Source of the DNA: Commensalibacter melissae
GTDB lineage: Bacteria > Pseudomonadota > Alphaproteobacteria > Acetobacterales > Acetobacteraceae
Direction: 5' to 3'
NCBI RefSeq assembly: GCF_009734185.1
Contig: NZ_CP046393.1
Location: 1,757,501 to 1,821,500 of the forward strand
Length of the DNA: 64,000 nt
Shown: positions 1 to 64,000 of the stretch, in pieces
Layout of the letters: each line of letters opens with the position of its first letter
How positions within the stretch are numbered: the first letter of the stretch is position 1
Notes under the pieces: model-generated
Seen by the model: the letters and a program-made list of their open reading frames with translations, nothing else
Database searches by the model: none
Told to the model about the DNA's origin: nothing
Program-made: the position numbers and the translations under genes

Positions 1-1445
1 ATGCAGGTATTGTTCCCGCCCCAATGCCTCTGCCTGTTGCTTTTGCTGGAAAATCTTCTTATATCAACACCTTGCGGGGAATGATTGAAAACTCTTCCGC
101 AAAAGCGGTTATTATTCCACAAACAATTCAAAGCTGGACGCGGGAAATTATTGAAAAATTTCCTTTATTGTTCGGAGGAAATCCTGCCCAGCTAAAAGAA
201 ATAAAAGTTAATAGCGCCATAGAATTACCAGTTATTCAGGCTGATGATCTTTCTTATCTTCAATTTTCTTCAGGAAGCACTCGCTTTCCTATGGGGGTTG
301 CTGTCACCCAGAAAGCCTGTTTGGCCAATGCTCATGCAATCTCATATTATGGATTGGCAGTAAAAGAAACAGGAGACCGATGCGTTTCATGGTTACCCTT
401 GTATCACGATATGGGGCTGGTTGGATTTTTTCTAACCCCTATGACATGCCAGTTAACCATTGATCTTTTGCCTACCAGGGATTTCGCAAGGCGTCCACAT
501 GTCTGGTTGGATCTGATCAGTCGTAATAAAGGGACCCTATCTTATAGTCCATCTTTTGGGTATGAACTTTGTACACGCCGTATGCCTTCCTCAACCCTGG
601 AACTTGATTTATCCTCTTGGCGTGCGGCAGGTATTGGCGGAGATATGATACGTTCTCATATTTTAAAACAATTTGCCGAACAATATCAAAAATATGGTTT
701 TAATTCAAAAGCTTTTGTCGCAAGCTATGGCATGGCGGAAGCGACATTAGCCCTTTCATTCGCACCTTTGGGAGAGGGACTTAAAACCGATACTATTGAT
801 TTGCCCCTTCTTGAAACGACAGGTATAGCAAAACCTTCCAATGATCCTTGCGTTACAACCAGAACTTTTACTCTTTGTGGTCCGATACTTCCTGATCATG
901 AAATTGAAATACGGGACGAAAATGGAAATATTCTTCCCGAAAGAAGAGCGGGCAGCATTTACGTGCGAGGCCCAAGCCTTATGAAAGGTTATTTCAATAA
1001 AGAAAAAGAAACAGAAGCCGTTCTTGACAAAGAAGGATGGTTAAAAACAGGTGACCTAGGTTATATTTTAAATAACGAAATTGTCATAATTGGACGCGAA
1101 AAAGATTTGATTATCATTAATGGGCGAAATATATGGCCCCAGGATCTGGAATGGGCGGCTGAACATGCTTTTAACTCGCTAAGAAGCCGCGATGTCGCTG
1201 TATTCTCGGTTGATAAGAATAATCAGGAAACTGTCGTTGCACTTGTCCAATGCCGTGCCATTGATGAGTCTGAAAGAAAAAGACTTCAAGAAGATATGAC
1301 CAGTCTGTTTAGAAGACAAAATGGTGTAGAAGTATCTGTCCTGTTAGTCCCTCCACATAGCCTGCCGCAAACCTCCTCTGGAAAATTGACACGGGCAAAA
1401 GCAAGACAAATGCTTTTAAAAGGAGAATTCGGATTTCATTTTTAA
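1..1445 (+). CDS. Fatty acyl-AMP ligase (acyl-ACP synthetase), 5' end cut by window edge
   Basis: Adenylate-forming enzyme that would activate a fatty acid as acyl-AMP and load it on an acyl carrier protein. The reading frame is already open at base 3, before the first ATG at 24, so the N-terminus lies outside the window; about 480 residues are visible. Visible motifs are the P-loop-like FSSGSTRFPMGV, the SYGMAEATLALSF segment typical of FAAL-type enzymes, GDLGYI, the hinge GREKDLIIINGRN, and a C-terminal SSGKLTRAKA with the usual catalytic lysine. The P-loop has Met where many acyl-CoA synthetases have Lys, which is also common in FAALs. It precedes an ACP and a serine palmitoyltransferase-like gene, the same trio (acsR, acpR, spt) known from Caulobacter ceramide synthesis, so the likely partner is the ACP at 1604. 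Confidence 0.88.
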   Translation, partial: AGIVPAPMPLPVAFAGKSSYINTLRGMIENSSAKAVIIPQTIQSWTREIIEKFPLLFGGNPAQLKEIKVNSAIELPVIQADDLSYLQFSSGSTRFPMGVAVTQKACLANAHAISYYGLAVKETGDRCVSWLPLYHDMGLVGFFLTPMTCQLTIDLLPTRDFARRPHVWLDLISRNKGTLSYSPSFGYELCTRRMPSSTLELDLSSWRAAGIGGDMIRSHILKQFAEQYQKYGFNSKAFVASYGMAEATLALSFAPLGEGLKTDTIDLPLLETTGIAKPSNDPCVTTRTFTLCGPILPDHEIEIRDENGNILPERRAGSIYVRGPSLMKGYFNKEKETEAVLDKEGWLKTGDLGYILNNEIVIIGREKDLIIINGRNIWPQDLEWAAEHAFNSLRSRDVAVFSVDKNNQETVVALVQCRAIDESERKRLQEDMTSLFRRQNGVEVSVLLVPPHSLPQTSSGKLTRAKARQMLLKGEFGFHF

Positions 1446-1533
1446 AAATTCAGGTATGAAATGAAATTTTATGGCCTCTTGAACAGAATTTAAAAGCTAT
1501 TTACAATAAATCAATTCTTTCCTTAGGATATGC

Positions 1534-1565
1534 GACTGATTGCGTTAAATGTCATCCAATCAGTC
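1534..1565. promoter_or_regulatory. Inverted repeat between the acyl ligase and ACP genes
   Basis: A perfect 9-bp inverted repeat (GACTGATTG / CAATCAGTC) with a 14-base spacer lies in the 158-bp gap between the ligase stop and the ACP start. No T-run follows on the plus strand, so it is a poor intrinsic terminator. It could be an operator or an RNA hairpin in the ACP leader. The function is unknown. Confidence 0.35.
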
Positions 1566-1603
1566 ATAATCGTTCAAATATTGATATTTAACAAGGTAAC
1601 ACT

Positions 1604-1846
1604 ATGACTGAAACGGTTGAAAAAATTTCAAAAATAATTATTGATACATTATTAGAAAACCCAAAAGTTCCCAAAAACATTTCACCAGACAGCAAAATTA
1701 TTGAAGATTTGGAATTCGATTCTCTAGCTGTCATGAATTTCGTCATGGAAATTGAAGATAAACTAGACGTATCCGTTCCTTTGGATCGCCTGACAGACGT
1801 AAGAACGATTCGTGATCTTGCAGATGCCATCGTTTCCCTTAAATAA
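1604..1846 (+). CDS. Acyl carrier protein (dedicated, sphingolipid-type cluster)
   Basis: An 80-residue acidic protein with the phosphopantetheine attachment motif EFDSL, the modified serine being Ser40. This is the normal ACP length. It is distinct from the housekeeping acpP at 15519, whose motif is GADSL. An AAGG ribosome-binding sequence lies 7 bases upstream of the ATG. It sits between an acyl-AMP ligase and a serine palmitoyltransferase-like gene, and the stop is only 12 bases before the next start. By analogy with Caulobacter AcpR, it probably carries the acyl chain used as the substrate of the downstream condensing enzyme; that role is inferred from context. Confidence 0.9.
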   Translation: MTETVEKISKIIIDTLLENPKVPKNISPDSKIIEDLEFDSLAVMNFVMEIEDKLDVSVPLDRLTDVRTIRDLADAIVSLK

Positions 1847-1858
1847 AAGCCCTCTCCT

Positions 1859-3058
1859 ATGGATATATTTACAAAATTCAAGCCACTTGAAACTGCTTTC
1901 AACCAACTTATTTCCTTTGCCCCGCACAATCCGTTTGGGGTTACAATCGAAAAAACACTTACTGCAACAGTTGGTACTATCAACGGGAAAGAAACACTTC
2001 TTTTTGGAACAAACAATTATCTAGGCCTCAGTCAATCCGAAGAGGCACGAAAAGCAGCTGCTGAAACAGCTATGCAATATGGTGTTGGAACAACGGGATC
2101 CAGAATTGCCAATGGCTCTTATTCCTTACATCAATCACTCGAACAAGAGCTGGCTCAGTTCTTCAACCGTCGTTCCTGCATGGTTTTTTCAACAGGATAT
2201 CAAGCAACCCTCGGCATGGTATCAACTCTTGCCGGTAAGGATGATTACCTTTTCTTGGATGCGGACTGTCATGCCAGTATTTATGATGGCAGCAGACTCA
2301 GTCAGGCACAAATTATACGTTTCCGACACAATGACGCTGACGACTTACGTAAGAGATTACGCCGAGTTGGCAATATAAACGGTATTAAACTGGTTGTTGT
2401 GGAAGGAGTTTACTCCATGTTTGGAGATATCGTTCCCCTCAAAGAATTTATCCAGGTCAAGAAAGAGGAAAATGCTTATCTCATGATTGATGAGGCACAT
2501 TCTTTTGGTGTTTTTGGTGAACATGGTCGAGGAATTGCAGAACGTGAAAACGTGGAACAAGACGTTGACTTCATCGTGGGAACTTTTTCTAAAAGCTTGG
2601 GTACTGTTGGAGGATATTGTGTTTCCGATTATCCACAAATGGATAAATTACGTCTTTGTACCAGACCCTACATGTTTACGGCCTCTTTACCTCCCGAAGT
2701 AATCGCCGCAACACGTGAAAACTTGAAAATCATCGCTAACCGTCCTGAATTGAGAAATAAACTAAAGAATAATGCCTCCCGGTTTTATCATGCATTACAG
2801 AATGCTGGTTTTCAAACTGGTCCAGATATCAGCTCTGTTGTTTCTGTCATCTTGAATGAATTACCTCAGGCTGCTCATTTCTGGAACAGGGTGTTAGAAT
2901 TGGGGGCTTATATTAATCTTAGCCTGCCTCCCGCTACACCAGATAACAGACCTTTATTAAGAGCGAGTATCGCCGCGGCCCATACAGAAGAACAGATTGA
3001 CCGACTAGTTCAAATCTACATTCAGGCGGCTAAAGATGTAGGGCTAACTCTTAATTAA
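1859..3058 (+). CDS. spt: Serine palmitoyltransferase-like alpha-oxoamine synthase
   Basis: PLP-dependent enzyme of the alpha-oxoamine synthase family (399 aa, normal length). Members condense an acyl thioester with an amino acid: serine for sphingolipids (Spt), alanine for biotin (BioF), glycine for heme (HemA) or threonine catabolism (Kbl). Visible motifs are NNYLGL, GVGTTGSR, the DEAHSFG aspartate that binds the PLP ring, and GTFSKSLG with the Schiff-base lysine at Lys245. The neighbouring dedicated ACP and acyl ligase favour serine palmitoyltransferase, the first step to 3-ketosphinganine, in the cytoplasm. BioF is less likely because bioB lies 20 kb away, unlinked. Its start is 12 bases after the ACP stop with only a weak ribosome-binding site, suggesting translational coupling. 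It is convergent with the next gene, 5 bases away. Confidence 0.85.
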   Translation: MDIFTKFKPLETAFNQLISFAPHNPFGVTIEKTLTATVGTINGKETLLFGTNNYLGLSQSEEARKAAAETAMQYGVGTTGSRIANGSYSLHQSLEQELAQFFNRRSCMVFSTGYQATLGMVSTLAGKDDYLFLDADCHASIYDGSRLSQAQIIRFRHNDADDLRKRLRRVGNINGIKLVVVEGVYSMFGDIVPLKEFIQVKKEENAYLMIDEAHSFGVFGEHGRGIAERENVEQDVDFIVGTFSKSLGTVGGYCVSDYPQMDKLRLCTRPYMFTASLPPEVIAATRENLKIIANRPELRNKLKNNASRFYHALQNAGFQTGPDISSVVSVILNELPQAAHFWNRVLELGAYINLSLPPATPDNRPLLRASIAAAHTEEQIDRLVQIYIQAAKDVGLTLN

Positions 3059-3063
3059 AATCT

Positions 3064-4002
3064 TTATCGTTTGAATAAACCCTGTCGATATAATTTGAAT
3101 AATATCCAGGGTGCATTTATAAGGGGATATTTTTTTTGGAACGCTGTCAACTCAAGATTAATGTCACGGTGTCGATTAATTTTCCACACAATATACTGCG
3201 CTCCCCCTTCAAACGTGAAAGCGGCCTTAATTAATCGGCAAATATTCAAGGGTCGACCCAATATTTTCCGAATCTTCCAGCGTTTTCTAGCATATTCTCG
3301 TTGATTCTTTGACACAGATGGCAATAGAGAATAATTTTTTGTCTCGTTATAGGATATTCCTGCTTTTTGCCAGCCCAGTTTTAAAAGTTGCTTAAAGTAA
3401 TCTTCTCTATTTTCCAAAATCAACATTGGACGATTATTTGATTCCACCCTTAGCTCAGCATCATAAGTATGACGGAATAATGAACACCAATATTTTTCCG
3501 CAGTCCCATATTCTGGTCCCAAAAAAGTGGCCCACCATATAGCTGTATTTACTGCTTTTATGAGACAATCCAACAATGCCTGTTTTCCTTTTTCATCCTT
3601 CCACCAAAGAATCTTAACAGGCTGACAAAAACGCGCCCACATCGTTGTATCAATGGATTGTAAAGCAGTAGCTTTTTGAAGTTGATCTATTGATAATATC
3701 GCAACTTTGGCCCTTAAATTAACATTCCCCTCACTCCATTCATGATATTCAATATTCGGAGGTAGACAATAATTAATCACAATTTTAAAACAATCTTCCG
3801 AATACCAATCAGACAAATTTTGACAAACAACATAAAAATCAAGTAAACCTGTCAGTTCTTTTTTCCATAAAGAAGAACCGTAATAGATAACACCTATGGG
3901 TTGCCGATCTCCTATGATCTGTTTAACGAAGGCGGTAACAGATTCTGGAACAGAATGCTGATCAAATGAAGTAGCTAATAATTGTGACAAGGATGATGAC
4001 AT
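3064..4002 (-). CDS. TAM41-like nucleotidyltransferase (putative phosphatidate/lipid-phosphate cytidylyltransferase)
   Basis: 312 aa, no signal peptide or obvious membrane segment. The N-terminal half resembles the TAM41 (Mmp37) family, which makes CDP-diacylglycerol from phosphatidate and CTP on the inner mitochondrial membrane. There is a nucleotidyltransferase-type YGSSL (about residues 41-45) followed by LLDFYVV, LPPNIEY, and a W-A-R-F-CQPVKIL segment matching the TAM41 GRL-QKPVKIL region. It starts 16 bases after the lipid kinase gene (4019-4993) on the same strand, so the two are probably one operon: kinase makes the lipid phosphate, this enzyme activates it. In a sphingolipid cluster the substrate could be ceramide-1-phosphate rather than phosphatidate; that is inference. 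The family call is from remembered motifs, not an alignment. Confidence 0.6.
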   Translation of the reverse strand: MSSSLSQLLATSFDQHSVPESVTAFVKQIIGDRQPIGVIYYGSSLWKKELTGLLDFYVVCQNLSDWYSEDCFKIVINYCLPPNIEYHEWSEGNVNLRAKVAILSIDQLQKATALQSIDTTMWARFCQPVKILWWKDEKGKQALLDCLIKAVNTAIWWATFLGPEYGTAEKYWCSLFRHTYDAELRVESNNRPMLILENREDYFKQLLKLGWQKAGISYNETKNYSLLPSVSKNQREYARKRWKIRKILGRPLNICRLIKAAFTFEGGAQYIVWKINRHRDINLELTAFQKKYPLINAPWILFKLYRQGLFKR

Positions 4003-4018
4003 AAACAGCCGACATTAT

Positions 4019-4993
4019 CTATAAACGGACAAACGAAAATTTGGGACCGGTCGAAAGAAGGATACAATGATCCTCGCCTGTATCAAATTGTTCTCCATCA
4101 AGAATAATATCCTCTTTGATTGACAGTTTTATTTTATTGGCGGTACCACTAAGATAATTAGGATCATTCAATAACCATTCCGGCGTTTTACCTCTTAATA
4201 AGGCGAAACATGCCGCCAACAGATGTGGAGGACGTGCTTTAACATTCAAATAATGAAGACTATCATCCCCTGCATATCGGTTAAAAAACGGCCACATTCC
4301 ATGAGATAGGCTCTGTAAAGTCGTCGATAAAAACAAAAAGCAATTCTCCTGATATGATTTCTTTTCATCAATGAAAAAAGAGCATACATTACCGTTAAGC
4401 CACAAATCCCGTGTTTTTGAAAAAAATAATTTTAGTAAAGACGTTATAATAGTGATTGCCACAGCACCATCATGAGGAAAATTTTTTAAAATCGTCGGGT
4501 TGTGTGCAATCTGAATAGCCTTCGTAAATGCCGCTGCACCTTGAAACATTCCCAAAACAGGCGGGCGAGAGGGATCAGACCATTCAATTTTTAATGCATG
4601 ACGATGCTGAACCGTAAAATGCAATCGCTGACGTTCTGCCAAAGTCCTGATACGCTTAAGAGCATTGATTCCCCGAATACCGAATCCAATATCCTTGGCT
4701 ATTAAATTTGTATTTCCTGAAGGAAGAATAATAAGGCTTGGCAATTTATCATGTGGATAACAGCTATAAATAGCTGTCATGACATGACTAATCGTGCCAT
4801 CCCCACCATCTATAATGATACAATCGACCCCTGTTGCGACAAAACGATTTAACGTTTGCATCATATCATCAACAGTTCGTGGCGTAGAATAATTTTCTCC
4901 TAACCAGTTCAAGGCAAAATCTGTAAATTCCTTATCCTCTTTCTGATTTAATCGACTGACAGGATTTTTAATTAAGGCAATATTCTGATTCAC
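4019..4993 (-). CDS. Diacylglycerol kinase-family lipid kinase
   Basis: 324 aa with a DAGK/sphingosine-kinase catalytic domain: the N-terminal KNPVSR, the nucleotide-binding IDGGDGTISHV (GGDGT at residues 63-67), and LPSGNTNLIA. The C-terminal part (INDEPD-like IILDGEQFD region) fits the second beta-sandwich domain of the family. It phosphorylates a lipid hydroxyl, with ATP as the usual donor. The start codon is GTG at 4993 with AGAAG upstream. It precedes the TAM41-like gene and faces away from the metallophosphoesterase gene. In this sphingolipid context it may act on ceramide or a sphingoid base, as CpgB does in Caulobacter; diacylglycerol or another lipid cannot be excluded. Confidence 0.8.
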   Translation of the reverse strand: MNQNIALIKNPVSRLNQKEDKEFTDFALNWLGENYSTPRTVDDMMQTLNRFVATGVDCIIIDGGDGTISHVMTAIYSCYPHDKLPSLIILPSGNTNLIAKDIGFGIRGINALKRIRTLAERQRLHFTVQHRHALKIEWSDPSRPPVLGMFQGAAAFTKAIQIAHNPTILKNFPHDGAVAITIITSLLKLFFSKTRDLWLNGNVCSFFIDEKKSYQENCFLFLSTTLQSLSHGMWPFFNRYAGDDSLHYLNVKARPPHLLAACFALLRGKTPEWLLNDPNYLSGTANKIKLSIKEDIILDGEQFDTGEDHCILLSTGPKFSFVRL

Positions 4994-5188
4994 GGATTGC
5001 TTCTAACATTCTATAGTATCTTGTTTTAATTTAATATGAGGAGTAATAAACGTTTTTATAGTTTTGATGTTATCATTCCTTCCCATTTGCTTCTTTTATG
5101 AAAAAAATTGTGCAAAAATCAACTATATTATCATGATTTCAAGTGTGTTACATAACATAGCATAGAATATATTTAAGGATAGTCTCTT

Positions 5189-6076
5189 TTGAAACGCTTT
5201 ACAATTGCCCATATTTCGGACATTCATCTTCCCTTGGAAAGCATTCAATTTCCGAAATTATCCCTTGTCAATAAACGATTTTTAAGTTTTCTGTCCTGGA
5301 AAAAAAGACGCCTTTCTTTGCAAAAAAAGAGACTTGATATCATCATTGACGATATTTCCAGAGAATCTCCCGATCTTTTGTTGATATCGGGAGATCTTAC
5401 CAACTTGGCTCTGCCTGAGGAATTTAAACAGGCAGCTGACTGGTTGCATCATCTTCCTTTTAAAAATATAAATATTATCCCAGGGAATCATGATGCGCTT
5501 GTTAAAACACAATGGCACAATAGCTACGCTTTTTGGTCACCCTGGTCACAGGCTTACAATCATGACGATTACCCTATCATAACCCGTTATGGTTCTATCG
5601 CTGTCATTGGCATTAATACAGCCGTTCCCACGCCTCCCTTTTTTGCAAATGGCCAGGTTGGAAATTATCAGCTGAATCAAATAAGATATGCACTCCAACG
5701 ACTTAAAAAAGATAATTTATTCAGGATTGTGATTTTGCACCATCCCCCTGTATCAGGAATTGTTTCGGAAAGAAAGGCCTTAAAAGACAGGAAAAAATTG
5801 CAAAAAATATTATATGAAGAGGGTGTCGAAATTATTCTTTTTGGGCATGTCCATCGTACCATTACCCGAAAATTTCTTGACACCAATATACCGATGCTGG
5901 GAATTGCTTCGGCCTCTTCCAATTCAAGCCGTCCGTATCACCAAGCCGCTTGGCGTAAAATCGTAATTGAAAAATTGGATGATCACTTTCATACATTTTC
6001 AACGGTACGCTTTATAGACAAAAATGGTGATTTTTCTCAAACCCACTCCTTTTATATAGATCACTATTTTCAGTAA
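5189..6076 (+). CDS. Metallophosphoesterase
   Basis: 295-residue calcineurin-like phosphoesterase with all five metal-site blocks: HISDIH near the N-terminus, ISGDLTN, IPGNHD, LHHPP and FGHVHR. It would hydrolyse a phosphomonoester or phosphodiester using two metal ions, without signal peptide, so probably in the cytoplasm. The start is TTG, chosen because AAGGA lies 9 bases upstream and the DIH motif begins only ten residues later. It is the first gene of a compact rightward block (phosphoesterase, LptF, LptG, hydroxylase, nucleotidyltransferase). The substrate is unknown; a phosphorylated lipid intermediate is plausible from context (inference). Confidence 0.85.
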   Translation: MKRFTIAHISDIHLPLESIQFPKLSLVNKRFLSFLSWKKRRLSLQKKRLDIIIDDISRESPDLLLISGDLTNLALPEEFKQAADWLHHLPFKNINIIPGNHDALVKTQWHNSYAFWSPWSQAYNHDDYPIITRYGSIAVIGINTAVPTPPFFANGQVGNYQLNQIRYALQRLKKDNLFRIVILHHPPVSGIVSERKALKDRKKLQKILYEEGVEIILFGHVHRTITRKFLDTNIPMLGIASASSNSSRPYHQAAWRKIVIEKLDDHFHTFSTVRFIDKNGDFSQTHSFYIDHYFQ

Positions 6077-6143
6077 GTCCTTGTTGAAATTTCATTTAAA
6101 AAATCAGAGTTTAACCAGATTTTTATCAACGATCCACATCAAG

Positions 6144-7301
6144 ATGTTGGATTCCTACCTTTTTGCGCAAGCTCTACCAAGTTTTATTATTTCTCTTGGA
6201 GTTATCCTTGCCGCCTTGATGCTGGAAAGATTGCTTGTTTTACTTGACCTATTAGCGGCAGACAGCAGCCCCCTAAGTACTTTTCTTGGCTTACTGGCTG
6301 ATCTGATCCCTCATTATCTTGGTCTTGCCATTCCGGCAGCCTTTTGCGTATCAATTTTTTCAAGTATTCGTCAGTTAAATCTTAATAATGAAATTGATGC
6401 ATTATTAAATGCTGGAAAATCCCTTTTTCAATGTACACGGTCTTACATCATAAGTGGTATTGCCGTCAGTTTTTTTTGTATAATATTATATGGTTATATT
6501 CAGCCATATGCCCGATATGATTTTCGCGCAGCTTTTTTTTATGCCTCCCATGCTGGATGGGCACCCCATATTCAAAGCCATATGATTGTTCAACCCAATA
6601 ACCACACTGTTATGATCGTTGACAAAGCTAGCCAAAATGGAACCCAGCTTTCAGGAATCTTCATAAGACAAACAAAATTAAATGATAAAAAACAACTGGT
6701 TGAACAAATTATTCTGGCAGATAAAGGGAATTTTTATTCACTGGCCGATCATTCAAAAATAATACTGACCCTTTATGATGGTCAAAATCTTACATTAAAT
6801 CCAAATAACAACAATAATATAACAGATTTTTCCAATGCTTCACGAATAATACAAAACACAAACAAGAAAAACATTTTTAGGGAAAGAGGCAGCGATGAAC
6901 GCGAACTAACCCTGACAAATCTCTACGAACAAATTCAGCACCATACCTATCAAGACATTCCAATTTTAGATATAAAGGCTGAATTTCATTTTCGTTTAGT
7001 CCGCGCCTTATCAATTATTGCCATTCCTTTTCTTGCTGTTGCCTTAGCCATTACACCAAAACGTCGTAAAAGAAATTTAGGTCTTGGAATCGCGGCAATC
7101 ATTCTTGTTGCCTATGATCATATTCAACAACTGGGTTTAACCCTTGTTTCACACGGACATGACAATGCGTTTGTCGCTTTATGGCTACCATTTTTTATAT
7201 TCTTGTTTTTTTGCTTTGGCTGTCTATTCTTAAAAAACAATCCCTTTCTCTTTACCTCTCGCAATTTGTTAAGACACTTTTCAAAGTCTTCGGATAAATA
7301 A
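6144..7301 (+). CDS. lptF: LptF-type permease of a lipid/LPS export ABC transporter
   Basis: About 385 aa, with N- and C-terminal groups of hydrophobic segments flanking a soluble middle domain, the LptF/LptG (YjgP/YjgQ) architecture. In the Lpt system LptF and LptG form the inner-membrane channel that, with LptB, extracts LPS and feeds it to the LptC/A bridge. I chose the ATG at 6144 because MLDSYLFAQAL aligns with the usual start just before the first helix; an in-frame TTG at 6081, 4 bases after the phosphoesterase stop, would add 21 residues and neither has a clear Shine-Dalgarno sequence. The coupling region reads NNEIDALLNAG, less canonical than in the next gene. Its place beside sphingolipid genes makes a dedicated sphingolipid exporter possible. 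Confidence 0.8.
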   Translation: MLDSYLFAQALPSFIISLGVILAALMLERLLVLLDLLAADSSPLSTFLGLLADLIPHYLGLAIPAAFCVSIFSSIRQLNLNNEIDALLNAGKSLFQCTRSYIISGIAVSFFCIILYGYIQPYARYDFRAAFFYASHAGWAPHIQSHMIVQPNNHTVMIVDKASQNGTQLSGIFIRQTKLNDKKQLVEQIILADKGNFYSLADHSKIILTLYDGQNLTLNPNNNNNITDFSNASRIIQNTNKKNIFRERGSDERELTLTNLYEQIQHHTYQDIPILDIKAEFHFRLVRALSIIAIPFLAVALAITPKRRKRNLGLGIAAIILVAYDHIQQLGLTLVSHGHDNAFVALWLPFFIFLFFCFGCLFLKNNPFLFTSRNLLRHFSKSSDK

Positions 7302-8398
7302 TGAAAAAATTATTGAAACGTTATGTGTTAACCTTTTATTTATCCAGTCGCTTGTTAGCAACGACTTTTACTACTGTCATTATTTTAACAGCAATCATGG
7401 AGGTTTTAACCCTATTGGAACAAACCTCTACCATTTTGGAACGACAACTTGGGCTAAAAGGGGTTGTTCATTTCATGATGCTGAAATTACCTTTACTTTT
7501 TAATTCTGTTTTACCCTTAAGTACCCTTATCGGTTTCTTGATCGCCCTCACTCAATTGACAATCAACAATGAAATAACCATTCTACGATCCATAGGCTTA
7601 TCGACATGGGGACTGATAAAAAAATTAATACCTGTTACGCTATTGCTAAGTTTTCTATGTTTTATTATGTCTGACCAAATTACACCCAAAACGGAACTGG
7701 ATCTGGCAACATGGTGGAACAAAACCAACCCGCATCCCGAAAAAGAAAATAATTTCTATTTTTACAGCAATCTTGATATCATCAATATTGATCATATTGC
7801 CTATGGAGGAAATAAAATTACAGGGCTAACGATTATCAAGCGTCGTGATTTATCTCATATTGACTCGGTGCTTATTGCTGATGAAGTCATTCACAAAAAT
7901 CACCAATGGATTTTCTCTCATGCAAAATTCCTGCAAAACAAACCGGATATTCCATTAAAATTTCATGAATTAACAAATGAAAAAGAAAGAATATGGAATA
8001 TTAACCTGACACCACATACCCTTATAAGACTATCTTCAAAATCAATGCCACAATCCATCCATAATATGGTTCTAGAATTATCATATCAACAACCTTTCAA
8101 AATGCCTACGAATTATATAAAAACAACAATTTGGGGAAGATTGTGTTTACCCTTTACTTTTATCATGATGCTAATTATTACTGTACTTGTAACCTACATC
8201 CCGCCACGTGCTGGGTTACGTAGCTGGATCCCCATCTATTGTTTGGGATATGGATTGTTATTTATTATATTCCAAGAAGTCCTGCATGCTTTGGGGAAAG
8301 CAGGAACCATACCCGCCCCAGTGGCTTCACTTTCTGCCTTCCTTGTCTTTATGTTAGCTACATGCACTATCATTCTATCAGTTGAAGAAAAACAATGA
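7301..8398 (+). CDS. lptG: LptG-type permease of a lipid/LPS export ABC transporter
   Basis: 365 aa, same six-helix plus periplasmic-domain architecture as the preceding gene, with the coupling-region NNEITILRSIGLS that is close to the canonical LptFG pattern. LptG pairs with LptF as the second transmembrane half. The start overlaps the lptF stop by one base (TAATG) and its own stop overlaps the next start (ATGA), so all three are translationally coupled. No LptB, LptC or LptA is encoded in the window. It may be the genome's only LptG or a second copy serving another lipid; the sequence alone does not decide this. Confidence 0.82.
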   Translation: MKKLLKRYVLTFYLSSRLLATTFTTVIILTAIMEVLTLLEQTSTILERQLGLKGVVHFMMLKLPLLFNSVLPLSTLIGFLIALTQLTINNEITILRSIGLSTWGLIKKLIPVTLLLSFLCFIMSDQITPKTELDLATWWNKTNPHPEKENNFYFYSNLDIINIDHIAYGGNKITGLTIIKRRDLSHIDSVLIADEVIHKNHQWIFSHAKFLQNKPDIPLKFHELTNEKERIWNINLTPHTLIRLSSKSMPQSIHNMVLELSYQQPFKMPTNYIKTTIWGRLCLPFTFIMMLIITVLVTYIPPRAGLRSWIPIYCLGYGLLFIIFQEVLHALGKAGTIPAPVASLSAFLVFMLATCTIILSVEEKQ

Positions 8399-9219
8399 GC
8401 AACCAATCTATCTTTCAAATTATGCGCAATCAAGACCTACGTTCCGGACGTAGTTACGATTTAGGTAAAATGGGACTAAAACAATTATGGGTGGCCTATT
8501 TGACGCATCCAACCATCCTATTATATTTCAGCCTTATTATTGGATGTATTGTCGCCGTCTGCTACACGTTCAATGGATGGGTTCCTGTTTTAAGTTCAAT
8601 TATCGTCATGATATTTGGTTTTCCATTAATCTGGTATATTATCCATCGCTGGATCATGCATGTTTCGTTACTATACAGAATGAAATGGTCGGCTTCACTA
8701 TGGAAACGCATTCACTTTGATCATCATCAGGATCCCCATCTTTTAAATGTATTATTTGGATCACCCTTGAATACCATACCAACCATCATTATCATTGGGG
8801 GCGGCTTGGGATATTTAGTTGGTGGATTTTGCGGTTTCTTTGCCTCTATTGGTACAGCTGTGTACATGTCATGTTTTTATGAATTTTTTCATTGCATTCA
8901 ACATTTAAATTATAAACCAAAATCAAGGTATGTAAGTCATATTAAACAGGTTCATGTTTTACACCACTTTCATTATGAAAAGGGAAACTTTGGTATTACC
9001 AACTATTTTTGGGATAAAATCTTCGGTACCTATTATGAAGATGCCAAGGCACGCCCACGGAGCCCAACTGTATTTAACATGGGATATACTGTGAAAGAAG
9101 CTGAACATTATCCTTGGGTTATGCTAAAAACCGGGGCTCCTCCACGTGATCGTCCCGCAGGATCTAATTTTCGGGAGCATAAAAAAGATTGCACCCAACA
9201 CACTCAAAAAGCAGCCTAA
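8395..9219 (+). CDS. Fatty acid hydroxylase / sterol desaturase superfamily membrane enzyme
   Basis: 274 aa with several membrane helices and the di-iron histidine clusters of this superfamily in order: HRWIMH, HFDHH, HCIQH and HVLHHFHY. Such enzymes use O2 to hydroxylate or desaturate lipid chains at the membrane. Eukaryotic relatives include sphinganine C4-hydroxylase (Sur2) and ceramide fatty-acid 2-hydroxylase (Scs7). Its start overlaps the lptG stop in an ATGA, so it is co-translated with the permeases. With serine palmitoyltransferase nearby, hydroxylation of the long-chain base or of the ceramide acyl chain is the likely role; hydroxylated sphingolipids are known from acetic acid bacteria. 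The regiochemistry is not predictable from sequence. Confidence 0.8.
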   Translation: MSNQSIFQIMRNQDLRSGRSYDLGKMGLKQLWVAYLTHPTILLYFSLIIGCIVAVCYTFNGWVPVLSSIIVMIFGFPLIWYIIHRWIMHVSLLYRMKWSASLWKRIHFDHHQDPHLLNVLFGSPLNTIPTIIIIGGGLGYLVGGFCGFFASIGTAVYMSCFYEFFHCIQHLNYKPKSRYVSHIKQVHVLHHFHYEKGNFGITNYFWDKIFGTYYEDAKARPRSPTVFNMGYTVKEAEHYPWVMLKTGAPPRDRPAGSNFREHKKDCTQHTQKAA

Positions 9220-9236
9220 AAGGAATTGGGGCCATT

Positions 9237-10010
9237 ATGGAACGTGAACCCATCAATGCTTTAATTCTGGCCGGGTCAAGGCAAGGGAAACAAGATCCTT
9301 TGGCTTTGCATGCTCACGTTTCGCACAAGGCGATTATTCCCGTATTGGGAAAACCAATGATCGAATATGTTACCGAAACCCTTGCAAAAATAGAATCCAT
9401 TAATAAAATTGCTGTTTCAATTGAAAAGTTCGAGGTTGTTAGGGATATTCTACCCAACTTTATTAAGTATCTTCCCACCTGTCCTGGTCCAAGTGCAAGC
9501 ATCATCCAAGCCATTCAAGCATTGGGAACCCCCCTATTAATAACAACCGCTGATAACCCCTTACTTCAATCGGAATGGGTGGAATATTTCATACAGGAAG
9601 CGGAGGCCTCACAATGTGACCTTGCTGTTGGTATCGCGCTAAAGGAACAGATTGAAAAAGATGTTCCAAACACAAAAAGAACTTACATCAAATTGGCTGA
9701 CGGTTCTTTTTCTGGTTGCAATATTTTTATGTTTCGAACACCAAGGTCCATTCAAGTTGCAAAACTTTGGCAAAAATTGGAAAGTTATCGCAAAAATCCA
9801 CTAAAAATGGGCTTGCTATTGGGATATTCGATAATCTTGCGATATATCCTGCATCGCTTGACTAGAAAAGCACTTAAAAAAAGAATTTTCAAATTAACCA
9901 AGGTTAAGATCCATTTTGTAATTATACCCTGGGGGCAGGCTGCCGTGGATGTGGATAAACCTGATGATCTCCACTTGGTTAATAATTTGATGTCTAACCG
10001 ATCAAATTAA
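9237..10010 (+). CDS. MobA-like NTP transferase domain protein
   Basis: 257 aa from the ATG at 9237, preferred over an upstream start at 9189 because AAAGGAATTGGGG lies just before it and the Rossmann-like N-terminus begins at once (NALILAGS). Visible features are the N-terminal LILAG nucleotide-binding loop, a K-A-I-I-P-V-L-GKPMIEYV segment typical of sugar-1-phosphate or cofactor nucleotidyltransferases, and TTADNPLL, equivalent to the metal-binding D-x-P/D motif. It would transfer a nucleotide from NTP to a phosphorylated acceptor. As the last gene of the phosphoesterase-LptFG-hydroxylase block it may activate a polar headgroup. Caulobacter uses a nucleotidyltransferase (CpgD) for a ceramide headgroup, but whether this is an orthologue is not known. 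The C-terminal third is lysine-rich and hydrophobic. Confidence 0.65.
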   Translation: MEREPINALILAGSRQGKQDPLALHAHVSHKAIIPVLGKPMIEYVTETLAKIESINKIAVSIEKFEVVRDILPNFIKYLPTCPGPSASIIQAIQALGTPLLITTADNPLLQSEWVEYFIQEAEASQCDLAVGIALKEQIEKDVPNTKRTYIKLADGSFSGCNIFMFRTPRSIQVAKLWQKLESYRKNPLKMGLLLGYSIILRYILHRLTRKALKKRIFKLTKVKIHFVIIPWGQAAVDVDKPDDLHLVNNLMSNRSN

Positions 10011-10070
10011 ATCAATTCTTACACATTTCATTGGTTTAAAATCAAAAAATCAATAAATATTCCAAGCTTT

Positions 10071-10961
10071 TTAAAATGTTCCATGTATTTGATATCGCCT
10101 GTCAATCAAGAAACGCCTCACAGGCTGTCTAAGTATTTTTTTGCCATCTATCAGACTATAGGGGCCAGCCTTACTTAATGTATGCACCCCTTGATTATAT
10201 TCGCCAAATATTGAACCTTTATTGAACTGACCTGTAATTCTTGCTTCAAATTGATCAGGGGTTAATTCAATAATGTTTAAAAATGTTAGTCCCCCTCCAT
10301 ACGTCAGGCTACAATCCTGTGTCGGTAAAATAATACCCTGAGATGTAATGACTGCATTACCACCAGGACGTGCACTTGAGGGGGAAATCCTTACGGGATT
10401 AAGTGAATGAGAATGCCATGTTCCTGCGAGACTTTCCGACCAGGCAACAGATAAAACGCTTTGCCGACTTAACCCTTCCCTTACAGGAGTATAAAACATC
10501 CACCATAAATCATTATAAAATAATACAGTCGGATCAATGGCCACTTCAGGAAAAGAAAAAGAGGATACCTTCTCCCAATGAAATGGAAACTCAACTGCTT
10601 TATATAAACTGGTTTCACCTGATTTGTATGCCTCTGGCAGCATGTAAACCAACCCCTGATCCTCAATTAACATTGGATAGGATAGATGCCAGGGTTTCTC
10701 CAATACAATTTTTCGATCAATAAGTGAAAGCTGTTGATCAAGAATTAATACCTCTATACGGCCATGACGATCTCTGTAATCATATGCTTCCGCAAAAACA
10801 TATAGTTTATTATCTCTATAGAGGCCAAAAGGATCAGCAAGAAATTTGAACGTATCCTCCTCTTTTATCCAATGAATATCGCAAATATCACAAGCTATCA
10901 CATCCTCAACCGGTGCCTTGACAATACCAATGCGCCATATATCCGTTTCAAAAATCGACAT
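10071..10961 (-). CDS. GINT1 N-terminal-like beta-propeller protein
   Basis: 296 aa, rich in aromatic strands, resembling the five-bladed propeller domain (glucosamine inositolphosphorylceramide transferase 1, N-terminal) found alone or fused to formyltransferase or glycosyltransferase domains in bacteria. Typical features are FLADPF, YVFAEAYDY, SYPMLIEDQG, YMLPEA, IDPTVLFYNDLWWMFYT and ARPGGNAV. No catalytic function is established for the isolated domain; it may bind glycans. It is 13 bases downstream of the monooxygenase gene, same strand, so co-transcribed, and convergent with the nucleotidyltransferase. Its presence in a sphingolipid region is striking because plant GINT1 glycosylates a sphingolipid. 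Family assignment is from recalled motifs. Confidence 0.6.
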   Translation of the reverse strand: MSIFETDIWRIGIVKAPVEDVIACDICDIHWIKEEDTFKFLADPFGLYRDNKLYVFAEAYDYRDRHGRIEVLILDQQLSLIDRKIVLEKPWHLSYPMLIEDQGLVYMLPEAYKSGETSLYKAVEFPFHWEKVSSFSFPEVAIDPTVLFYNDLWWMFYTPVREGLSRQSVLSVAWSESLAGTWHSHSLNPVRISPSSARPGGNAVITSQGIILPTQDCSLTYGGGLTFLNIIELTPDQFEARITGQFNKGSIFGEYNQGVHTLSKAGPYSLIDGKKILRQPVRRFLIDRRYQIHGTF

Positions 10962-10974
10962 CAGAAATACAAAT

Positions 10975-11271
10975 TTATTTTGCGGGTATTAAATTCAGTA
11001 ATTCAAGGGGCTTCACAGCAAAAGGTTTTACCACGCGCATCAGATTCTGGAAATGTTCCGTTTCGCAATGCGCATCCAAAGCCTGTTGATTTGCCCAACA
11101 TTCAATAAAAACAATTTTATTAGGCTTGTCACTTTGAAAATAGGCTGTATAGCTATGATTTCCTTTTTCCTCTCTTGAACGAGAAACACACACATTCACA
11201 GCATCTGAAATTTTTGACCAGGCCCCTTCATCAATTTCCAGTATAGCAACCAAATTAACTTCCTGAGACAT
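10975..11271 (-). CDS. Antibiotic biosynthesis monooxygenase (ABM) domain protein
   Basis: 98 aa, a single ABM/quinol-monooxygenase ferredoxin-like fold: N-terminal NLVAILEID, a central SYTAYFQSD strand, the family-typical FIECWANQQALDAH and a closing HFQNLM. Related proteins (YgiN) oxidise quinols or small aromatics without cofactor, in the cytoplasm. It is first in a two-gene leftward unit with the beta-propeller gene and divergent from the inositol-monophosphatase-family gene across 166 bp of AT-rich DNA. The substrate is not predictable; the link to lipid genes may be coincidental. Confidence 0.8.
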   Translation of the reverse strand: MSQEVNLVAILEIDEGAWSKISDAVNVCVSRSREEKGNHSYTAYFQSDKPNKIVFIECWANQQALDAHCETEHFQNLMRVVKPFAVKPLELLNLIPAK

Positions 11272-11437
11272 AATTCGTTCCTTATTTTTTAAATAAAAAT
11301 AATACGTTTCATCTTTATCAAATTTTTATCTTAAAATAGTAAACAATCTGATTCTATAAAAAATTAAATATTTCTGATAAAATTCACTATAATCATATGA
11401 TTTAAATTCATTCAATCATTTAAGGTTAAGACCAATT

Positions 11438-12226
11438 ATGAGTGACGCACTTTCACGTCGTTTTATAGCTGCACAAGAAATTGTCAAAAATGCATCTGAA
11501 ATTGCCTTACAAATGCGGCCCAGTCCAGGGGGACCCCAAGGATCCCTTAAACATGCCCAAGACTGGTTGACCGAAACAGATGGCAAGATCGAAACCTATA
11601 TTTCAAAAGCAATTCAATCCCTCTTTCCCGAAGATGGTTTTCAAGGAGAGGAAAAGGGGAAAACACGTTCAGGGTCGTTAAGATGGATTGTCGACCCTAT
11701 CGATGGAACATCAAACTATGCACGTGGCAGAAATCGGTGGTGTATTTCTCTTGGACTTATGGAAGAAAATGTTCCCACTCTCGGTATTATTGCAGCTCCA
11801 TGCGTAAACGAATTCTATACTGCCCGTCTAGGAAAAGGGGCATTCATGAATGAAAAGCCCATTCATGTTTCCGATGTTAAAGATCCAAAAATATCCATGA
11901 TTGAACTGGGCTGGAGTCACGTCAGTAAAATCGATGAATTTCTAAAAAATGCAGAAGCTATCTTAAAAACTGGCGCAATGATTCGCACTTTGGGTTCAGG
12001 CACCATGTCCCTCGTCGATGTTGCGAGCGGTAGACTGGATGGACATTTTGAAATGGCCATTAATTTATGGGATGTGGCGGCAGCACTCGTTTTACTTAGA
12101 GAAGCTGGTGCCTGTATTTCACCTTTCTTGGAAAATGGTGGCCTTCATCAAATGACACCTATTTTAACCGCAGCTCCAGGAATTTCGGATATCCTCTCGA
12201 AAACACTTCATATGTCCTTATCATAA
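11438..12226 (+). CDS. Inositol monophosphatase family protein
   Basis: 262 aa, normal length for the family. Both metal-binding signatures are present: WIVDPIDGTSNYARG (motif A region with the DPIDGT aspartates) and the C-terminal WDVAAALVLLREAGA. An acidic EEKGKT precedes the first motif and corresponds to the conserved Glu-Glu pair. These Mg-dependent, Li-sensitive enzymes remove phosphate from inositol-1-phosphate, histidinol phosphate, fructose-1,6-bisphosphate or PAP. No his genes are adjacent. Given the lipid cluster, dephosphorylation of a headgroup precursor or sugar phosphate is possible (inference). The start ATG follows TTAAGG by about 10 bases. Confidence 0.85.
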   Translation: MSDALSRRFIAAQEIVKNASEIALQMRPSPGGPQGSLKHAQDWLTETDGKIETYISKAIQSLFPEDGFQGEEKGKTRSGSLRWIVDPIDGTSNYARGRNRWCISLGLMEENVPTLGIIAAPCVNEFYTARLGKGAFMNEKPIHVSDVKDPKISMIELGWSHVSKIDEFLKNAEAILKTGAMIRTLGSGTMSLVDVASGRLDGHFEMAINLWDVAAALVLLREAGACISPFLENGGLHQMTPILTAAPGISDILSKTLHMSLS

Positions 12227-12296
12227 ATCGCTTTTATGTTAAACTACCGATCTGTCTTTTCTTTTTCGTCAAACCTGAACTATATTGTTTAATCCT

Positions 12297-13157
12297 ATGA
12301 AAAATAATTTCATCTTTAAATATGGTACGATGTTTTGCTTTTCAATGCTGTCAATATTTTCTCTTCAGCATGCCAAGGCCAAAACTGACAAAGTACAATC
12401 TATTGTGGACCATTCTCTTTTAACAGTTGAGGATGTCTTTGCAAATATTCCCACATCCAGCCGTGTCTATACCCGTTTAAAAAACGCCAGGGCAGTGATG
12501 ATTTGCCCAAATATTACACATATCTCCCTAGTGTTTGGAGGCTCCGGGGGAGATTGTGTGCTTCTTTCTAGGGATGCAAGAAATTCTTGGTCCAGTCCTG
12601 CTTTTTACAAAATGTCAAGTGGCTCTTTTGGTATACAGCTTGGTGTACAAAATACAGAAGTCATGCTTTTCATCATGAACGAACGCAGTTTGCGCAAATT
12701 GTTGGACAGCCAATTCACAATGGGAGCCAGTGCCTCTGCAACAGCAGCAAAATCCAGTAGCGATGCCAACAAGGATACAGCCGATATTTATAACCTGCAA
12801 AAAGCATCAGGATTATTTGTCGGAGCATCTCTAAAAGGATCTAAATTAAAAATTAACAGTAGTGCCAATCATAAATATTATAACCAGATTGTGGGACCAG
12901 AAGATATTGTCATGGCAATGCGCGTTAATAATCCAGCGGCAAACCGTCTGCGTAAAATCCTGATCAAATATTCAAATATGGCAAAAAATGTCCAACCTGA
13001 AAAAAAATCATCCAAAAATCATAATGTAGAAGATGATAATGGCGATGCCAATACCAATGATGATTCAGGTGCGATTGACCTTGCCCCACAAAAAGGTTCC
13101 TCATCACATAATATTAAATCTGAAAATTTGCCCGCCCCTTCAAAATCCAGAAAATAA
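12297..13157 (+). CDS. SYLF (Ysc84-like) lipid-binding domain protein, secreted
   Basis: 286 aa from the ATG at 12297 (a TTG four codons upstream is less likely). An N-terminal signal peptide ends near QHAKA. The rest follows the Ysc84/SYLF pattern: R-A-V-M-I-CP in place of the common GI.ifP segment, VFGGSGGDCVLLSR, SSPAFYKMSSGSFGIQLG, a variable loop with TMGASASATAA, and GLFVGASLKGSKL. In eukaryotes the domain binds phosphoinositides; bacterial roles are poorly defined, probably lipid binding in the periplasm. The last 60 residues are low-complexity Asp/Asn/Ser/Lys. It lies between the lipid cluster and fab genes and ends at a palindromic terminator. Confidence 0.85.
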   Translation: MKNNFIFKYGTMFCFSMLSIFSLQHAKAKTDKVQSIVDHSLLTVEDVFANIPTSSRVYTRLKNARAVMICPNITHISLVFGGSGGDCVLLSRDARNSWSSPAFYKMSSGSFGIQLGVQNTEVMLFIMNERSLRKLLDSQFTMGASASATAAKSSSDANKDTADIYNLQKASGLFVGASLKGSKLKINSSANHKYYNQIVGPEDIVMAMRVNNPAANRLRKILIKYSNMAKNVQPEKKSSKNHNVEDDNGDANTNDDSGAIDLAPQKGSSSHNIKSENLPAPSKSRK

Positions 13158-13176
13158 AAAAACCATACTATATTTT

Positions 13177-13204
13177 AAAAGATAGTTTTTAAAAACTATC
13201 TTTT
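13177..13204. terminator. Bidirectional intrinsic terminator between SYLF gene and mltG
   Basis: A perfect 14-bp palindrome centred between 13190 and 13191 (core GATAGTTTTT / AAAAACTATC) followed by seven T residues on the plus strand. It serves the SYLF gene and lies across the last codons and stop of mltG on the minus strand, where an A/T tract also follows. Confidence 0.75.
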
Positions 13205-14155
13205 TTTCTCCGCGGCAACATTGTGATTATGTTCTGCAAGACTTGTTGAAAAACTATGTCCACCCGTTCCATTTGCAACAAAATATAATATTTTTCCTTC
13301 TGCAGGATGTGCAACAGCCTCCATAGCGGCTTCACCAGGAGAGCATATTGGTGTAGGCGGTAAAGCGCTGGTCCAATAAGTGTTATATGGGTTGACAATT
13401 TCCAGATCCTGTCGAGTTAGCCTGCGATCAAAATCATTTTTTCCATCAGTCAGGGCATAAATCACTGTGGGATCTGATTGTAATCGCATACCAAGATGCA
13501 GGCGATTGATAAATACACGGGCAACCATGGGACGTTCGCGTTTTAAAGCGGTTTCCCGCTCAACAATTGAGGCAAGGGTAACCAAATCCTGTTGCGTTTT
13601 TATCTCAGCAAGAACCTGTCGTTCACCCCAGATTTTTTGCAGTTTTTTCTGCATTGCCTGTTGCATACGGAATATCATCTTTTCACGAGACATACCCCAT
13701 TCATAGGCATAGGTCTGGGGCAATACCGTTCCCTCTTCTGGTGGCTGTATCTGTCCTGTCATATAGGGGGCATCATTAACCAAATTCGTAATCTGATAGG
13801 CTGTCAGCCCTTCTGGAATGGTTAATTTATGCTGTACAGGTTTTGCATACCGCAAGATATCGATAACCTGTTGAATCGATGCCTGCTTCGGAAAAGAAAA
13901 CTCAGCCGCGTGTAACGTCCCGGCCTTATCTGTCAGCTTTATGCCACTACGAAAAATAAAACCGCCCCAATAGGATTGAGTGACAACCTTTTCTTTCTGA
14001 AGTTGGTTTAATATTGCCGCGACATTTCCCTTGGCAATAACCACATTTTTAGCATTATCCAAAGGACCGGGAGCAAAATAGGTATATTTTCCGTAAAAGA
14101 ATACAGCAAGCAGGCATACAAGTAATGCACTGACCCCATATAACAATCGACGCAT
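13196..14155 (-). CDS. mltG: Endolytic murein transglycosylase MltG
   Basis: 319 aa. One N-terminal membrane helix anchors a periplasmic YceG domain that cleaves nascent glycan strands and so ends chain elongation. Visible are the LysM-like N-terminal subdomain, TIPEGLTAYQI, LPQTYAYEW (family GT/LPdTY), the catalytic-glutamate segment SIVERETAL, FINRLHLGMRLQSDPTVIY, and the closing NPYNTYWTSALPPTPIC. It ends the leftward fabD-fabG-acpP-fabF block, the usual position of mltG in Proteobacteria, with 34 bases between fabF and its start. Its 3' end overlaps a terminator hairpin. Confidence 0.95.
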   Translation of the reverse strand: MRRLLYGVSALLVCLLAVFFYGKYTYFAPGPLDNAKNVVIAKGNVAAILNQLQKEKVVTQSYWGGFIFRSGIKLTDKAGTLHAAEFSFPKQASIQQVIDILRYAKPVQHKLTIPEGLTAYQITNLVNDAPYMTGQIQPPEEGTVLPQTYAYEWGMSREKMIFRMQQAMQKKLQKIWGERQVLAEIKTQQDLVTLASIVERETALKRERPMVARVFINRLHLGMRLQSDPTVIYALTDGKNDFDRRLTRQDLEIVNPYNTYWTSALPPTPICSPGEAAMEAVAHPAEGKILYFVANGTGGHSFSTSLAEHNHNVAAEKKR

Positions 14156-14189
14156 TACAATTTAACCCATGATATATCTTAGTAAATTT

Positions 14190-15470
14190 TCATATTCTTT
14201 TAAAAATCAGGCTCGCATTCGTGCCACCGAAACCGAAACTATTGGATAGGGCAGCATCAACTTTTCTTTGCTGGGCAGTATGAGCTATACGATCAATGAC
14301 ACTTTCCCTTGATGGACTATCAAGATTCAAAGTGGGAGGTACCTCATTATTACATATTGATAATAGAGAGAAGATCGCCTCAACCGCACCTGCTGCACCT
14401 AATAAATGACCAATAGCCGTTTTTGTTGAAGACATTGCCAAATGTTTGCTTGCATCCCCAAACAACCGCTCGACAGCTTCAAGTTCAAGATCATCCGCCA
14501 TGGTTGATGTACCATGTGCATTAATATAATGGATATCTTCCAATGATAATCCTGAATGCTTAATGGCCGATGCCATTGCACGATAAGCACCTTCATGCCC
14601 TTCTGCTGGAGCAGTGATATGATACGCATCACCTGACATGCCATATCCAGCCACCTCACCATAAATTTTTGCGCCACGGGCTTTCGCATGTTCATATTCT
14701 TCTAACACAAGAACACCGGCACCTTCTCCCATAACAAATCCGTCACGATCCTTATCCCAGGTTCTTGACGCTTTTGTAGGTGTATCATTGAACCCCGTGG
14801 ATAATGCTCTGGCAGAACAGAACCCTGCAATACCCAATTCACATACAGCCGCTTCCGCTCCTCCGGCAATCATTACATCAGCATCGCCAAGCGCAATCAA
14901 ACGGCTTGCATCTCCAATAGCATGCACTCCTGTTGCACAGGCTGTCACTACCGCATGATTAGGCCCTTTAAAGCCATATTTGATGGAAACATATCCTGAA
15001 ACCAAATTAATCAAGGCAGATGGAATAAAGAACGGAGAAACTTTTCGAGCCTGACCTTCATTAACCTTGATTGAGGTTTCATAAATGGTTTGCAGCCCAC
15101 CAATTCCTGAACCAATCATGACACCGGTAGCCATTTGATCCGCTTCATTTTTGGGTGTCCAGCCAGAATCCTCCACTGCCTGAATAGCCGCCACTAAACC
15201 CAATTGAATAAAACGGTCCATTTTCTTTAAATCTTTAACGGGGATCCATTCAGACAGGTTTAACCTGCCCTCTCCCTTTGAACCTTCAGGAACTTCCCCG
15301 GCAATACGTGCAGCAACACGTGAAGCATCAAAACTTTTGATTTTGTCAATACCGCTTTCGCTTGCAACAAGTCTTTTCCAAACATTATCGATACCAATTC
15401 CAAGAGGGCTTACAATCCCCATTCCAGTAACAACTACCCTGCGGTGTGGCCATGAACTTGTACTCGTCAT
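14190..15470 (-). CDS. fabF: 3-oxoacyl-ACP synthase II
   Basis: 426 aa KAS II, which elongates acyl-ACP with malonyl-ACP in cytoplasmic fatty acid synthesis. The thiolase-fold triad is visible: the nucleophilic cysteine in VVTACATGVH, the first histidine in NAHGTSTMADD and the second in KTAIGHLLGAAGA. It ends in the family-typical SNSFGFGGTNASL. It follows acpP by 48 bases on the same strand and precedes mltG, the standard fab order. Confidence 0.97.
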   Translation of the reverse strand: MTSTSSWPHRRVVVTGMGIVSPLGIGIDNVWKRLVASESGIDKIKSFDASRVAARIAGEVPEGSKGEGRLNLSEWIPVKDLKKMDRFIQLGLVAAIQAVEDSGWTPKNEADQMATGVMIGSGIGGLQTIYETSIKVNEGQARKVSPFFIPSALINLVSGYVSIKYGFKGPNHAVVTACATGVHAIGDASRLIALGDADVMIAGGAEAAVCELGIAGFCSARALSTGFNDTPTKASRTWDKDRDGFVMGEGAGVLVLEEYEHAKARGAKIYGEVAGYGMSGDAYHITAPAEGHEGAYRAMASAIKHSGLSLEDIHYINAHGTSTMADDLELEAVERLFGDASKHLAMSSTKTAIGHLLGAAGAVEAIFSLLSICNNEVPPTLNLDSPSRESVIDRIAHTAQQRKVDAALSNSFGFGGTNASLIFKRI

Positions 15471-15518
15471 TAAATTATCCTGTAAGTTTTATGAATCGAT
15501 AATGTTATAGACTTTTAA

Positions 15519-15761
15519 TTAAGATGCTTGTTTCTGTTTTTCAATATAATCGATAGCATCCTTGACTGTTGCAATCTTTTCTGCGGCATCCTCAGGAATT
15601 TCCACATTAAAAGCCTCTTCAAAAGCCATAACAAGTTCAACTGTATCCAAGCTGTCCGCACCCAAGTCATCAATAAAGGAAGCTTCAGGCGTTACCTTTG
15701 ATTCTTCAACACCAAGATGTTCAACAACAATTTTTTTTACTTTGTCAGCAATTTCACTCAT
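15519..15761 (-). CDS. acpP: Acyl carrier protein AcpP
   Basis: 80 aa, the housekeeping ACP. The 4'-phosphopantetheine attachment site is Ser37 in GADSLDTVE, and the sequence is strongly acidic with the canonical helix II recognised by fab enzymes. It lies between fabG and fabF. The 191-bp gap upstream towards fabG is unusually long for this block and holds two inverted repeats, so acpP-fabF-mltG may have their own promoter, as is common because ACP is needed in large amounts. Confidence 0.97.
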
Positions 15762-15812
15762 TATATTCGTCCTTTTACAGCTATAAAGCTTACATGTTTA
15801 TACTATATTACC

Positions 15813-15839
15813 AAAGTTCCAAAGAATTTTTAGAACTTT
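15813..15839. promoter_or_regulatory. Inverted repeat upstream of acpP
   Basis: Perfect 7-bp inverted repeat AAAGTTC / GAACTTT with a 13-base spacer, 52 bases upstream of the acpP start. It could be an operator or a leader hairpin; no known fatty-acid regulator motif was recognised. Confidence 0.3.
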
Positions 15840-15861
15840 ATACGATTTTATCACAATGGTA

Positions 15862-15885
15862 TTGGGGAAATATCACATTTCCCCC
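15862..15885. terminator. GC-rich hairpin between fabG and acpP
   Basis: TTGGGGAAAT and ATTTCCCCCAA flank a 5-base loop; the eight central pairs are perfect and one C is bulged. It lies about 70 bases after the fabG stop on the minus strand. No clean T-run follows, so it may attenuate rather than fully stop transcription between fabG and acpP. Confidence 0.45.
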
Positions 15886-15952
15886 AAATAACCAAGCAAA
15901 AGCAATATTATAATTTTATAAAATGTTCAAATGGTTCACAAAGCAAGGATCT

Positions 15953-16705
15953 TTACACCATATACATGCCACCGTTAACATGCAAACATGTTCCAGTAAC
16001 CCAATCTGTCTCTTCAGAAGCCAGATAGACAGCTGCGGATGCAACATCCTCCACCTGTCCCATTCTATTTCTTGGAATTCTTTGTAATAATCTAGATTGT
16101 TGCTCTTCTGATAATACGGCAGTCATTGGTGTTTCAATAAAACCGGGGGCAATAACATTAACGGTAACGCCTTTTTTCGCCACTTCTAACGCCAGACTTT
16201 TACTCATAGCGATTAATCCGCCTTTTGCAGCTGAATAATTGGCCTGACCAACATTACCAATAAACCCAATGATCGAAGCGATATTGATAATGCGTCCTGA
16301 ACGCCGGCGAACCATTCCCTTTAACGCAATCTGACATAATTGGAAGGGCACAGACAAATCCACATCCAGAACCTCGGACCATTCCGATTCCTTCATTCGG
16401 ATTGAAAGATTGTCCCGCGTTAATCCGGCACTATTAACCAGGATATCGACAGGTGCATTTGCCTGCCTCTCTGCATTCGGGATAAGCGCTTTTAAAGATT
16501 CCTGATCCTTGAGGTTGGCTGTTTGAACAAATGCGTTCTGTTCACCCAACTCTTTTTGAACCTCTCTTAAAACGTTTTCCCTGGTTCCCGACAAAACAAC
16601 CCTTGCCCCTTGCTGAACAAATGCCTTGGCAATCGCTTGACCAATTCCACCCGAGGCACCAGTAACCAACGCTACCTTATTATCTAGTCTGAACATAATC
16701 TTCAT
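15953..16705 (-). CDS. fabG: 3-oxoacyl-ACP reductase
   Basis: 250 aa short-chain dehydrogenase that reduces 3-oxoacyl-ACP with NADPH. The NADP-binding loop is TGASGGIGQAIA, with the NSAG motif, the catalytic Ser in IASIIGFIG, YSAAKGG with Tyr and Lys, and the C-terminal GGMYMV. Two ATGs, at 16705 and 16696, are possible; AAGGA lies 2 bases before the first and 11 before the second, and the shorter form starts MFRLDNK. It is 15 bases after fabD on the same strand. Confidence 0.95.
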   Translation of the reverse strand: MKIMFRLDNKVALVTGASGGIGQAIAKAFVQQGARVVLSGTRENVLREVQKELGEQNAFVQTANLKDQESLKALIPNAERQANAPVDILVNSAGLTRDNLSIRMKESEWSEVLDVDLSVPFQLCQIALKGMVRRRSGRIINIASIIGFIGNVGQANYSAAKGGLIAMSKSLALEVAKKGVTVNVIAPGFIETPMTAVLSEEQQSRLLQRIPRNRMGQVEDVASAAVYLASEETDWVTGTCLHVNGGMYMV

Positions 16706-16720
16706 AATCCTTGTGTTCTT

Positions 16721-17677
16721 TTAAAAAGCAGAAAGAATTTTTGCAAATTCTTCAAGATCTGCAGGTGTATCAACAGAACAAACCTTGCTATCCCGTGCAG
16801 TACGCTGCATGATTTTAGACAAAACCTTACCTGCACCAACTTCAACAAAAAAATCAACTTCCTGATCAATCATATATCGCATAGTTTCTGCCCATCTTAC
16901 AGAACCTGTTATTTGTCTAACCAATGAATCCCTGACAAAAGAAGAAGAATTTTCATAAGGGCAGGCGGTTATATTTGCGATAACAGGAAAATTAAATGGT
17001 TTGGGATTTGTTTTAGCCAAGGCATCCCGCATTTCCCGGGCAGCGGGTTCCATTAACGGACTATGAAATGGTGCTGACACAGGCAATTTAACAACTCTAC
17101 GGATACCAGCTTCCTTGGCTATGGCTATAATCCGTTCAATCGCGTCCATATGACCAGAAACCACAACCTGAGACGCACCATTATCATTGGCAACTACAAC
17201 AACCGAATTTCCCTGCGTGGCCTGTTTACATAAATCCTGAACCTGTCCAATCGTGACGCCTATAAGTGCAGCCATTGCTCCCTGACCAACCGGTACCGCA
17301 TTTTGCATTGCACTGCCGCGCGTCCGTAACAAATTGACAGTTGTAACAAAATCAAACACATTGGCAGCACAAAGAGCAGAATATTCACCCAAGGAATGTC
17401 CTGCTGCCATTGAAACCAGATGATTGGCATCAATATTAAATTCTTTTTCCAAAACCCTGATTACGGCCATGGAATGTGTCATTAATGCAGGTTGTGTATT
17501 TTGCGTTAAAGTCAACGCTTCCACAGGCCCCTCCATCATAATTTTGGATAATGGCTGCTTTAACGTTTCATCCAACGCTTCATAGACTTCTCTGGCAATT
17601 GGAAATGCTTCAGCCAATGCCTTACCCATACCAACATATTGGCTTCCCTGACCGGGGAATAAAAATGCACATTTCAT
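16721..17677 (-). CDS. fabD: Malonyl-CoA:ACP transacylase
   Basis: 318 aa from the ATG at 17677 (a TTG at 17692 is in frame but gives an atypical start); the protein then begins MKCAFLFPGQGSQ as usual. It transfers malonyl from CoA to ACP. The active serine is in AGHSLGEYSAL, and the partner histidine is in SAPFHSPLM. GGA lies 10 bases upstream of the ATG. First fab gene of the leftward block; the methyltransferase stop is 24 bases upstream. Confidence 0.95.
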   Translation of the reverse strand: MKCAFLFPGQGSQYVGMGKALAEAFPIAREVYEALDETLKQPLSKIMMEGPVEALTLTQNTQPALMTHSMAVIRVLEKEFNIDANHLVSMAAGHSLGEYSALCAANVFDFVTTVNLLRTRGSAMQNAVPVGQGAMAALIGVTIGQVQDLCKQATQGNSVVVVANDNGASQVVVSGHMDAIERIIAIAKEAGIRRVVKLPVSAPFHSPLMEPAAREMRDALAKTNPKPFNFPVIANITACPYENSSSFVRDSLVRQITGSVRWAETMRYMIDQEVDFFVEVGAGKVLSKIMQRTARDSKVCSVDTPADLEEFAKILSAF

Positions 17678-17701
17678 AATAGATGATTCCAATAAAATAA
17701 A

Positions 17702-18955
17702 TTAAACGGCAGATCTTACAAAAAGCTGGTTAATACTTCGTAAAATTTCAAAAGTCTGCTTCCACAAAGGTAAAATACGGTGTTCCTCAATACCCCGTTT
17801 TTTGACAATCTCAATTATTTCTCCAACCGAACGGCGATTGTCAACAAGTCCCAAAAACCCGCGTGCCTGTGCAGGTAAAGGAAGCATAATCGTCAACATT
17901 CCAAAAGAATAAGGAAGCAGATTGGATGGTAAAATCTGATTGGCAAGTATTTCTCCAGGCGTTTCCCGCATAAAAGGAATTGAATCAGAGGCACATGGAT
18001 CAGCAAATTGTATATTATCCTCCGCGCGACGCACATACACAACATGCGTTGACATATTCCCAGCCAAAGATTCAGCCAGACTAGCCTGTGTTCTTATATC
18101 AAACTGCCTGAATTTTTCTCTGATCTTTGGATCTGTTATTAAATAAGCAGGATCATAACGCGCAGGCTCCACCAAACAGTTTACCGCCAACTCATTTTTA
18201 TCCAACAGATCCCATAGTTCAGCAATTTTATAGGATCGGTCACGCGGGTTTAATAAAAGATCATACAGACCAGCGTCACCTCCAGTTAAATGATCACCAA
18301 AATTTCCATTAAATCTGAGCCAGGCAGTCGATGGAAGATGCTTCATGATTCTTTTTGCAACATCCAAACGCTTTACTGGTGGATCTGACAAAGAGGTCAG
18401 TTTGGATAATGCTTCCTGCACCATATAAACGCCAGTACGACCATAGGGAGCATAAACCATCAATCCCATCCCGCCGCCAGGATTTAGTTGTTCCCTTAAT
18501 ATTTGCAGGGCAGCAGCAAGATCAGGCAAATGATGCAAAACACCACAACAATCAATATAATCAAACAACCCGAGATTTAAATCTGGCAATTCAAGAATTG
18601 AACCCTGAACATAACGGATATTACTCAATTTCCGTGTAGCTGCCCGTCCTTTAACAATTTTCAAAACTGCCTCGGCCCGATCCAAACAGATCACTTCACC
18701 AGAACGTTGGTGTCGTGCCATTTGTTGAGCCACCATGATTGCTGCATCACCGGTTCCACAACCAGCAATCAAAATCCTTAATGGTTGCGTATAAGAACGA
18801 TATCCTCCAAATACCCAATAATCAATTTCATTCAAATGGCTTGGACTGCCTATTAATAAGCGTTTGGTTTCATCCTTTGGATTGCGTTCGGGATACGGAT
18901 AGGCCTCATATTGCCTTGCCAATCCCAAATCTTGCTGATCATTTTTATGGGCCAT
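17702..18955 (-). CDS. Class I SAM-dependent methyltransferase with C-terminal extension
   Basis: 417 aa. The N-terminal half is a Rossmann-fold methyltransferase: SAM-binding motif I LIAGCGTGDAA, the acidic motif II in VICLDRAEAVL, VQGSILELP, and post-motif DYIDCCGVLHHLPD. The remaining 200 residues are not typical of small-molecule methyltransferases; the end (LVDNRRSVGEII) looks like a small winged-helix-type domain found in some methyltransferases of this kind. Its start shares a base with the stop of the OpuAC-like gene, so they are translationally coupled. It lies upstream of fabD. The substrate is unknown; a link to the binding protein's ligand is possible. Confidence 0.75.
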   Translation of the reverse strand: MAHKNDQQDLGLARQYEAYPYPERNPKDETKRLLIGSPSHLNEIDYWVFGGYRSYTQPLRILIAGCGTGDAAIMVAQQMARHQRSGEVICLDRAEAVLKIVKGRAATRKLSNIRYVQGSILELPDLNLGLFDYIDCCGVLHHLPDLAAALQILREQLNPGGGMGLMVYAPYGRTGVYMVQEALSKLTSLSDPPVKRLDVAKRIMKHLPSTAWLRFNGNFGDHLTGGDAGLYDLLLNPRDRSYKIAELWDLLDKNELAVNCLVEPARYDPAYLITDPKIREKFRQFDIRTQASLAESLAGNMSTHVVYVRRAEDNIQFADPCASDSIPFMRETPGEILANQILPSNLLPYSFGMLTIMLPLPAQARGFLGLVDNRRSVGEIIEIVKKRGIEEHRILPLWKQTFEILRSINQLFVRSAV

Positions 18956-19716
18956 TATGCTCTTACAACCAATTTACCACGCTGCCAAGCTTCTGCCGCC
19001 TCATCGGCACTCATCCCCTGATTGCGTATTGCATTTTCCATGAACTGAACAATCTGATTACCCAACATCATTTCCTCAAGTTCATCAATCAAGTCACCCC
19101 CAAATCGCTGAATCCAATTGGGGTTTAATAGCATGGCCGCTTTTTGTTTCCGTATAAAAATATTCTCGGATTCCCTCAGACGATAAAAATTTCCTGAATC
19201 CGTGAACAATGCCGGCTCATAAAGCATCATTAACTCGGGTTCTTGTGAGTGGATTATTTCCTGATAATGAGTCAACGTCTCTTCATCTGCAATAGATTTC
19301 AATTGATAACCAGCCTTGATCAAACCATATTCTTTCATGATTTTATTTGCGAAAACCTGCAAAGTTTCACATACCGTGATTTCACGATGAAGAAATGAAG
19401 CTGTTATAAGTTGATCAATAGAACCTACATGTTCTTGAAAATTTTTTGGCAAAGCAAAAGAAATAGAGGGTTGATAAAGATTTCCAATCACCTTGAAATT
19501 CGGGTTGGATTGAATGATATCGGCATGAATATCAGGCAACCATACACTTACAAACAAATCAATTTTCCCAGCAGTCAGCTCCAGTATCAAATCCTTACAT
19601 TCACCGGTAATTAATTCTATATCCGTTATTCCATGGGCCTCTAACACACGTGTTATAACCGCTGCTGTTGCTTCATGTATCAAATTATCAAAAAAACCAA
19701 GCTTTAAAGAATTCAT
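18955..19716 (-). CDS. OpuAC-like (glycine betaine-type) substrate-binding domain protein without signal peptide
   Basis: 253 aa, a complete type II periplasmic-binding fold of the glycine betaine/choline ABC family: N-terminal KLGFFDNLIHEA, ELTAGKIDLFVSVWLPDIHAD with a tryptophan in the ligand-cage position, and a C-terminal QRGKLVVRA. Such proteins normally carry a signal peptide or are fused to a permease. Here the mature-type sequence begins within five residues of the start ATG, and no permease or ATPase gene is adjacent. It therefore looks cytoplasmic and may sense or sequester a quaternary amine. It overlaps the methyltransferase gene by one base and follows a desaturase-like gene by 34 bases. 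Confidence 0.7.
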   Translation of the reverse strand: MNSLKLGFFDNLIHEATAAVITRVLEAHGITDIELITGECKDLILELTAGKIDLFVSVWLPDIHADIIQSNPNFKVIGNLYQPSISFALPKNFQEHVGSIDQLITASFLHREITVCETLQVFANKIMKEYGLIKAGYQLKSIADEETLTHYQEIIHSQEPELMMLYEPALFTDSGNFYRLRESENIFIRKQKAAMLLNPNWIQRFGGDLIDELEEMMLGNQIVQFMENAIRNQGMSADEAAEAWQRGKLVVRA

Positions 19717-19750
19717 CCCTGTTAATGTCCCACTCTTGTTCAGAAAATTG

Positions 19751-20578
19751 TTATATTATAGATAAAACTTGTTTGGTATAGGCTTTCTGTTGTTTATTAA
19801 TAATCATTAGTATCAATTTAGACAAATATCTTTGCCATTTTTCTGAAGGCATCCACCCAATAACCTTACAAACCATATTAACCACCCTGACAATATGATG
19901 GATTTTATATAATGACATGGCCTTTTCCATATAAAGGGCTATACATCGTTTATGATTATATGGCATTCCATGGGGCTCATTGGTGGCATGAAAGGCCGAG
20001 GCAAGCTCATCATCCTGACTTTCAATTATACGACCCAAGGCAATCCTGGCTCGTTGCAACCTGGAGAGCTTTTGAGATTTCAAATATAATTTAGCATAAT
20101 CATAAAACAATTTATAATGACGATATTCATCTCCAGCAATCCGTCTGCATATCTCCTTCAGGACAGGTTCCTTTACATAATCTGCCAAGGCACTGTAATA
20201 AGATGAAGTGCCAACCTCAACCATAGCCCGGGCGATAAATTCTCCCGCCTGTGATCCACGGATTGAGTGATCCGTCTTTAAGTCAATTTTATAAAAATTT
20301 CTGAAACGCTTATAACTTTCCTGATAATTCCAAGCAGGATCAGCCATCATGGCCCATCGTCCCAATGTTTCACCATGTTGCACCTCTTCATCTTCCCATT
20401 TCCTGAAAAGCTTTGTCAATTCAGGATCATGACCAAATACATTAGTCAAATAAACCGTATAGTCTACACTATTTCGTTCAACAACAGCAGCTGTTTTTAT
20501 CAAAGGAACAATATCAGCATCTATTAATGAAGGGTCAAATTTATCCCAGTTAACCTGTTCAATATCCCAATGTTTCAT
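19751..20578 (-). CDS. Ferritin-like / acyl-ACP desaturase-like di-iron protein
   Basis: 275 aa all-helical protein with two carboxylate-histidine motifs expected to bind two irons: WEDEEVQHGE and GDEYRHYKLF, each E-x-x-H type, plus glutamates in helices between (VEVGTSSYY). The spacing and the EExxHG pattern resemble soluble acyl-ACP desaturases and related ferritin-like proteins, which introduce a double bond into acyl-ACP using O2 and reduced ferredoxin. It heads the leftward run leading to the methyltransferase and fab genes, which supports a fatty-acid role. A storage or rubrerythrin-type function is less likely. The C-terminal 60 residues are basic. Confidence 0.65.
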   Translation of the reverse strand: MKHWDIEQVNWDKFDPSLIDADIVPLIKTAAVVERNSVDYTVYLTNVFGHDPELTKLFRKWEDEEVQHGETLGRWAMMADPAWNYQESYKRFRNFYKIDLKTDHSIRGSQAGEFIARAMVEVGTSSYYSALADYVKEPVLKEICRRIAGDEYRHYKLFYDYAKLYLKSQKLSRLQRARIALGRIIESQDDELASAFHATNEPHGMPYNHKRCIALYMEKAMSLYKIHHIVRVVNMVCKVIGWMPSEKWQRYLSKLILMIINKQQKAYTKQVLSII

Positions 20579-20679
20579 AGTGCCACGCTTTCCTTATCAA
20601 TTTTATTTTTAATTAAGAAATTATAAAACGACTATAGTAAACCGTAGTATGAGAAAATGACTAGATATTTTTATTAAAT

Positions 20680-21678
20680 TCAATAGTCAAAACAGGAATT
20701 AATCTCGGACTCTGAAATTGGCGCCTGATTCCATTTTGGGTTATGATCCTTGTCAATAACTGCAGCCCTCACCCCTTCTAAAAAATCGGCCCGTTGGATA
20801 AGATGACTAACTAACAATAAATCGCGTGTTAAAACAGCTTCTTGAGTTGGTAATTTCAAATGCCAAGCTCTATAAGTTACCTCTAAAGAAAATGGACAAG
20901 CTTTTAATATAGTTTTAAAATCACATACGGCCCAATTATATTTACTTTTTCGCAATTTCTCAATAATCTTTGCTACAGAAGAAGCTTGATAAATATCAGC
21001 AATTTGTTTTAAAGTTTTATTATCAAATTCATAGGATTGCTTATATGTTGAAAGAAAAAAATTAATTTCATTTGGCTGTAATTCTGTTAATTTTTGTAAA
21101 AAAAGTTCTAATTCACTTGAATAAATCATATAATCTGCAAACCCCAACTTAATAGCAGTGTTACCATTAAAACGTTGTCCCGTTAACATAGCCCTTAATC
21201 CAGAAAAACCTGGAGCATTTTGAAATAAAAAAGAACTACCTGCATCTGGGGTTAATCCGATCATCACTTCTGGCATTGCTAAAATAGAACGTTCAGTAAC
21301 AAAACGATATGTAGCAAACGCTCCTAATCCTATACCTCCCCCCATGGTAATGCCATCCATTACTGAAATAATGGGCTTAGAATAATGTAGTATATAATTA
21401 GCTAATACATAATTATATTTAAAAATTTCTAAACCTTTTTGTTTTTTACCTGAACGAACTAAATCAGCAATTTTCCGAATATCACCACCAGCACAAAAAG
21501 CTCGTTCACTACTACTATTAATTAAAATAATATAAATACGCGAATCGAATTTCCACTTTTCTAAAACATCTAATATTTGATTTTGTAACACATCATCAAT
21601 CGCATTCAATGCTTGTGGTCTATTCAATGTTAATACACCAACATAATTTCTTTTTTGTACTACAACTAAATTAGACAC
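20680..21678 (-). CDS. Enoyl-CoA hydratase/isomerase family protein (3-hydroxyisobutyryl-CoA hydrolase-like)
   Basis: 332 aa crotonase-fold enzyme, longer than a simple enoyl-CoA hydratase and matching HIBYL-CoA hydrolase, which frees 3-hydroxyisobutyrate from CoA in valine degradation. Motifs: LNRPQALNAID, the oxyanion-hole segments AFCAGGDIRKI and DGITMGGGIGLG, and the catalytic MPEVMIGLTPDAG. No other valine-catabolism gene is in the window. The base composition is markedly richer in A/T than its left neighbours, shared with the divergent acyltransferase gene, which suggests acquisition. The real substrate is uncertain. Confidence 0.8.
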   Translation of the reverse strand: MSNLVVVQKRNYVGVLTLNRPQALNAIDDVLQNQILDVLEKWKFDSRIYIILINSSSERAFCAGGDIRKIADLVRSGKKQKGLEIFKYNYVLANYILHYSKPIISVMDGITMGGGIGLGAFATYRFVTERSILAMPEVMIGLTPDAGSSFLFQNAPGFSGLRAMLTGQRFNGNTAIKLGFADYMIYSSELELFLQKLTELQPNEINFFLSTYKQSYEFDNKTLKQIADIYQASSVAKIIEKLRKSKYNWAVCDFKTILKACPFSLEVTYRAWHLKLPTQEAVLTRDLLLVSHLIQRADFLEGVRAAVIDKDHNPKWNQAPISESEINSCFDY

Positions 21679-21786
21679 TTAAAATATATCCAACAAAAAT
21701 TTATAATTATTCATAAATATTGATAACAATTTAAAAAAGTTTATAAAAGTTAATAGTTTGAAAGTATATTTTTATAAGGTTGCGTC

Positions 21787-22842
21787 ATGGACTTACTCCA
21801 TAAAAGAAATGTATCCCTTGATTGTTTTCGTGGAATTATGGCTTTATTTGTCGCTTGTGGACATTTTTTTTATTGGAACCATAAACCAATAATTCCTTGT
21901 TCTTTTGTTTTAGCTGTTGATTTTTTTTTGGTTCTCAGTGGTTTTGTCATTTGTCATTCCGTTTATCAAAAAAGAGAAAAATTTAACTCTATAAATTTTG
22001 CTTTTAAACGTTATCTAAGACTTTTTCCAGTATATATCGTTTGCGTAGTTATTTCTTATGTATTTAATATTTTTAATAATATCACTCAACCTAATTTATT
22101 TGATTGGTTTAAAATATTAACTATTTCAGAAATGATTCCTTTAAATACGCTTCACCCTTCAATACCTTTTGAACCAATAGGAATTTCATATACTATTTCA
22201 GCTGAACTTTGGGTTGGAATAATAATTTTTCCAATATTTGTAACATTATTAGATAAATTTACGCATTTGATATTTCCTGTTTTAATTCTAGTAATCTTAT
22301 ATTGTTTAATTGTATTAAATCAAACCTCTATAAACTATATGGATGCGCATCATAGGCTGTATAATTTATTTATAGATTATGCAATTATTAGATGTTTATT
22401 AGAATATTCACTAGGAATTCTTACTTATTTAATATTTATTAAGATTAATTTTAAACCAAACAATTTTATAATTTCTTTTTTTCAACTTTTTATAATTCTT
22501 TTATTTTCTATGACTTACTTAAAATTAAATTATAATAGAAATAATGAATTTATAGCTCCTTTTTTATTCGCTATATTTATCTATCTCTTGTCTTTTAAAA
22601 CTGGAATTATTTACAAAATAACTTCTAATAATTTTGCAAAATTTTTAGGAGATATTTCATATTCTATTTACCTAATTCATCCTATTTGGATAAATATCTG
22701 TTCAAAATATTTTCATTTACATACCACAAAAGGAATTAATATCGTCATTTATATATTTTGCATATTAACATCTGCATATATAATTTATCAATTTGTTGAT
22801 AAACCTTGCCTACAACTTCTACGATACAAAAATAATACTTAA
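21787..22842 (+). CDS. Acyltransferase 3 family membrane protein (OafA-like)
   Basis: 351 aa, about ten hydrophobic helices, starting with the family motif SLDCFRGIMALFVACGHF and containing FFLVLSGFVI, FKRYLRLFPVY and GDISYSIYLIHP. Such enzymes transfer acetyl or similar groups to surface sugars or lipids across the inner membrane. AAGG lies about 8 bases upstream of the ATG. The gene is extremely AT-rich (stretches around 15-20% GC), more so than neighbours, and it is divergent from the HIBCH-like gene. It may modify an exopolysaccharide or glycolipid; no glycan cluster is adjacent. Confidence 0.85.
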   Translation: MDLLHKRNVSLDCFRGIMALFVACGHFFYWNHKPIIPCSFVLAVDFFLVLSGFVICHSVYQKREKFNSINFAFKRYLRLFPVYIVCVVISYVFNIFNNITQPNLFDWFKILTISEMIPLNTLHPSIPFEPIGISYTISAELWVGIIIFPIFVTLLDKFTHLIFPVLILVILYCLIVLNQTSINYMDAHHRLYNLFIDYAIIRCLLEYSLGILTYLIFIKINFKPNNFIISFFQLFIILLFSMTYLKLNYNRNNEFIAPFLFAIFIYLLSFKTGIIYKITSNNFAKFLGDISYSIYLIHPIWINICSKYFHLHTTKGINIVIYIFCILTSAYIIYQFVDKPCLQLLRYKNNT

Positions 22843-22896
22843 AACCAATTTTCAGTAATCTCGTAAAATTATTTATGATAAATTAAGGACTTATAT

Positions 22897-23904
22897 ATGC
22901 CGCTTAAAAGAGATTTCTCAACAACGATTTTTAATAATTTTCCAATTCGTCACGACTGGACCAAGGAGGAAATCGCTTCTTTGTTTCAGCTCCCGTTGCC
23001 CGAGCTTATTTACCAAGCACAAACTGCCCACCGATTAAATTTCGATCCAACACAAATTCAGGTTTCAACCTTGCTCTCGATCAAAAGTGGAGGATGTCCC
23101 GAAGACTGTGCTTATTGTCCACAAAGTGCAAAACATGAAGAAAAAATTAAGGCAGACCGTCTTATGTCCGTTGAAAAAGTGCTTGAAAAAGCACGCGCTG
23201 CCAAAGCGGAAGGTGCGACACGTTTTTGTATGGGTGCCGCCTGGCGTTCCCCGAAAGATCACGATCTCGAGACCGTTTGTGCCATGATAGAAGGCATTAA
23301 AAATCTTGGGCTGGAAACATGCGTAACCTTAGGAATGCTTAATCTGGAACAAACTGAAAAACTTAAAAACGCTGGACTGGATTATTATAATCATAATCTT
23401 GATACTTCTGAAGAACATTATGAAAAGATCATCTCAACCCGTACATATCAGGATCGTCTGGATACCCTCGCTTTTGTTCGTGATGCCGGTATCAAAGTAT
23501 GTTGTGGAGGTATTCTCGGAATGAATGAAGATGAAGCAGACCGTGTCAGCATGATTGCAACCCTTGCCAATTTACCCAGACATCCGGAAAGCGTGCCTAT
23601 CAATATGCTTATCCGCGTCAAAGGAACACCTTTGGGTAATGCAGACCCCATAGATCCTATTGATTTTATTCGTACAATTGCTGTCGCCCGAATCACGATG
23701 CCTGAAAGCTATGTTCGATTGGCAGCCGGCAGAACGGAGATGAGTAATGAAATGCAGACCTTGTGCTATCTGGCTGGAGTCAATTCTATTTTTCTGGGTG
23801 AACGTTTGCTAACCTGTCCCAATCCAGAAAAAAGCAGTGATTTGACCTTATTCAACAAATTAGGACTGCAAATTGCCAACCAGCAAAACCGGGCCATAAC
23901 CTAA
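22897..23904 (+). CDS. bioB: Biotin synthase
   Basis: 335 aa radical-SAM enzyme inserting sulfur into dethiobiotin. The 4Fe-4S SAM cluster motif is [14 protein letters not shown] (Cys-x3-Cys-x2-Cys). Other family blocks are [19 protein letters not shown], the second-cluster residues near KVCCGGILG, and the C-terminal [18 protein letters not shown] lies 8 bases before the ATG. No other bio genes are adjacent. It converges with the copper ATPase gene across a small hairpin. Confidence 0.97.
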
Positions 23905-23927
23905 ATTAACAACACTACTATAAGAAT

Positions 23928-23953
23928 TAAGATTTTGAATTTTGGAAATCTTA
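23928..23953. terminator. Possible bidirectional terminator between bioB and the copper ATPase gene
   Basis: TAAGATTT and AAATCTTA form a perfect 8-bp stem with a 10-base loop in the 50-bp gap between two convergent stops. The stem is AT-rich and no long T-run follows, so the call is tentative. Confidence 0.35.
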
Positions 23954-23954
23954 T

Positions 23955-26177
23955 CTAGATTCTTGCTTTCCAGCGTAATAACCTTAAAGCGTTCATAACA
24001 ACACATACGCTACTTAAAGCCATGGCTCCCCCTGCAATAGCCGGATTTAAAAATCCGAGCATTGCCAAAGGAATACCGATAATATTATAGATAAACGCCC
24101 AAAACAACCCTTCCTTGATACGCTGATGAGTTCTTTTGGCAATGTTCAACGTATCAGCGACCAATTCAGGATTATTCCGCATCAATACGATCCCAGCCAC
24201 CTCGGCCGCCACATCCGTCCCCTCGCCCATTGCAATGGCAAGATCCGCCTCTGCCAAGGCCGGAGCATCATTTATTCCATCTCCAACCATGGCAATTGAC
24301 TGATGATCGATACCCTTTGAACCATGTTTCTTGATAAACTGTTGTTTATCTTCTGGTGTCAGATTCGCTTTAACGTCATCTATTCTCAATATATTACCAA
24401 TTTTTTTGGCGACAGCTTCATTATCCCCCGTCAACATAATTGATTGGATTGAATGCTCTTTCAATCGTCGAACCGCCTCTACCGAACCAGACCGTACATG
24501 ATCCTCAAAAGCTATAATACCCAATAAACGATAGGAATCTTGCATCTTCTCAAGAAGCCAGGATAAAGTTGATGATCGGATTTCTGACGGCACATCAGGA
24601 ATTTTACACCCATGCGATTCAACCATCCGCTGATTGCCCAATAAGAAAACCCGTTCTTTTATCTTTCCCATGATACCACGTCCCTGTTCTTTTATAACCC
24701 GGAATTCTTCTGGTTGTTTCAAAGAAATAGTATAAGAGGAGGCTTCAGATAGCAGTGCCTTTGCCAAGGGGTGTTCGCTTGATAAAGACAAACTGGCTGC
24801 ATAATAGAGAATTTCTTTTTTTGAAAAATCGGATAAAGAAACAATTGAAACGACTGACAGTTTTCCTTCTGTTAGGGTTCCTGTTTTATCAAATGCCACC
24901 TTTTTGACATGCACCGCTCTCTCTAAAGTTTCAGCATCACGAATTAAAATACCAGAACGAGCTGCTGCCCCGCATCCAGTAGCTAAAGCTGTCGGCGTTG
25001 CCAAACCCAATGCACAAGGACAGGCAATCACCAATACGGCAGCGGCATGCATTAACCCTATTACAAAAAAACCGTTTATCAACCACCAACCCAGAAAGGT
25101 TAATAATGCTAGAATAATAACAACAGGTACAAAAATACTGCTTATCCGATCCACCATTTTTTGGATTGGCGCCTTGGAGGCTTGTGCATTTTCAACCAAT
25201 TGGATAATAGCGGACAATCTTGTCTGTCTCCCGGTTTTTTCAACCTTAATTGATAAACGCCCATTATCATTTAATGAACCACCAGTAACTTTATCCCCAA
25301 TTTTTTTCTCGATTGGCAGGCTTTCCCCAGTCAGCATCGACTCATCAACTGCACTTTCACCCTGTATGACCGTCCCATCACAAGGAATTGTTTCACCTGG
25401 ACGAACAACAACCTGATCACCAACCATTAATTGATCCAGGCAAACTGATATTTCTTTGTCATCAACCAGTTTACAAGCTGTATCAGGACGCAGAGCCTGT
25501 AATGCCCTAATTGAATCAACGGCTTTATATCTTGCCCGCTTTTCCAACCAGTGCCCCAGTAAAATAAAGGTTATAATCAATGAGGCGCTTTCATAATAAA
25601 GATCAGGCTCAACCTTGCAATAACCCAACAACCATGAAAGCAATAAACATGTGCTCAGAATCCAGGCGGTACCTGAACCAAGTATCACCAGCAAATCCAT
25701 ATTTCCATTTCCTGATTTTACCGCACGATAAGCAGCAATATAAAATGGTTTTCCCAACCAGAATTGCACAGGAGTTGCCAATAAAAACTGAACCCAGCCT
25801 GGAAGCATCCAATGATGGTTGAAACCGCCAGCAATCATTGAACCCAATAATGGTGCGGAAAATAAGGCCGCGATAATCCAATGATATAAATCCTTTTCAT
25901 CACGATCCCCATTCAGGTTGATAGCTGCATGACCAGGATCAAGCCATTCCGCATGATAACCAGCCTTTGTGACAGCCGTCTCAATCTCAGCAATTAAATT
26001 TTGTTGTTGGATAGCTGGTTTTGGAATGACCCTGGCCTGTTCCAATGTCAGATTCACATTGACATCTTCAACTCCTGCAACACGCTTAATGACTTTCTCA
26101 ACACGTCTGACACAAGATGCACATGTCATTCCACGAATTACAAAATCAATTCCTTTATTTTCCAATGCTGCAGACAT
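23955..26177 (-). CDS. copA: Copper-translocating P-type ATPase
   Basis: 740 aa P1B-type ATPase that exports Cu(I) from the cytoplasm. A single N-terminal heavy-metal domain carries GMTCASC. The membrane metal site is CPC in [15 protein letters not shown]. The actuator has TGES, phosphorylation is at Asp in DKTGTLTEG, and the nucleotide-binding domain has SSEHPLAKA and [12 protein letters not shown]. Eight helices are expected. The stop is 51 bases from bioB's. It is divergent from the copZ-like chaperone gene, and the 109-bp intergenic region would hold the shared regulation; no CueR-type operator was recognised. Confidence 0.95.
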
Positions 26178-26286
26178 GATCGACCAATCCTACACTTTAT
26201 CGGTATGCAAATAAGAATTAGTATAAAATATAAAACATGCTATAATAATTAACTTTCATAGTCATTAACTAAATAGGATTTTCATC

Positions 26287-26478
26287 ATGAAAATATATCA
26301 TGTCGAAGGAATGACATGTCAACATTGTGTCCACGCTGTAAAAGAAGCCGTTGAAGCCCTTCCAGATGTTCAGGAGGCCAATGTCGACTTGAAAACCGGA
26401 ACATTAAAAATCACCGGTTCGGTCAATGAGAATGAACTCAAAAAAGCGATTGAAGAGGAAGGATACACCCTTTCTTGA
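26287..26478 (+). CDS. copZ: Heavy-metal-associated (CopZ-like) copper chaperone
   Basis: 63 aa single HMA domain with VEGMTCQHCVHAV, the two cysteines binding Cu(I). It delivers copper to CopA in the cytoplasm. Normal length. AGGA lies about 11 bases upstream of the ATG. Divergent from copA, convergent with trpF, and followed at once by a hairpin terminator. Confidence 0.93.
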   Translation: MKIYHVEGMTCQHCVHAVKEAVEALPDVQEANVDLKTGTLKITGSVNENELKKAIEEEGYTLS

Positions 26479-26502
26479 AATAATCCCATAATGGGCATTT
26501 CA
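26476..26502. terminator. Terminator hairpin between copZ and trpF
   Basis: TGAAAT..CCCA, loop TAA, TGGG.ATTTCA: ten pairs with an internal bulge, overlapping the copZ stop codon. It lies in the 37-bp gap between convergent genes and probably works for both. Confidence 0.5.
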
Positions 26503-26515
26503 GGTTAAATAATAA

Positions 26516-27148
26516 TTATTCGCAATTATATTCTTGTCTGGCATTTTTTACAAACTGTTGAATTAGGATTGGATCCTTTTTCCCCGGTTCAGATTCAACC
26601 CCTGATGAGACATCAATTGCCTCTGTACCTGACTGCTGAATGGCTTCTTGCACATTATCGGGTGTTAATCCACCTGCCAGCAACCATGGCTTTGCCGGGT
26701 TCCAGTTTTTAGTCAGGGACCAATCAAACTTGCGTCCATTACCGCCCGGTCTTGTATCCGATTCATAAAATGGTGCCTCAATCACCATTCCATCAACCTG
26801 GGAAGGTTCAAGCAAATCATCACGCGTTTTAACGCCTCTTGCCAACCAAACTGGCAGACCGATTTCCTCTCGAATAGTTTCCGCCTGTTTGTCAGAACAA
26901 TAAAGTTGCAGAATATCCAGCCGAACCTTGTCAAGAATTCTTCTTATATCATCTAATTTTGGCCTAACAAACAAACCAACCCTTAACAGACCTTCCTTAC
27001 CATAATCAGGCAACTGTCTCGCTTGGGTAACAGATAAAAAACGCGGAGACGCTGGATAAAAAACCAATCCCACCCAATTGACCCGTAATTTTAACAATAA
27101 ATCACAAGTCGCCGTTTCTCTTACACCACATATCTTGATAGAAACCAT
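26516..27148 (-). CDS. trpF: Phosphoribosylanthranilate isomerase
   Basis: 210 aa from the ATG at 27148, chosen over a start 13 codons upstream because the family begins MVSIKICGVRE and because that upstream part would overlap pyrF. Single TIM-barrel enzyme of tryptophan synthesis that isomerises PRA to CdRP. The catalytic cysteine is in KICGV and the aspartate in the VDGMVIEAP region; the C-terminal LAGGLTPDNV and AIDVSSGVESEPGKKD bind phosphate. It lies 4 bases after the pyrF stop, so the two form an operon. Confidence 0.95.
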   Translation of the reverse strand: MVSIKICGVRETATCDLLLKLRVNWVGLVFYPASPRFLSVTQARQLPDYGKEGLLRVGLFVRPKLDDIRRILDKVRLDILQLYCSDKQAETIREEIGLPVWLARGVKTRDDLLEPSQVDGMVIEAPFYESDTRPGGNGRKFDWSLTKNWNPAKPWLLAGGLTPDNVQEAIQQSGTEAIDVSSGVESEPGKKDPILIQQFVKNARQEYNCE

Positions 27149-27152
27149 AAAA

Positions 27153-27854
27153 TTAATCTTGTAACTGACAAATGATTTCCTCAGCAACCTGTTGTGGATT
27201 AGCTGACTGTGTTATTGGCCGACCCACTACAATCCAATTTGCACCCGCCTTATGTGCCAACGCGGGTGTCATGATTCGTTTTTGATCATCTGTTTTGGCA
27301 TTTTCCAACCTTATTCCCGGTACCACTAATACAACTTTATCTTCATAAAACTTACGCAGAGTTGCAACTTCCTCGGGTGAACAAACAAGACCATCGACAC
27401 CAGCGTCCAAAGCCATTCCTGCCAGTTTCATTACTTGTTCAAGAGGTGTCGTATGAAGATTTACACTATTTAAATTCTCCTGATCCATACTGGTCAGAAC
27501 CGTAACCCCAAGTAATAACGGTTTCTGATTTTCAGGAAAATTGACATCTATTGCCTTACGTGCGGCTTTAATCATATCTTTTCCGCCCAACGTATGAATA
27601 GTCAACATGGCTGGTTTTACAGAAACCAAACTGGCAATTGCAGATGCAACGGTATTGGGAATATCATGCAGTTTCAGATCAAGAAAAACTTGCCGACCCC
27701 TAGCCAGTTTCCTGACCGCATCAAAACCGCAAGCGTAGGTAAACTCCATACCTATTTTAATCATTTGCCCTGTTAAATCAGCAATTTGAGCCCATTGCTC
27801 AGCCAAATCATAATCTTTTGTATCAATCGCAAGAATCAAGCCGGTTTTTGTCAT
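27153..27854 (-). CDS. pyrF: Orotidine 5'-phosphate decarboxylase
   Basis: 233 aa from the ATG at 27854; a TTG 8 codons upstream is in frame but less likely since the family starts near TGLILAID. TIM-barrel enzyme making UMP from OMP. The catalytic lysine/aspartate motif is FLDLKLHDIPNT, with VVPGIR and IVVGRPIT for phosphate binding. First gene of the pyrF-trpF pair, a common neighbour arrangement in Alphaproteobacteria. Confidence 0.95.
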   Translation of the reverse strand: MTKTGLILAIDTKDYDLAEQWAQIADLTGQMIKIGMEFTYACGFDAVRKLARGRQVFLDLKLHDIPNTVASAIASLVSVKPAMLTIHTLGGKDMIKAARKAIDVNFPENQKPLLLGVTVLTSMDQENLNSVNLHTTPLEQVMKLAGMALDAGVDGLVCSPEEVATLRKFYEDKVVLVVPGIRLENAKTDDQKRIMTPALAHKAGANWIVVGRPITQSANPQQVAEEIICQLQD

Positions 27855-27906
27855 TATTTTTCTTAAGTGATCTATCAATTATTTATTATAATATGTGGAA
27901 ATAAAT

Positions 27907-28299
27907 CTATTCTTCTGAATTCTGTTGCGAAGGTTCAACCCTGTCAGGGGAAAGGGCAGACGTTGCTGTTGGAACTGGGGTCCCATTCTGTCCTGTTCCC
28001 TGCTGCGTTGTATTCTGTTGAGTCAGGGCTATATACTGGGCCCGCAATTCATTTAACTGTGTTTCCAAATCACGTATTTTCTGTTCTGCCTTTCTGGCTC
28101 TTTTCCATTGACTGACCAAGGAGGTGAAAACTGTTAAAGCTCCTATTGCAAAAGAAATGATTCCAGCCAGCAATACAATCATTCCAACAGAACTTTGCCA
28201 ATTAGCAGAAAAGAAATTCATTGGCACAGGCGTCATATTTAACAAGAAAAAGATAATTAAAAGTACCAGGAATGGTACAACGATAATTAATCGCAACAC
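27907..28299 (-). CDS. LapA/YciS-family membrane protein (DUF1049)
   Basis: 130 aa with two membrane helices (residues about 3-22 and 40-62) and a cytoplasmic coiled-coil tail (RKAEQKIRDLETQLNEL), then a low-complexity Gln/Thr/Pro end. This is the LapA (lipopolysaccharide assembly protein A) domain layout; in E. coli LapA works with LapB to control LpxC turnover. The family sits upstream of pyrF in many Alphaproteobacteria, often next to ihfB, which fits this position. Precise function here is unproven. Confidence 0.8.
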   Translation of the reverse strand: MLRLIIVVPFLVLLIIFFLLNMTPVPMNFFSANWQSSVGMIVLLAGIISFAIGALTVFTSLVSQWKRARKAEQKIRDLETQLNELRAQYIALTQQNTTQQGTGQNGTPVPTATSALSPDRVEPSQQNSEE

Positions 28300-28492
28300 G
28301 ATATGATCTCCCTAACCCAACCATAATCAAACATTATGAATATGACCAGTATATAATACACAAACCCTTACATAAATAAGGAATTTTAATCCAGATAAAA
28401 AAAACATTTAAAATAATAATTTAAAAAAAACAAAAAATAACCATATAGTTATAAAAAGATAAATCGTTTTTTCTTATATAAATCAAAAAGCT

Positions 28493-28792
28493 ATGCATGA
28501 AATTGTTTCATTTAAAAAAATAAAGAACAAAATATGGGCCAACATTTTTTATATCGGAAACAAACGATACATCGCTAATATTTATCATTCTTATGAAAAA
28601 GCATATCAGGATTGCGAATGGCGGAAACAGGAAATTACTGCCTACAGACATTTACTAATCAATCATGAACAACCCGTACCACAATATTTGACAATCCCGA
28701 TTCACCAATCAGAGATTCCAAAAAATTGGCTACCTTTGCCTGTATTCGGTTTTTTGCTTTCCTCAAAAAAACTTTCAAAAAAAACAATTTGA
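28493..28792 (+). CDS. Hypothetical protein, 99 aa
   Basis: Unrecognised. A basic, aromatic-rich protein (IWANIFYIGNKRY, YEKAYQDCEWRK) without signal peptide or membrane helix. The start ATG has only a weak AAAAAGCT upstream. It is flanked by AT-rich gaps of 193 and 77 bases and precedes secB on the same strand. Codon use resembles the neighbours and no antisense gene competes, so it is probably real but could be a spurious frame. Confidence 0.5.
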   Translation: MHEIVSFKKIKNKIWANIFYIGNKRYIANIYHSYEKAYQDCEWRKQEITAYRHLLINHEQPVPQYLTIPIHQSEIPKNWLPLPVFGFLLSSKKLSKKTI

Positions 28793-28869
28793 TTTTATAA
28801 ACAGGTCCTTCGATTCAATTTATTAATAATTTTATACCTATAAATATTTAATTTAAAAGAGAATGCTCA

Positions 28870-29373
28870 ATGTCTAATAAACAACATGAAGAAAAAACGT
28901 TTTTTTTACCTATCATCCCAGTTAAGGATTTAGTCACCAACATTGAATATATTCGAGAATTAAACGTAAAAATTTTTAATACACCCAAAGTTTTTCTTAA
29001 GGTATCTCCAAAATCCGACATTACCGTAACCGTTAATGTCAATGCCCAGCAAATTGAAAAGGATTACCCCCAATTCGAAATTATCGTTATCCTAAATTGT
29101 ACCAGTCAAAAACAACTTGAAGATGATGATGAACCAACTTCTATTTTTGAAATTGACTTGCAATATGGTGCAGTTGTGACCCTTCCCACTTTAAAGGCTG
29201 CCAATATAGAAGAATTGTTGATGATACATGCTCCAGAATTATTATTTCCAGAAATTCGCAATATCATCCTGAATATAAGTCGTACATCCAATCTACCCTC
29301 TATTCTTTTGCAACCCATTGATTTCGCAGAATTATGGAAAGAAAAAAAATCCACCCTGAAAAACAAAGATTAA
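28870..29373 (+). CDS. secB: Protein-export chaperone SecB
   Basis: 167 aa, usual length. SecB holds preproteins unfolded and hands them to SecA. Family features: N-terminal FFLPIIPVKDLV (in place of the typical I.RIYVKD), KVFLKVSPKSDITV in the NTPxVF segment, LQYGAVVTLP and LLFPEIRNIILNISR. Some positions are more divergent than in typical alphaproteobacterial SecB, for example the DDDEPTSIFEIDLQY strand. It is followed 14 bases later by a Nudix gene. Confidence 0.85.
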   Translation: MSNKQHEEKTFFLPIIPVKDLVTNIEYIRELNVKIFNTPKVFLKVSPKSDITVTVNVNAQQIEKDYPQFEIIVILNCTSQKQLEDDDEPTSIFEIDLQYGAVVTLPTLKAANIEELLMIHAPELLFPEIRNIILNISRTSNLPSILLQPIDFAELWKEKKSTLKNKD

Positions 29374-29387
29374 GAAACCCTACAAAA

Positions 29388-30002
29388 ATGGATACAACAA
29401 TGCCCCAAAAACTAGACACGGACAAAAAAATTATTGGTCAAGCAGATCCAGGCGGGATTGTTCCGGAATCATCACGTATTGCCTATGAAAACCGTTGGCT
29501 AAAAATCCGTGAGGATATCATACGCTATCCCAACGGGTTAAAAGGCATGTTTGGTGTTGTAGAACGAAATGAATTCGCTGTTATTTTACCACTGCATATT
29601 AATAATGAGGGAATTAAAATAGTCACCCTTATTCGACAATACCGATATCCTGTGGGTAAATTTATGTGGGAACTGCCGATGGGAATGTGGGAATTAAAAC
29701 CAGATGCCACCCCCGAGATGGTTGCTGCCGGAGAACTGGAGGAAGAAACAGGTTTGCGTGCCGCCAATATGGTACATGGAGGTATATTATATCAGGGGGC
29801 AGGCTATTCAACCCAAAAAGGTCACGTTTTCCTTGCAACTGATTTAACACAACATTCCCCGAAACGCGAAGAGACAGAACTGCATATGACCTGTCATACA
29901 ATCCCGTTAACTCAATTTGAGGAAATGATTCAAAACGGACAAATAACTTGTATGGTTACAATCGCTGCATTCTGTTTGTTACGTAGTAAAAAATTAGTTT
30001 GA
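29388..30002 (+). CDS. Nudix hydrolase (ADP-ribose pyrophosphatase-like)
   Basis: 204 aa from the ATG at 29388; a longer frame reaching back into secB exists but would overlap it by 40 bases. The layout is that of NUDT5/NudF-type ADP-sugar pyrophosphatases, with RQYRYPVGKFMWELPMG before the Nudix helix. The Nudix box is degenerate: it reads AAGELEEETGL, with Gly instead of the Arg of the REUxEExGU core, while the metal-binding glutamates EExxG remain. Activity is therefore likely but altered. It would hydrolyse a nucleoside diphosphate sugar in the cytoplasm. Confidence 0.8.
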   Translation: MDTTMPQKLDTDKKIIGQADPGGIVPESSRIAYENRWLKIREDIIRYPNGLKGMFGVVERNEFAVILPLHINNEGIKIVTLIRQYRYPVGKFMWELPMGMWELKPDATPEMVAAGELEEETGLRAANMVHGGILYQGAGYSTQKGHVFLATDLTQHSPKREETELHMTCHTIPLTQFEEMIQNGQITCMVTIAAFCLLRSKKLV

Positions 30003-30070
30003 CTCTCTCTTCCATCGTTACCTAAAAAAAGATTTAATCGTGTAATTTATGACTTGAGGAAATATAAAGT

Positions 30071-31381
30071 ATGGCAGAAACCCAGCTCCAATATAATAAC
30101 CCTTCTACATCACGTACCCTTGTCAAACATGCGGTTACAATTGGTTCCACCATGATCTTGGGACTTGTTTTTGGGTTGATCTGTCATGCTTTTGGAGATG
30201 TTATTATCTATAAGTCAGCAAATGGCTCAATAACGTTATCAAATTTTATTCTGACCTTGTCTGAATTAATTGTCAATTTGTTTTTGCGCCTGATAAAGAT
30301 GATCGTGGCACCTCTGGTTCTGGCCACGCTTATTGCCGGGATTGGGAACGTTCAAGATACTAAAACCATAAAAACCATCGGGATCAAGGTTATTTTTTGG
30401 TTTATCGGTGCCTCTATCGTTTCCTTGGGTGTTGGAATGCTTGCCGCCAATATCATCCAGCCAGGCAAGAATTTTACGCATAATTTACCACCTGTCTCTG
30501 AATCTCATGCAATTTATCATTTTGACCTTATTAAATTTACACTTCATATCGTTCCTGATAGTGTCATTGACGCAATGGCTCATAACGATATGTTACAGTT
30601 AGTAGTTTTCGCTGTCTTTTTCGGTTTGTCTTTAGCCGCTTTACCTGACAAACAATGTCAACTGGTAAGAGATGTAACAGATGGAGTAGGCAAAGTTATG
30701 CTGAAAGTCACCGATATGGTCATGATTATTGTACCATTGGTTGTCTTTGCTTCACTTCTTTCAATAGCAACCCGTAATGGATTACACGTAATTGAAAGCT
30801 ATGGACTGTTTTTGATCGAGTTTTATGCTGTCATTCTCGTCATGTTCATTATTTTGATCGGAACTGGTTATTTCATGATGGGAAAAAAAGTGTTTAAACT
30901 TCTTCCATTCATAGCCGAACCTGTAATGGTGGGATTTGCAACCGCCAGTAGTGAGTCTGCCTTTCCAAGATTACTTGAACAACTTGAAAAATTCGGTGTT
31001 CCACCCAAAATATCTAGCTTTGTCGTTCCCTTAGGCTATAGCTTTAACCTTTGTGGAACCATGATGTTCATTTCATTTGCCGCCATTTTCATCGCACAAG
31101 CCTATGGTATTCATATGCCCATTGAAAAACAAATCATGATGCTCCTGGTCATGATGATCAGCAGTAAAGGCATCGCAGGAGTTCCACGCGCCTCAATGGT
31201 AATGCTCGCCGCTGTCATGCCAGGTTTTGGAATACCCGAAGCCGGACTGCTATTAATTGTCGGAATTGATCAGTTTCTTGATATGGCAAGAACTGCAACA
31301 AGTGTTTTGGGTAATGGAATTATTGCAGCAATCGCTAATGAATGGGACATCAGAGCAAACAATACAAAAGAGACAATATAA
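30071..31381 (+). CDS. Dicarboxylate/amino acid:cation symporter (DAACS family)
   Basis: 436 aa with about eight helices and two re-entrant hairpins. Matching blocks are FLRLIKMIVAPLVLATLIAGI, ATASSESAFPRLLEQLEKFGV (the serine-rich HP1 tip), GYSFNLCGTMMF, SSKGIAGVPRAS (HP2) and GIDQFLDMARTATSVLGNG. Members co-transport glutamate, aspartate or C4-dicarboxylates with Na+ or H+. The N-x-D-G-T motif of helix 7, whose aspartate helps bind cations, reads NLCGT here: the Asp is replaced by Cys. Monocistronic, between the Nudix gene and folD. Confidence 0.9.
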   Translation: MAETQLQYNNPSTSRTLVKHAVTIGSTMILGLVFGLICHAFGDVIIYKSANGSITLSNFILTLSELIVNLFLRLIKMIVAPLVLATLIAGIGNVQDTKTIKTIGIKVIFWFIGASIVSLGVGMLAANIIQPGKNFTHNLPPVSESHAIYHFDLIKFTLHIVPDSVIDAMAHNDMLQLVVFAVFFGLSLAALPDKQCQLVRDVTDGVGKVMLKVTDMVMIIVPLVVFASLLSIATRNGLHVIESYGLFLIEFYAVILVMFIILIGTGYFMMGKKVFKLLPFIAEPVMVGFATASSESAFPRLLEQLEKFGVPPKISSFVVPLGYSFNLCGTMMFISFAAIFIAQAYGIHMPIEKQIMMLLVMMISSKGIAGVPRASMVMLAAVMPGFGIPEAGLLLIVGIDQFLDMARTATSVLGNGIIAAIANEWDIRANNTKETI

Positions 31382-31432
31382 TTTTATCCTTCCCCAAAAA
31401 CAGTTGAATATAAAAAAGGTCACTGATATCTT

Positions 31433-32302
31433 ATGAAAACGCAATTAATTGATGGCAAAAGCTTTGCCTCAAACATGACCCAGAAAATAGCTCTGGAAGT
31501 CAAGCAGCTGCAGCAGGAAAAAAATATAACCCCTGGTCTTGCCGTCATTTTGGTCGGCAATGACCCTGCCAGCGAGGTATATGTCAGAAACAAGACAAAA
31601 CAGACACACAGGGTGGGAATGCGTTCGTTCATGCATCTTCTTCCTGAAACAACCACACAAGAAGAAATCCTGAATCTAATTGCAAGATTGAATAAAGATC
31701 CTGATATTCATGGAATTCTCGTACAGCTACCTCTTCCAAAAGGGTTGAATGCAGACACCATTATTCAGGCAATCACCCCTCATAAAGATGTTGACGGCTT
31801 GACAGCCTATAATACAGGAAAACTTGCGCTCGGACATAAAGACGGATTTATACCCTGCACCCCACTTGGATGTCTAATGTTATTGCAAAAAGAACTTTCC
31901 AGTTTGAAAGGATTACATGCAGTCATTATTGGAGCGTCAAACTTGATGGGCAAACCCATGGCACAACTTTTATTACAAGAAGGTTGCACTGTAACTATTG
32001 CCCACATTCATACACGCAATCCTGAAAAACTTGCCCGTCAAGCAGACATTCTTATTGTTGCGACTGGTTGCAGTGAGCTCGTTAAGGGATCATGGATCAG
32101 TGAAGGTACGACTATTATAGATGTCGGCATTAACCGTATCACGACAAAAGATAACAAGACCAAACTGATAGGTGATGTCGCTTTTGAAGAGGTTTTGGGT
32201 AAAGCTGCAAAAATTACACCTGTCCCTGGTGGTGTCGGTCCTGTCACTATTGCCTGTTTGTTGCATAATACATTACAAGCAGCAAGAAATACGATAAAAT
32301 AA
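31433..32302 (+). CDS. folD: Bifunctional methylenetetrahydrofolate dehydrogenase/cyclohydrolase
   Basis: 289 aa, usual length. It interconverts 5,10-methylene-, methenyl- and 10-formyl-tetrahydrofolate. Signatures: VGNDPASEVYVRNKTKQT with the catalytic lysine, QLPLPKG, KDVDGLTAYNTGKL, the NADP-binding GASNLMGKPMAQLL, and PVPGGVGPVTIACLL. Followed by a long-loop inverted repeat. Confidence 0.96.
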   Translation: MKTQLIDGKSFASNMTQKIALEVKQLQQEKNITPGLAVILVGNDPASEVYVRNKTKQTHRVGMRSFMHLLPETTTQEEILNLIARLNKDPDIHGILVQLPLPKGLNADTIIQAITPHKDVDGLTAYNTGKLALGHKDGFIPCTPLGCLMLLQKELSSLKGLHAVIIGASNLMGKPMAQLLLQEGCTVTIAHIHTRNPEKLARQADILIVATGCSELVKGSWISEGTTIIDVGINRITTKDNKTKLIGDVAFEEVLGKAAKITPVPGGVGPVTIACLLHNTLQAARNTIK

Positions 32303-32358
32303 TTTACACCAGAACTATTTCTTATTATAATTATTGCAATAATATAACAATAATTTCT

Positions 32359-32406
32359 TAAACCGCTTGATTAATATTAATAACTAAATCATTTAAAAGC
32401 GGTTTA
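32359..32406. promoter_or_regulatory. 10-bp inverted repeat downstream of folD
   Basis: TAAACCGCTT and AAGCGGTTTA are perfect complements separated by 28 bases that contain the palindrome ATTAATATTAAT. It could be a folD terminator or an operator for the repeat protein gene 71 bases further on. No T-run follows directly. Confidence 0.35.
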
Positions 32407-32476
32407 CAATTTATTAGATTGTTTTCTATAAACGAAACTAAAACTTGCTAATATAATATTTAAGTGAACAATTAAA

Positions 32477-33070
32477 ATGACTGAAATTGATTTTCCCTCT
32501 TTACTGTTTGATTCAGCCTGGTATTTAAAAACCTATCCAGATATTGCAGCCGCCAATGCAGATCCTGTTGAACATTATCTGTTTTTCGGATTTCGAGAGG
32601 GACGAAATCCTAACCGTTTTTTTAATACCACCTTTTATCTGAATACCTATCCTGATGTTGCCGCAAGCACTATTAACCCTTTTATCCATTATATAATGTA
32701 TGGTGCCGCGGAAGGGAGATTACCCAGGGCTTCTGATCAACCACCTATACCTTCTACAACGGTAAGCACGGAATTATCAACCGGGACCGATATTCCGTAT
32801 ATGGTTGCCACCGAACCCAACCCACAATCTAAATCTGAAATTAATTTAAGTTTTAAAATCAGTGATTCAGAACCTCCCCAGCAATTACAAGATAAAAAAA
32901 CTGCATCCTATGATAAATTAACCTTGAATGCCGCATCTGAGGTTACAACAAAATTACCAAACAAGAAAACGACTGTAAAACCAAAAAACTCATCGGTAGC
33001 ATCCTCTCGAAAACGAAGTCCGAGAGTCAAAACTCAACGCGTAGCACATGGTAATAGTATAAGCAGATAG
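32477..33070 (+). CDS. Tandem-repeat protein with two YLxTYPDxA motifs
   Basis: 197 aa. Two adjacent 37-residue repeats cover about residues 9-82: WYLKTYPDIAAANADPVEHY then FYLNTYPDVAASTINPFIHY, each ending in a G-x-x-EGR turn (FREGRNPN, AAEGRLPR). The same unit is found in tandem in N-terminal parts of some bacterial glycosyltransferases and in orphan proteins of acetic acid bacteria. Its function is unknown. The second half is low-complexity and ends in a strongly basic tail (KKTTVKPK, SSRKRSPRVK). No signal peptide. It converges with the lytic transglycosylase-like gene. Confidence 0.7.
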   Translation: MTEIDFPSLLFDSAWYLKTYPDIAAANADPVEHYLFFGFREGRNPNRFFNTTFYLNTYPDVAASTINPFIHYIMYGAAEGRLPRASDQPPIPSTTVSTELSTGTDIPYMVATEPNPQSKSEINLSFKISDSEPPQQLQDKKTASYDKLTLNAASEVTTKLPNKKTTVKPKNSSVASSRKRSPRVKTQRVAHGNSISR

Positions 33071-33106
33071 GCTGATTTTTGTATAAATTCAAAACTAGAT
33101 TAATAA

Positions 33107-33610
33107 TCAGTTTCTAACGGTTTTCTTTTTAAATTTTCTTCTTTTTTTTACATTCATTAAACGATGCTGATAAGGAGAGAGATATATTCCAGCTTTTTTT
33201 CTCCTTATTGAAGAATTATTGTTCAAATAAGAGGCTTGAATGATTTGAAACTGATAATGATTGTTTAGATCAGGTGTATGAGAATGATAATTGCCAATCG
33301 CCTGCATTAAATTTCCATTTGTCTCTGCAAGATACAATTTAAGAATCGCCCCCGCCACGGCTATATTATAACAATTATCCTGTTTTAATCGTTGATAGAT
33401 GACTTGACCAGTTTCATGTGTTGTTTCCATCAATGGAACAATCCAACGTGTATTGATCTGCATTACCCCCAAATCCTGCGTGCCATTCTTGTTATTGGAG
33501 ACAAGATTAGGAGCCCCACCCTCCACACGTTGTATTGCCGGTAAAACAGAGGAAGGCAAATGATGAAATGCAGCAACCATCATCATACATTTTAAATATG
33601 TCGCAACCAT
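33107..33610 (-). CDS. Lytic transglycosylase (SLT/IagB-like) domain protein
   Basis: 167 aa goose-lysozyme-like domain: LPAIQRVEGG with the presumed catalytic Glu (about residue 28), GTQDLGVMQINTRW, the family VAVAGAILKLYL helix and IGNYHSHTPD (AYNxG equivalent). Related to VirB1/IagB peptidoglycan lyases that open the wall for secretion systems, none of which is seen here. Only about 20 residues precede the domain and they do not form a convincing signal peptide, so export is unclear. The tail is very basic. An ATG at 33610 or the cluster of Met codons at residues 9-11 may be the start. Confidence 0.75.
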   Translation of the reverse strand: MVATYLKCMMMVAAFHHLPSSVLPAIQRVEGGAPNLVSNNKNGTQDLGVMQINTRWIVPLMETTHETGQVIYQRLKQDNCYNIAVAGAILKLYLAETNGNLMQAIGNYHSHTPDLNNHYQFQIIQASYLNNNSSIRRKKAGIYLSPYQHRLMNVKKRRKFKKKTVRN

Positions 33611-33718
33611 CTAACTAAATTAACTTTATTCTATTTTATTTTTATATTAACAATTTTAACATTAAAGAAATTAAATCTATTATTTCAAATCCATTTATTT
33701 CATTACAAGGAATTCGTT

Positions 33719-34465
33719 ATGACACGAATCTCGGTAGAATTAATTCCTAGAGATAGAAATCATATCATTAGTGACATGAAACAAGTCAAGGAATGTTTCC
33801 CAATTGCCGACAGCATCAATATTCCAGATCTCATGCGTTTTTCTTTAAGAAGCTGGAACGCTTTTCAGATTACCTCTTCATATTATACACGTTCCATTCC
33901 TCATATAAGAGCAATTGATATTAATCCCGATCTTCCATTGCCCGGCCATGATATCAATAATTTACAAGAAATTCTGGTTATTCAGGGAGACCCTCCCTCC
34001 GATTTCAACAAACATACATATCCCAATTCAACTGAAAGCATTTTAAGACGATATCGAAGGGAACTCCCGCATCTGAAATTGTATGCTGCCTTTGACCCAT
34101 ACCGTCGTTCTCCCAAGGAAGAACTTGAACATGTCCTGTCAAAAAAAGAAGCGGGAGCCAGTGGTTTTTTTACACAACCCATTTTTGATGAGAAAATGCT
34201 TGAACTCTGTATGGATTGGTTACACAACAAAACCGTTTTTTGGGGTTTATCACCTGTCATTGGACCAAAATCGAAATCATATTGGGAAATTACCAACAAA
34301 GTTGTCTTTCCACATAATTTTGAAACAAGTTTACAGGCCAACATTGATTTTGCAAAAAAAGCCTTACAAATGATCAAAAAAACAAACCAAAATGCTTATT
34401 TAATGCCTTTACGCGTCAAATTAACCACCTATCTATCACCATTACAGGAAATTTTTCAAAACTAG
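33719..34465 (+). CDS. MetF-like methylenetetrahydrofolate reductase family protein
   Basis: 248 aa TIM-barrel flavoprotein-type protein. Family blocks: VELIPRD at the start, LVIQGDPP (LRGDPP in MetF), LYAAFDPYR, KKEAGASGFFTQPIFD and WGLSPVIGP. Shorter than canonical MetF (about 290 aa) and divergent, so it may be a paralogue rather than the main methionine-pathway enzyme. AAGGAATTCGTT lies just before the ATG. It converges with the dipeptidase gene and the two stop codons overlap in a CTAG. Confidence 0.7.
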   Translation: MTRISVELIPRDRNHIISDMKQVKECFPIADSINIPDLMRFSLRSWNAFQITSSYYTRSIPHIRAIDINPDLPLPGHDINNLQEILVIQGDPPSDFNKHTYPNSTESILRRYRRELPHLKLYAAFDPYRRSPKEELEHVLSKKEAGASGFFTQPIFDEKMLELCMDWLHNKTVFWGLSPVIGPKSKSYWEITNKVVFPHNFETSLQANIDFAKKALQMIKKTNQNAYLMPLRVKLTTYLSPLQEIFQN

Positions 34466-35838
34466 TATCCCAACGCATATAAAATTCGAATCCAAGATCG
34501 TATCCCCTTATGAAATGAACGAAGATTATATTTTTCATTCGGGGAATGAATGCAATCATCAGCATTTGCAAACCCGATTAAAAAAGATTCTATTCCGAAT
34601 TCACGCTGTAAATCATTAACCACAGGTATGGCGCCTCCACTGCCAATAATGACTGTTTTATGAAGCCATTCATCTTCGAGGGCTTGACTAATTTTACTTA
34701 AATTCTTTCCTTCAAGGGAAACCATACTTGCATTTGAAACACCATGAGAAACAAATTCAACTTTACAATCTTCGGGTATTCTCGATTTTACAAACTGCCG
34801 AAAATTTTTCCGAATTTGAATTGGATCCTGTCCCCCAACCAAGCGAAAAGAAATTTTGGCTGAAGCCTGAGCTGGAATAACCGTTTTAAACCCATGTCCT
34901 TCATATCCCCCCGTAATTCCATTGATTTCACACGAAGGACGACACCATGTCTGTTCAACGGCATTGAATCCAATCTCACCCGCCGGATATTGCAAACCGA
35001 TTGGATGAAGCAGTTCACTATCGGTTTTACCAATTTCCTGCCATTTTTGACGAATCGTTTCAGCAATTTCAGGCACCCCTTCATAAAAATTTGGAATGGT
35101 GACCCTTCCTGTATTATCACGTAATGCTGCAATAATTTCAGCCAAAACCTGAATAGGGTTTTGAGCGGCATTTCCATATAATCCCGAATGCAAATCCCGA
35201 TTAGCCGCGTAAACGGTAACCTCTTCCCCAACCAAGCCACGAACCATGGCAGTGATTGCTGGCACATCCGGAGTAGCCATATCCGTATCACAAATAAAAG
35301 CAATATCAGGATGTAAGATTTCTTTCTGTTGTGCTAAAAAGGTAGATAAATGTTCTCCTCCACTTTCCTCTTCACCCTCCAAGATAAAGGTGATATTCAA
35401 TGGAAATTGCTTGTCTTTCATATAAATCGCACGACAGGCTTCCAGGAAAGTAAGAATTTGACCTTTGTCATCTGATGATCCACGCCCATGAATAACCTCT
35501 TTTCCTGTTGCGTCGGTTCGGATACAAGGTTCAAAAGGTGGTATTTCCCATAATTCCAGTGGATCGACAGGTTGTACATCATAATGTCCATAAAATAAAA
35601 CATGCGGGGCTCCCTTTATTTCAGGAGAATTTGCCATGACGATTGGATGTCCCCCAGTTTCACAAATCTGCACATCCAAATCCATATTACGCAAGTAATC
35701 ATGTAACCACTGTGCTGCCTTTCGACAGTCTTGGTTATAGCTTGGAATAGCTGAAATACTTGGAATGCGTAAAAATTCGAATAAACGATCAAGAGATTCT
35801 GTTATCCTATGATCAACATTGCAAAGAATTGATTGCAA
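34462..35838 (-). CDS. M20 family dipeptidase / metallopeptidase
   Basis: 458 aa zinc peptidase (CNDP/DapE-like). Metal-binding motifs in order: FYGHYDVQPVDP, GRGSSDDKGQ, LEGEEESGGEH with the general-base Glu, a CDTDMA segment, and near the C-terminus NADDCIHSPNEKYN. A dimerisation domain sits in the middle (VRGLVGEEVTV, DLHSGLYGNA). Likely hydrolyses dipeptides in the cytoplasm. Its stop codon overlaps that of the MetF-like gene. Confidence 0.92.
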   Translation of the reverse strand: MQSILCNVDHRITESLDRLFEFLRIPSISAIPSYNQDCRKAAQWLHDYLRNMDLDVQICETGGHPIVMANSPEIKGAPHVLFYGHYDVQPVDPLELWEIPPFEPCIRTDATGKEVIHGRGSSDDKGQILTFLEACRAIYMKDKQFPLNITFILEGEEESGGEHLSTFLAQQKEILHPDIAFICDTDMATPDVPAITAMVRGLVGEEVTVYAANRDLHSGLYGNAAQNPIQVLAEIIAALRDNTGRVTIPNFYEGVPEIAETIRQKWQEIGKTDSELLHPIGLQYPAGEIGFNAVEQTWCRPSCEINGITGGYEGHGFKTVIPAQASAKISFRLVGGQDPIQIRKNFRQFVKSRIPEDCKVEFVSHGVSNASMVSLEGKNLSKISQALEDEWLHKTVIIGSGGAIPVVNDLQREFGIESFLIGFANADDCIHSPNEKYNLRSFHKGIRSWIRILYALGY

Positions 35839-35901
35839 AATAAACTCCTATTATTATAAAATTTTATTTTAAAGAGATACTTTTTTATTTAATAACCAAT
35901 A

Positions 35902-37107
35902 ATGATTTTATCCTATCTGAAACCAAAACCCATTACATTAAAGATTCTTGCCGCGGCCATTTTTAATCTTGTATGTTTCATAAATATCGGTATGCCTTTG
36001 GCTACAATACCTGTATTTGTTCACAGACAACTCGGATATAATAGTATAATTGCCGGAATTGCTGTTTCCGCAGCCTATCTTGCCACCTTTATAAGTCGCC
36101 CGGGGGCAGGTCAATGGCTGGATACCAAAGGAGCCAAAAGTGCAGTCATTATAGGTTTGGGAATTAGTGCATGCGGGGGACTTTTAACAATTTTGGCTTT
36201 ATTGTTTATCCATCAACCTCTTATGGCATTAATAATCATCCTTCTAGGCCGCTTTTGCATGGGTATTTCAGAAAGCTGGGCATCAACAGGTGTTAATGTC
36301 TGGAATATCGGCAGAGTAGGAATTGAAAACGCAACCCATGTCATATCATGGAATGGCGTAACCACTTATGGCGGCATGGCTATTGGTGCCCCCTTAGGGG
36401 TTTATCTTGCTTCACAACCCATCGGTTTTATTGGAGGGTTATCTGGATTTTCTATTCTTACTGTCATTCTGGCTTCAGCATCAATGCTTCTAGCATCAAC
36501 CTATCCAGCCATCATTCCCGTTCCAACCGCTAGACGTTTACCTTTTACCAAGGTTTTCAAACGAATTTCAACTTACGGCTGCTGTCTTGGTTTATCAACT
36601 ATCGGATTTGGCAGTATTCAAACTTTCATTGCCTTATATTTTATTAGCAACCACTGGACAGGATCTGCCATTGCCTTGACAATTTTTGGCGTTTCCTTTG
36701 TCATGATCCGATTTATTTTCAAAAATTCACTTTTAAAATATGGTGGTTATATTGTCTCTATCATCTCCCTAATTACAGAAACCGTTGGTCTTCTTCTGCT
36801 TGCCACACAAACCTCAATAATTGGTGCATATATCGGAGCGGCCTTGACAGGATGTGGTTTTTCACTCATCTATCCAGCCTTGGGTGTTATTGCCATATCA
36901 AAAGTCAGTAGTGAAAATAAAGGGGCGGCTCTTGCCTCATTTTCTTTATTTCTGGATATGGCCCTTTTTATTTCCGGTCCCCTACTGGGTCTAATCCAAA
37001 GTCATCTTGGATATGATTATCTTTATTTGTCAGCCAGTTTTTTTGCTTTTTGTAGTGTTCTGTTAACCTATGGGCTATATTATCAGAATAAAAAATCCTC
37101 TATTTAA
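35902..37107 (+). CDS. Major facilitator superfamily transporter
   Basis: 401 aa, twelve predicted helices. It resembles the YhhS/YfcJ arabinose-efflux-like group: GIAVSAAYLATFISRPGAGQWLD carries the family loop 2-3 motif in variant form (PGAGQWLDTKGAK), and GRFCMGISESWASTGVN is helix 4. Substrate unknown; export of small molecules is usual for the group. It precedes the LOG gene by 24 bases on the same strand, so they are probably co-transcribed. Confidence 0.88.
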   Translation: MILSYLKPKPITLKILAAAIFNLVCFINIGMPLATIPVFVHRQLGYNSIIAGIAVSAAYLATFISRPGAGQWLDTKGAKSAVIIGLGISACGGLLTILALLFIHQPLMALIIILLGRFCMGISESWASTGVNVWNIGRVGIENATHVISWNGVTTYGGMAIGAPLGVYLASQPIGFIGGLSGFSILTVILASASMLLASTYPAIIPVPTARRLPFTKVFKRISTYGCCLGLSTIGFGSIQTFIALYFISNHWTGSAIALTIFGVSFVMIRFIFKNSLLKYGGYIVSIISLITETVGLLLLATQTSIIGAYIGAALTGCGFSLIYPALGVIAISKVSSENKGAALASFSLFLDMALFISGPLLGLIQSHLGYDYLYLSASFFAFCSVLLTYGLYYQNKKSSI

Positions 37108-37131
37108 CGATGATATATTAAAGAAAATTTC

Positions 37132-37692
37132 ATGACTCATTACAATTACTCAATTACCGTTTTCTGCGGTTCAAAATGCGGAAACAAATCCATCTACATT
37201 CAGGCGGCAAAAGAATTGGCAAGCCATTTTGTTCACAATCAATTACGACTTGTCTTTGGCGGTGGCAGTGTGGGATTGATGGGAATAATATCAAATACCA
37301 TGATTGACCTTGGTGGATCCGTCAAAGGTATTATCCCGCAATTCCTTATCAAAAAAGAGGGACAACATTCTCGTGTAAATGATTTAACAGTTACCGAAGA
37401 TATGCATTCCAGAAAAAAGATTCTTTATGACGAAGGAGATGCCTATCTGATTATGCCTGGAAGTATCGGGACTTTTGACGAATTCTTTGAAATACTTACT
37501 TGGCGCTATCTAAAGCTCCATAATAAACCGATCATCATTGTAAATGTCGATAATTGGGCTAGGGGCATTCATGATCAATTAAACAATACCATCAAACAGG
37601 GATTTGCTGATAAGTCCCTGTTGAAACTTTTTGAAGTTGTTCCTGATGTACCTTCAGCAATAGAATCTTTGAAAAAACAGATGAAATTCTAG
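37132..37692 (+). CDS. LOG family protein (cytokinin riboside 5'-monophosphate phosphoribohydrolase-like)
   Basis: 186 aa Rossmann-fold protein. It has the family FCGSKCG start, LVFGGGSVGLMGIISNT, and the second motif MPGSIGTFDEFFEILTW, where canonical LOG has PGGxGTxxE (here Ser replaces the second Gly). Such enzymes cut ribose-5-phosphate from N6-modified AMP or from AMP. The Glu of the motif is kept, so catalysis is plausible. A hairpin terminator follows. Confidence 0.88.
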   Translation: MTHYNYSITVFCGSKCGNKSIYIQAAKELASHFVHNQLRLVFGGGSVGLMGIISNTMIDLGGSVKGIIPQFLIKKEGQHSRVNDLTVTEDMHSRKKILYDEGDAYLIMPGSIGTFDEFFEILTWRYLKLHNKPIIIVNVDNWARGIHDQLNNTIKQGFADKSLLKLFEVVPDVPSAIESLKKQMKF

Positions 37693-37703
37693 AAAATAAA
37701 TAT

Positions 37704-37732
37704 TCCTGTTACCATAAAATTCTGTAACAGGG
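37704..37732. terminator. Hairpin terminator between LOG gene and hpnG
   Basis: CCTGTTAC and GTAACAGG are perfect complements around an 11-base loop, in the 64-bp gap between two convergent genes. It marks the end of the hopanoid operon on the minus strand. Confidence 0.6.
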
Positions 37733-37756
37733 ATTTCACATATTATACAATATTTT

Positions 37757-38410
37757 CTAATGAAAATTGGCAAGATACCGTTTTAAATGCCAGTATGCTC
37801 GAGTCATATCCATACCCACGCCAAACAAATCCTTAATCTGAAATGGACAGGTTAACAGACTTCCGGCAATCCTGGAAAAATTCAACTTGCCATCCTGTGT
37901 CAAGACTGAAGAAACAAGAGGTGGAAGATTCCGACTTGCCGTATCACATACAACACGTAAAACAGCAAACGGAATATGTTTCTCCTGAGCAAACTGCGCA
38001 ACCAAACCACTTTCCATATCAACTGCCAAACAGGCCGAATCTTTAAAAAGCCTTTCTTTTTTTTGGGCAGAGGTTACAATTTCATTGCTATGCAATAAAC
38101 TTCCGAGCTTGACTTCTGATTTTTCCGCCCCCAACCAGGTCCTTAATTCGGCATCCGCATGATATTCCCTATTCTCGGCAACTACACTATGCGACAATAA
38201 TATTGTACCTGCCTTAATAACGGGATCCAAACCGGCAGCAAATCCAAAAGATACGATTGAATCAATTTTTTCCACCGACAATCGCTCAAGGGCCTTTTTT
38301 GCACCCAGATAGTTCGCCCCGCTCGTTTCAACAGCAGCAGGAGCTAAAGTTGAGGCTAATCTTGCCTCAAAATCCATTCCAACCAAAATACCAAGGCGGT
38401 TGTATATCAT
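37757..38410 (-). CDS. hpnG: Hopanoid-associated phosphorylase HpnG
   Basis: 217 aa nucleoside-phosphorylase-fold protein that releases adenine from adenosylhopane to give phosphoribosylhopane, an early C35 side-chain step. Visible: ILVGMDFEAR, VSFGFAAGLDP (phosphate and base site), and CLAVDMESGLVA, the MES motif binding ribose. Its start overlaps the shc stop by one base. It is last in the leftward hopanoid operon. The adenosylhopane-forming radical-SAM gene hpnH is not next to it. Confidence 0.92.
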   Translation of the reverse strand: MIYNRLGILVGMDFEARLASTLAPAAVETSGANYLGAKKALERLSVEKIDSIVSFGFAAGLDPVIKAGTILLSHSVVAENREYHADAELRTWLGAEKSEVKLGSLLHSNEIVTSAQKKERLFKDSACLAVDMESGLVAQFAQEKHIPFAVLRVVCDTASRNLPPLVSSVLTQDGKLNFSRIAGSLLTCPFQIKDLFGVGMDMTRAYWHLKRYLANFH

Positions 38411-40374
38411 TAAAACCCAACCTCGACTTTTCCACTGTTACTCGCTTGAAGATTGCGAAAACGTGATAAGGCCAATAAAGGAAAAAACTGTTTATATCCA
38501 TGATAACGAAGATAAAACACTTTTGGAAATCCCACGGCATTATAAGGATTTTCTTCCCAGTGACCATTTTCTTTCTGGGCGCTCATCAGCCAGGCCATCC
38601 CTTTTTGCACCGCTGGGTGTTTGACTTGTCCCGCTGCCATTAATCCGAGTAATGCCCAGGCAGTCTGAGAAGGCATGCCTTGATTATAAACGCCTTTTGG
38701 CGCATCCTCATAGGAGGCTTCATCTTCACCCCATCCTCCCTCTGGTCTCTGTACATAAAGTAACCATTTAACCGCACGTTTTACCATTGGATCTTCATGA
38801 GAAATTCCAGCTGCATTTAAGGCGCATAAAACCGACCATGTTCCATAAATATAATTCGTTCCCCAACGCCCGAACCAGCAACCTGCATCTTCCTGTTCAG
38901 AACGTAAATATTGAATTGCCTTATCGATTACCGCTTTATCTTCGGGATAATTAAGCTGTGCCAGGAAAGAAACACAACGCGCCGTTACATCAGCCGTAGG
39001 AGGATCCAGCAAAGCGCCATGATCAGCAAAAGGGATATGATTCAGGATCATTTTATTATTGTCGATATCAAAGGCCCCCCAACCACCATTCGAGCTCTGC
39101 ATGCCAATTATCCACTGACGGGCACGTTCAATTGATTCTGCATGATCCGGATTACCATCACGATGTAGCAACATACCGACAACAGCCGTATCATCAACAT
39201 CTGGATAATAATCATTTCTATATTGAAATGCCCATCCTCCAGGAGCTGTTTCGGGAGAATTAATAATCCAATCTCCCTTTACATCCAAAATCTGGCGATC
39301 TTTCAGCCATTTCAAACTTTTCGCCAATTTTTGTGAAGTTACCTCTCGATCCACTGCTCGATTATGACTTATGGTTTCAATTACGGCATGTCCAGTCAAG
39401 GCAGTATCCCAAATAGGTGAAACACAAGGTTGACAATAAGCTTCTGTATCCGTCTCAATCAATAATTTTTTCACAGAACGCCAGGCAATCGCAGCGCGTG
39501 GATCATCATCGGCAATTCCCAACGCATGATATGCCATCACAGAATTTGCCATGGCTGGGTAAATTGCTCCCAGCCCGTCTTCTCCATTCAATCGTTCATC
39601 AACGAATTCCAATGCTTTCTGAATGGATTTTTTTCGTAAAACAGATGGAATATATTTTTCAGCAGGTCTTACAACTTTATCCAGTCCTTTAAAGACATGT
39701 CCCCAATAAGACCGGAACGGACCCTTAATCCAATCGCTGACCTGATCAGGCGGAGTTACAAATAATTCCTGAATATGAATATTACGAGGGTTAATCGCCT
39801 TGGGTTTCAAAGCGGCCAGAATCAATAAAGGAACAACAACTGTTCTGGACCAATATGACATATTCCAAATGGAAAACAATGCTTTCTTGGGCATCAGCAT
39901 CAATTCAATCGGCATTGCAGGAGTGGCATGCCATGGAACCTCACCAAACAACGCCATTTGAATACGTGTGAAAACATTGGTTCTTTCCGCACCGCCATGC
40001 GCAAGAATGGCCTCTCTGGCACGTTTCATATGGGGTGCATCAATATCATCCCCAATAGCCTTTAAAGCAAAATAAGCCTTTACGGAAGCCGAAAGATCAA
40101 ATTTTCCTTGATAATAAAGAGGCCATCCACCATGATCCCCTTGGATACGGCGCAAGTAAACGCCAATTTTATTTTCCAAATCCCGGTCTATACGATTCAG
40201 AAAATGTTCCAACAATACATATTCAGCAGGAATAGTTGCATCCGCCTCCAGTTCAAATACCCAATGTCCATCTTCATTCTGATGTTCAGTTAATACATGC
40301 TGTGCTCGAGAAATTGCTGCGTCCAAATCGTCATTATCTATTCCCTTTCCCAAATCACCAGTATGATCTAGCAT
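38410..40374 (-). CDS. shc: Squalene-hopene cyclase
   Basis: 654 aa (hpnF), the membrane-associated cyclase turning squalene into hopene/hopanol. The catalytic acid motif DVDDTAV is at residues 392-398. At least five QW-type repeats are visible (QGDHGGWPLYY, QSSNGGWGAFD, QRPEGGWGED, QKENGHWEENP and others). The C-terminal GFPKVFYLRYHGYKQFFPLLAL is typical. It is followed immediately by hpnG and preceded by hpnE after a 90-bp gap. Confidence 0.97.
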   Translation of the reverse strand: MLDHTGDLGKGIDNDDLDAAISRAQHVLTEHQNEDGHWVFELEADATIPAEYVLLEHFLNRIDRDLENKIGVYLRRIQGDHGGWPLYYQGKFDLSASVKAYFALKAIGDDIDAPHMKRAREAILAHGGAERTNVFTRIQMALFGEVPWHATPAMPIELMLMPKKALFSIWNMSYWSRTVVVPLLILAALKPKAINPRNIHIQELFVTPPDQVSDWIKGPFRSYWGHVFKGLDKVVRPAEKYIPSVLRKKSIQKALEFVDERLNGEDGLGAIYPAMANSVMAYHALGIADDDPRAAIAWRSVKKLLIETDTEAYCQPCVSPIWDTALTGHAVIETISHNRAVDREVTSQKLAKSLKWLKDRQILDVKGDWIINSPETAPGGWAFQYRNDYYPDVDDTAVVGMLLHRDGNPDHAESIERARQWIIGMQSSNGGWGAFDIDNNKMILNHIPFADHGALLDPPTADVTARCVSFLAQLNYPEDKAVIDKAIQYLRSEQEDAGCWFGRWGTNYIYGTWSVLCALNAAGISHEDPMVKRAVKWLLYVQRPEGGWGEDEASYEDAPKGVYNQGMPSQTAWALLGLMAAGQVKHPAVQKGMAWLMSAQKENGHWEENPYNAVGFPKVFYLRYHGYKQFFPLLALSRFRNLQASNSGKVEVGF

Positions 40375-40464
40375 AATTGAATATTTCCTTATTTTATTAT
40401 AAATAAACCATTACTATTTGAATTTTGATAAAAAATCTAACCTTAATTATCCCGAGTTTATAAG

Positions 40465-41754
40465 CTATAAAATAGCCTGAGCCGCCTTATATCCCGAACG
40501 GATAGCCCCCTCAATTGTTGAAGGAAGACCTGTAGCGGTCCAGTCTCCTGCCAAAAACAGGTTTGGACATATCGTATAACAGGAAGGACGACGTTTATTT
40601 TGTTCTATCGTTGCAGCAAAACTGGCCCTTTTTTCCCACAACAGACGATAGGACGGTACGTATTCAGGCAAAGGGGAAAAAAGGAAAGGTTCAAGGGTTT
40701 TCCTGATTTCCTGCCAAATTAATTTTGATAAATTTTCAGGATCAGACCCCGTAAAACGATTGGCGGCACTTACAGTTACCGAAATCACCCCGTCTTTAAC
40801 AAAAATCCATTCACTAATTCCACCAATAACACCGATGAACCTTGCCTTTTCGACACTCCCCTTCATTTGCAAGGCAAAATCAACTTTATAATGAAGATTC
40901 AATATACTTTCAAATTCATCTGGCAAGGGAATGTCAGGTAAAATTGGAGATAAAACCTGTCTTGCCGTATAAGGATTAACCGCAAGAATAACCTGGTCCT
41001 CTGAATTAAGTTCTATTTTTTCATTATTCACGATAAAATAATCAACATATCCGTCTTGCCGATGCAATTCAGAAAGGCGAGATGTCGCATGAATTTTGCC
41101 ACCTTGCAATTTTATCAGAGATAAAGCCGGTTTTACAAAGGTTTCTGACAATCCCTTCTTTGGAAAATAAGGAACACAGGCCTTTCCTCCCTTTAACAAA
41201 GACTGACGCACAACAGAACCTAGTAAAATTGCGCTACCAACCTCACAAGAAGTATTCAAAACAGAAATGGCAAACGGTTTCAGAAGACGGCGGGAAAATT
41301 CACCATTTACCAAACAATCGGCAACAGTTTGACTATGATTGGCCTTAATTAAATGCCACAAAGCCATCAATTCAGGAAGTTTAAAACCTGGAACCCGACG
41401 GTTTTTACTAAATAGCCACCAAGGAAATCTTCCATTTGATAAACTAACATCCCAATGTTTGTTTTCATCAAGATCAAAAAAGGGAAATAGGGGAATTCCT
41501 GAACTGGTCAGACTATTCATGGAATCTATTTTGTTCAAATAATCAAAAACGGCATCATTTCCAGAAAGAATTAAATGATTACCGTTATCGATCAAACGAT
41601 CCAATTTTGAATCATAAAAAGAACGGGCTCGCCCACCAAATGTTGGACTTCCTTCATAAAGCGCGATTTGCGCATCTGTCCTTGAAGATAAAAAGACAGC
41701 GGCAGACAAGCCAGCCAACCCCCCACCAATAATATGAATATGTTTCTTTGCCAT
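40465..41754 (-). CDS. hpnE: Hydroxysqualene dehydroxylase HpnE
   Basis: 429 aa FAD-dependent amine-oxidase-fold enzyme that reduces hydroxysqualene to squalene. The N-terminal dinucleotide motif is IIGGGLAGLSAAVFL, followed by ALYEGSPTFGGRARS; the C-terminal FAD site is LFLAGDWTATGLPSTIEGAIRSG. It starts 11 bases after hpnD. With HpnC and HpnD it forms the three-enzyme bacterial route to squalene. Confidence 0.95.
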   Translation of the reverse strand: MAKKHIHIIGGGLAGLSAAVFLSSRTDAQIALYEGSPTFGGRARSFYDSKLDRLIDNGNHLILSGNDAVFDYLNKIDSMNSLTSSGIPLFPFFDLDENKHWDVSLSNGRFPWWLFSKNRRVPGFKLPELMALWHLIKANHSQTVADCLVNGEFSRRLLKPFAISVLNTSCEVGSAILLGSVVRQSLLKGGKACVPYFPKKGLSETFVKPALSLIKLQGGKIHATSRLSELHRQDGYVDYFIVNNEKIELNSEDQVILAVNPYTARQVLSPILPDIPLPDEFESILNLHYKVDFALQMKGSVEKARFIGVIGGISEWIFVKDGVISVTVSAANRFTGSDPENLSKLIWQEIRKTLEPFLFSPLPEYVPSYRLLWEKRASFAATIEQNKRRPSCYTICPNLFLAGDWTATGLPSTIEGAIRSGYKAAQAIL

Positions 41755-41765
41755 ATTATTGAACG

Positions 41766-42662
41766 CTATACCATCAATCCAACCATACCAACAATAACTT
41801 TTTCCCCTGTCGATAAGGATGCTCTTTTAAAAGGTTTTTTCCACCCCAATTTTTTTTGTTTACCCAATAAAAAGCGATAAGTAGCTGCCATAATTTTTGC
41901 AGGCCGAATGGCATCAACTTTACATTGTTTCATATAGTTCGCAGCAGAATGAAAATGATCCAGGGCACGATATGACATAATATTGCAAACTTCTTGAATT
42001 GAGGGATTCTGCATACATCGTTCAGGAATCAGGGAAATATGAAAACGTTCCAACAATTCTTTCGGTAAATACAAGCGCCCTCGTTCGATATCTTCCTCTA
42101 GATCGCGCAAAATATTTGTTATCTGTAGTGCCCGACCCAAATGATAAGCGACTTTTTCAGCCGCTTCTGATGAATCCCCAAAAATCCGGATTGCCAAACG
42201 ACCCACTGCCGAAGCGACCCGATCACAATATAAATCGAGATTGGCTTCATCAGGAGCAATAACAGGATTTAATACATCCATTTCCATACCATCAATAATG
42301 GCAAGAAAATCTTCCTTCCTCAATCCAAACTGTTGAATTGAGCCCAGCAATACATTCTCAACGGAACCATCAGCCTTTCCATTATACAGAAGCTCAATTT
42401 TATCGCGCCATTTCTGCAATTGTTTCTGTTTAACCTCAGGTTCACCCATATCGTCCGCAATATCATCAACAATACGACAAAAACTGTACAAGGCGAACAT
42501 ACTGTAACGACGTTCAGGGGATAACATTTTCATGCCTGCGGCAAAAGATGTCTTGGCATGACGAACGATTGCCTCGACAAAGATCAAATCAAGCTCGCTA
42601 CATCCCATTATCTGTGCAGTTTCAGCTAGCGGCTTTTGCATAATTTGATCGGACCTTTCCAT
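41766..42662 (-). CDS. hpnD: Presqualene diphosphate synthase HpnD
   Basis: 298 aa squalene/phytoene synthase-fold enzyme that joins two farnesyl diphosphates into presqualene diphosphate. Aspartate-rich motifs: RIVDDIADD and LRDLEEDIERGRLYLP, plus DRVASAVG. The start at 42662 lacks a clear ribosome-binding site; an ATG seven codons later, with AAAGG 12 bases before it, is an alternative. A 107-bp AT-rich gap separates it from hpnC. Confidence 0.94.
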   Translation of the reverse strand: MERSDQIMQKPLAETAQIMGCSELDLIFVEAIVRHAKTSFAAGMKMLSPERRYSMFALYSFCRIVDDIADDMGEPEVKQKQLQKWRDKIELLYNGKADGSVENVLLGSIQQFGLRKEDFLAIIDGMEMDVLNPVIAPDEANLDLYCDRVASAVGRLAIRIFGDSSEAAEKVAYHLGRALQITNILRDLEEDIERGRLYLPKELLERFHISLIPERCMQNPSIQEVCNIMSYRALDHFHSAANYMKQCKVDAIRPAKIMAATYRFLLGKQKKLGWKKPFKRASLSTGEKVIVGMVGLMV

Positions 42663-42769
42663 AGTTAAAAATAAATTAAGACAGTTTTAAGCAAGAAAAC
42701 AAAAATTAGCAAATTAAATAATAGGATAATCTATTACCCTATATCAATAATTTATCTTTTTCAGGACTA

Positions 42770-43657
42770 TTATCTTAAAATATGTGGACAAGCATATAGA
42801 ACAGCCTTGATCGCATCCTTATAATTCAGTTTCACTCTTGTTGCCAATGGATCCTCTTTTCTCAAATGCTCAGTCAAGGAACATGCAAGCGTAAGAATTA
42901 CAGAACTCTCCATTCTTAACCGTCGATTGGACGTCAATCGTATTAATTGTTCAGCTTCCCTGTTTAAATCATCAATATAGTCAAGAATATAATCAAATAC
43001 ATTCCTTAATCCGCTTATTGTTCCCTCGTCTTTAACCGCCTGCACGTCAACATTTTCTGCACGCAGCATATCCAACGGGATATAACATCGATCAAGACGA
43101 ATGAGGTCAGCCCTACAATCCTGCAAATGATTAAGAATTTGTAAAGAGGTGCATAACGCATCTGCAGCTGGTCTTATATCAGCATTTTCCTTATGAAGAT
43201 CAAGTAGATAATGACCAACAGGATTGGCAGAATATCGACAATATTCGAGAAGCTCGGCAAAAGTTTCATACCTATTTTTTACTGCATCCTGACGAAATGC
43301 AATCAATAAATCCGTTGCAGTGTCAAAAGATACACCCGTTTCCAACAAACTGTTACGTAAATATCTTGCAGCCTGGACATCAGCCCGATCGGGTGCCGGC
43401 ACATCATCACATAAAACAGCCTGCATTCCATTCAATCGTTTAACTTTTTCTTCCGAACTTAACATTTCGGAATCAGCGATATCATCAATAACCCTTGCGA
43501 AATTATAATATGCCTGTACATGAGGTCTCAATTTACGGCTAATCAATAAAGATCCTACTGGAAAATTCTCATCTTTTGCCCCCTTGCCAGAAGAAACATC
43601 TTCATTCCCCCAAATTGAAAAATCATACAGATCACAATGATTATTCACTGAACGCAT
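42770..43657 (-). CDS. hpnC: Hydroxysqualene synthase HpnC
   Basis: 295 aa paralogue of HpnD that converts presqualene diphosphate to hydroxysqualene. First aspartate motif ARVIDDIADSE; the second, HLQDCRADLIRLDRCYIP, is more divergent, as usual in HpnC. NPVGHYLLDL matches the family. AGAAGGA lies about 7 bases before the ATG, and the hpnB stop is 3 bases upstream. Confidence 0.94.
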   Translation of the reverse strand: MRSVNNHCDLYDFSIWGNEDVSSGKGAKDENFPVGSLLISRKLRPHVQAYYNFARVIDDIADSEMLSSEEKVKRLNGMQAVLCDDVPAPDRADVQAARYLRNSLLETGVSFDTATDLLIAFRQDAVKNRYETFAELLEYCRYSANPVGHYLLDLHKENADIRPAADALCTSLQILNHLQDCRADLIRLDRCYIPLDMLRAENVDVQAVKDEGTISGLRNVFDYILDYIDDLNREAEQLIRLTSNRRLRMESSVILTLACSLTEHLRKEDPLATRVKLNYKDAIKAVLYACPHILR

Positions 43658-43660
43658 AAA

Positions 43661-44917
43661 TTAATCCTTCTGTTTTGCATTTTTGTGCCCATTCCGTACT
43701 GAAACCAGATCTCCTAAACCCATACCGGTTTCCTGTTCATGAGCTGTACCGGAATTGTCTGTATAAGCCCTGCCTTTCCAGACCATTCCCTTCCCCCGGT
43801 AATAATTAATTGCTGAACCAATTGTCGCAAACAAATAGAACAAAGCAATAAATGGTAAAACCAAAATCCATAAATAGGAAATTTGAAAACGAGATAAGGT
43901 CGGAACAAATGACAAAATTGACATCATATAGGTAATAAATGCCAGTTGCTGCACACGTCCCTGGGAAAAAACAACCTGTAAAAAAGGCGTGAACCAAATC
44001 AGCGTCATCAAGATAATGGTTACCATTAACCAAACCAATGAATAATTCAACTGAACATAAGCAGAACGTGTAATCATGTTCCAAATGGATTCAACAGATT
44101 CATAAGGCCTTAATGAAACAGCTTGAGAACTATGTCCCAGATAAATTTTTCCACAATTTCTTTTAACCAAAGATGCCAAGGTTACATCATCAATCAATGC
44201 ATCTTTCAGCGCTGCAATACCACCAATCCGATCCAAGGCCTCTTTTCGAATTAAAACTGTTCCGCCCGCCCCTGCCGCAACAGTGCTCGAAGCCTTATTC
44301 ACCCTTGAAAAGGGATAAAGCATACAAAAGAAAAAAATAAAGGCTGGAATCAAGGCTTTTTCAAAAAAACTTTCACAACGAAGCTTTACCATTTCGGATA
44401 CTAAATTCAAATTATCCCGTAAAGCCTTATTTACCAAAGAGGAAAGATGAGTCGGTTCATGAAAAATATCGGCATCAGTAAAAAAGAAAAAAGAATTTTT
44501 CATTGACCTCTGTTGAGTAACCTTTGTTATTCCTTGTGACAAGGCCCACAATTTACCACTCCATCCATCGGGACGAAAAGATGCATCAACAATTTGTAGT
44601 TTTTCACGTTGATCTTCCGACAAGGTCTCCCTCAGTTTCCTGACCAGTGTTCCGGTTCCATCAGTACTTCCATCATTAACCAATGTAACATCATACCGTC
44701 CAGCATAATCCTGATTTAACAAGGATAAAATGACGTTCTCGATTGTTTCCGCCTCATCACGTGCCGGGACAATAACATGCAATTCTGGCCAACAATCCTG
44801 CTTCTTTTGCTCTTCCCGAGATAGAGGATATAAAATCGGTCCCCTACTCCAAAAACGACCATGAAAAAAAATTAATCCTATCCAGATTGCAAAAGAAACA
44901 CCTGCCAATACTAACAT
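43661..44917 (-). CDS. hpnB: Hopanoid-cluster glycosyltransferase HpnB
   Basis: 418 aa family-2 glycosyltransferase with an N-terminal helix, a GT-A domain (VIVPARDEAETIENVI, TLVNDGSTDGT, FFFTDADIFH) and several C-terminal helices. HpnB is the standard second gene of hpn clusters, thought to glycosylate hopanoids or a related lipid at the inner membrane; the exact reaction is not settled. It is tightly linked to hpnC. Confidence 0.92.
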   Translation of the reverse strand: MLVLAGVSFAIWIGLIFFHGRFWSRGPILYPLSREEQKKQDCWPELHVIVPARDEAETIENVILSLLNQDYAGRYDVTLVNDGSTDGTGTLVRKLRETLSEDQREKLQIVDASFRPDGWSGKLWALSQGITKVTQQRSMKNSFFFFTDADIFHEPTHLSSLVNKALRDNLNLVSEMVKLRCESFFEKALIPAFIFFFCMLYPFSRVNKASSTVAAGAGGTVLIRKEALDRIGGIAALKDALIDDVTLASLVKRNCGKIYLGHSSQAVSLRPYESVESIWNMITRSAYVQLNYSLVWLMVTIILMTLIWFTPFLQVVFSQGRVQQLAFITYMMSILSFVPTLSRFQISYLWILVLPFIALFYLFATIGSAINYYRGKGMVWKGRAYTDNSGTAHEQETGMGLGDLVSVRNGHKNAKQKD

Positions 44918-44966
44918 AATATTGCACCATTTATATTCATCTTAAATTTCAAGTCTTTAAATTATT

Positions 44967-45959
44967 TTATTGTTTAAGATATCCTTGCTTCCAAAACCAT
45001 AACAGGGAATCTTTCAAGGCCTCTTTTGCAGGCCTGAATGTATAACCGAGTTCCCTTTCTGCCTTGGCAGAAGAGAAAAACATTTTTTTATAAGACATCA
45101 TCAGCATTTCACGCGTAACCCGTGGCTCTATATTAAATGTACGAGCCAACCACTCCGAAATAATAGCTGCCGGCCACAAAACCTTCTGATTAAGTCTTAT
45201 TAAGGGAGGTTTTACACCAGCAATTTCAGCGACAATTGAAAAGAGTTCCCGTAATAACATATTTTCACCACCTAAAATATATTTTTCACCAATACGTCCC
45301 TTTTCCAAAGCCAACCGATGCCCATTGGCAACATCATCAACATGCACAATATTCAAGCCTGTATCAACATAAGCGGGCATTTTTCCAGAGGCACAGTCCA
45401 AAATCATTTTTCCCGTAGGAGTGGGTTTTATATCGCCAGGACCAATGGGGGTAGAGGGATTAACAATCACCGCCGGCAATTTTTTGTTTTTTACAAGCTC
45501 CAACACAGCCTGTTCAGCCTGATATTTGGACTGTTTATAAGCACCAATTATATGATGAACAGGTGTTGTTTCATCAGCAACACTGCCGTCCCCAACCAAT
45601 CCAAGGGCTGCCACAGAAGAACAGTAAACAATTTTTTCAATGCCGGCTTCCATTGCGGCCAGCATCAGCTGACGTGTGCCTTCGACATTAATATACATCA
45701 TTCTGTTAGGATCCGGTACCCATAACCGATAATCAGCTGCCACATGAAAAAGATATCGACACCCTTGCAACGCATCGGCAAAACTTGTGGGATTAGCCAG
45801 ATCCCCCTCGACCAATTCAGCCTCCAATCCATGCACATTTTGACGATTACTATTCGCCCGAACCAATAATTTAAGTTGATGTCCATGGGCAATTAAATTG
45901 CGGGCTACGGCAGAACCTACAAAGCCTGTTGCTCCTGTCACAAACGTTGGTGCGACCAT
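44967..45959 (-). CDS. hpnA: Hopanoid-associated sugar epimerase HpnA
   Basis: 330 aa from the ATG at 45959, chosen because GAGG lies 5 bases upstream and the protein then begins MVAPTFVTGATGFVG; a TTG 14 codons and ATGs 5-6 codons upstream are possible but have no ribosome-binding site. Extended SDR with the NAD loop TGATGFVG, VHHIIGAYKQSKYQAE with the YxxxK pair, and VNPSTPIGPGDIKPTPTG. First gene of the leftward hpn operon, divergent from hpnL. Confidence 0.93.
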   Translation of the reverse strand: MVAPTFVTGATGFVGSAVARNLIAHGHQLKLLVRANSNRQNVHGLEAELVEGDLANPTSFADALQGCRYLFHVAADYRLWVPDPNRMMYINVEGTRQLMLAAMEAGIEKIVYCSSVAALGLVGDGSVADETTPVHHIIGAYKQSKYQAEQAVLELVKNKKLPAVIVNPSTPIGPGDIKPTPTGKMILDCASGKMPAYVDTGLNIVHVDDVANGHRLALEKGRIGEKYILGGENMLLRELFSIVAEIAGVKPPLIRLNQKVLWPAAIISEWLARTFNIEPRVTREMLMMSYKKMFFSSAKAERELGYTFRPAKEALKDSLLWFWKQGYLKQ

Positions 45960-46115
45960 CTCGACCTCATTCATCATGTTTATATTTTTTAAGTTTTGCA
46001 AATCAATAACTAAGATACGTAGGAACGTGTATTGTAATTAGCTCTATTTCTAACTAGTATGCAAATAATTTAATAATATAAAATAACTTTCTAATAAAAT
46101 AACATACGGTTTGTT

Positions 46116-47168
46116 TTGAAAAAAATCTCAATTATTTTGTTCTTTCTCGGACTTACCCTTCTCATTGGCGGAGCTGTCTGGGTTGGTATGGACAGTATTG
46201 TTCAATCTTTTTCCTCGGTAGGAATAAAAGGATTACTCATTCTTTCTTCATGGCAGGTTATTGTCATTCTTTTACTAAGTTATGCCTGGCATGTCATCTG
46301 TCCTGATATAGGCATGCTGCGCTTGATATGGGCCCGTTTCTTACGGGAATCTGCGGCAACCTGTCTACCTTTTTCACAAGTCGGCGGAATTCTTTTAAGT
46401 ATCCGCGCCGTATGTTTTAAAGGTTACCGTTATATTAAAAACCCTAAAGATCTTTCAATTGCCCATGCCGTCAGCTCGAATATCGTTGATATTACCACCG
46501 AGACACTTGGACAAATTGTTTTTATCATTGTTGGCATATGCTTCCTGATAATTGGACAATATCATGAGACCTTACAAAATATTACCGTTCCCGGCACCAA
46601 ACTCAATCTTAAATGGTTTATCATCATTGGAATTTTTTTTCTGTTGATAGGCAGCATTTCCCTTATTTGGTCTCAACGACAAGGAAGCGCCTTAATTAAA
46701 AAACTTGTCAATTTTCTCAGCAAAAATATTGCCCAACAATGGGAAGATCAAGTTAATGCCAATGCAGATTCCTTTCAAAATTCAATCAATCAAATCTGGT
46801 CGAATCCAAAAAATGTTCTGTTAAGCTGTATTATCCATTTAATAGGCTGGTTGGCTGGTGCAGTTGGAACATGGCTTTGTTATAAATTCCTGGGAGCTTC
46901 AATCAACATTCAGGAGGCCGTTATTATCGAGGCTTTTGTATGTGTTGCCCTTTCCATCGGGTTTCTTGTTCCCGCTAGTGTTGGTATACAAGAAGGCGCA
47001 TACGTTCTTTTAGGCAGTATATTTGGCATTGATCCCCATTTATCCTTCAGCCTCTCTCTCTTGCGCAGGGCCAGAGATATTTTAATTGGGGTGCCAACCC
47101 TTCTATTATGGCAAATTACTGAAATTCATTATTTGAATAAATATTCAAAAAATAAAAAAAATTGTTGA
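46116..47168 (+). CDS. hpnL: HpnL-family / lysylphosphatidylglycerol synthase-like membrane protein
   Basis: 350 aa, seven to eight membrane helices. It has the UPF0104/MprF flippase-domain pattern: LRESAATCLPFSQVGG, ISTDIT-type SNIVDITTETLGQ, a loop of about 45 polar residues, and SIGFLVPASVGIQEGAYVLLG. HpnL is a hopanoid-cluster member suggested to move hopanoids or glycolipids across membranes. The start is TTG at 46116, as no ATG is in frame for 24 residues, and its ribosome-binding site is weak. Divergent from hpnA across 156 bp. Confidence 0.82.
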   Translation: MKKISIILFFLGLTLLIGGAVWVGMDSIVQSFSSVGIKGLLILSSWQVIVILLLSYAWHVICPDIGMLRLIWARFLRESAATCLPFSQVGGILLSIRAVCFKGYRYIKNPKDLSIAHAVSSNIVDITTETLGQIVFIIVGICFLIIGQYHETLQNITVPGTKLNLKWFIIIGIFFLLIGSISLIWSQRQGSALIKKLVNFLSKNIAQQWEDQVNANADSFQNSINQIWSNPKNVLLSCIIHLIGWLAGAVGTWLCYKFLGASINIQEAVIIEAFVCVALSIGFLVPASVGIQEGAYVLLGSIFGIDPHLSFSLSLLRRARDILIGVPTLLLWQITEIHYLNKYSKNKKNC

Positions 47169-47207
47169 TCCCTCTTCTGAATAATTTCAAGTAAACAAAT
47201 TAACATT

Positions 47208-48110
47208 ATGACCAATAAAATTACATCAATTCCAATTTTTAAAAATATCACCGTCATTGGCCCGGGATTAATCGGTTCTTCAATTCTTCGACGCATTCAA
47301 AAAGATCCCACTATTTCAGAATATACGGTTGCTGTTGATAATCACCCTGAAGTTTGTTATCGCGTTAAGAAATTAAAAATCGCCAACAAAGTCAGTTCAG
47401 ACCCTGTTGAGTCAGTTAAAAATGCAGATTGCGTCATCCTCGCAATACCTGTTGGTGCCATGCAAGAAGTTGCCAAACAAATTATTCCACATATGAAAAA
47501 AGGAGCCATTCTTACCGATACAGGATCCACCAAGGCTTCTGTCATCGCCGCCATTACTCCCTATCTAACTTCTGATATTTCCTTTGTTCCAGCGCATCCC
47601 ATGGCCGGAACAGAATTTTCCGGTCCTGATGCTGGTTTTGAATCTCTGTTTGAAAATCGTTGGTGCCTGATAACGCCCACCACCTCAACCGGAAAAGAAA
47701 GCGTTTATAAGATCGAGCGATTCTGGCAGGCCATGGGGGCGAATACGCGCATTCTTGATATAAGACATCATGATAAAATCTGCGCAATTGTAAGTCATTT
47801 GCCACATCTACTTGCCTTTACTATCTGCAATACAGCAGATAGTCTGGCCGATGAAACACGTTCCGAGGTATTGGATTATGCGGCATCCGGATTTAGGGAT
47901 TTTACACGGATTGCAGCATCTGATCCAATTATGTGGAAGGATATTTTTCTCAATAACCGTGAAGCCATTCTGGAAATGCTGGCTCGCTTTACCGAAGATG
48001 CCCAGGCAATGGCAAAAGCGATTCGCTGGCAAGATGAGGACTATATTGTAAAAACAATTAAAAAAGGACGGGAAATTCGTAAATCCCTTATCAATAATAA
48101 GCAAGCATAA
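47208..48110 (+). CDS. tyrC: Prephenate/arogenate (cyclohexadienyl) dehydrogenase
   Basis: 300 aa NAD(P)-dependent dehydrogenase of tyrosine synthesis. N-terminal dinucleotide motif VIGPGLIGSSIL, then VILAIPVGAM, TDTGSTKASVI, the active-site FVPAHPMAGTEFSG, and SHLPHLLAF. The size and lack of ACT or mutase domain fit the TyrC/TyrA_c type of Alphaproteobacteria. It is 39 bases after hpnL on the same strand, perhaps co-transcribed. Confidence 0.93.
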   Translation: MTNKITSIPIFKNITVIGPGLIGSSILRRIQKDPTISEYTVAVDNHPEVCYRVKKLKIANKVSSDPVESVKNADCVILAIPVGAMQEVAKQIIPHMKKGAILTDTGSTKASVIAAITPYLTSDISFVPAHPMAGTEFSGPDAGFESLFENRWCLITPTTSTGKESVYKIERFWQAMGANTRILDIRHHDKICAIVSHLPHLLAFTICNTADSLADETRSEVLDYAASGFRDFTRIAASDPIMWKDIFLNNREAILEMLARFTEDAQAMAKAIRWQDEDYIVKTIKKGREIRKSLINNKQA

Positions 48111-48137
48111 TCATTTTATTGGTCTTATTCATTAAGA

Positions 48138-48187
48138 TATCTTATTTTAATTTATCGGCTTTTTCCTCAGCACCCTAAAATAAGATA
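48138..48187. promoter_or_regulatory. 12-bp inverted repeat in the leader of the histidine kinase gene
   Basis: TATCTTATTTTA and TAAAATAAGATA are perfect complements around a 26-base loop. The right arm ends 8 bases before the kinase ATG and includes the only purine-rich stretch available as a ribosome-binding site. It may end tyrC transcription or mask kinase translation. Confidence 0.4.
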
Positions 48188-48195
48188 ATCATAAA

Positions 48196-49815
48196 ATGAA
48201 CGTATTGCCATCAAAACTCCCATCGATTCAAAAACTGATGAATACATTTGAATGGAAACACACAACGCTGGGAGAACAAAAAAATTGGCCGTCCACATTA
48301 CATACAACGATTTCCCTGTTAATGAATTCTTCACTTCCCATGATTCTTTTTTGGGGAGAAAAGTATATCACGTTTTATAATGAAGCCTACATTCCCTTTA
48401 TTGATTTTAAACATCCTGCCCTTTTGGGGCGTCCTCTACTGGAGGTTTGGCCAGAACAGAACAAGAATTTCAATAAAATTATCAAACTTGTTTATCAAGG
48501 AGAATCCTTCAGTTACACATTTCAACAGCAGCACGCCAAAAATTCATCCTCTCATCCCTTACAAAAAATTACCATTACCTTTAATCCTGTTCATAATGAA
48601 TATAATAAAATAAGCGGTATCCTTGGAATCATTACAAATATAACCGATCACAAAAAACCAGAAACAGAATCAATCGAGCATTTAATCGGTGGCATAGCTC
48701 ATGATTTCAACACTCTGCTTGGAGGAATAATTGGAAATCTGGAATTAATGGAATTGCGAATTCAACAAAAAAAACTGGAAAAATTACCCACTTATATCAA
48801 CGCTGCCCAACAAGCGGCATCCCAAGCCTCAGTCATTACAAATCAGCTTCTTTCCTTCTCAAGAAGGCAAACTCTCATTCCGCACGTTACGAACCCTAAT
48901 CACATCATTCAAATTCTGACTGATGTTTTTCAAAACATACTTCATAAGAATTCAGATAAAACCATTTTTCTTGATTTTTCTTTGAGTCAAGATATTTGGC
49001 CTGTTTTTTGCGATCCAGAACAATTTAAAACCGCACTGATCAATATTTTTACAAATGCTTGTGAAGCGATACAATCCCTGACAGGAAGAATAAATATATC
49101 CAGTAAAAATTTATCTATTGACCATACTCTTGCCAATCAGCTTTCCATTAAACCTGATGACTACGTAAAAATAAGTATAAAGGATAATGGTAAAGGCATC
49201 AAGCCTGAATATATTGACCGTGTTACAGATCCATTTTTTACAACCAAACCCTTGGGAAAAAGAGCCGGACTCGGCCTTTCAATGGCTTATGGTTTTACCA
49301 GACAGTCACGCGGATATTTAAAGCTGCATTCCAGGTATATGGAAGGCACTATTATTGATTTATATCTTCCACGATATCGACGCCCTTTGGTTGTGGAAAA
49401 TTTTTTCACAAATGATACCCGGCAATTATGCTATAAAACATTAATTATTTCACAAGATTACCATCTTCGTACACTTTTAGGCGAGGCATTTGAAGATCTT
49501 GGTTATACAGCGACCATGGTTAAAACTTATCCAGAAGCAACAACATTACTAAACAATAGCTCAAATTTCGATTTTATCACTATTGATACCAGGATATTAC
49601 AGCAATTCAATAATCAAAATATAATTTCAACACTTCACAACAATTATCCAGATCTACTAATTCTTTTCATTACCGGTTATGAAAAGAACTTTGTAAATTT
49701 ATCCGATTTTACAGACGAGAAAAATTTTATTATTCGACAACCGATAACGTATTCTCTTCTTGCCGATCAAATTGAAACAATAAAAAAAATACGGGAAAAG
49801 AATTTCCCGTATTAA
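48196..49815 (+). CDS. Soluble hybrid sensor histidine kinase with degenerate receiver
   Basis: 539 aa, no membrane helix. Residues 1-150 form a PAS-type sensor (NSSLPMILFWGEKYITFYNEAY). The dimerisation domain has IGGIAHDFNTLLG with the phospho-accepting His169. The ATPase domain has NIFTNACEAI (N box), KDNGKGI (G1), DPFFTTKP (F box) and AGLGLSM (G2). The C-terminal 120 residues look like a receiver (TLIISQDYHLRTLL, FDFITIDTRIL) but the conserved lysine is replaced in FIIRQPI, and the acidic pair is reduced. No response regulator gene is adjacent. The last codons contain a hairpin that probably terminates pyk from the other strand. Confidence 0.87.
   Translation: MNVLPSKLPSIQKLMNTFEWKHTTLGEQKNWPSTLHTTISLLMNSSLPMILFWGEKYITFYNEAYIPFIDFKHPALLGRPLLEVWPEQNKNFNKIIKLVYQGESFSYTFQQQHAKNSSSHPLQKITITFNPVHNEYNKISGILGIITNITDHKKPETESIEHLIGGIAHDFNTLLGGIIGNLELMELRIQQKKLEKLPTYINAAQQAASQASVITNQLLSFSRRQTLIPHVTNPNHIIQILTDVFQNILHKNSDKTIFLDFSLSQDIWPVFCDPEQFKTALINIFTNACEAIQSLTGRINISSKNLSIDHTLANQLSIKPDDYVKISIKDNGKGIKPEYIDRVTDPFFTTKPLGKRAGLGLSMAYGFTRQSRGYLKLHSRYMEGTIIDLYLPRYRRPLVVENFFTNDTRQLCYKTLIISQDYHLRTLLGEAFEDLGYTATMVKTYPEATTLLNNSSNFDFITIDTRILQQFNNQNIISTLHNNYPDLLILFITGYEKNFVNLSDFTDEKNFIIRQPITYSLLADQIETIKKIREKNFPY
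49788..49813 (-). terminator. Intrinsic terminator for pyk, inside the kinase gene
   Basis: AATACGGGAAA and TTTCCCGTATT form a perfect 11-bp stem with a 4-base loop. Read on the minus strand it lies 34 bases after the pyk stop and is followed by eight T residues (A82-A89 on the plus strand), a textbook terminator. It overlaps the last codons and the first base of the stop codon of the convergent histidine kinase gene. Confidence 0.8.
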
Positions 49816-49846
49816 AAAATTGAATTATTTTATTTTTATTAAAATA

Positions 49847-51292
49847 CTAGTTGATTTCCGTAACACGAATCAAATTCGTGCTGCCTGTCTGACCAAAAGG
49901 AACACCAGCAACAACAACAATTTGGTCACCCTTTTTGACAATATTGTGTTCTTGCGTCGTTTTACGGGCTTCATCAACAATATGTTCAACAGTACAAGAA
50001 GGTATGCAAGCCTCATTTGTTGTACATGGATGAATACCCCACACCAATGCCAACCTACGAGCCACCTCAACACTTGGCGTTAGACTGAAAATCATACTGT
50101 TTGGACGTTCTCTCGACATGCGCAGGGCAGTTGTTCCCTTATGCGTATAGGCAACAACAGCGGGTGCAGACAAAGTCGCACAAATTTTCTGGGCAGCAGC
50201 AACAATAGCATCAGCAATATTACGTTGAGGCTGTTCACGCGTGGCTTCCATTAATTTTGTCCACTCTTTATCTTTTTCAACCCGAGTAATAATACGGTTC
50301 ATAATGGAAACTGCTTCTTTCGGATATTGACCTGCCGCACTTTCAGCAGACAACATGACCGCATCAGCGCCCTCCAATACAGCAGTTGCAACATCAGAAG
50401 CTTCAGCACGGGTAGGTGTTGGTGATGAAATCATGCTTTCCAACATCTGAGTGGCCACAATCACTGGTTTACCAAGACTGCGTGCCTTGCGAATAATCTG
50501 AATTTGAACTAAGGGCACCTCTTCAGGAGGCATTTCAACACCAAGATCACCACGGGCAACCATTACACCATCCGTAACTTCAAGAATTGAATCAAGATTT
50601 TCAATTGCTTGTGGTTTTTCCATTTTAGTGATAATCCAGGCTCTACCATTGGAAATAGCCTTGGCTTCCTGAACATCCTCTGGACGCTGAACAAAGGAAA
50701 GCCCGATAAAATCAACACCCAGATCCAATGCAAAACGTAAATCTTTATGATCTTTTTCTGTCAATGCTGGAATGGGCAAAACCATATCAGGAACATTCAC
50801 ACCTTTATGATCAGATAAAACACCGCCGACGGTAACTTCGGTTTCCAAATAATCTGCACCAACATTCCGAACCGTTAAACGTAACTTACCGTCATCAAGC
50901 AATAATCTTGCCCCTGGCTTTGCACTTTGGATAATCTCTTTGTGAGGTAAACAGACACGATGTTCATCACCTAATGCCGGATCTAAATCTAAACGAAAAA
51001 TTGCTCCATTTTTTAGAGTGACCTTACCATTTGCAAAATTCCCTACGCGCAGTTTAGGTCCCTGAATATCGGCCAAAATACCAATAACCTTACCTGTTTC
51101 CTCTTCGATTTCACGGATAATACGATATCGTTCTGCATGATCCTCATGTGTACCATGGGAAAAATTCAAACGAAAAACATCAACCCCGGCCAAAAACAAA
51201 GCCTTGATCATTTCTTTTGTTGAGGAAGCGGGTCCCAAAGTTGATACAATTTTTGCCCGACGATCTCTTAAGATTAATGATTTATCTTTCAT
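49847..51292 (-). CDS. pyk: Pyruvate kinase
   Basis: 481 aa glycolytic enzyme making ATP and pyruvate from PEP. Blocks: KIVSTLGPASS, FRLNFSHGTHEDH, the active-site ITKMEKPQAIENLD with the catalytic Lys, DGVMVARGDLGVEMP, and ATQMLESMI. The C-terminal domain (residues 350-480) is complete. TAAGGA lies 10 bases upstream of the ATG. The gene ends at a strong terminator. Confidence 0.97.
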   Translation of the reverse strand: MKDKSLILRDRRAKIVSTLGPASSTKEMIKALFLAGVDVFRLNFSHGTHEDHAERYRIIREIEEETGKVIGILADIQGPKLRVGNFANGKVTLKNGAIFRLDLDPALGDEHRVCLPHKEIIQSAKPGARLLLDDGKLRLTVRNVGADYLETEVTVGGVLSDHKGVNVPDMVLPIPALTEKDHKDLRFALDLGVDFIGLSFVQRPEDVQEAKAISNGRAWIITKMEKPQAIENLDSILEVTDGVMVARGDLGVEMPPEEVPLVQIQIIRKARSLGKPVIVATQMLESMISSPTPTRAEASDVATAVLEGADAVMLSAESAAGQYPKEAVSIMNRIITRVEKDKEWTKLMEATREQPQRNIADAIVAAAQKICATLSAPAVVAYTHKGTTALRMSRERPNSMIFSLTPSVEVARRLALVWGIHPCTTNEACIPSCTVEHIVDEARKTTQEHNIVKKGDQIVVVAGVPFGQTGSTNLIRVTEIN

Positions 51293-51320
51293 AATATTAG
51301 TTCCTTACATTTTTAATTGT

Positions 51321-51347
51321 GAATTCAAACGTATCAAATTTGAATTC
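51321..51347. promoter_or_regulatory. 9-bp inverted repeat in the pyk leader
   Basis: GAATTCAAA and TTTGAATTC flank 9 bases, 29 bases upstream of the pyk start and 34 bases after the SH3-protein stop. It could be an operator for pyk or a weak terminator of the upstream gene; no T-run follows on the minus strand. Confidence 0.35.
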
Positions 51348-51380
51348 TTTATTCCTATATATCATTATTCAATAAGAAAA

Positions 51381-52298
51381 TTAATGAGGTTGGATAATTT
51401 CCTGGGGAAGCAAGCCCCAGATATTTGATCTTGGTATCCATCCTATATAGGTATTAATTTTAACTTTACACCAACTGGCGTTGGGTTGGCATTCTTTTAT
51501 ACTTCCAACAACTCCGGGTTTCAAAATCGCAACTGGATCAGCCGACTCTTGTGGAACAGTTCTTACAATAATACCCTGACCCGATAATTGGGAATTTTGT
51601 GTTTTGGATACATATTCTGAAATATAGCTGTCTGTGCTTTTTACTTCTGATTTCTCTTTTGTTTCGTCTTGTAATTTATCTTTATCATCCATGACACTGA
51701 GCGGCATTCCAGTTGTAATGAAAAAACGCTCTCTGGATAAAATAGCCTGCTGGATCCATCCTTTTTGTCCATCCACGTCCTCAATAAGACGCCAGACATC
51801 AAATTCCCTAAGAATTTTTACTGGCATATGACGTCTGTGATAAATCATGATAATAGGATAACGGGTTCCAGGACCTGCTCGCATGTTCACCACATCCGCA
51901 CGTAAAGAAAGAAAATGAGGAATAGGCAAACCTGTTACAGAACCCTTTTCTGGTTCCTGAGATGGAATGCTGCTTGCAGCAGGGATTGCGGCCGCTGAAG
52001 CGGTTGCGACTCCCACTGCTGTTCCAGCTGCAGCTGTGCCCCCCCCCTCATTATTATTCACAGATTGAGTCTGAGAGTTTTCCTGTATATGAACCTTTTT
52101 TTTCTTGTGAGAAACTGGGTGACTTTTTTTCCTGATACTTTTTTTATGAACAAGCTGTTTATGCTGATTTTTTTCCTGAGTAAAAGCGGTCGAGGAAAAA
52201 CATAAAATATTTAAACAAAATATTGATATAAAAAATGAAATGTATAAAAAACAATTTAAGCTTTTTTTAATAAGATGATCTAAAAAACCGCATTGCAT
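51381..52298 (-). CDS. Exported SH3-domain protein with two SH3b domains and a G9 tract
   Basis: 305 aa. A long N-terminal hydrophobic segment (about residues 17-38) ending near STAFTQ suggests a signal peptide or anchor. A basic linker (KKSHPVSHKKKKV) and an Ala/Gly/Thr-rich stretch follow. Two bacterial SH3 domains come next: LRADVVNMRAGPGTRYP...GWIQQAIL, and a C-terminal one with VRTVPQ...WCKVKINTYIGWIPRSNIWG. Such domains bind peptidoglycan in the periplasm. The codons for the Gly triplet before the Ala-rich stretch form a run of nine G on the coding strand (52039-52047), unusual in this AT-rich DNA. Located upstream of pyk, same strand. Confidence 0.82.
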   Translation of the reverse strand: MQCGFLDHLIKKSLNCFLYISFFISIFCLNILCFSSTAFTQEKNQHKQLVHKKSIRKKSHPVSHKKKKVHIQENSQTQSVNNNEGGGTAAAGTAVGVATASAAAIPAASSIPSQEPEKGSVTGLPIPHFLSLRADVVNMRAGPGTRYPIIMIYHRRHMPVKILREFDVWRLIEDVDGQKGWIQQAILSRERFFITTGMPLSVMDDKDKLQDETKEKSEVKSTDSYISEYVSKTQNSQLSGQGIIVRTVPQESADPVAILKPGVVGSIKECQPNASWCKVKINTYIGWIPRSNIWGLLPQEIIQPH

Positions 52299-52449
52299 TT
52301 TATCTTGTCTTTCAAATATAAATCAAGGGATTAAATCGTTACTATAATATAAAATAATAATTATGTTATAATAAATTCAATGCTTTCTTTCAAAAAGGCA
52401 AAAGACATATTACCATAAATCTTATTCAAACAGGTTAAATAACAAGAAT

Positions 52450-53046
52450 ATGACTTTTTTATACATATCCCTAAAAAAATATAGAAAAAATCTGTTTTTA
52501 TATATAAAATGGTTAATGGTTATAATTGTATTATGTACGATATACGTTGCTTATCCATATTTGACCCTATGGTCAATTTCTAAGGCGATACAGACCCACG
52601 ATACTAAATATCTAACCAAAAGTTTGAACTGGCATTCTATTCAAGATCACTTAAAAAAATATCTCACTCAGGATTTTCACAGCCCCTCAAAAGAAGACTT
52701 GGATGAATTACCGGATTTTGGAACGTCTTTTGCGACTGAAGCGATAAGTAATGCTATTGATCATCATATCAATCACAATAGTTTACATGTTTTACTTGAT
52801 TATATATCCCCGCCTACATTGCCATCATCCTCTTCTTTGAAAAATAAGAAGAATGCATTACAAATTTATATGTCGAGCCATATCTATTTTTCTTCGCCTT
52901 TTACAATGCACGCAAGAATTATCATTCCTGGTGAAAACATGCCACCCTTAAGCCTGACAATGAAATTACAAAGATGGCGTTGGAAAATTACAAACATATC
53001 TTTACCTGATCAGGTTATTGCCCAACTTTTCCAACAGAATAAATAG
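52450..53046 (+). CDS. DUF2939-type membrane-anchored protein
   Basis: 198 aa. One N-terminal hydrophobic helix (about residues 18-40) and a soluble rest. It begins its soluble part YPYLTLWSISKAIQTHDTKYLTKSLNW, the pattern of DUF2939 proteins (a helix lining A-x-x-x-x-D...L...VD), whose role is unknown. It continues with a Ser-rich loop and a C-terminal SLTMKLQRWRWKITNISLP. AGGTT lies upstream but the ribosome-binding site is weak. It converges with the DUF3126 gene, 11 bases apart. Confidence 0.75.
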   Translation: MTFLYISLKKYRKNLFLYIKWLMVIIVLCTIYVAYPYLTLWSISKAIQTHDTKYLTKSLNWHSIQDHLKKYLTQDFHSPSKEDLDELPDFGTSFATEAISNAIDHHINHNSLHVLLDYISPPTLPSSSSLKNKKNALQIYMSSHIYFSSPFTMHARIIIPGENMPPLSLTMKLQRWRWKITNISLPDQVIAQLFQQNK

Positions 53047-53057
53047 ACTAGTTCTGA

Positions 53058-53285
53058 TTATACAAGATCTTCTTCTAATATTGTCATTGAGATCGCATAA
53101 GAAATTTCACCTTCATCCTCATCACGATAAACTGTTCCAATTGACTCAAGTGTTTTTCCCTCTTGAATACATAATTCAACAGGCTGTCCCTGACGTTTAG
53201 GCAAAATAACCTTCAAATTGTTATTCCCTAATTTTTTCTGTAAATATGACTGTAATGACTTGCCTTCTTTTTCAGTAATATTCAT
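53058..53285 (-). CDS. DUF3126 family protein
   Basis: 75 aa acidic protein matching the short DUF3126 family of Alphaproteobacteria: N-terminal EKEGKSLQSYLQKKLGN, a KVILPKRQGQPVELCI strand and GTVYRDEDEGEISYAI. Function unknown; probably cytoplasmic. Full family length. Confidence 0.85.
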   Translation of the reverse strand: MNITEKEGKSLQSYLQKKLGNNNLKVILPKRQGQPVELCIQEGKTLESIGTVYRDEDEGEISYAISMTILEEDLV

Positions 53286-53378
53286 AGACTTTACCTTATC
53301 TTGAAATCGAAAATTGAAAATAATTCTATATTAGTTAACCAACCCTTTACCAAATTACCAGTTCTTTATTTGAAATTA

Positions 53379-54389
53379 TCATTTAATTTTCTCTGAAGAA
53401 TCAACAACAACCAACAGGTCACCAGCAATTGGTGTAACCTGGCGATTTCTAGATAAAATAGCTTCAAACCGTTTATTCTGTTTTGCAGCCTGCTCATATA
53501 AAACATCTATGATACCATAATGATCTATAAAACGGTTCATATGGGCAGAAATACGAACGCATCCTTCAGATGCAGAATTGCCCAGTCTTGGTTCCAAATA
53601 TACAGGATCTGTTGCATGCATTTCCAACCGAATCTGACCTTTTACATGATTAGGCAACCACCCTTTTTCGGCCCATTGCCAACCAAAATCCCATACTCGC
53701 ATTCCTTTCGTTCCGTTACCACGAATCCCTAATTTATTCTTGGTACCCAACGCGCGATATCCCAACCTTTCCGTAGTATTCATGAATACACCTGTCGGTG
53801 TGACATAATATAATTTACGTCCTTTTTTTCCTGTAGATACATGTCCTCCCCCAAATGCCATCCATTGATCCGTGCCTTGAGGAAACGCCAGCACAAAACA
53901 TAAAGCTTGAACCTTTGGATTGCGATCAACCACAACTAAAATCTGCGCCCGTTTCAAGAGAATACCTGATTTTTCAACTTCTTTTTTGGCCAGTCTAATC
54001 CATTCCATATTTTGTTTATTGCTATAAATTCGTGCACGGGGAACATTCTTGCTTAATAAACGCTGAAGCCTTCTGGCCTCTAAATAGGCCTTATCCGGCG
54101 CAAGGACTGGTAAAGGAGGTAAAGTGACAAAATGATTATTACCAAAGATCGAGAATTTATTTTCAAACTGAGTATAATCAATATGACATTGATTTCCTGT
54201 CAGACTTGAAAAACAGTCATATATAATTGGAGAAAAATCACGATCATCAATTGGACAATAATAATGTCGTCTTAAAGAGTTCAATTGATCAGTAACATTG
54301 AAAGAGGAGAGAGATGTTTTAGCAAAAGGCTGCATAATAAAGATTAAAGAGCACAATAATATGCAAACCCTTAATCGATAAAGCTTCAT
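53379..54389 (-). CDS. L,D-transpeptidase (YkuD domain), exported
   Basis: 336 aa with an N-terminal signal segment ending near PFAKTSLS. The YkuD domain spans about residues 155-310. Catalytic motif: EMHATD with the conserved His, then SASEGCVRISAHM with the nucleophilic Cys and Arg. Such enzymes make 3-3 crosslinks in peptidoglycan or attach proteins to it. AAGGAGAGAGG lies upstream of the ATG. It follows lpd, separated by an 81-bp gap with a 12-bp inverted repeat. Confidence 0.9.
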   Translation of the reverse strand: MKLYRLRVCILLCSLIFIMQPFAKTSLSSFNVTDQLNSLRRHYYCPIDDRDFSPIIYDCFSSLTGNQCHIDYTQFENKFSIFGNNHFVTLPPLPVLAPDKAYLEARRLQRLLSKNVPRARIYSNKQNMEWIRLAKKEVEKSGILLKRAQILVVVDRNPKVQALCFVLAFPQGTDQWMAFGGGHVSTGKKGRKLYYVTPTGVFMNTTERLGYRALGTKNKLGIRGNGTKGMRVWDFGWQWAEKGWLPNHVKGQIRLEMHATDPVYLEPRLGNSASEGCVRISAHMNRFIDHYGIIDVLYEQAAKQNKRFEAILSRNRQVTPIAGDLLVVVDSSEKIK

Positions 54390-54404
54390 CCTCTCTCCTT
54401 ATTA

Positions 54405-54449
54405 TGTAAAATATTACAATTATTCATTAATTATATATAATATTTTACA
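54405..54449. terminator. 12-bp inverted repeat downstream of lpd
   Basis: TGTAAAATATTA and TAATATTTTACA are perfect complements around a 21-base loop between the lpd stop and the L,D-transpeptidase start (both leftward). It is probably the end of the sucA-odhB-lpd transcript; the stem is AT-rich with no T-run. Confidence 0.4.
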
Positions 54450-54471
54450 AATAAAAACAGAATAATTTAGT

Positions 54472-56196
54472 TTACATATGGATTGCCTGGTTCTGTGTTG
54501 CCAAGGCCGCCTCTTTAACCGCTTCGGACAAGGTGGGATGCGCATGACAAGTCAAGGCAATATCTTCGGCAGAAGCACCAAAAGCCATTGCCAATACGGC
54601 TTCTGCAATCATTTCACTGCAATTTGGACCAATCATATGAACACCCAAAATTCTGTTGGTATGTTTATCGGCCAGAATTTTTACAAAACCGTCTGTTTTA
54701 CCCATTGCACGGGCACGACCATTAGCGCTGAATGGAAATTTGCCAACCGTATAGGCTACATTTTCTTTTTTCAATACTTCTTCTGTTTTACCAACCATGG
54801 CAACCTCAGGTTCTGTATAAACAACACCTGGAACAAGATTGTAATCAACATGCGGCTTTTTACCTGCAATGAATTCTATAGCTGCCACACCATCCTCTTC
54901 TGCTTTATGCGCCAACATTGGACCAGCTATCACGTCTCCAATCGCATAAATACCCGGAATATTGGTTTGGAATTGAGCGTCTGTTTTAATTCTTCCCCTT
55001 TCATCCAATTCCACACCAATTTTATCTAGTCCCAGACCTGCAGTTACAGGACGGCGACCAACTGCCATCAAGACTACATCTGCCTCAAGAGTTTCCTGAT
55101 TCCCTCCTTGAGCGGCTTCAATTGCGATCTTAAGCTGTCCATTCATCTTGTCAATTTTACTAACTTTATGAGACAGTTTCAGTTCAAAACCTTGCTTGAT
55201 CAAAAGACGGGCTAATGTAGATGAAATTTCCTGATCAAAACCAGGCACCAACCGATCAAAGTATTCAACCACAGTAACCCTGGCACCTAAACGTTTCCAA
55301 ACACTTCCAAGTTCAACCCCGATCACACCACCACCAATAACGACCATATGACGAGGTATTTCAGAAAGAGCCAAGGCTCCTGTTGAACTTACAACCTGTT
55401 TTTCATCAATTTCAATTCCCGGCAATCCTGCCGTCTCACTGCCAGTTGCAATGATAATGGAACGCGCGCTAATCTCTTGCCCATTAACGGAAACTTTTCC
55501 TGCAGCAACAATGGTTGCCTCGCCCTCAATACGCGTTACCTTATTCTTTTTGAATAAGAACTCGATCCCATTAACATTCGCCTCAACGACTGACTGTTTG
55601 TGCTCCTGCATTTTTTTCAGATCAACTGAGACATTCTTAACAACAACCCCCAATTTTTCAAATTGATGCCGGGCAGCTTCATATTGCTCGGAAGCATATA
55701 ATAAAGCTTTTGAAGGGATGCAGCCAACATTCAAGCATGTTCCACCCAATGTTTTCCGTTTTTCTACACATGCGACTTTCATGCCCAGTTGTGCAGCACG
55801 AATGGCGGCAACATATCCTCCTGGTCCCGCACCAATTACAAGAACATCATAATCATATTCACTTGCTGGCGCGGAAGCGTCAACTGGTTTTTGCTCAGGA
55901 TTTGAGCCCGAAACAGATGACACTCTTATATCATTTCTTGTAACTGTTTCTCCTTTTCCCAATGGTTCCAATGTCACCAATAATGCACCTACTGAAACCT
56001 CACTGCCCGCTTCGACAACATGTTTGCCGACAATTCCCGCAGAGGGGGCCGGCACTTCAACATTTACTTTATCCGTTTCAAGCTCAACAATCGCCTCATC
56101 CGCAGCAACTTGATCGCCTGGCTGTTTCAACCATTTTGAAACAACAGCAGATGTTATACTTTCCCCCAAAACAGGTACGACAATATTTATGGTCAT
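54472..56196 (-). CDS. lpdA: Dihydrolipoyl dehydrogenase with N-terminal lipoyl domain
   Basis: 574 aa, about 100 more than plain E3. Residues 1-80 are a lipoyl domain ([15 protein letters not shown] with the lipoyl lysine), nearly the same as the lipoyl region of the adjacent E2 gene. After a short linker comes the E3 flavoprotein: FAD loop [13 protein letters not shown], the redox disulfide [16 protein letters not shown], the NAD loop [22 protein letters not shown] and the C-terminal [10 protein letters not shown] with the catalytic His-Glu pair. It reoxidises dihydrolipoamide of 2-oxoglutarate dehydrogenase. Last gene of the leftward sucA-odhB-lpd operon; GGAAAGG precedes the ATG. Confidence 0.95.
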
Positions 56197-56241
56197 GTTT
56201 TTTACCTTTCCTATCCTTTATAATAAATTTCACACGACCCC

Positions 56242-57447
56242 TTAAACATCCAACAACAAGCGTTCTGGATTTTCAATACGTTCCTTGATATGAACCAAGA
56301 AACTGACCGCTTCCTTACCATCCACGATACGATGGTCATAAGAAAGAGCAAGATACATCATTGGACGGATAACAACCTGTCCATTGACTGCAACTGGACG
56401 CTCTTTGATCGCGTGCATCCCCAGAATTCCTGATTGCGGCATATTTAAAATTGGAGTGGACATCAGAGAGCCGTAAATTCCCCCATTTGTAATCGAGAAG
56501 GTACCCCCTGAAAGGTCAGCTAATTTCAGCGTATTACTGCGTGCACGTTTTGCAAAATCAATGATCTGCCCCTCAATCTGAGCAAAACTCATTTGATCCG
56601 CATCTTTGAGCACGGGAACAACCAGCCCATTTGGGCCACCAACCGCAATTCCCATATTCACAAAATGACGATAGATAATATCTTCACCATCAATTTGTGC
56701 ATTGATTGCAGGATATTCCTGAAGGGCAGATACAGTTGCCTTTACAAAAAAAGACATAAATCCCAAACGGCTACCTTCATGTTTCTTATTAAAGGCTTCC
56801 TTATACAGGGTCCGCATATTTATGACGGCAGACATGTCAACCTCATTAAAGGTCGTCAACATTGCCGCTGTTTCCTGTGCTTCTTTAAGGCGACGTGCAA
56901 CCGTACGACGTAACCGGGTCATTTTGACACGCTCTTCACGAGGATCATCCTGGCGTGGCACAACAGGACCAGATGCCTTGACCGGATTTTCTTTTTGATC
57001 CAGAAATTGTACCACATCATCCCGTGTAATCCGGCCACCCCGTCCCGTACCAGCCACCTGATCAACCGTAATATTTTTTTCTTCCATCATTTTACGGGCA
57101 GCCGGCATTGAAACTGGCTTATTATCAGCAGCCACTGAAACCGAGGGTTCTGCCTGTTTAGCATCCTGTACAGACACACTTTTGGATTGAGCTGATTCAA
57201 TAACCGAAGCCCCATCCTCCAATACAGTCAATAAGGTCCCAACACTGACCTCCTGCCCTTCTTGTACCAGCTGTGCACCCATCACACCTGTTTTAGGCGA
57301 CGGAACCTCTACACTGACCTTATCTGTTTCAAGCTCTACAATCGCTTCATCCATATTCACAACCTCACCAGGTTTTTTTAACCACCTGGCAACTGTGGCC
57401 GTACTGATACTTTCGCCTAATTGCGGTACTTTAATTTCAATGGACAT
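56242..57447 (-). CDS. odhB: 2-oxoglutarate dehydrogenase E2 (dihydrolipoyl succinyltransferase)
   Basis: 401 aa. Domain order: lipoyl (residues 1-77, [14 protein letters not shown]), a linker, the peripheral-subunit binding domain (PAARKMMEE...[13 protein letters not shown]), then the catalytic succinyltransferase domain with [12 protein letters not shown] and the active-site [10 protein letters not shown]. It forms the core of the complex and moves the succinyl group to CoA in the TCA cycle. A 44-bp gap follows sucA, and AGGAAAAA precedes the ATG. Confidence 0.97.
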
Positions 57448-57491
57448 ATTTGTTTTTCCTAATTAAATCTTATTATTTCTCAATATAGTTC

Positions 57492-60347
57492 TTATAAATT
57501 CAAGGCTTGTTTAACCAATTGTTCCTGACCTGCCTTATAAACAGACATCAACCCTGCTGCAGGACTTGCCTGAGCCGTACGCCCAGCATATTCAATTTTG
57601 ATTGGACTATTTTTAACCGTTTGCACAATCGCTTCAATCTTACCAGAAATAAACTGCCATGCCCCCATGTTCTGAGGTTCTTCCTGGCACCATACAAATT
57701 CCTGTGCCCCAGAATATGATTGTATCAATTTCTTAACAATATCGGTTGGAAATGGATATAATTGTTCGACACGAACCAAAGCCACATCATTTTTCTTGGC
57801 TTCACGACGAGCTATCAACAAATCGTAATAAACCTTACCTGAACAGAATACGACTCGTTTGACTTTTTGATGATTTACAGAGGCATCTATTTCATCAATA
57901 ACTTGTAAAAATTCTGTTTTATCCGTAAATTCTGCCAATGTTGATTGTGCAAGAGGATGTCTTAATAAAGATTTCGGGGACATGACAACCAACGGTTGAC
58001 GATAATTCCGTTTCAACTGCCGACGCAAGGCATGAAAATAGTTTGCGGGAGTTGTAAAATTACAAACCTGCATATTTTCCTCTGCACTTAGCTGCAAGTA
58101 ACGTTCAAGTCGGGCAGATGAATGTTCAGCCCCTTGTCCTTCCTGGGCATGTGGCAATAAAAGCACCAACCCCGATTGCTGGAGCCATTTACTTTCAGCA
58201 GCCGAAACAAACTGGTCAATGATAATCTGTGCACCATTGGCAAAATCACCGAATTGAGCCTCCCACAAGACCAAGGCATTTGCATTTTCACAAGAATAAC
58301 CGTATTCAAATCCCAGAACCGCAAATTCAGACAGCAATGAATTATAGATGTCCAATTTCGCTTGATCAGTGGCAATATGATTTAAAGGAATATAAGGTTG
58401 CTGCGTCTTCTGGTCAAACAGCATTGCATTACGATGACTGAATGTACCCCGTTGACAGTCTTCGCCGGAAAGACGAACCGGATGACCCTCCAATAAAAGG
58501 CTACCAAAGGCCAAGGCTTCACCAGTCGCCCAGTCAAACCCTTTTCCTGTTTCAAACATTTTGGCCTTAGCTTCAAGTTGACGAACCAATTTCGGATGGC
58601 AATTAAACCCTGCTTGGTATGAGCTAATCGCTTTACCAATCCGCTTTAAATCATCAATTGAAACTGCCGTGGAAAAATCTTTACGATTTTTTCCACGCCA
58701 TTGCATTTTTTTCCAGTCACCTTTTAACCATTCTGGAGTTCCGGGATGATAATTATCAGCCTCTTCATAGGATTTTTGTAAATAATTCTGGAAATCAGAC
58801 CAATATTTTTCCGTTTCCACAGCAGAAATCACTCCTTCATCTTGTAATTTCGCTGCATAAAGCTGATAAATATCCTTATGTTTATGAACAGCCTGATACA
58901 TGATTGGCTGGGTAAATGTCGGTTCATCCGTTTCATTATGTCCAAATCGACGATAACAGACAATATCAACAACGATATCCGTTGCAAAACGTTCCCGATA
59001 ATCAACGGCAAGCCGCATGACTGAAACAACAGCCTCAGGATCATCCCCGTTGACATGAATGACGGGAGCTTTAGCAACTTTAGCGACATCTGTACAATAA
59101 TATCCAGAATGTCCATATTCTGTAGATGTGGTAAATCCAATCTGGTTATTTGTAACAACGTGAATTGTCCCGTTTGTTTTATATCCGGGAAGCCTGGACA
59201 TGGCAAAAGTTTCATAAACCACACCCTGTCCGGCAAAGGCAGCATCACCATGCATTAAAACAGCCAGATGTTTCTGACCATTAGCATCTTGCATGGCACG
59301 AACCCTTCCCTCTACAACAGGATCAGCCGCCTCAAGATGGGACGGGTTAAATTCCAGGACAAGATCGACATCCTTTCCATTCATTTGAACCTGTTTTCGA
59401 TATCCAAGATGGTATTTCACATCTCCAACACCAGGAATATCGTCAGATTTATAAGATTTTCCTGCAAATTCACTAAATAAGGCAGGAAAAGACTTGCCAA
59501 CGATATTGGTTAAAACATTTAAACGTCCACGATGTGCCATGCCCATCGCCACAGATTGAATATCATAATTTGCTACTGCATGTCGAATAAGGGTACGTAA
59601 GGCAGGAATAAGTGATTCCCCGCCATCCAATCCAAACCGCTTTACACCAACGTAACGTTTTTGACAAAAAGTTTCAAACCCTACAGCCTCTGCAAGTTCC
59701 TGTAAGATTGTTTTCTTATCATCCGCATTTAGAACATGGTTTTTCTGACTTTCAACCTTTTCACGAAACCATTGCTGTTGTTCACTATTTTGCAGATATG
59801 TATATTCCCAGGCAATTGAACTGCAATAAATCCGCCTTAATACAGGAATGACTTCACCAAGAGTATGAATTTCACCTGGAAGGAAATTCTTAGTAACATC
59901 TCCCATAAAAACTGGGCGATCCAAATCCTCTTTTTTAAATCCATAAGTTTCAGGATTTAATTCCTTGCACTCTGTAGGCTTATGAATGGACAAGGGATCC
60001 AATACAGCATTAAAATGACCAAAGCTTCGATATGCATTTATAAGCTCTACGGCTCGCAGACTGTCATTCGCAGCCTGATAAAGTTGTTTGGCTGTTACTT
60101 TTCCCTCTTTCGTCAAAGCGGGCTTGTCATCGGGCTCCAATTCAATTTTTACAGGTTTGCGAGGGGCCCATGAAGGTCCCCTTACATCATCCATTACAAC
60201 TGTCTTATCATCATTCATCGCAGAAAAAATCTGTGCAAATGACGGGTCAACACTATTAGCGTCCTGCCTCCACTTTGCATATAATTCCGCAAGATACGCA
60301 GCATTCGATCCACTGAATACACTGGCAATTTGATCAGCAATCGCCAT
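57492..60347 (-). CDS. sucA: 2-oxoglutarate dehydrogenase E1
   Basis: 951 aa thiamine-diphosphate enzyme that decarboxylates 2-oxoglutarate. Visible: the N-terminal FAQIFSAMND-type E2-interaction segment, SVAMGMAHRGRLNVLTN, GDAAFAGQGVVYE, the cofactor motif region GDDPEAVV, YRRFGHNETDEPTFTQP, and the C-terminal QEEPQNMGAW. First gene of the operon; AAGGGGAAAT lies before the ATG. Its presence, with sdh to the right, argues for a complete oxidative TCA segment, unlike Gluconobacter. Confidence 0.97.
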   Translation of the reverse strand: MAIADQIASVFSGSNAAYLAELYAKWRQDANSVDPSFAQIFSAMNDDKTVVMDDVRGPSWAPRKPVKIELEPDDKPALTKEGKVTAKQLYQAANDSLRAVELINAYRSFGHFNAVLDPLSIHKPTECKELNPETYGFKKEDLDRPVFMGDVTKNFLPGEIHTLGEVIPVLRRIYCSSIAWEYTYLQNSEQQQWFREKVESQKNHVLNADDKKTILQELAEAVGFETFCQKRYVGVKRFGLDGGESLIPALRTLIRHAVANYDIQSVAMGMAHRGRLNVLTNIVGKSFPALFSEFAGKSYKSDDIPGVGDVKYHLGYRKQVQMNGKDVDLVLEFNPSHLEAADPVVEGRVRAMQDANGQKHLAVLMHGDAAFAGQGVVYETFAMSRLPGYKTNGTIHVVTNNQIGFTTSTEYGHSGYYCTDVAKVAKAPVIHVNGDDPEAVVSVMRLAVDYRERFATDIVVDIVCYRRFGHNETDEPTFTQPIMYQAVHKHKDIYQLYAAKLQDEGVISAVETEKYWSDFQNYLQKSYEEADNYHPGTPEWLKGDWKKMQWRGKNRKDFSTAVSIDDLKRIGKAISSYQAGFNCHPKLVRQLEAKAKMFETGKGFDWATGEALAFGSLLLEGHPVRLSGEDCQRGTFSHRNAMLFDQKTQQPYIPLNHIATDQAKLDIYNSLLSEFAVLGFEYGYSCENANALVLWEAQFGDFANGAQIIIDQFVSAAESKWLQQSGLVLLLPHAQEGQGAEHSSARLERYLQLSAEENMQVCNFTTPANYFHALRRQLKRNYRQPLVVMSPKSLLRHPLAQSTLAEFTDKTEFLQVIDEIDASVNHQKVKRVVFCSGKVYYDLLIARREAKKNDVALVRVEQLYPFPTDIVKKLIQSYSGAQEFVWCQEEPQNMGAWQFISGKIEAIVQTVKNSPIKIEYAGRTAQASPAAGLMSVYKAGQEQLVKQALNL

Positions 60348-60481
60348 AATATTTCCCCTTAATTATTTCTACTAAAAACTCACTATTCAGAGTTTAATTT
60401 ACCTATTAATATAACAAGTGCACCTATAAGCCACTTCAATTTTTCTTTAACAAATGTCAGAGAATCTTTACTCTCGAATGC

Positions 60482-61585
60482 CTATTTTGTCCAATCTAGA
60501 CTTTGCATTTCATACAAACGTGATACAGTACGCTCAAAAAAAGCCGCCCTATTTTCCTCAGGATAAATATGCTCCCAATCCGTCTCCGCAGATACATAGA
60601 GAATTGTATGCCGTTCGTACAATACATCAATCAAAGTGGTAAACCGTTCAATTACATTCATATTTTCAGGATTAAATATCGGTATGTTATCAATAATCAA
60701 TACTTCATATTTTTGAGCCAAAACCAAATAATCACCAGCTCCCAGTGCCGCATCACATAATTGTTCAAATTGAAACCGGGCCACCTTTCCTGCTGCGCAA
60801 GGTATGGTAAATTGACGTCCCATAACGGTTAAGATTGTTTTTTCGCCCTCTTTGCCACCTGATTCCTGTAGGAATACTTTATCTAGAACAGCATGGTTTT
60901 CCGGATTACAGCCGATCAACCATTTGGTTTCAATTTCCTTGCGACCCAATCGATAGTCATGTGCCGAACATAATTCAAGTTCAATCATATTTTGTGATAA
61001 TAAAGCAATAAACGGCTTGAAAGCATCAGCTCCCGGTCTGTTTTGAAATAAATCCCTGATGTGAACATTCGAAGTGGCAACAATGATAACTCCTAATTTA
61101 AAAAGATATTCAAACAGTCGTCCCAATATCATTGCATCAGCTATATCATTGACTTGAAATTCATCGAAACAAAGCAACCATGTCTTTTCGACAATTTCCT
61201 CAGCCAGTTTTGGAATGGGGTCCTCACCCTTTGGATACTGTATTTCCAACGTATGAAATTTCTTATGCACTTCCTGCATGAAAACATGAAAATGTGTTCT
61301 CATCTTTTTTTCAACAGGGGCCTGACTGTAAAATAAATCCATCAACATTGATTTACCTCTACCAACAGGCCCTACAAGATATATACCCTTGGGTTTTACA
61401 ATAGGCTTTTTCCACAATTTTTTAAATGAATTCAAAAGCCCGCCAACGTTAGTCTGTTCTGGCACATAATCAGACAATTCAACACAAAGATGATCCAGTC
61501 GATCTGCAATTTGTTCCTGTGCCTTGTCTGGTTTAAGCTCACCATTCTTTACTTTTTGTGCATACAACACATTTAAACGACTCAT
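60482..61585 (-). CDS. zapE: Cell division ATPase ZapE (AFG1-like)
   Basis: 367 aa from the ATG at 61585; a TTG 8 codons upstream is in frame but less likely. P-loop ATPase of the AFG1/LACE1 family: Walker A GPVGRGKSMLMD, Walker B LLCFDEFQVND, LFEYLFKLGVIIVATSN, and NIPIFNPENMN near the C-terminus. In E. coli ZapE binds FtsZ and limits Z-ring stability. It precedes sucA on the same strand by 134 bases, and zapE next to TCA-cycle genes such as sucA or mdh is common in Alphaproteobacteria. Confidence 0.93.
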   Translation of the reverse strand: MSRLNVLYAQKVKNGELKPDKAQEQIADRLDHLCVELSDYVPEQTNVGGLLNSFKKLWKKPIVKPKGIYLVGPVGRGKSMLMDLFYSQAPVEKKMRTHFHVFMQEVHKKFHTLEIQYPKGEDPIPKLAEEIVEKTWLLCFDEFQVNDIADAMILGRLFEYLFKLGVIIVATSNVHIRDLFQNRPGADAFKPFIALLSQNMIELELCSAHDYRLGRKEIETKWLIGCNPENHAVLDKVFLQESGGKEGEKTILTVMGRQFTIPCAAGKVARFQFEQLCDAALGAGDYLVLAQKYEVLIIDNIPIFNPENMNVIERFTTLIDVLYERHTILYVSAETDWEHIYPEENRAAFFERTVSRLYEMQSLDWTK

Positions 61586-61801
61586 AAATAATAAAAACCT
61601 GGTTAACAATTAGTATTAAAGACCTTTTAAATTATTTCTAAGAAGAACATAGCTTCTTTTTTTTTCCTAATAATTTTCTTTATTTTCAAACAATTTTGAT
61701 AAAATTTATTTACATAAATAATAAAAGAGTTAAAATATTTGGCTGGTTTCTAAAGACTTCTTTAAAATTTATTAAACTTTATTATCTAAGGATTATATAC
61801 T

Positions 61802-62824
61802 ATGGGATATCGCATAGCCGTTATTGGAGCAACAGGGGCGGTAGGTAGAGAAATCTTAAAAATTCTGGCGGAACGTGATTTTCCAATTAAGGAAATTGTT
61901 GCCTTGGCTTCTCCACGTTCGGCAGGAAAAGAAATATCCTTTGGTGACAAAAGAATTCTAAAAGTCCAAAATCTTGAAACCTTTGATTTTAAAGGATGGG
62001 ATATCGCTTTATCCTCTCCTGGCGCATCCATATCATCCGTCTATTCACCCAAAGCAGCCAAGGCAGGCTGTATCGTGATTGACAATACTTCCCATTTCCG
62101 TATGGAACCTGATGTTCCATTAGTGGTTCCAGAGGTTAATCCGGAAGATTTAAAGAAAATCAAGCGGAATATTGTTGCAAATCCAAACTGTTCAACCATT
62201 CAGATGGTTGTTGCCTTAAAACCTTTGCACGACTTGTTCAAAATTAAAAGAATTGTTGTTTCGACATATCAAGCCACAGGCGGGGCAGGCAAAAAAGGAA
62301 TGGACGAATTATATATCCAAACCAAATCATCATTGGTTGGGGATTCCATTTCAATAAACAATTTTACCAAGCAAATTGCCTTTAACTGTATACCTCATAT
62401 TGATAAATTCATGCCAGACGGATCAACAAAAGAAGAATGGAAAATGAATGTGGAAACCAAAAAAATTCTTGATCCAGATATCAATGTTTTTGCAACCTGT
62501 GTTCGGGTTCCTGTTTTTATTGGACATGGCGAGGCAATTACCATTGAATGTGAACGCCCCGTTGATCTTGCCAAGGCACAAAAAGCCTTACGCAACGCTG
62601 AAGGTGTCATTCTATTCGATAAACAGGAAGATGGCGGCTATATTACCCAGATTGAGGCGGCAGGAGAAGATGCCTCCTATGTTTCACGACTCCGTATCGA
62701 TCCAACAGTTCCAAATGGCTTAGGACTATGGTGCGTTTCCGACAATTTACGTAAGGGTGCAGCATTGAATACAGTACAGATTGCCGAAAAATTAATAGAA
62801 ATGAATCTAATTTCTAAACGGTAA
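61802..62824 (+). CDS. asd: Aspartate-semialdehyde dehydrogenase
   Basis: 340 aa enzyme that makes aspartate semialdehyde from aspartyl phosphate for lysine, DAP, threonine and methionine synthesis. NADP loop IGATGAVGREIL, the catalytic cysteine in VANPNCSTIQMV, YQATGGAGKKGM, and the substrate-binding HGEAITIE near the catalytic histidine. AAGGA lies about 9 bases before the ATG. Divergent from zapE across about 216 bp. A hairpin follows the stop. Confidence 0.96.
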   Translation: MGYRIAVIGATGAVGREILKILAERDFPIKEIVALASPRSAGKEISFGDKRILKVQNLETFDFKGWDIALSSPGASISSVYSPKAAKAGCIVIDNTSHFRMEPDVPLVVPEVNPEDLKKIKRNIVANPNCSTIQMVVALKPLHDLFKIKRIVVSTYQATGGAGKKGMDELYIQTKSSLVGDSISINNFTKQIAFNCIPHIDKFMPDGSTKEEWKMNVETKKILDPDINVFATCVRVPVFIGHGEAITIECERPVDLAKAQKALRNAEGVILFDKQEDGGYITQIEAAGEDASYVSRLRIDPTVPNGLGLWCVSDNLRKGAALNTVQIAEKLIEMNLISKR

Positions 62825-62830
62825 TTTTTA

Positions 62831-62865
62831 ACCAACAGATCATAAAATTGATATGATTTGTTGGT
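62831..62865 (+). terminator. Hairpin downstream of asd
   Basis: ACCAACA.ATCAT and ATGAT.TGTTGGT pair over 12 positions with one G/T wobble and a 9-base loop, starting 7 bases after the asd stop. There is no clear T-run, but position and stem strength suggest transcription ends here. Confidence 0.55.
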
Positions 62866-63175
62866 ATCGAAATTAAAAACATAAATAAATTAATGATTAC
62901 CAATTTCACGTTTCTATAGCCATTAATCCAATTTATACAAATTAATTTGATATTTATTTTATTATCCTGAAAATTGTTATTATCATATTCTTATTGTTAC
63001 TTTAAAAATAAAATAAAAAACTGTTTAGTCATCAAATAACAAAGACCCCGAATACTTCATACACAATCAATTGAATGTCCAAAAATTGACTGGATCAATC
63101 TTTTAGTGGGGTATAAAGTGCAATTAACTTAAATCGGTATCAGCCGTGTTATAAGGATTAATTAGGAAATCAAGA
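62866..63175 (+). promoter_or_regulatory. AT-rich leader region upstream of the sdh operon
   Basis: Gap of about 310 bases after the asd hairpin without an open frame worth calling. It is very AT-rich and presumably holds the sdh promoter. A TTGACT at 63086 and a TATAAA at 63112 are seen, but their 20-base spacing is too long for a standard sigma-70 promoter, so no promoter is assigned. No RNA gene or strong repeat was seen. Confidence 0.4.
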
Positions 63176-63628
63176 ATGTCGGATATACGCAAAACTTTTT
63201 ATGTAGGTTACAAAAGTGACGGATCATATCGAAACCGACCAATGTCGCCCCATTTACAAGTTTACAAACCCATTTTATCAATGGTCTTGTCAATCAGTAA
63301 CCGCATTACAGGCGGTGCACTTTCCGCAGGAAGTGCATTAATGGTTGCCTGGCTGGTTTCAGCCGCAAAAGGACCAAAATCTTTTCAAAAAACTCAAAAA
63401 TTTACAGGAAGTTTTCTAGGACAAATTATTTTATTTGGTTTTTCATCAGCATTCTTTCTCCATTTTATTGGCGGTATTCGTCATTTTATTTGGGATTTAA
63501 GTGGCAAACGTCTTGAAAAACCTGAAATTAATCAAGACAGTAAATCAGAGGTTATCGGTGTTGCTGCTTTAACTTTAGCTTTATGGACCATTATTCTTGG
63601 TAAAAAAATCAAAAAAAGAAAAAAATAG
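63176..63628 (+). CDS. sdhC: Succinate dehydrogenase cytochrome b556 subunit
   Basis: 150 aa membrane anchor with three helices. Family motifs are RPMSPHLQVYKP, SISNRITGGAL (usually SxxHRxTG; here Asn replaces His), and FFLHFIGGIRHFIWD, where the histidines contribute the heme ligand. With SdhD it anchors the FAD and iron-sulfur subunits and passes electrons from succinate to quinone. TAGGAAATC lies before the ATG. First gene of the sdh operon, which runs off the right edge. Confidence 0.93.
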   Translation: MSDIRKTFYVGYKSDGSYRNRPMSPHLQVYKPILSMVLSISNRITGGALSAGSALMVAWLVSAAKGPKSFQKTQKFTGSFLGQIILFGFSSAFFLHFIGGIRHFIWDLSGKRLEKPEINQDSKSEVIGVAALTLALWTIILGKKIKKRKK

Positions 63629-63692
63629 ACAACCTTCGTATTGATTAAAAAATATCAAAATAATTTTCTATAAACAATTAGGAGAAACTCCA

Positions 63693-64000
63693 ATGAATAC
63701 CTCTGTAGAACGCCCCACCATTCTACGATCTTACCTTGGACGTATGCGTGGATTGGGGACAGGACACAATATTTTCGAACATTGGTGGACCGAACGCATA
63801 ACCGCGGCAGGCAGTGCCCCTTTATCAATCTGGTTTATTATCCAAATGCTAAGATTGGGTGATGCAGATCATAAGGATGTTGTAAAATGGGCTGGAAAAC
63901 CTACGAATACAATTTTATTACTCACACTTGTCTTGCTAACATTCCGTCATATGCAACTCGGCTTGGAAGTCATTACATCAGATTACGCACGTGAAAGAAA
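63693..64000 (+). CDS. sdhD: Succinate dehydrogenase membrane anchor subunit, 3' end cut by window edge
   Basis: Open from the ATG at 63693 to the end of the window (about 102 residues seen). TAGGAGAA lies 6 bases or so upstream. It begins MNTSVERPTILRSYLGRMRG and continues with GTGHNIFEHWWTER, WFIIQML and TFRHMQLGLEVITSDY, matching SdhD: the second helix holds the histidine near the heme (RHMQLGLEVIxxDY). It follows sdhC by 64 bases. sdhA and sdhB would be expected beyond the edge. Confidence 0.9.
   Translation, partial: MNTSVERPTILRSYLGRMRGLGTGHNIFEHWWTERITAAGSAPLSIWFIIQMLRLGDADHKDVVKWAGKPTNTILLLTLVLLTFRHMQLGLEVITSDYARER

Follow-up and report, generated by a model that had tools for sequence, protein, structure and literature searches.

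The first 12,226 nucleotides of the stretch of Commensalibacter melissae DNA analysed here (the window, 64,000 nucleotides) contain a gene cluster of a known bacterial type, serving the synthesis, decoration and export of sphingolipids. A sequence-only reading of the window had supposed that the 3-ketoreductase (CerR) and the ceramide N-acyltransferase (bCerS) could lie just to its left. The genes named in that reading were all recovered at 1-12226, and are the following, together with an ABM gene that it had not named.

1..1445 (frame 24-1445), plus strand: fatty acyl-AMP ligase (FAAL) of the AasR/AcsR type; NF006624, 709 bits, cut-off 600; PF00501
1604..1846, plus strand: dedicated acyl carrier protein (ACP), AcpR type, adjoining SPT; PF00550, E 4.4e-12
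1859..3058, plus strand: serine palmitoyltransferase (SPT); NF047599, 603.5 bits, cut-off 500
3064..4002, minus strand: TAM41-like cytidylyltransferase in a CpgC-like position; PF09139 in relatives, YGS...D.Y pattern
4019..4993, minus strand: DAGK-type lipid kinase, candidate ceramide kinase in a CpgB-like position; PF00781, E 9.8e-11
5189..6076, plus strand: calcineurin-like phosphoesterase, immediately 5' of lptF; PF00149, E 7.2e-18
6081..7301, plus strand: LptF2, a second LptF-like permease; PF03739, 192 bits
7301..8398, plus strand: LptG2, a second LptG-like permease; PF03739, 185 bits
8395..9219, plus strand: SCS7-like di-iron fatty-acid/ceramide hydroxylase (FA_hydroxylase); PF04116, 73 bits
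9237..10010, plus strand: MobA-like nucleotidyltransferase, candidate CDP-headgroup synthase (CpgD-like role); PF12804, E 6.5e-13, scored on the longer frame 9189-10010, the start at 9237 being chosen by alignment
10071..10961, minus strand: GINT1_N-type beta-propeller, an uncertain member; PF24793, 115.6 bits, cut-off 27
10975..11271, minus strand: ABM
11438..12226: IMPase, best model HisN

The gaps between these genes, from FAAL to IMPase, are 158, 12, 5, 16, 195, 4, -1, -4, 17, 60, 13 and 166 bases. The 5' end of the FAAL gene lies outside the window, and the NF006624 match begins at position 99 of the 567 of the model.

The adjacent FAAL, dedicated ACP and SPT genes bear out the resemblance to the acsR-acpR-spt trio of Caulobacter that had been proposed. 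The earlier concern that the oxoamine synthase might use alanine or glycine instead of serine appears to be answered by the SPT equivalog score, since the curated models for BioF, glycine C-acetyltransferase and ALAS all remain below their own cut-offs on this protein. In the alignment, all 51 of the 51 SPTs from the loci agree at the lysine that binds PLP and at four further columns of the active site. The root of the SPT tree is untrustworthy, because the outgroup row L002 looks like a BioA-type neighbouring frame and not like an oxoamine synthase.

The order comprises ten genes, i.e., FAAL-ACP-SPT, TAM41-like and kinase on the opposite strand, and phosphoesterase-LptF-LptG-hydroxylase-MobA. 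Of 31 SPT loci in Acetobacteraceae, 18 have it in full, so that the conservation in this family suggested as a check was found; at the level of the class it is complete in none of 20 loci, which show partial orders. The order is therefore not due to chance. From these results, positions 1-10010 correspond to the phosphosphingolipid cluster published for Caulobacter, in a variant form. The earlier proposal that the whole region makes a modified sphingolipid is supported for this block and not for the region as a whole: the ABM gene is present in just 2 of 31 family loci and has no evident link to the cluster. The IMPase is a possible member: it scores 127 bits with HisN, its best model, which is below the cut-off of 275, yet 15 of the 18 full loci carry it behind the cluster.

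The TAM41-like protein of the window has no Pfam match at E<=0.001 nor at E<=1; two of its 30 aligned relatives match PF09139 (Tam41_Mmp37, best E 9.8e-7), and the YGS...D.Y pattern is conserved. The ceramide-kinase-type gene adjoins this CDP-DAG-synthase-like gene as it does in CPG/CPG2 clusters, and the phosphoesterase holds the same place before lptF in several class-level clusters. Since another LptF/LptG pair is encoded at 1467531-1469756 of the same genome, that of the cluster is an additional copy. In the hydroxylase, ten histidines of the histidine clusters are invariant across 28 sequences and an eleventh is kept in 90% of them or more, and its profile matches yeast SCS7 (4zr1) at 1.3e-9; the profile of the MobA-like protein matches TTHA0179 (2dpw) at 6.4e-38. 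A CDP-alcohol phosphatidyltransferase (CpgA) was found neither among the scanned window genes nor among the genes called in the 18 full loci, which leaves the headgroup route incomplete. A TagF-like Glyphos_transf gene located 5' of FAAL in relatives was considered for the transferase and rejected; it occurs in 20 of 32 genomes, and none was found in the searchable parts of G000 (the genome of the window), G276 and G040. The alignments comprised 13 of 14 bCerS candidates (A1), 19 of the 28 members of the CerR-containing cluster, with paralogues and near-duplicates omitted (A2), the window protein plus 29 of 32 (A3) or 27 of 29 (A5) sequences, 18 of 19 (A7), 20 sequences, of which 15 of 20 from the family and 5 of 14 others (A8), or all sequences (A4, A6 and A10).

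As mentioned above, bCerS had been supposed to lie, possibly, just left of the window. The sole match of the bCerS profile in this genome is instead at 1010222-1011364 (315 bits), approximately 746 kb from the cluster. Among 120 family genomes, all 36 with an SPT of at least 400 bits have a bCerS match of at least 440 bits, which is also found in three further genomes; weaker matches (220-292 bits) occur in 10 of the 120, nine of them without an SPT match at 1e-60. This family is regarded as a bCerS candidate from its GNAT family, cluster position and co-occurrence, not from alignment to the Caulobacter sequence. PF04339 was discarded as the defining family since it has no match in this genome, where the bCerS copy matches no Pfam family; the family used came from synteny.

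In 31 of the 34 bCerS loci that were examined (two from the species of the window), a gene for a classical short-chain dehydrogenase (SDR) adjoins bCerS in divergent orientation. Of the other three, two have CerR beside bCerS, and the genome of the third has CerR in its SPT locus. In the genome of the window the SDR is at about 1009273-1010103 on the minus strand, and the pair spans approx. 1.009-1.011 Mb. The 31 members score at least 305 bits with the SDR profile (305-417 for the 13 not used in building it); outside them, the next best SDR reaches 179.6 bits and the FabG of the window 117.7. The locus analysed in G021, which has neither CerR nor the bCerS-linked SDR, contains a different SDR of 179.6 bits. 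The tetrad N132, S161, Y174 and K178 is identical in 18 of 18 aligned sequences, and the threonine of TGxxxGxG is present in all 14 rows that reach this site (four begin later). In the SDR an arginine follows beta-2, as is typical of NADPH-dependent enzymes. By eye it lacks an export signal; therefore, reduction would be expected in the cytoplasm.

The SDR and CerR show complementary distributions. In the stretches around bCerS of 107 loci (105 distinct sequences), 31 have the SDR, 50 have CerR, 26 have neither and none has both. On the bCerS tree of 81 distinct labelled sequences, a single change of label was required versus at least 20 in 200 shuffles, although these shuffles overstate the single switch because the SDR loci are all from one family. 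A fairer control is given by the eight CerR-type Acetobacteraceae genomes, all of which lie outside the SDR-type bCerS clade, a single clade of 31 with support of 1.0. These comparisons suggest that in these bacteria the usual keto-reducing enzyme has been replaced by a distantly encoded SDR.

From these observations, we consider it probable that the cluster directs the synthesis of an outer-membrane phosphosphingolipid, with the distant classical SDR standing in for CerR. By homology to the Caulobacter step, FAAL would load a fatty acid onto the dedicated ACP, and SPT would condense it with serine to give 3-ketosphinganine. The divergent SDR and bCerS candidate would then carry out the 3-keto reduction and the addition of the second acyl chain. 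The role of the SDR, which is newly proposed here, would be to perform in the cytoplasm the reduction that the periplasmic CerR performs in Caulobacter; its adjacency to bCerS is in itself no proof that it acts on a keto-sphingoid. The SCS7-like enzyme may hydroxylate the acyl chain of the ceramide, and the kinase would produce ceramide-1-phosphate. By analogy with CpgB, CpgC and CpgD, the TAM41-like and MobA-like cytidylyltransferases may activate the lipid phosphate and the headgroup phosphate, and the dedicated LptF2/LptG2 would move the lipid toward the outer membrane.

A more tentative proposal, to which we give somewhat less than even credence, is that acetic acid bacteria have a hybrid pathway, in which an ACP-dependent SPT from the lineage of Caulobacter is combined with a bCerS/SDR half from a different lineage and reduction is catalysed by a cytoplasmic NADPH-dependent SDR. 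The latter half would be an oxoamine synthase-SDR-bCerS arrangement still joined in G056, G010 and G105, the three bCerS-positive genomes outside the 36 with SPT of at least 400 bits. In them a divergent oxoamine synthase lies beside the SDR and bCerS; those of G056 and G010 are below every curated cut-off scanned. In this scheme keto reduction would possibly precede N-acylation, as in eukaryotes. If so, two alternative reductases would exist among bacteria, distinct in type and compartment and perhaps also in the order of the steps.

It is rather unlikely that this is an ordinary Caulobacter-type cluster, whose reductase is an unrecognised epimerase of the GOX1849 type or a CerR in the left flank, while the SDR does something else. 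GOX1849 is given as the Gluconobacter homologue in PMC9386255, and epimerase-family matches occur in all 26 genomes tested. Nevertheless, the best score of the CerR profile is below 141 bits in 24 of them, whereas the two genomes with a true CerR give 342 and 415, and the lower-scoring matches fall outside the CerR clade in a tree in which 3 of 23 extracted frames (L149, L150 and L168) look like wrong-frame picks. In the genome of the window the best match is the hopanoid-associated HpnA, as which it scores 479.5 (cut-off 368), and the SDR adjoining bCerS is a better candidate for the reductase. As for the suggestion that CerR lies just left of the window, no orthologue was detected in this genome, a stretch of the left flank excepted, nor in 23 others, and the profile found CerR in none of the 18 full loci, the left flank of several being incomplete.

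Less probable still is an inositol or sugar headgroup, with the MobA-like protein as inositol-1-phosphate cytidylyltransferase, the IMPase supplying inositol, and the GINT1_N propeller and, in relatives, a GT4 adding a sugar. CpgD is broadly the same type of nucleotidyltransferase, and the structure closest to it in PMC12275187 is an inositol-phosphate cytidylyltransferase; PF24793 carries an inositolphosphorylceramide name and is present in 26 of 36 SPT-positive family genomes versus 11 of 84 others; and in G040, of the same genus, MobA and gint are separated by a GT4 gene. The position of the IMPase would also agree; however, its HisN score is under the cut-off, and it is absent from L039 and L058, where Ysc84, MltG and FabF still follow. 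Of 31 family loci, 10 include the propeller (296 residues, with a sub-threshold GH43 match) in the cluster, and in several genomes PF24793 is not linked to the SPT locus, lying at a distance or on a separate contig. A profile scan did not find in it the GT64 catalytic domain of the GINT1 transferase, so that GINT1_N was rejected as proof of an inositol sphingolipid.

Least likely of all is a degraded pathway that yields mainly free ceramide and retains vestigial decoration genes: Acetobacter malorum is given as a ceramide producer (PMC10626005) and at locus L058 (G116) the phosphoesterase, LptF and LptG are missing, but the window has intact frames for the kinase, the TAM41-like and the MobA-like protein, which are kept in the 18 full loci, the latter two with conserved columns.

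The proposed replacement of CerR by an SDR bears on a current dispute, i.e., whether the long-chain base is reduced before or after the addition of the second acyl chain, and what the electron source of the periplasmic CerR is (PMC11087976). A lineage in which a classical SDR has apparently taken the place of CerR offers a natural comparison that makes the disputed step testable and, if the proposal is correct, would change which reductase is assigned to acetic acid bacteria. Such a replacement in acetic acid bacteria is mentioned in none of the titles and opening lines of abstracts among the matches listed, in a search mostly outside the subscription literature, which is weak evidence of novelty. 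In addition, the cluster places an SCS7-like hydroxylase among sphingolipid genes and favours LptF2/LptG2 as an export route dedicated to the lipid.

As described in PMC11324152, the phosphosphingolipid region of Caulobacter crescentus (CC_1168-CC_1152) shares with the present cluster aasR-acpR-spt, a ceramide kinase, the CDP-DAG-synthase-like CpgC, LptF2/LptG2, a nucleotidyltransferase and a phosphoesterase. In contrast with that region, neither cerR, bCerS nor a CDP-alcohol transferase was seen in the present cluster, which includes the SCS7-like hydroxylase and has the SDR and bCerS pair elsewhere. Caulobacter was absent from the best 80 matches of the profile scan of genome contigs; therefore, orthology to the CC_ genes is based on published order and family and not on alignment. 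In the acetic acid bacterium Gluconobacter oxydans the same trio is formed by GOX2058, GOX2057 and GOX2056, and the acyl-CoA N-acyltransferase homologue GOX2417 is given apart from it (PMC9386255); the reductase named there is the epimerase GOX1849, whereas the present data, in which GOX sequences were not aligned, point to the SDR beside bCerS. The hydroxylase shares its family (FA_hydroxylase) and histidine clusters with the yeast SCS7/FA2H ceramide 2-hydroxylase (4zr1), in the hydroxylase part only. Regarding 3-ketosphinganine reductases other than CerR, the eukaryotic KDSR/Tsc10, which are members of the SDR family, and BT_0972 of Bacteroides can be likened to the present SDR, a likeness drawn without sequence comparison; unlike them, it is linked to a GNAT-type bCerS.

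The first 10 kb of the window are made up of tightly spaced units of sphingolipid-type genes, and these are followed by other genes on both strands:

Window start: fatty acyl-AMP ligase (FAAL, truncated by the window edge), ACP and serine palmitoyltransferase (SPT), in that order
After SPT, on the strand opposite to it: TAM41-like protein and DAGK-type kinase
After the kinase: metallophosphoesterase, LptF, LptG, FA_hydroxylase protein and MobA-like nucleotidyltransferase, in that order
Past the first 10 kb, minus strand: GINT1_N beta-propeller (PF24793; 10071-10961) and ABM protein
Past these, plus strand: IMPase and Ysc84 protein
Past Ysc84, minus strand: MltG/YceG and FabF

These genes, their order, and the fact that this LptF/LptG pair is the second copy in the genome are read directly from the sequence. 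The SPT assignment of the sequence-only reading is supported at the level of profiles, since the predicted protein scores 603.5 bits versus the NCBIfam SPT cut-off of 500 and stays below those of BioF (332.9 versus 426), glycine C-acetyltransferase (310.5 versus 460) and ALAS (233.6 versus 339). When solved structures were searched with the hydroxylase profile, yeast SCS7 was matched at 1.3e-9 and 3.6e-9, with no other match below E 0.1. The ABM-domain monooxygenase (10975-11271, minus strand) adjoins the propeller, as it does in L035 and L036, two of the 31 family loci; a GT4 glycosyltransferase, absent from the window, lies between the MobA-like gene and the propeller in L035, from the same genus; about ten relatives have one at this place.

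An SPT match at 1e-60 was found in 38 of 120 sampled Acetobacteraceae genomes, with 36 reaching at least 400 bits, and one at 1e-75 in 49 of 385 genomes of the class. SPT neighbourhoods were compared for 31 loci of the family and 20 of the wider class, with genes called by our own script and not taken from annotation: the whole ten-gene order, from FAAL to the MobA-like gene, is present in 18/31 family loci and 0/20 class loci. Partial orders elsewhere keep the same pairs, i.e., the TAM41-like gene adjoining the kinase, and the phosphoesterase ahead of LptF-LptG. Fifteen of the 18 full loci have the IMPase downstream, as against 0/33 of the remaining loci; L039 lacks it, yet Ysc84, MltG and FabF are present downstream there. 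Ten of the 31 family loci have the propeller inside the cluster. At genome level, PF24793 is present in 37/120 of the family (26/36 SPT-positive versus 11/84 others), with several of these carrying it on another contig, and in 22/385 of the class. Among the matches listed, TAM41-like relatives also appeared in L199, L200, L260 and L270, from records titled Nitrospirales, Marinimicrobia and Desulfurellaceae; either this decoration gene extends past Alphaproteobacteria or these bins are mixed.

The ceramide N-acyltransferase (bCerS) and the 3-ketoreductase CerR had been suggested to lie left of the window, and neither was located there in the part of the genome that could be searched. The candidate bCerS family was identified in the clusters of relatives and other bacteria, in many of which it adjoins the hydroxylase or the nucleotidyltransferase; when 20 members were aligned, 15 gave a match to PF00583 (GNAT) at E<=0.1, and the copy from the window's genome gave none. 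The bCerS profile gave a single match per genome in 26/26 genomes tried, the one in this organism being at 1010222-1011364. Among the 120 family genomes, matches of at least 440 bits occur in all 36 strong-SPT genomes and three others, with weaker ones (220-292 bits) in 10 more. A separate oxoamine synthase-bCerS pairing was seen in contig G075:C261 (2060-4278), where a weak SPT match (36% identity) precedes, by about 35 bases, a weaker bCerS match of 292 bits. For CerR, two genomes scored 342 and 415 bits and the other 24 of 26 below 141; these lower matches cluster into other clades in a tree of 23 frames, three of them doubtful. The best CerR-profile match of the window's genome is HpnA, a hopanoid-associated sugar epimerase (44967-46001, minus strand; TIGR03466, 479.5 bits), and the organism probably makes hopanoids as well.

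In the place of CerR, a classical short-chain dehydrogenase (hereafter the SDR) adjoins bCerS on the opposite strand in 31 of 34 loci (20 plus 14 more, two from the window's species). L303 and L312 have CerR beside bCerS instead, and the L304 genome has it in its SPT locus. Of the 20 loci fetched first, 14-15 have glucokinase-, ThiL-, NusB- and NrdR-like genes (named by eye) as outer neighbours of bCerS; those of the window's genus do not. Strong bCerS matches occur in 39 family genomes; the SDR accompanies them in 30 and CerR in eight, and G021 shows neither in its fetched stretch. This stretch (L065) carries a different classical SDR (179.6 bits; about 15.3-16.1 kb, plus strand) near FAAL-ACP-SPT, and no CerR. 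In the stretches examined around 107 bCerS loci (105 distinct sequences), the SDR was found in 31, CerR in 50, neither in 26 and both in none; for Acetobacteraceae the counts are 31, six and three, these last being L304 and L059, with CerR outside the stretch, and L065. The tree of 81 distinct labelled bCerS sequences, with L304 and L059 labelled CerR by hand, requires one label change, whereas none of 200 shuffles needed fewer than 20. All 31 sequences of SDR type fall into a single clade with support 1.0. Because every SDR locus comes from one family, the eight CerR-type Acetobacteraceae sequences, all placed outside this clade, are a better control than the shuffles. The SDR profile separates cleanly: the 31 members, 13 of which did not contribute to the model, all reach at least 305 bits, compared with 179.6 for the next-best SDR and 117.7 for the window FabG; no match of 200 bits was found in the window, 51 SPT loci or the best 80 named loci. 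The N-S-Y-K tetrad is conserved in 18/18 sequences and an Arg after beta-2 in all 17 rows extending that far; inspection by eye found no export signal. The mutual exclusion of SDR and CerR, the tetrad with its Arg, and the distant location of the bCerS candidate are likewise features of the sequences themselves.

In three genomes with strong bCerS and no strong SPT (G056, G010 and G105), the SDR is directly adjoined by an oxoamine synthase that shares 32-33% identity with the SPT of the window; in G056 the kinase, TAM41-like, phosphoesterase and LptF/LptG genes are also close by. L300, L301 and L302 are the loci with an oxoamine synthase of unassigned specificity next to the SDR and bCerS. The occurrence of these three genes as a trio is the pattern expected of a keto reductase in the pathway. 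The two trio synthases scanned, of the three, pass none of the curated SPT, BioF and KBL cut-offs, and in the tree the trio synthases are placed apart from ACP-linked SPTs. The deepest members of the SDR clade in the bCerS tree are G010 and G105, followed by G056 with G001; the acetic-acid-bacterium SPTs group with ACP-linked SPTs, beside the SPT of L056, whose genome is of CerR type. We infer a hybrid origin of the pathway.

According to PMC11087976, Caulobacter CerR is periplasmic, unlike SPT and bCerS, which are cytoplasmic; whether reduction or acylation comes first is in dispute, and where CerR obtains its electrons is unknown. In acetic acid bacteria the SDR would act in the cytoplasm and use NADPH to reduce the keto group, the kinase and cytidylyltransferases may assemble a phospho-headgroup, and LptF2/LptG2 would export the resulting lipid.

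Judged against the order and mutants published for Caulobacter, i.e., aasR, acpR, spt, the ceramide kinase CpgB, the CDP-DAG-synthase-like CpgC, LptF2/LptG2, a phosphoesterase and nucleotidyltransferases (PMC11324152), the window cluster appears to have the same parts. CpgD is described as a cytidylyltransferase that makes CDP-glycerate and resembles inositol-phosphate cytidylyltransferase (PMC12275187). CpgA-like CDP-alcohol transferases occur in class-level clusters, but none was called in the 18 full loci. For Gluconobacter, the epimerase GOX1849 is listed in PMC9386255; in contrast, the present sequence data favour the SDR, over a GOX1849-type epimerase, as the keto reductase of acetic acid bacteria.
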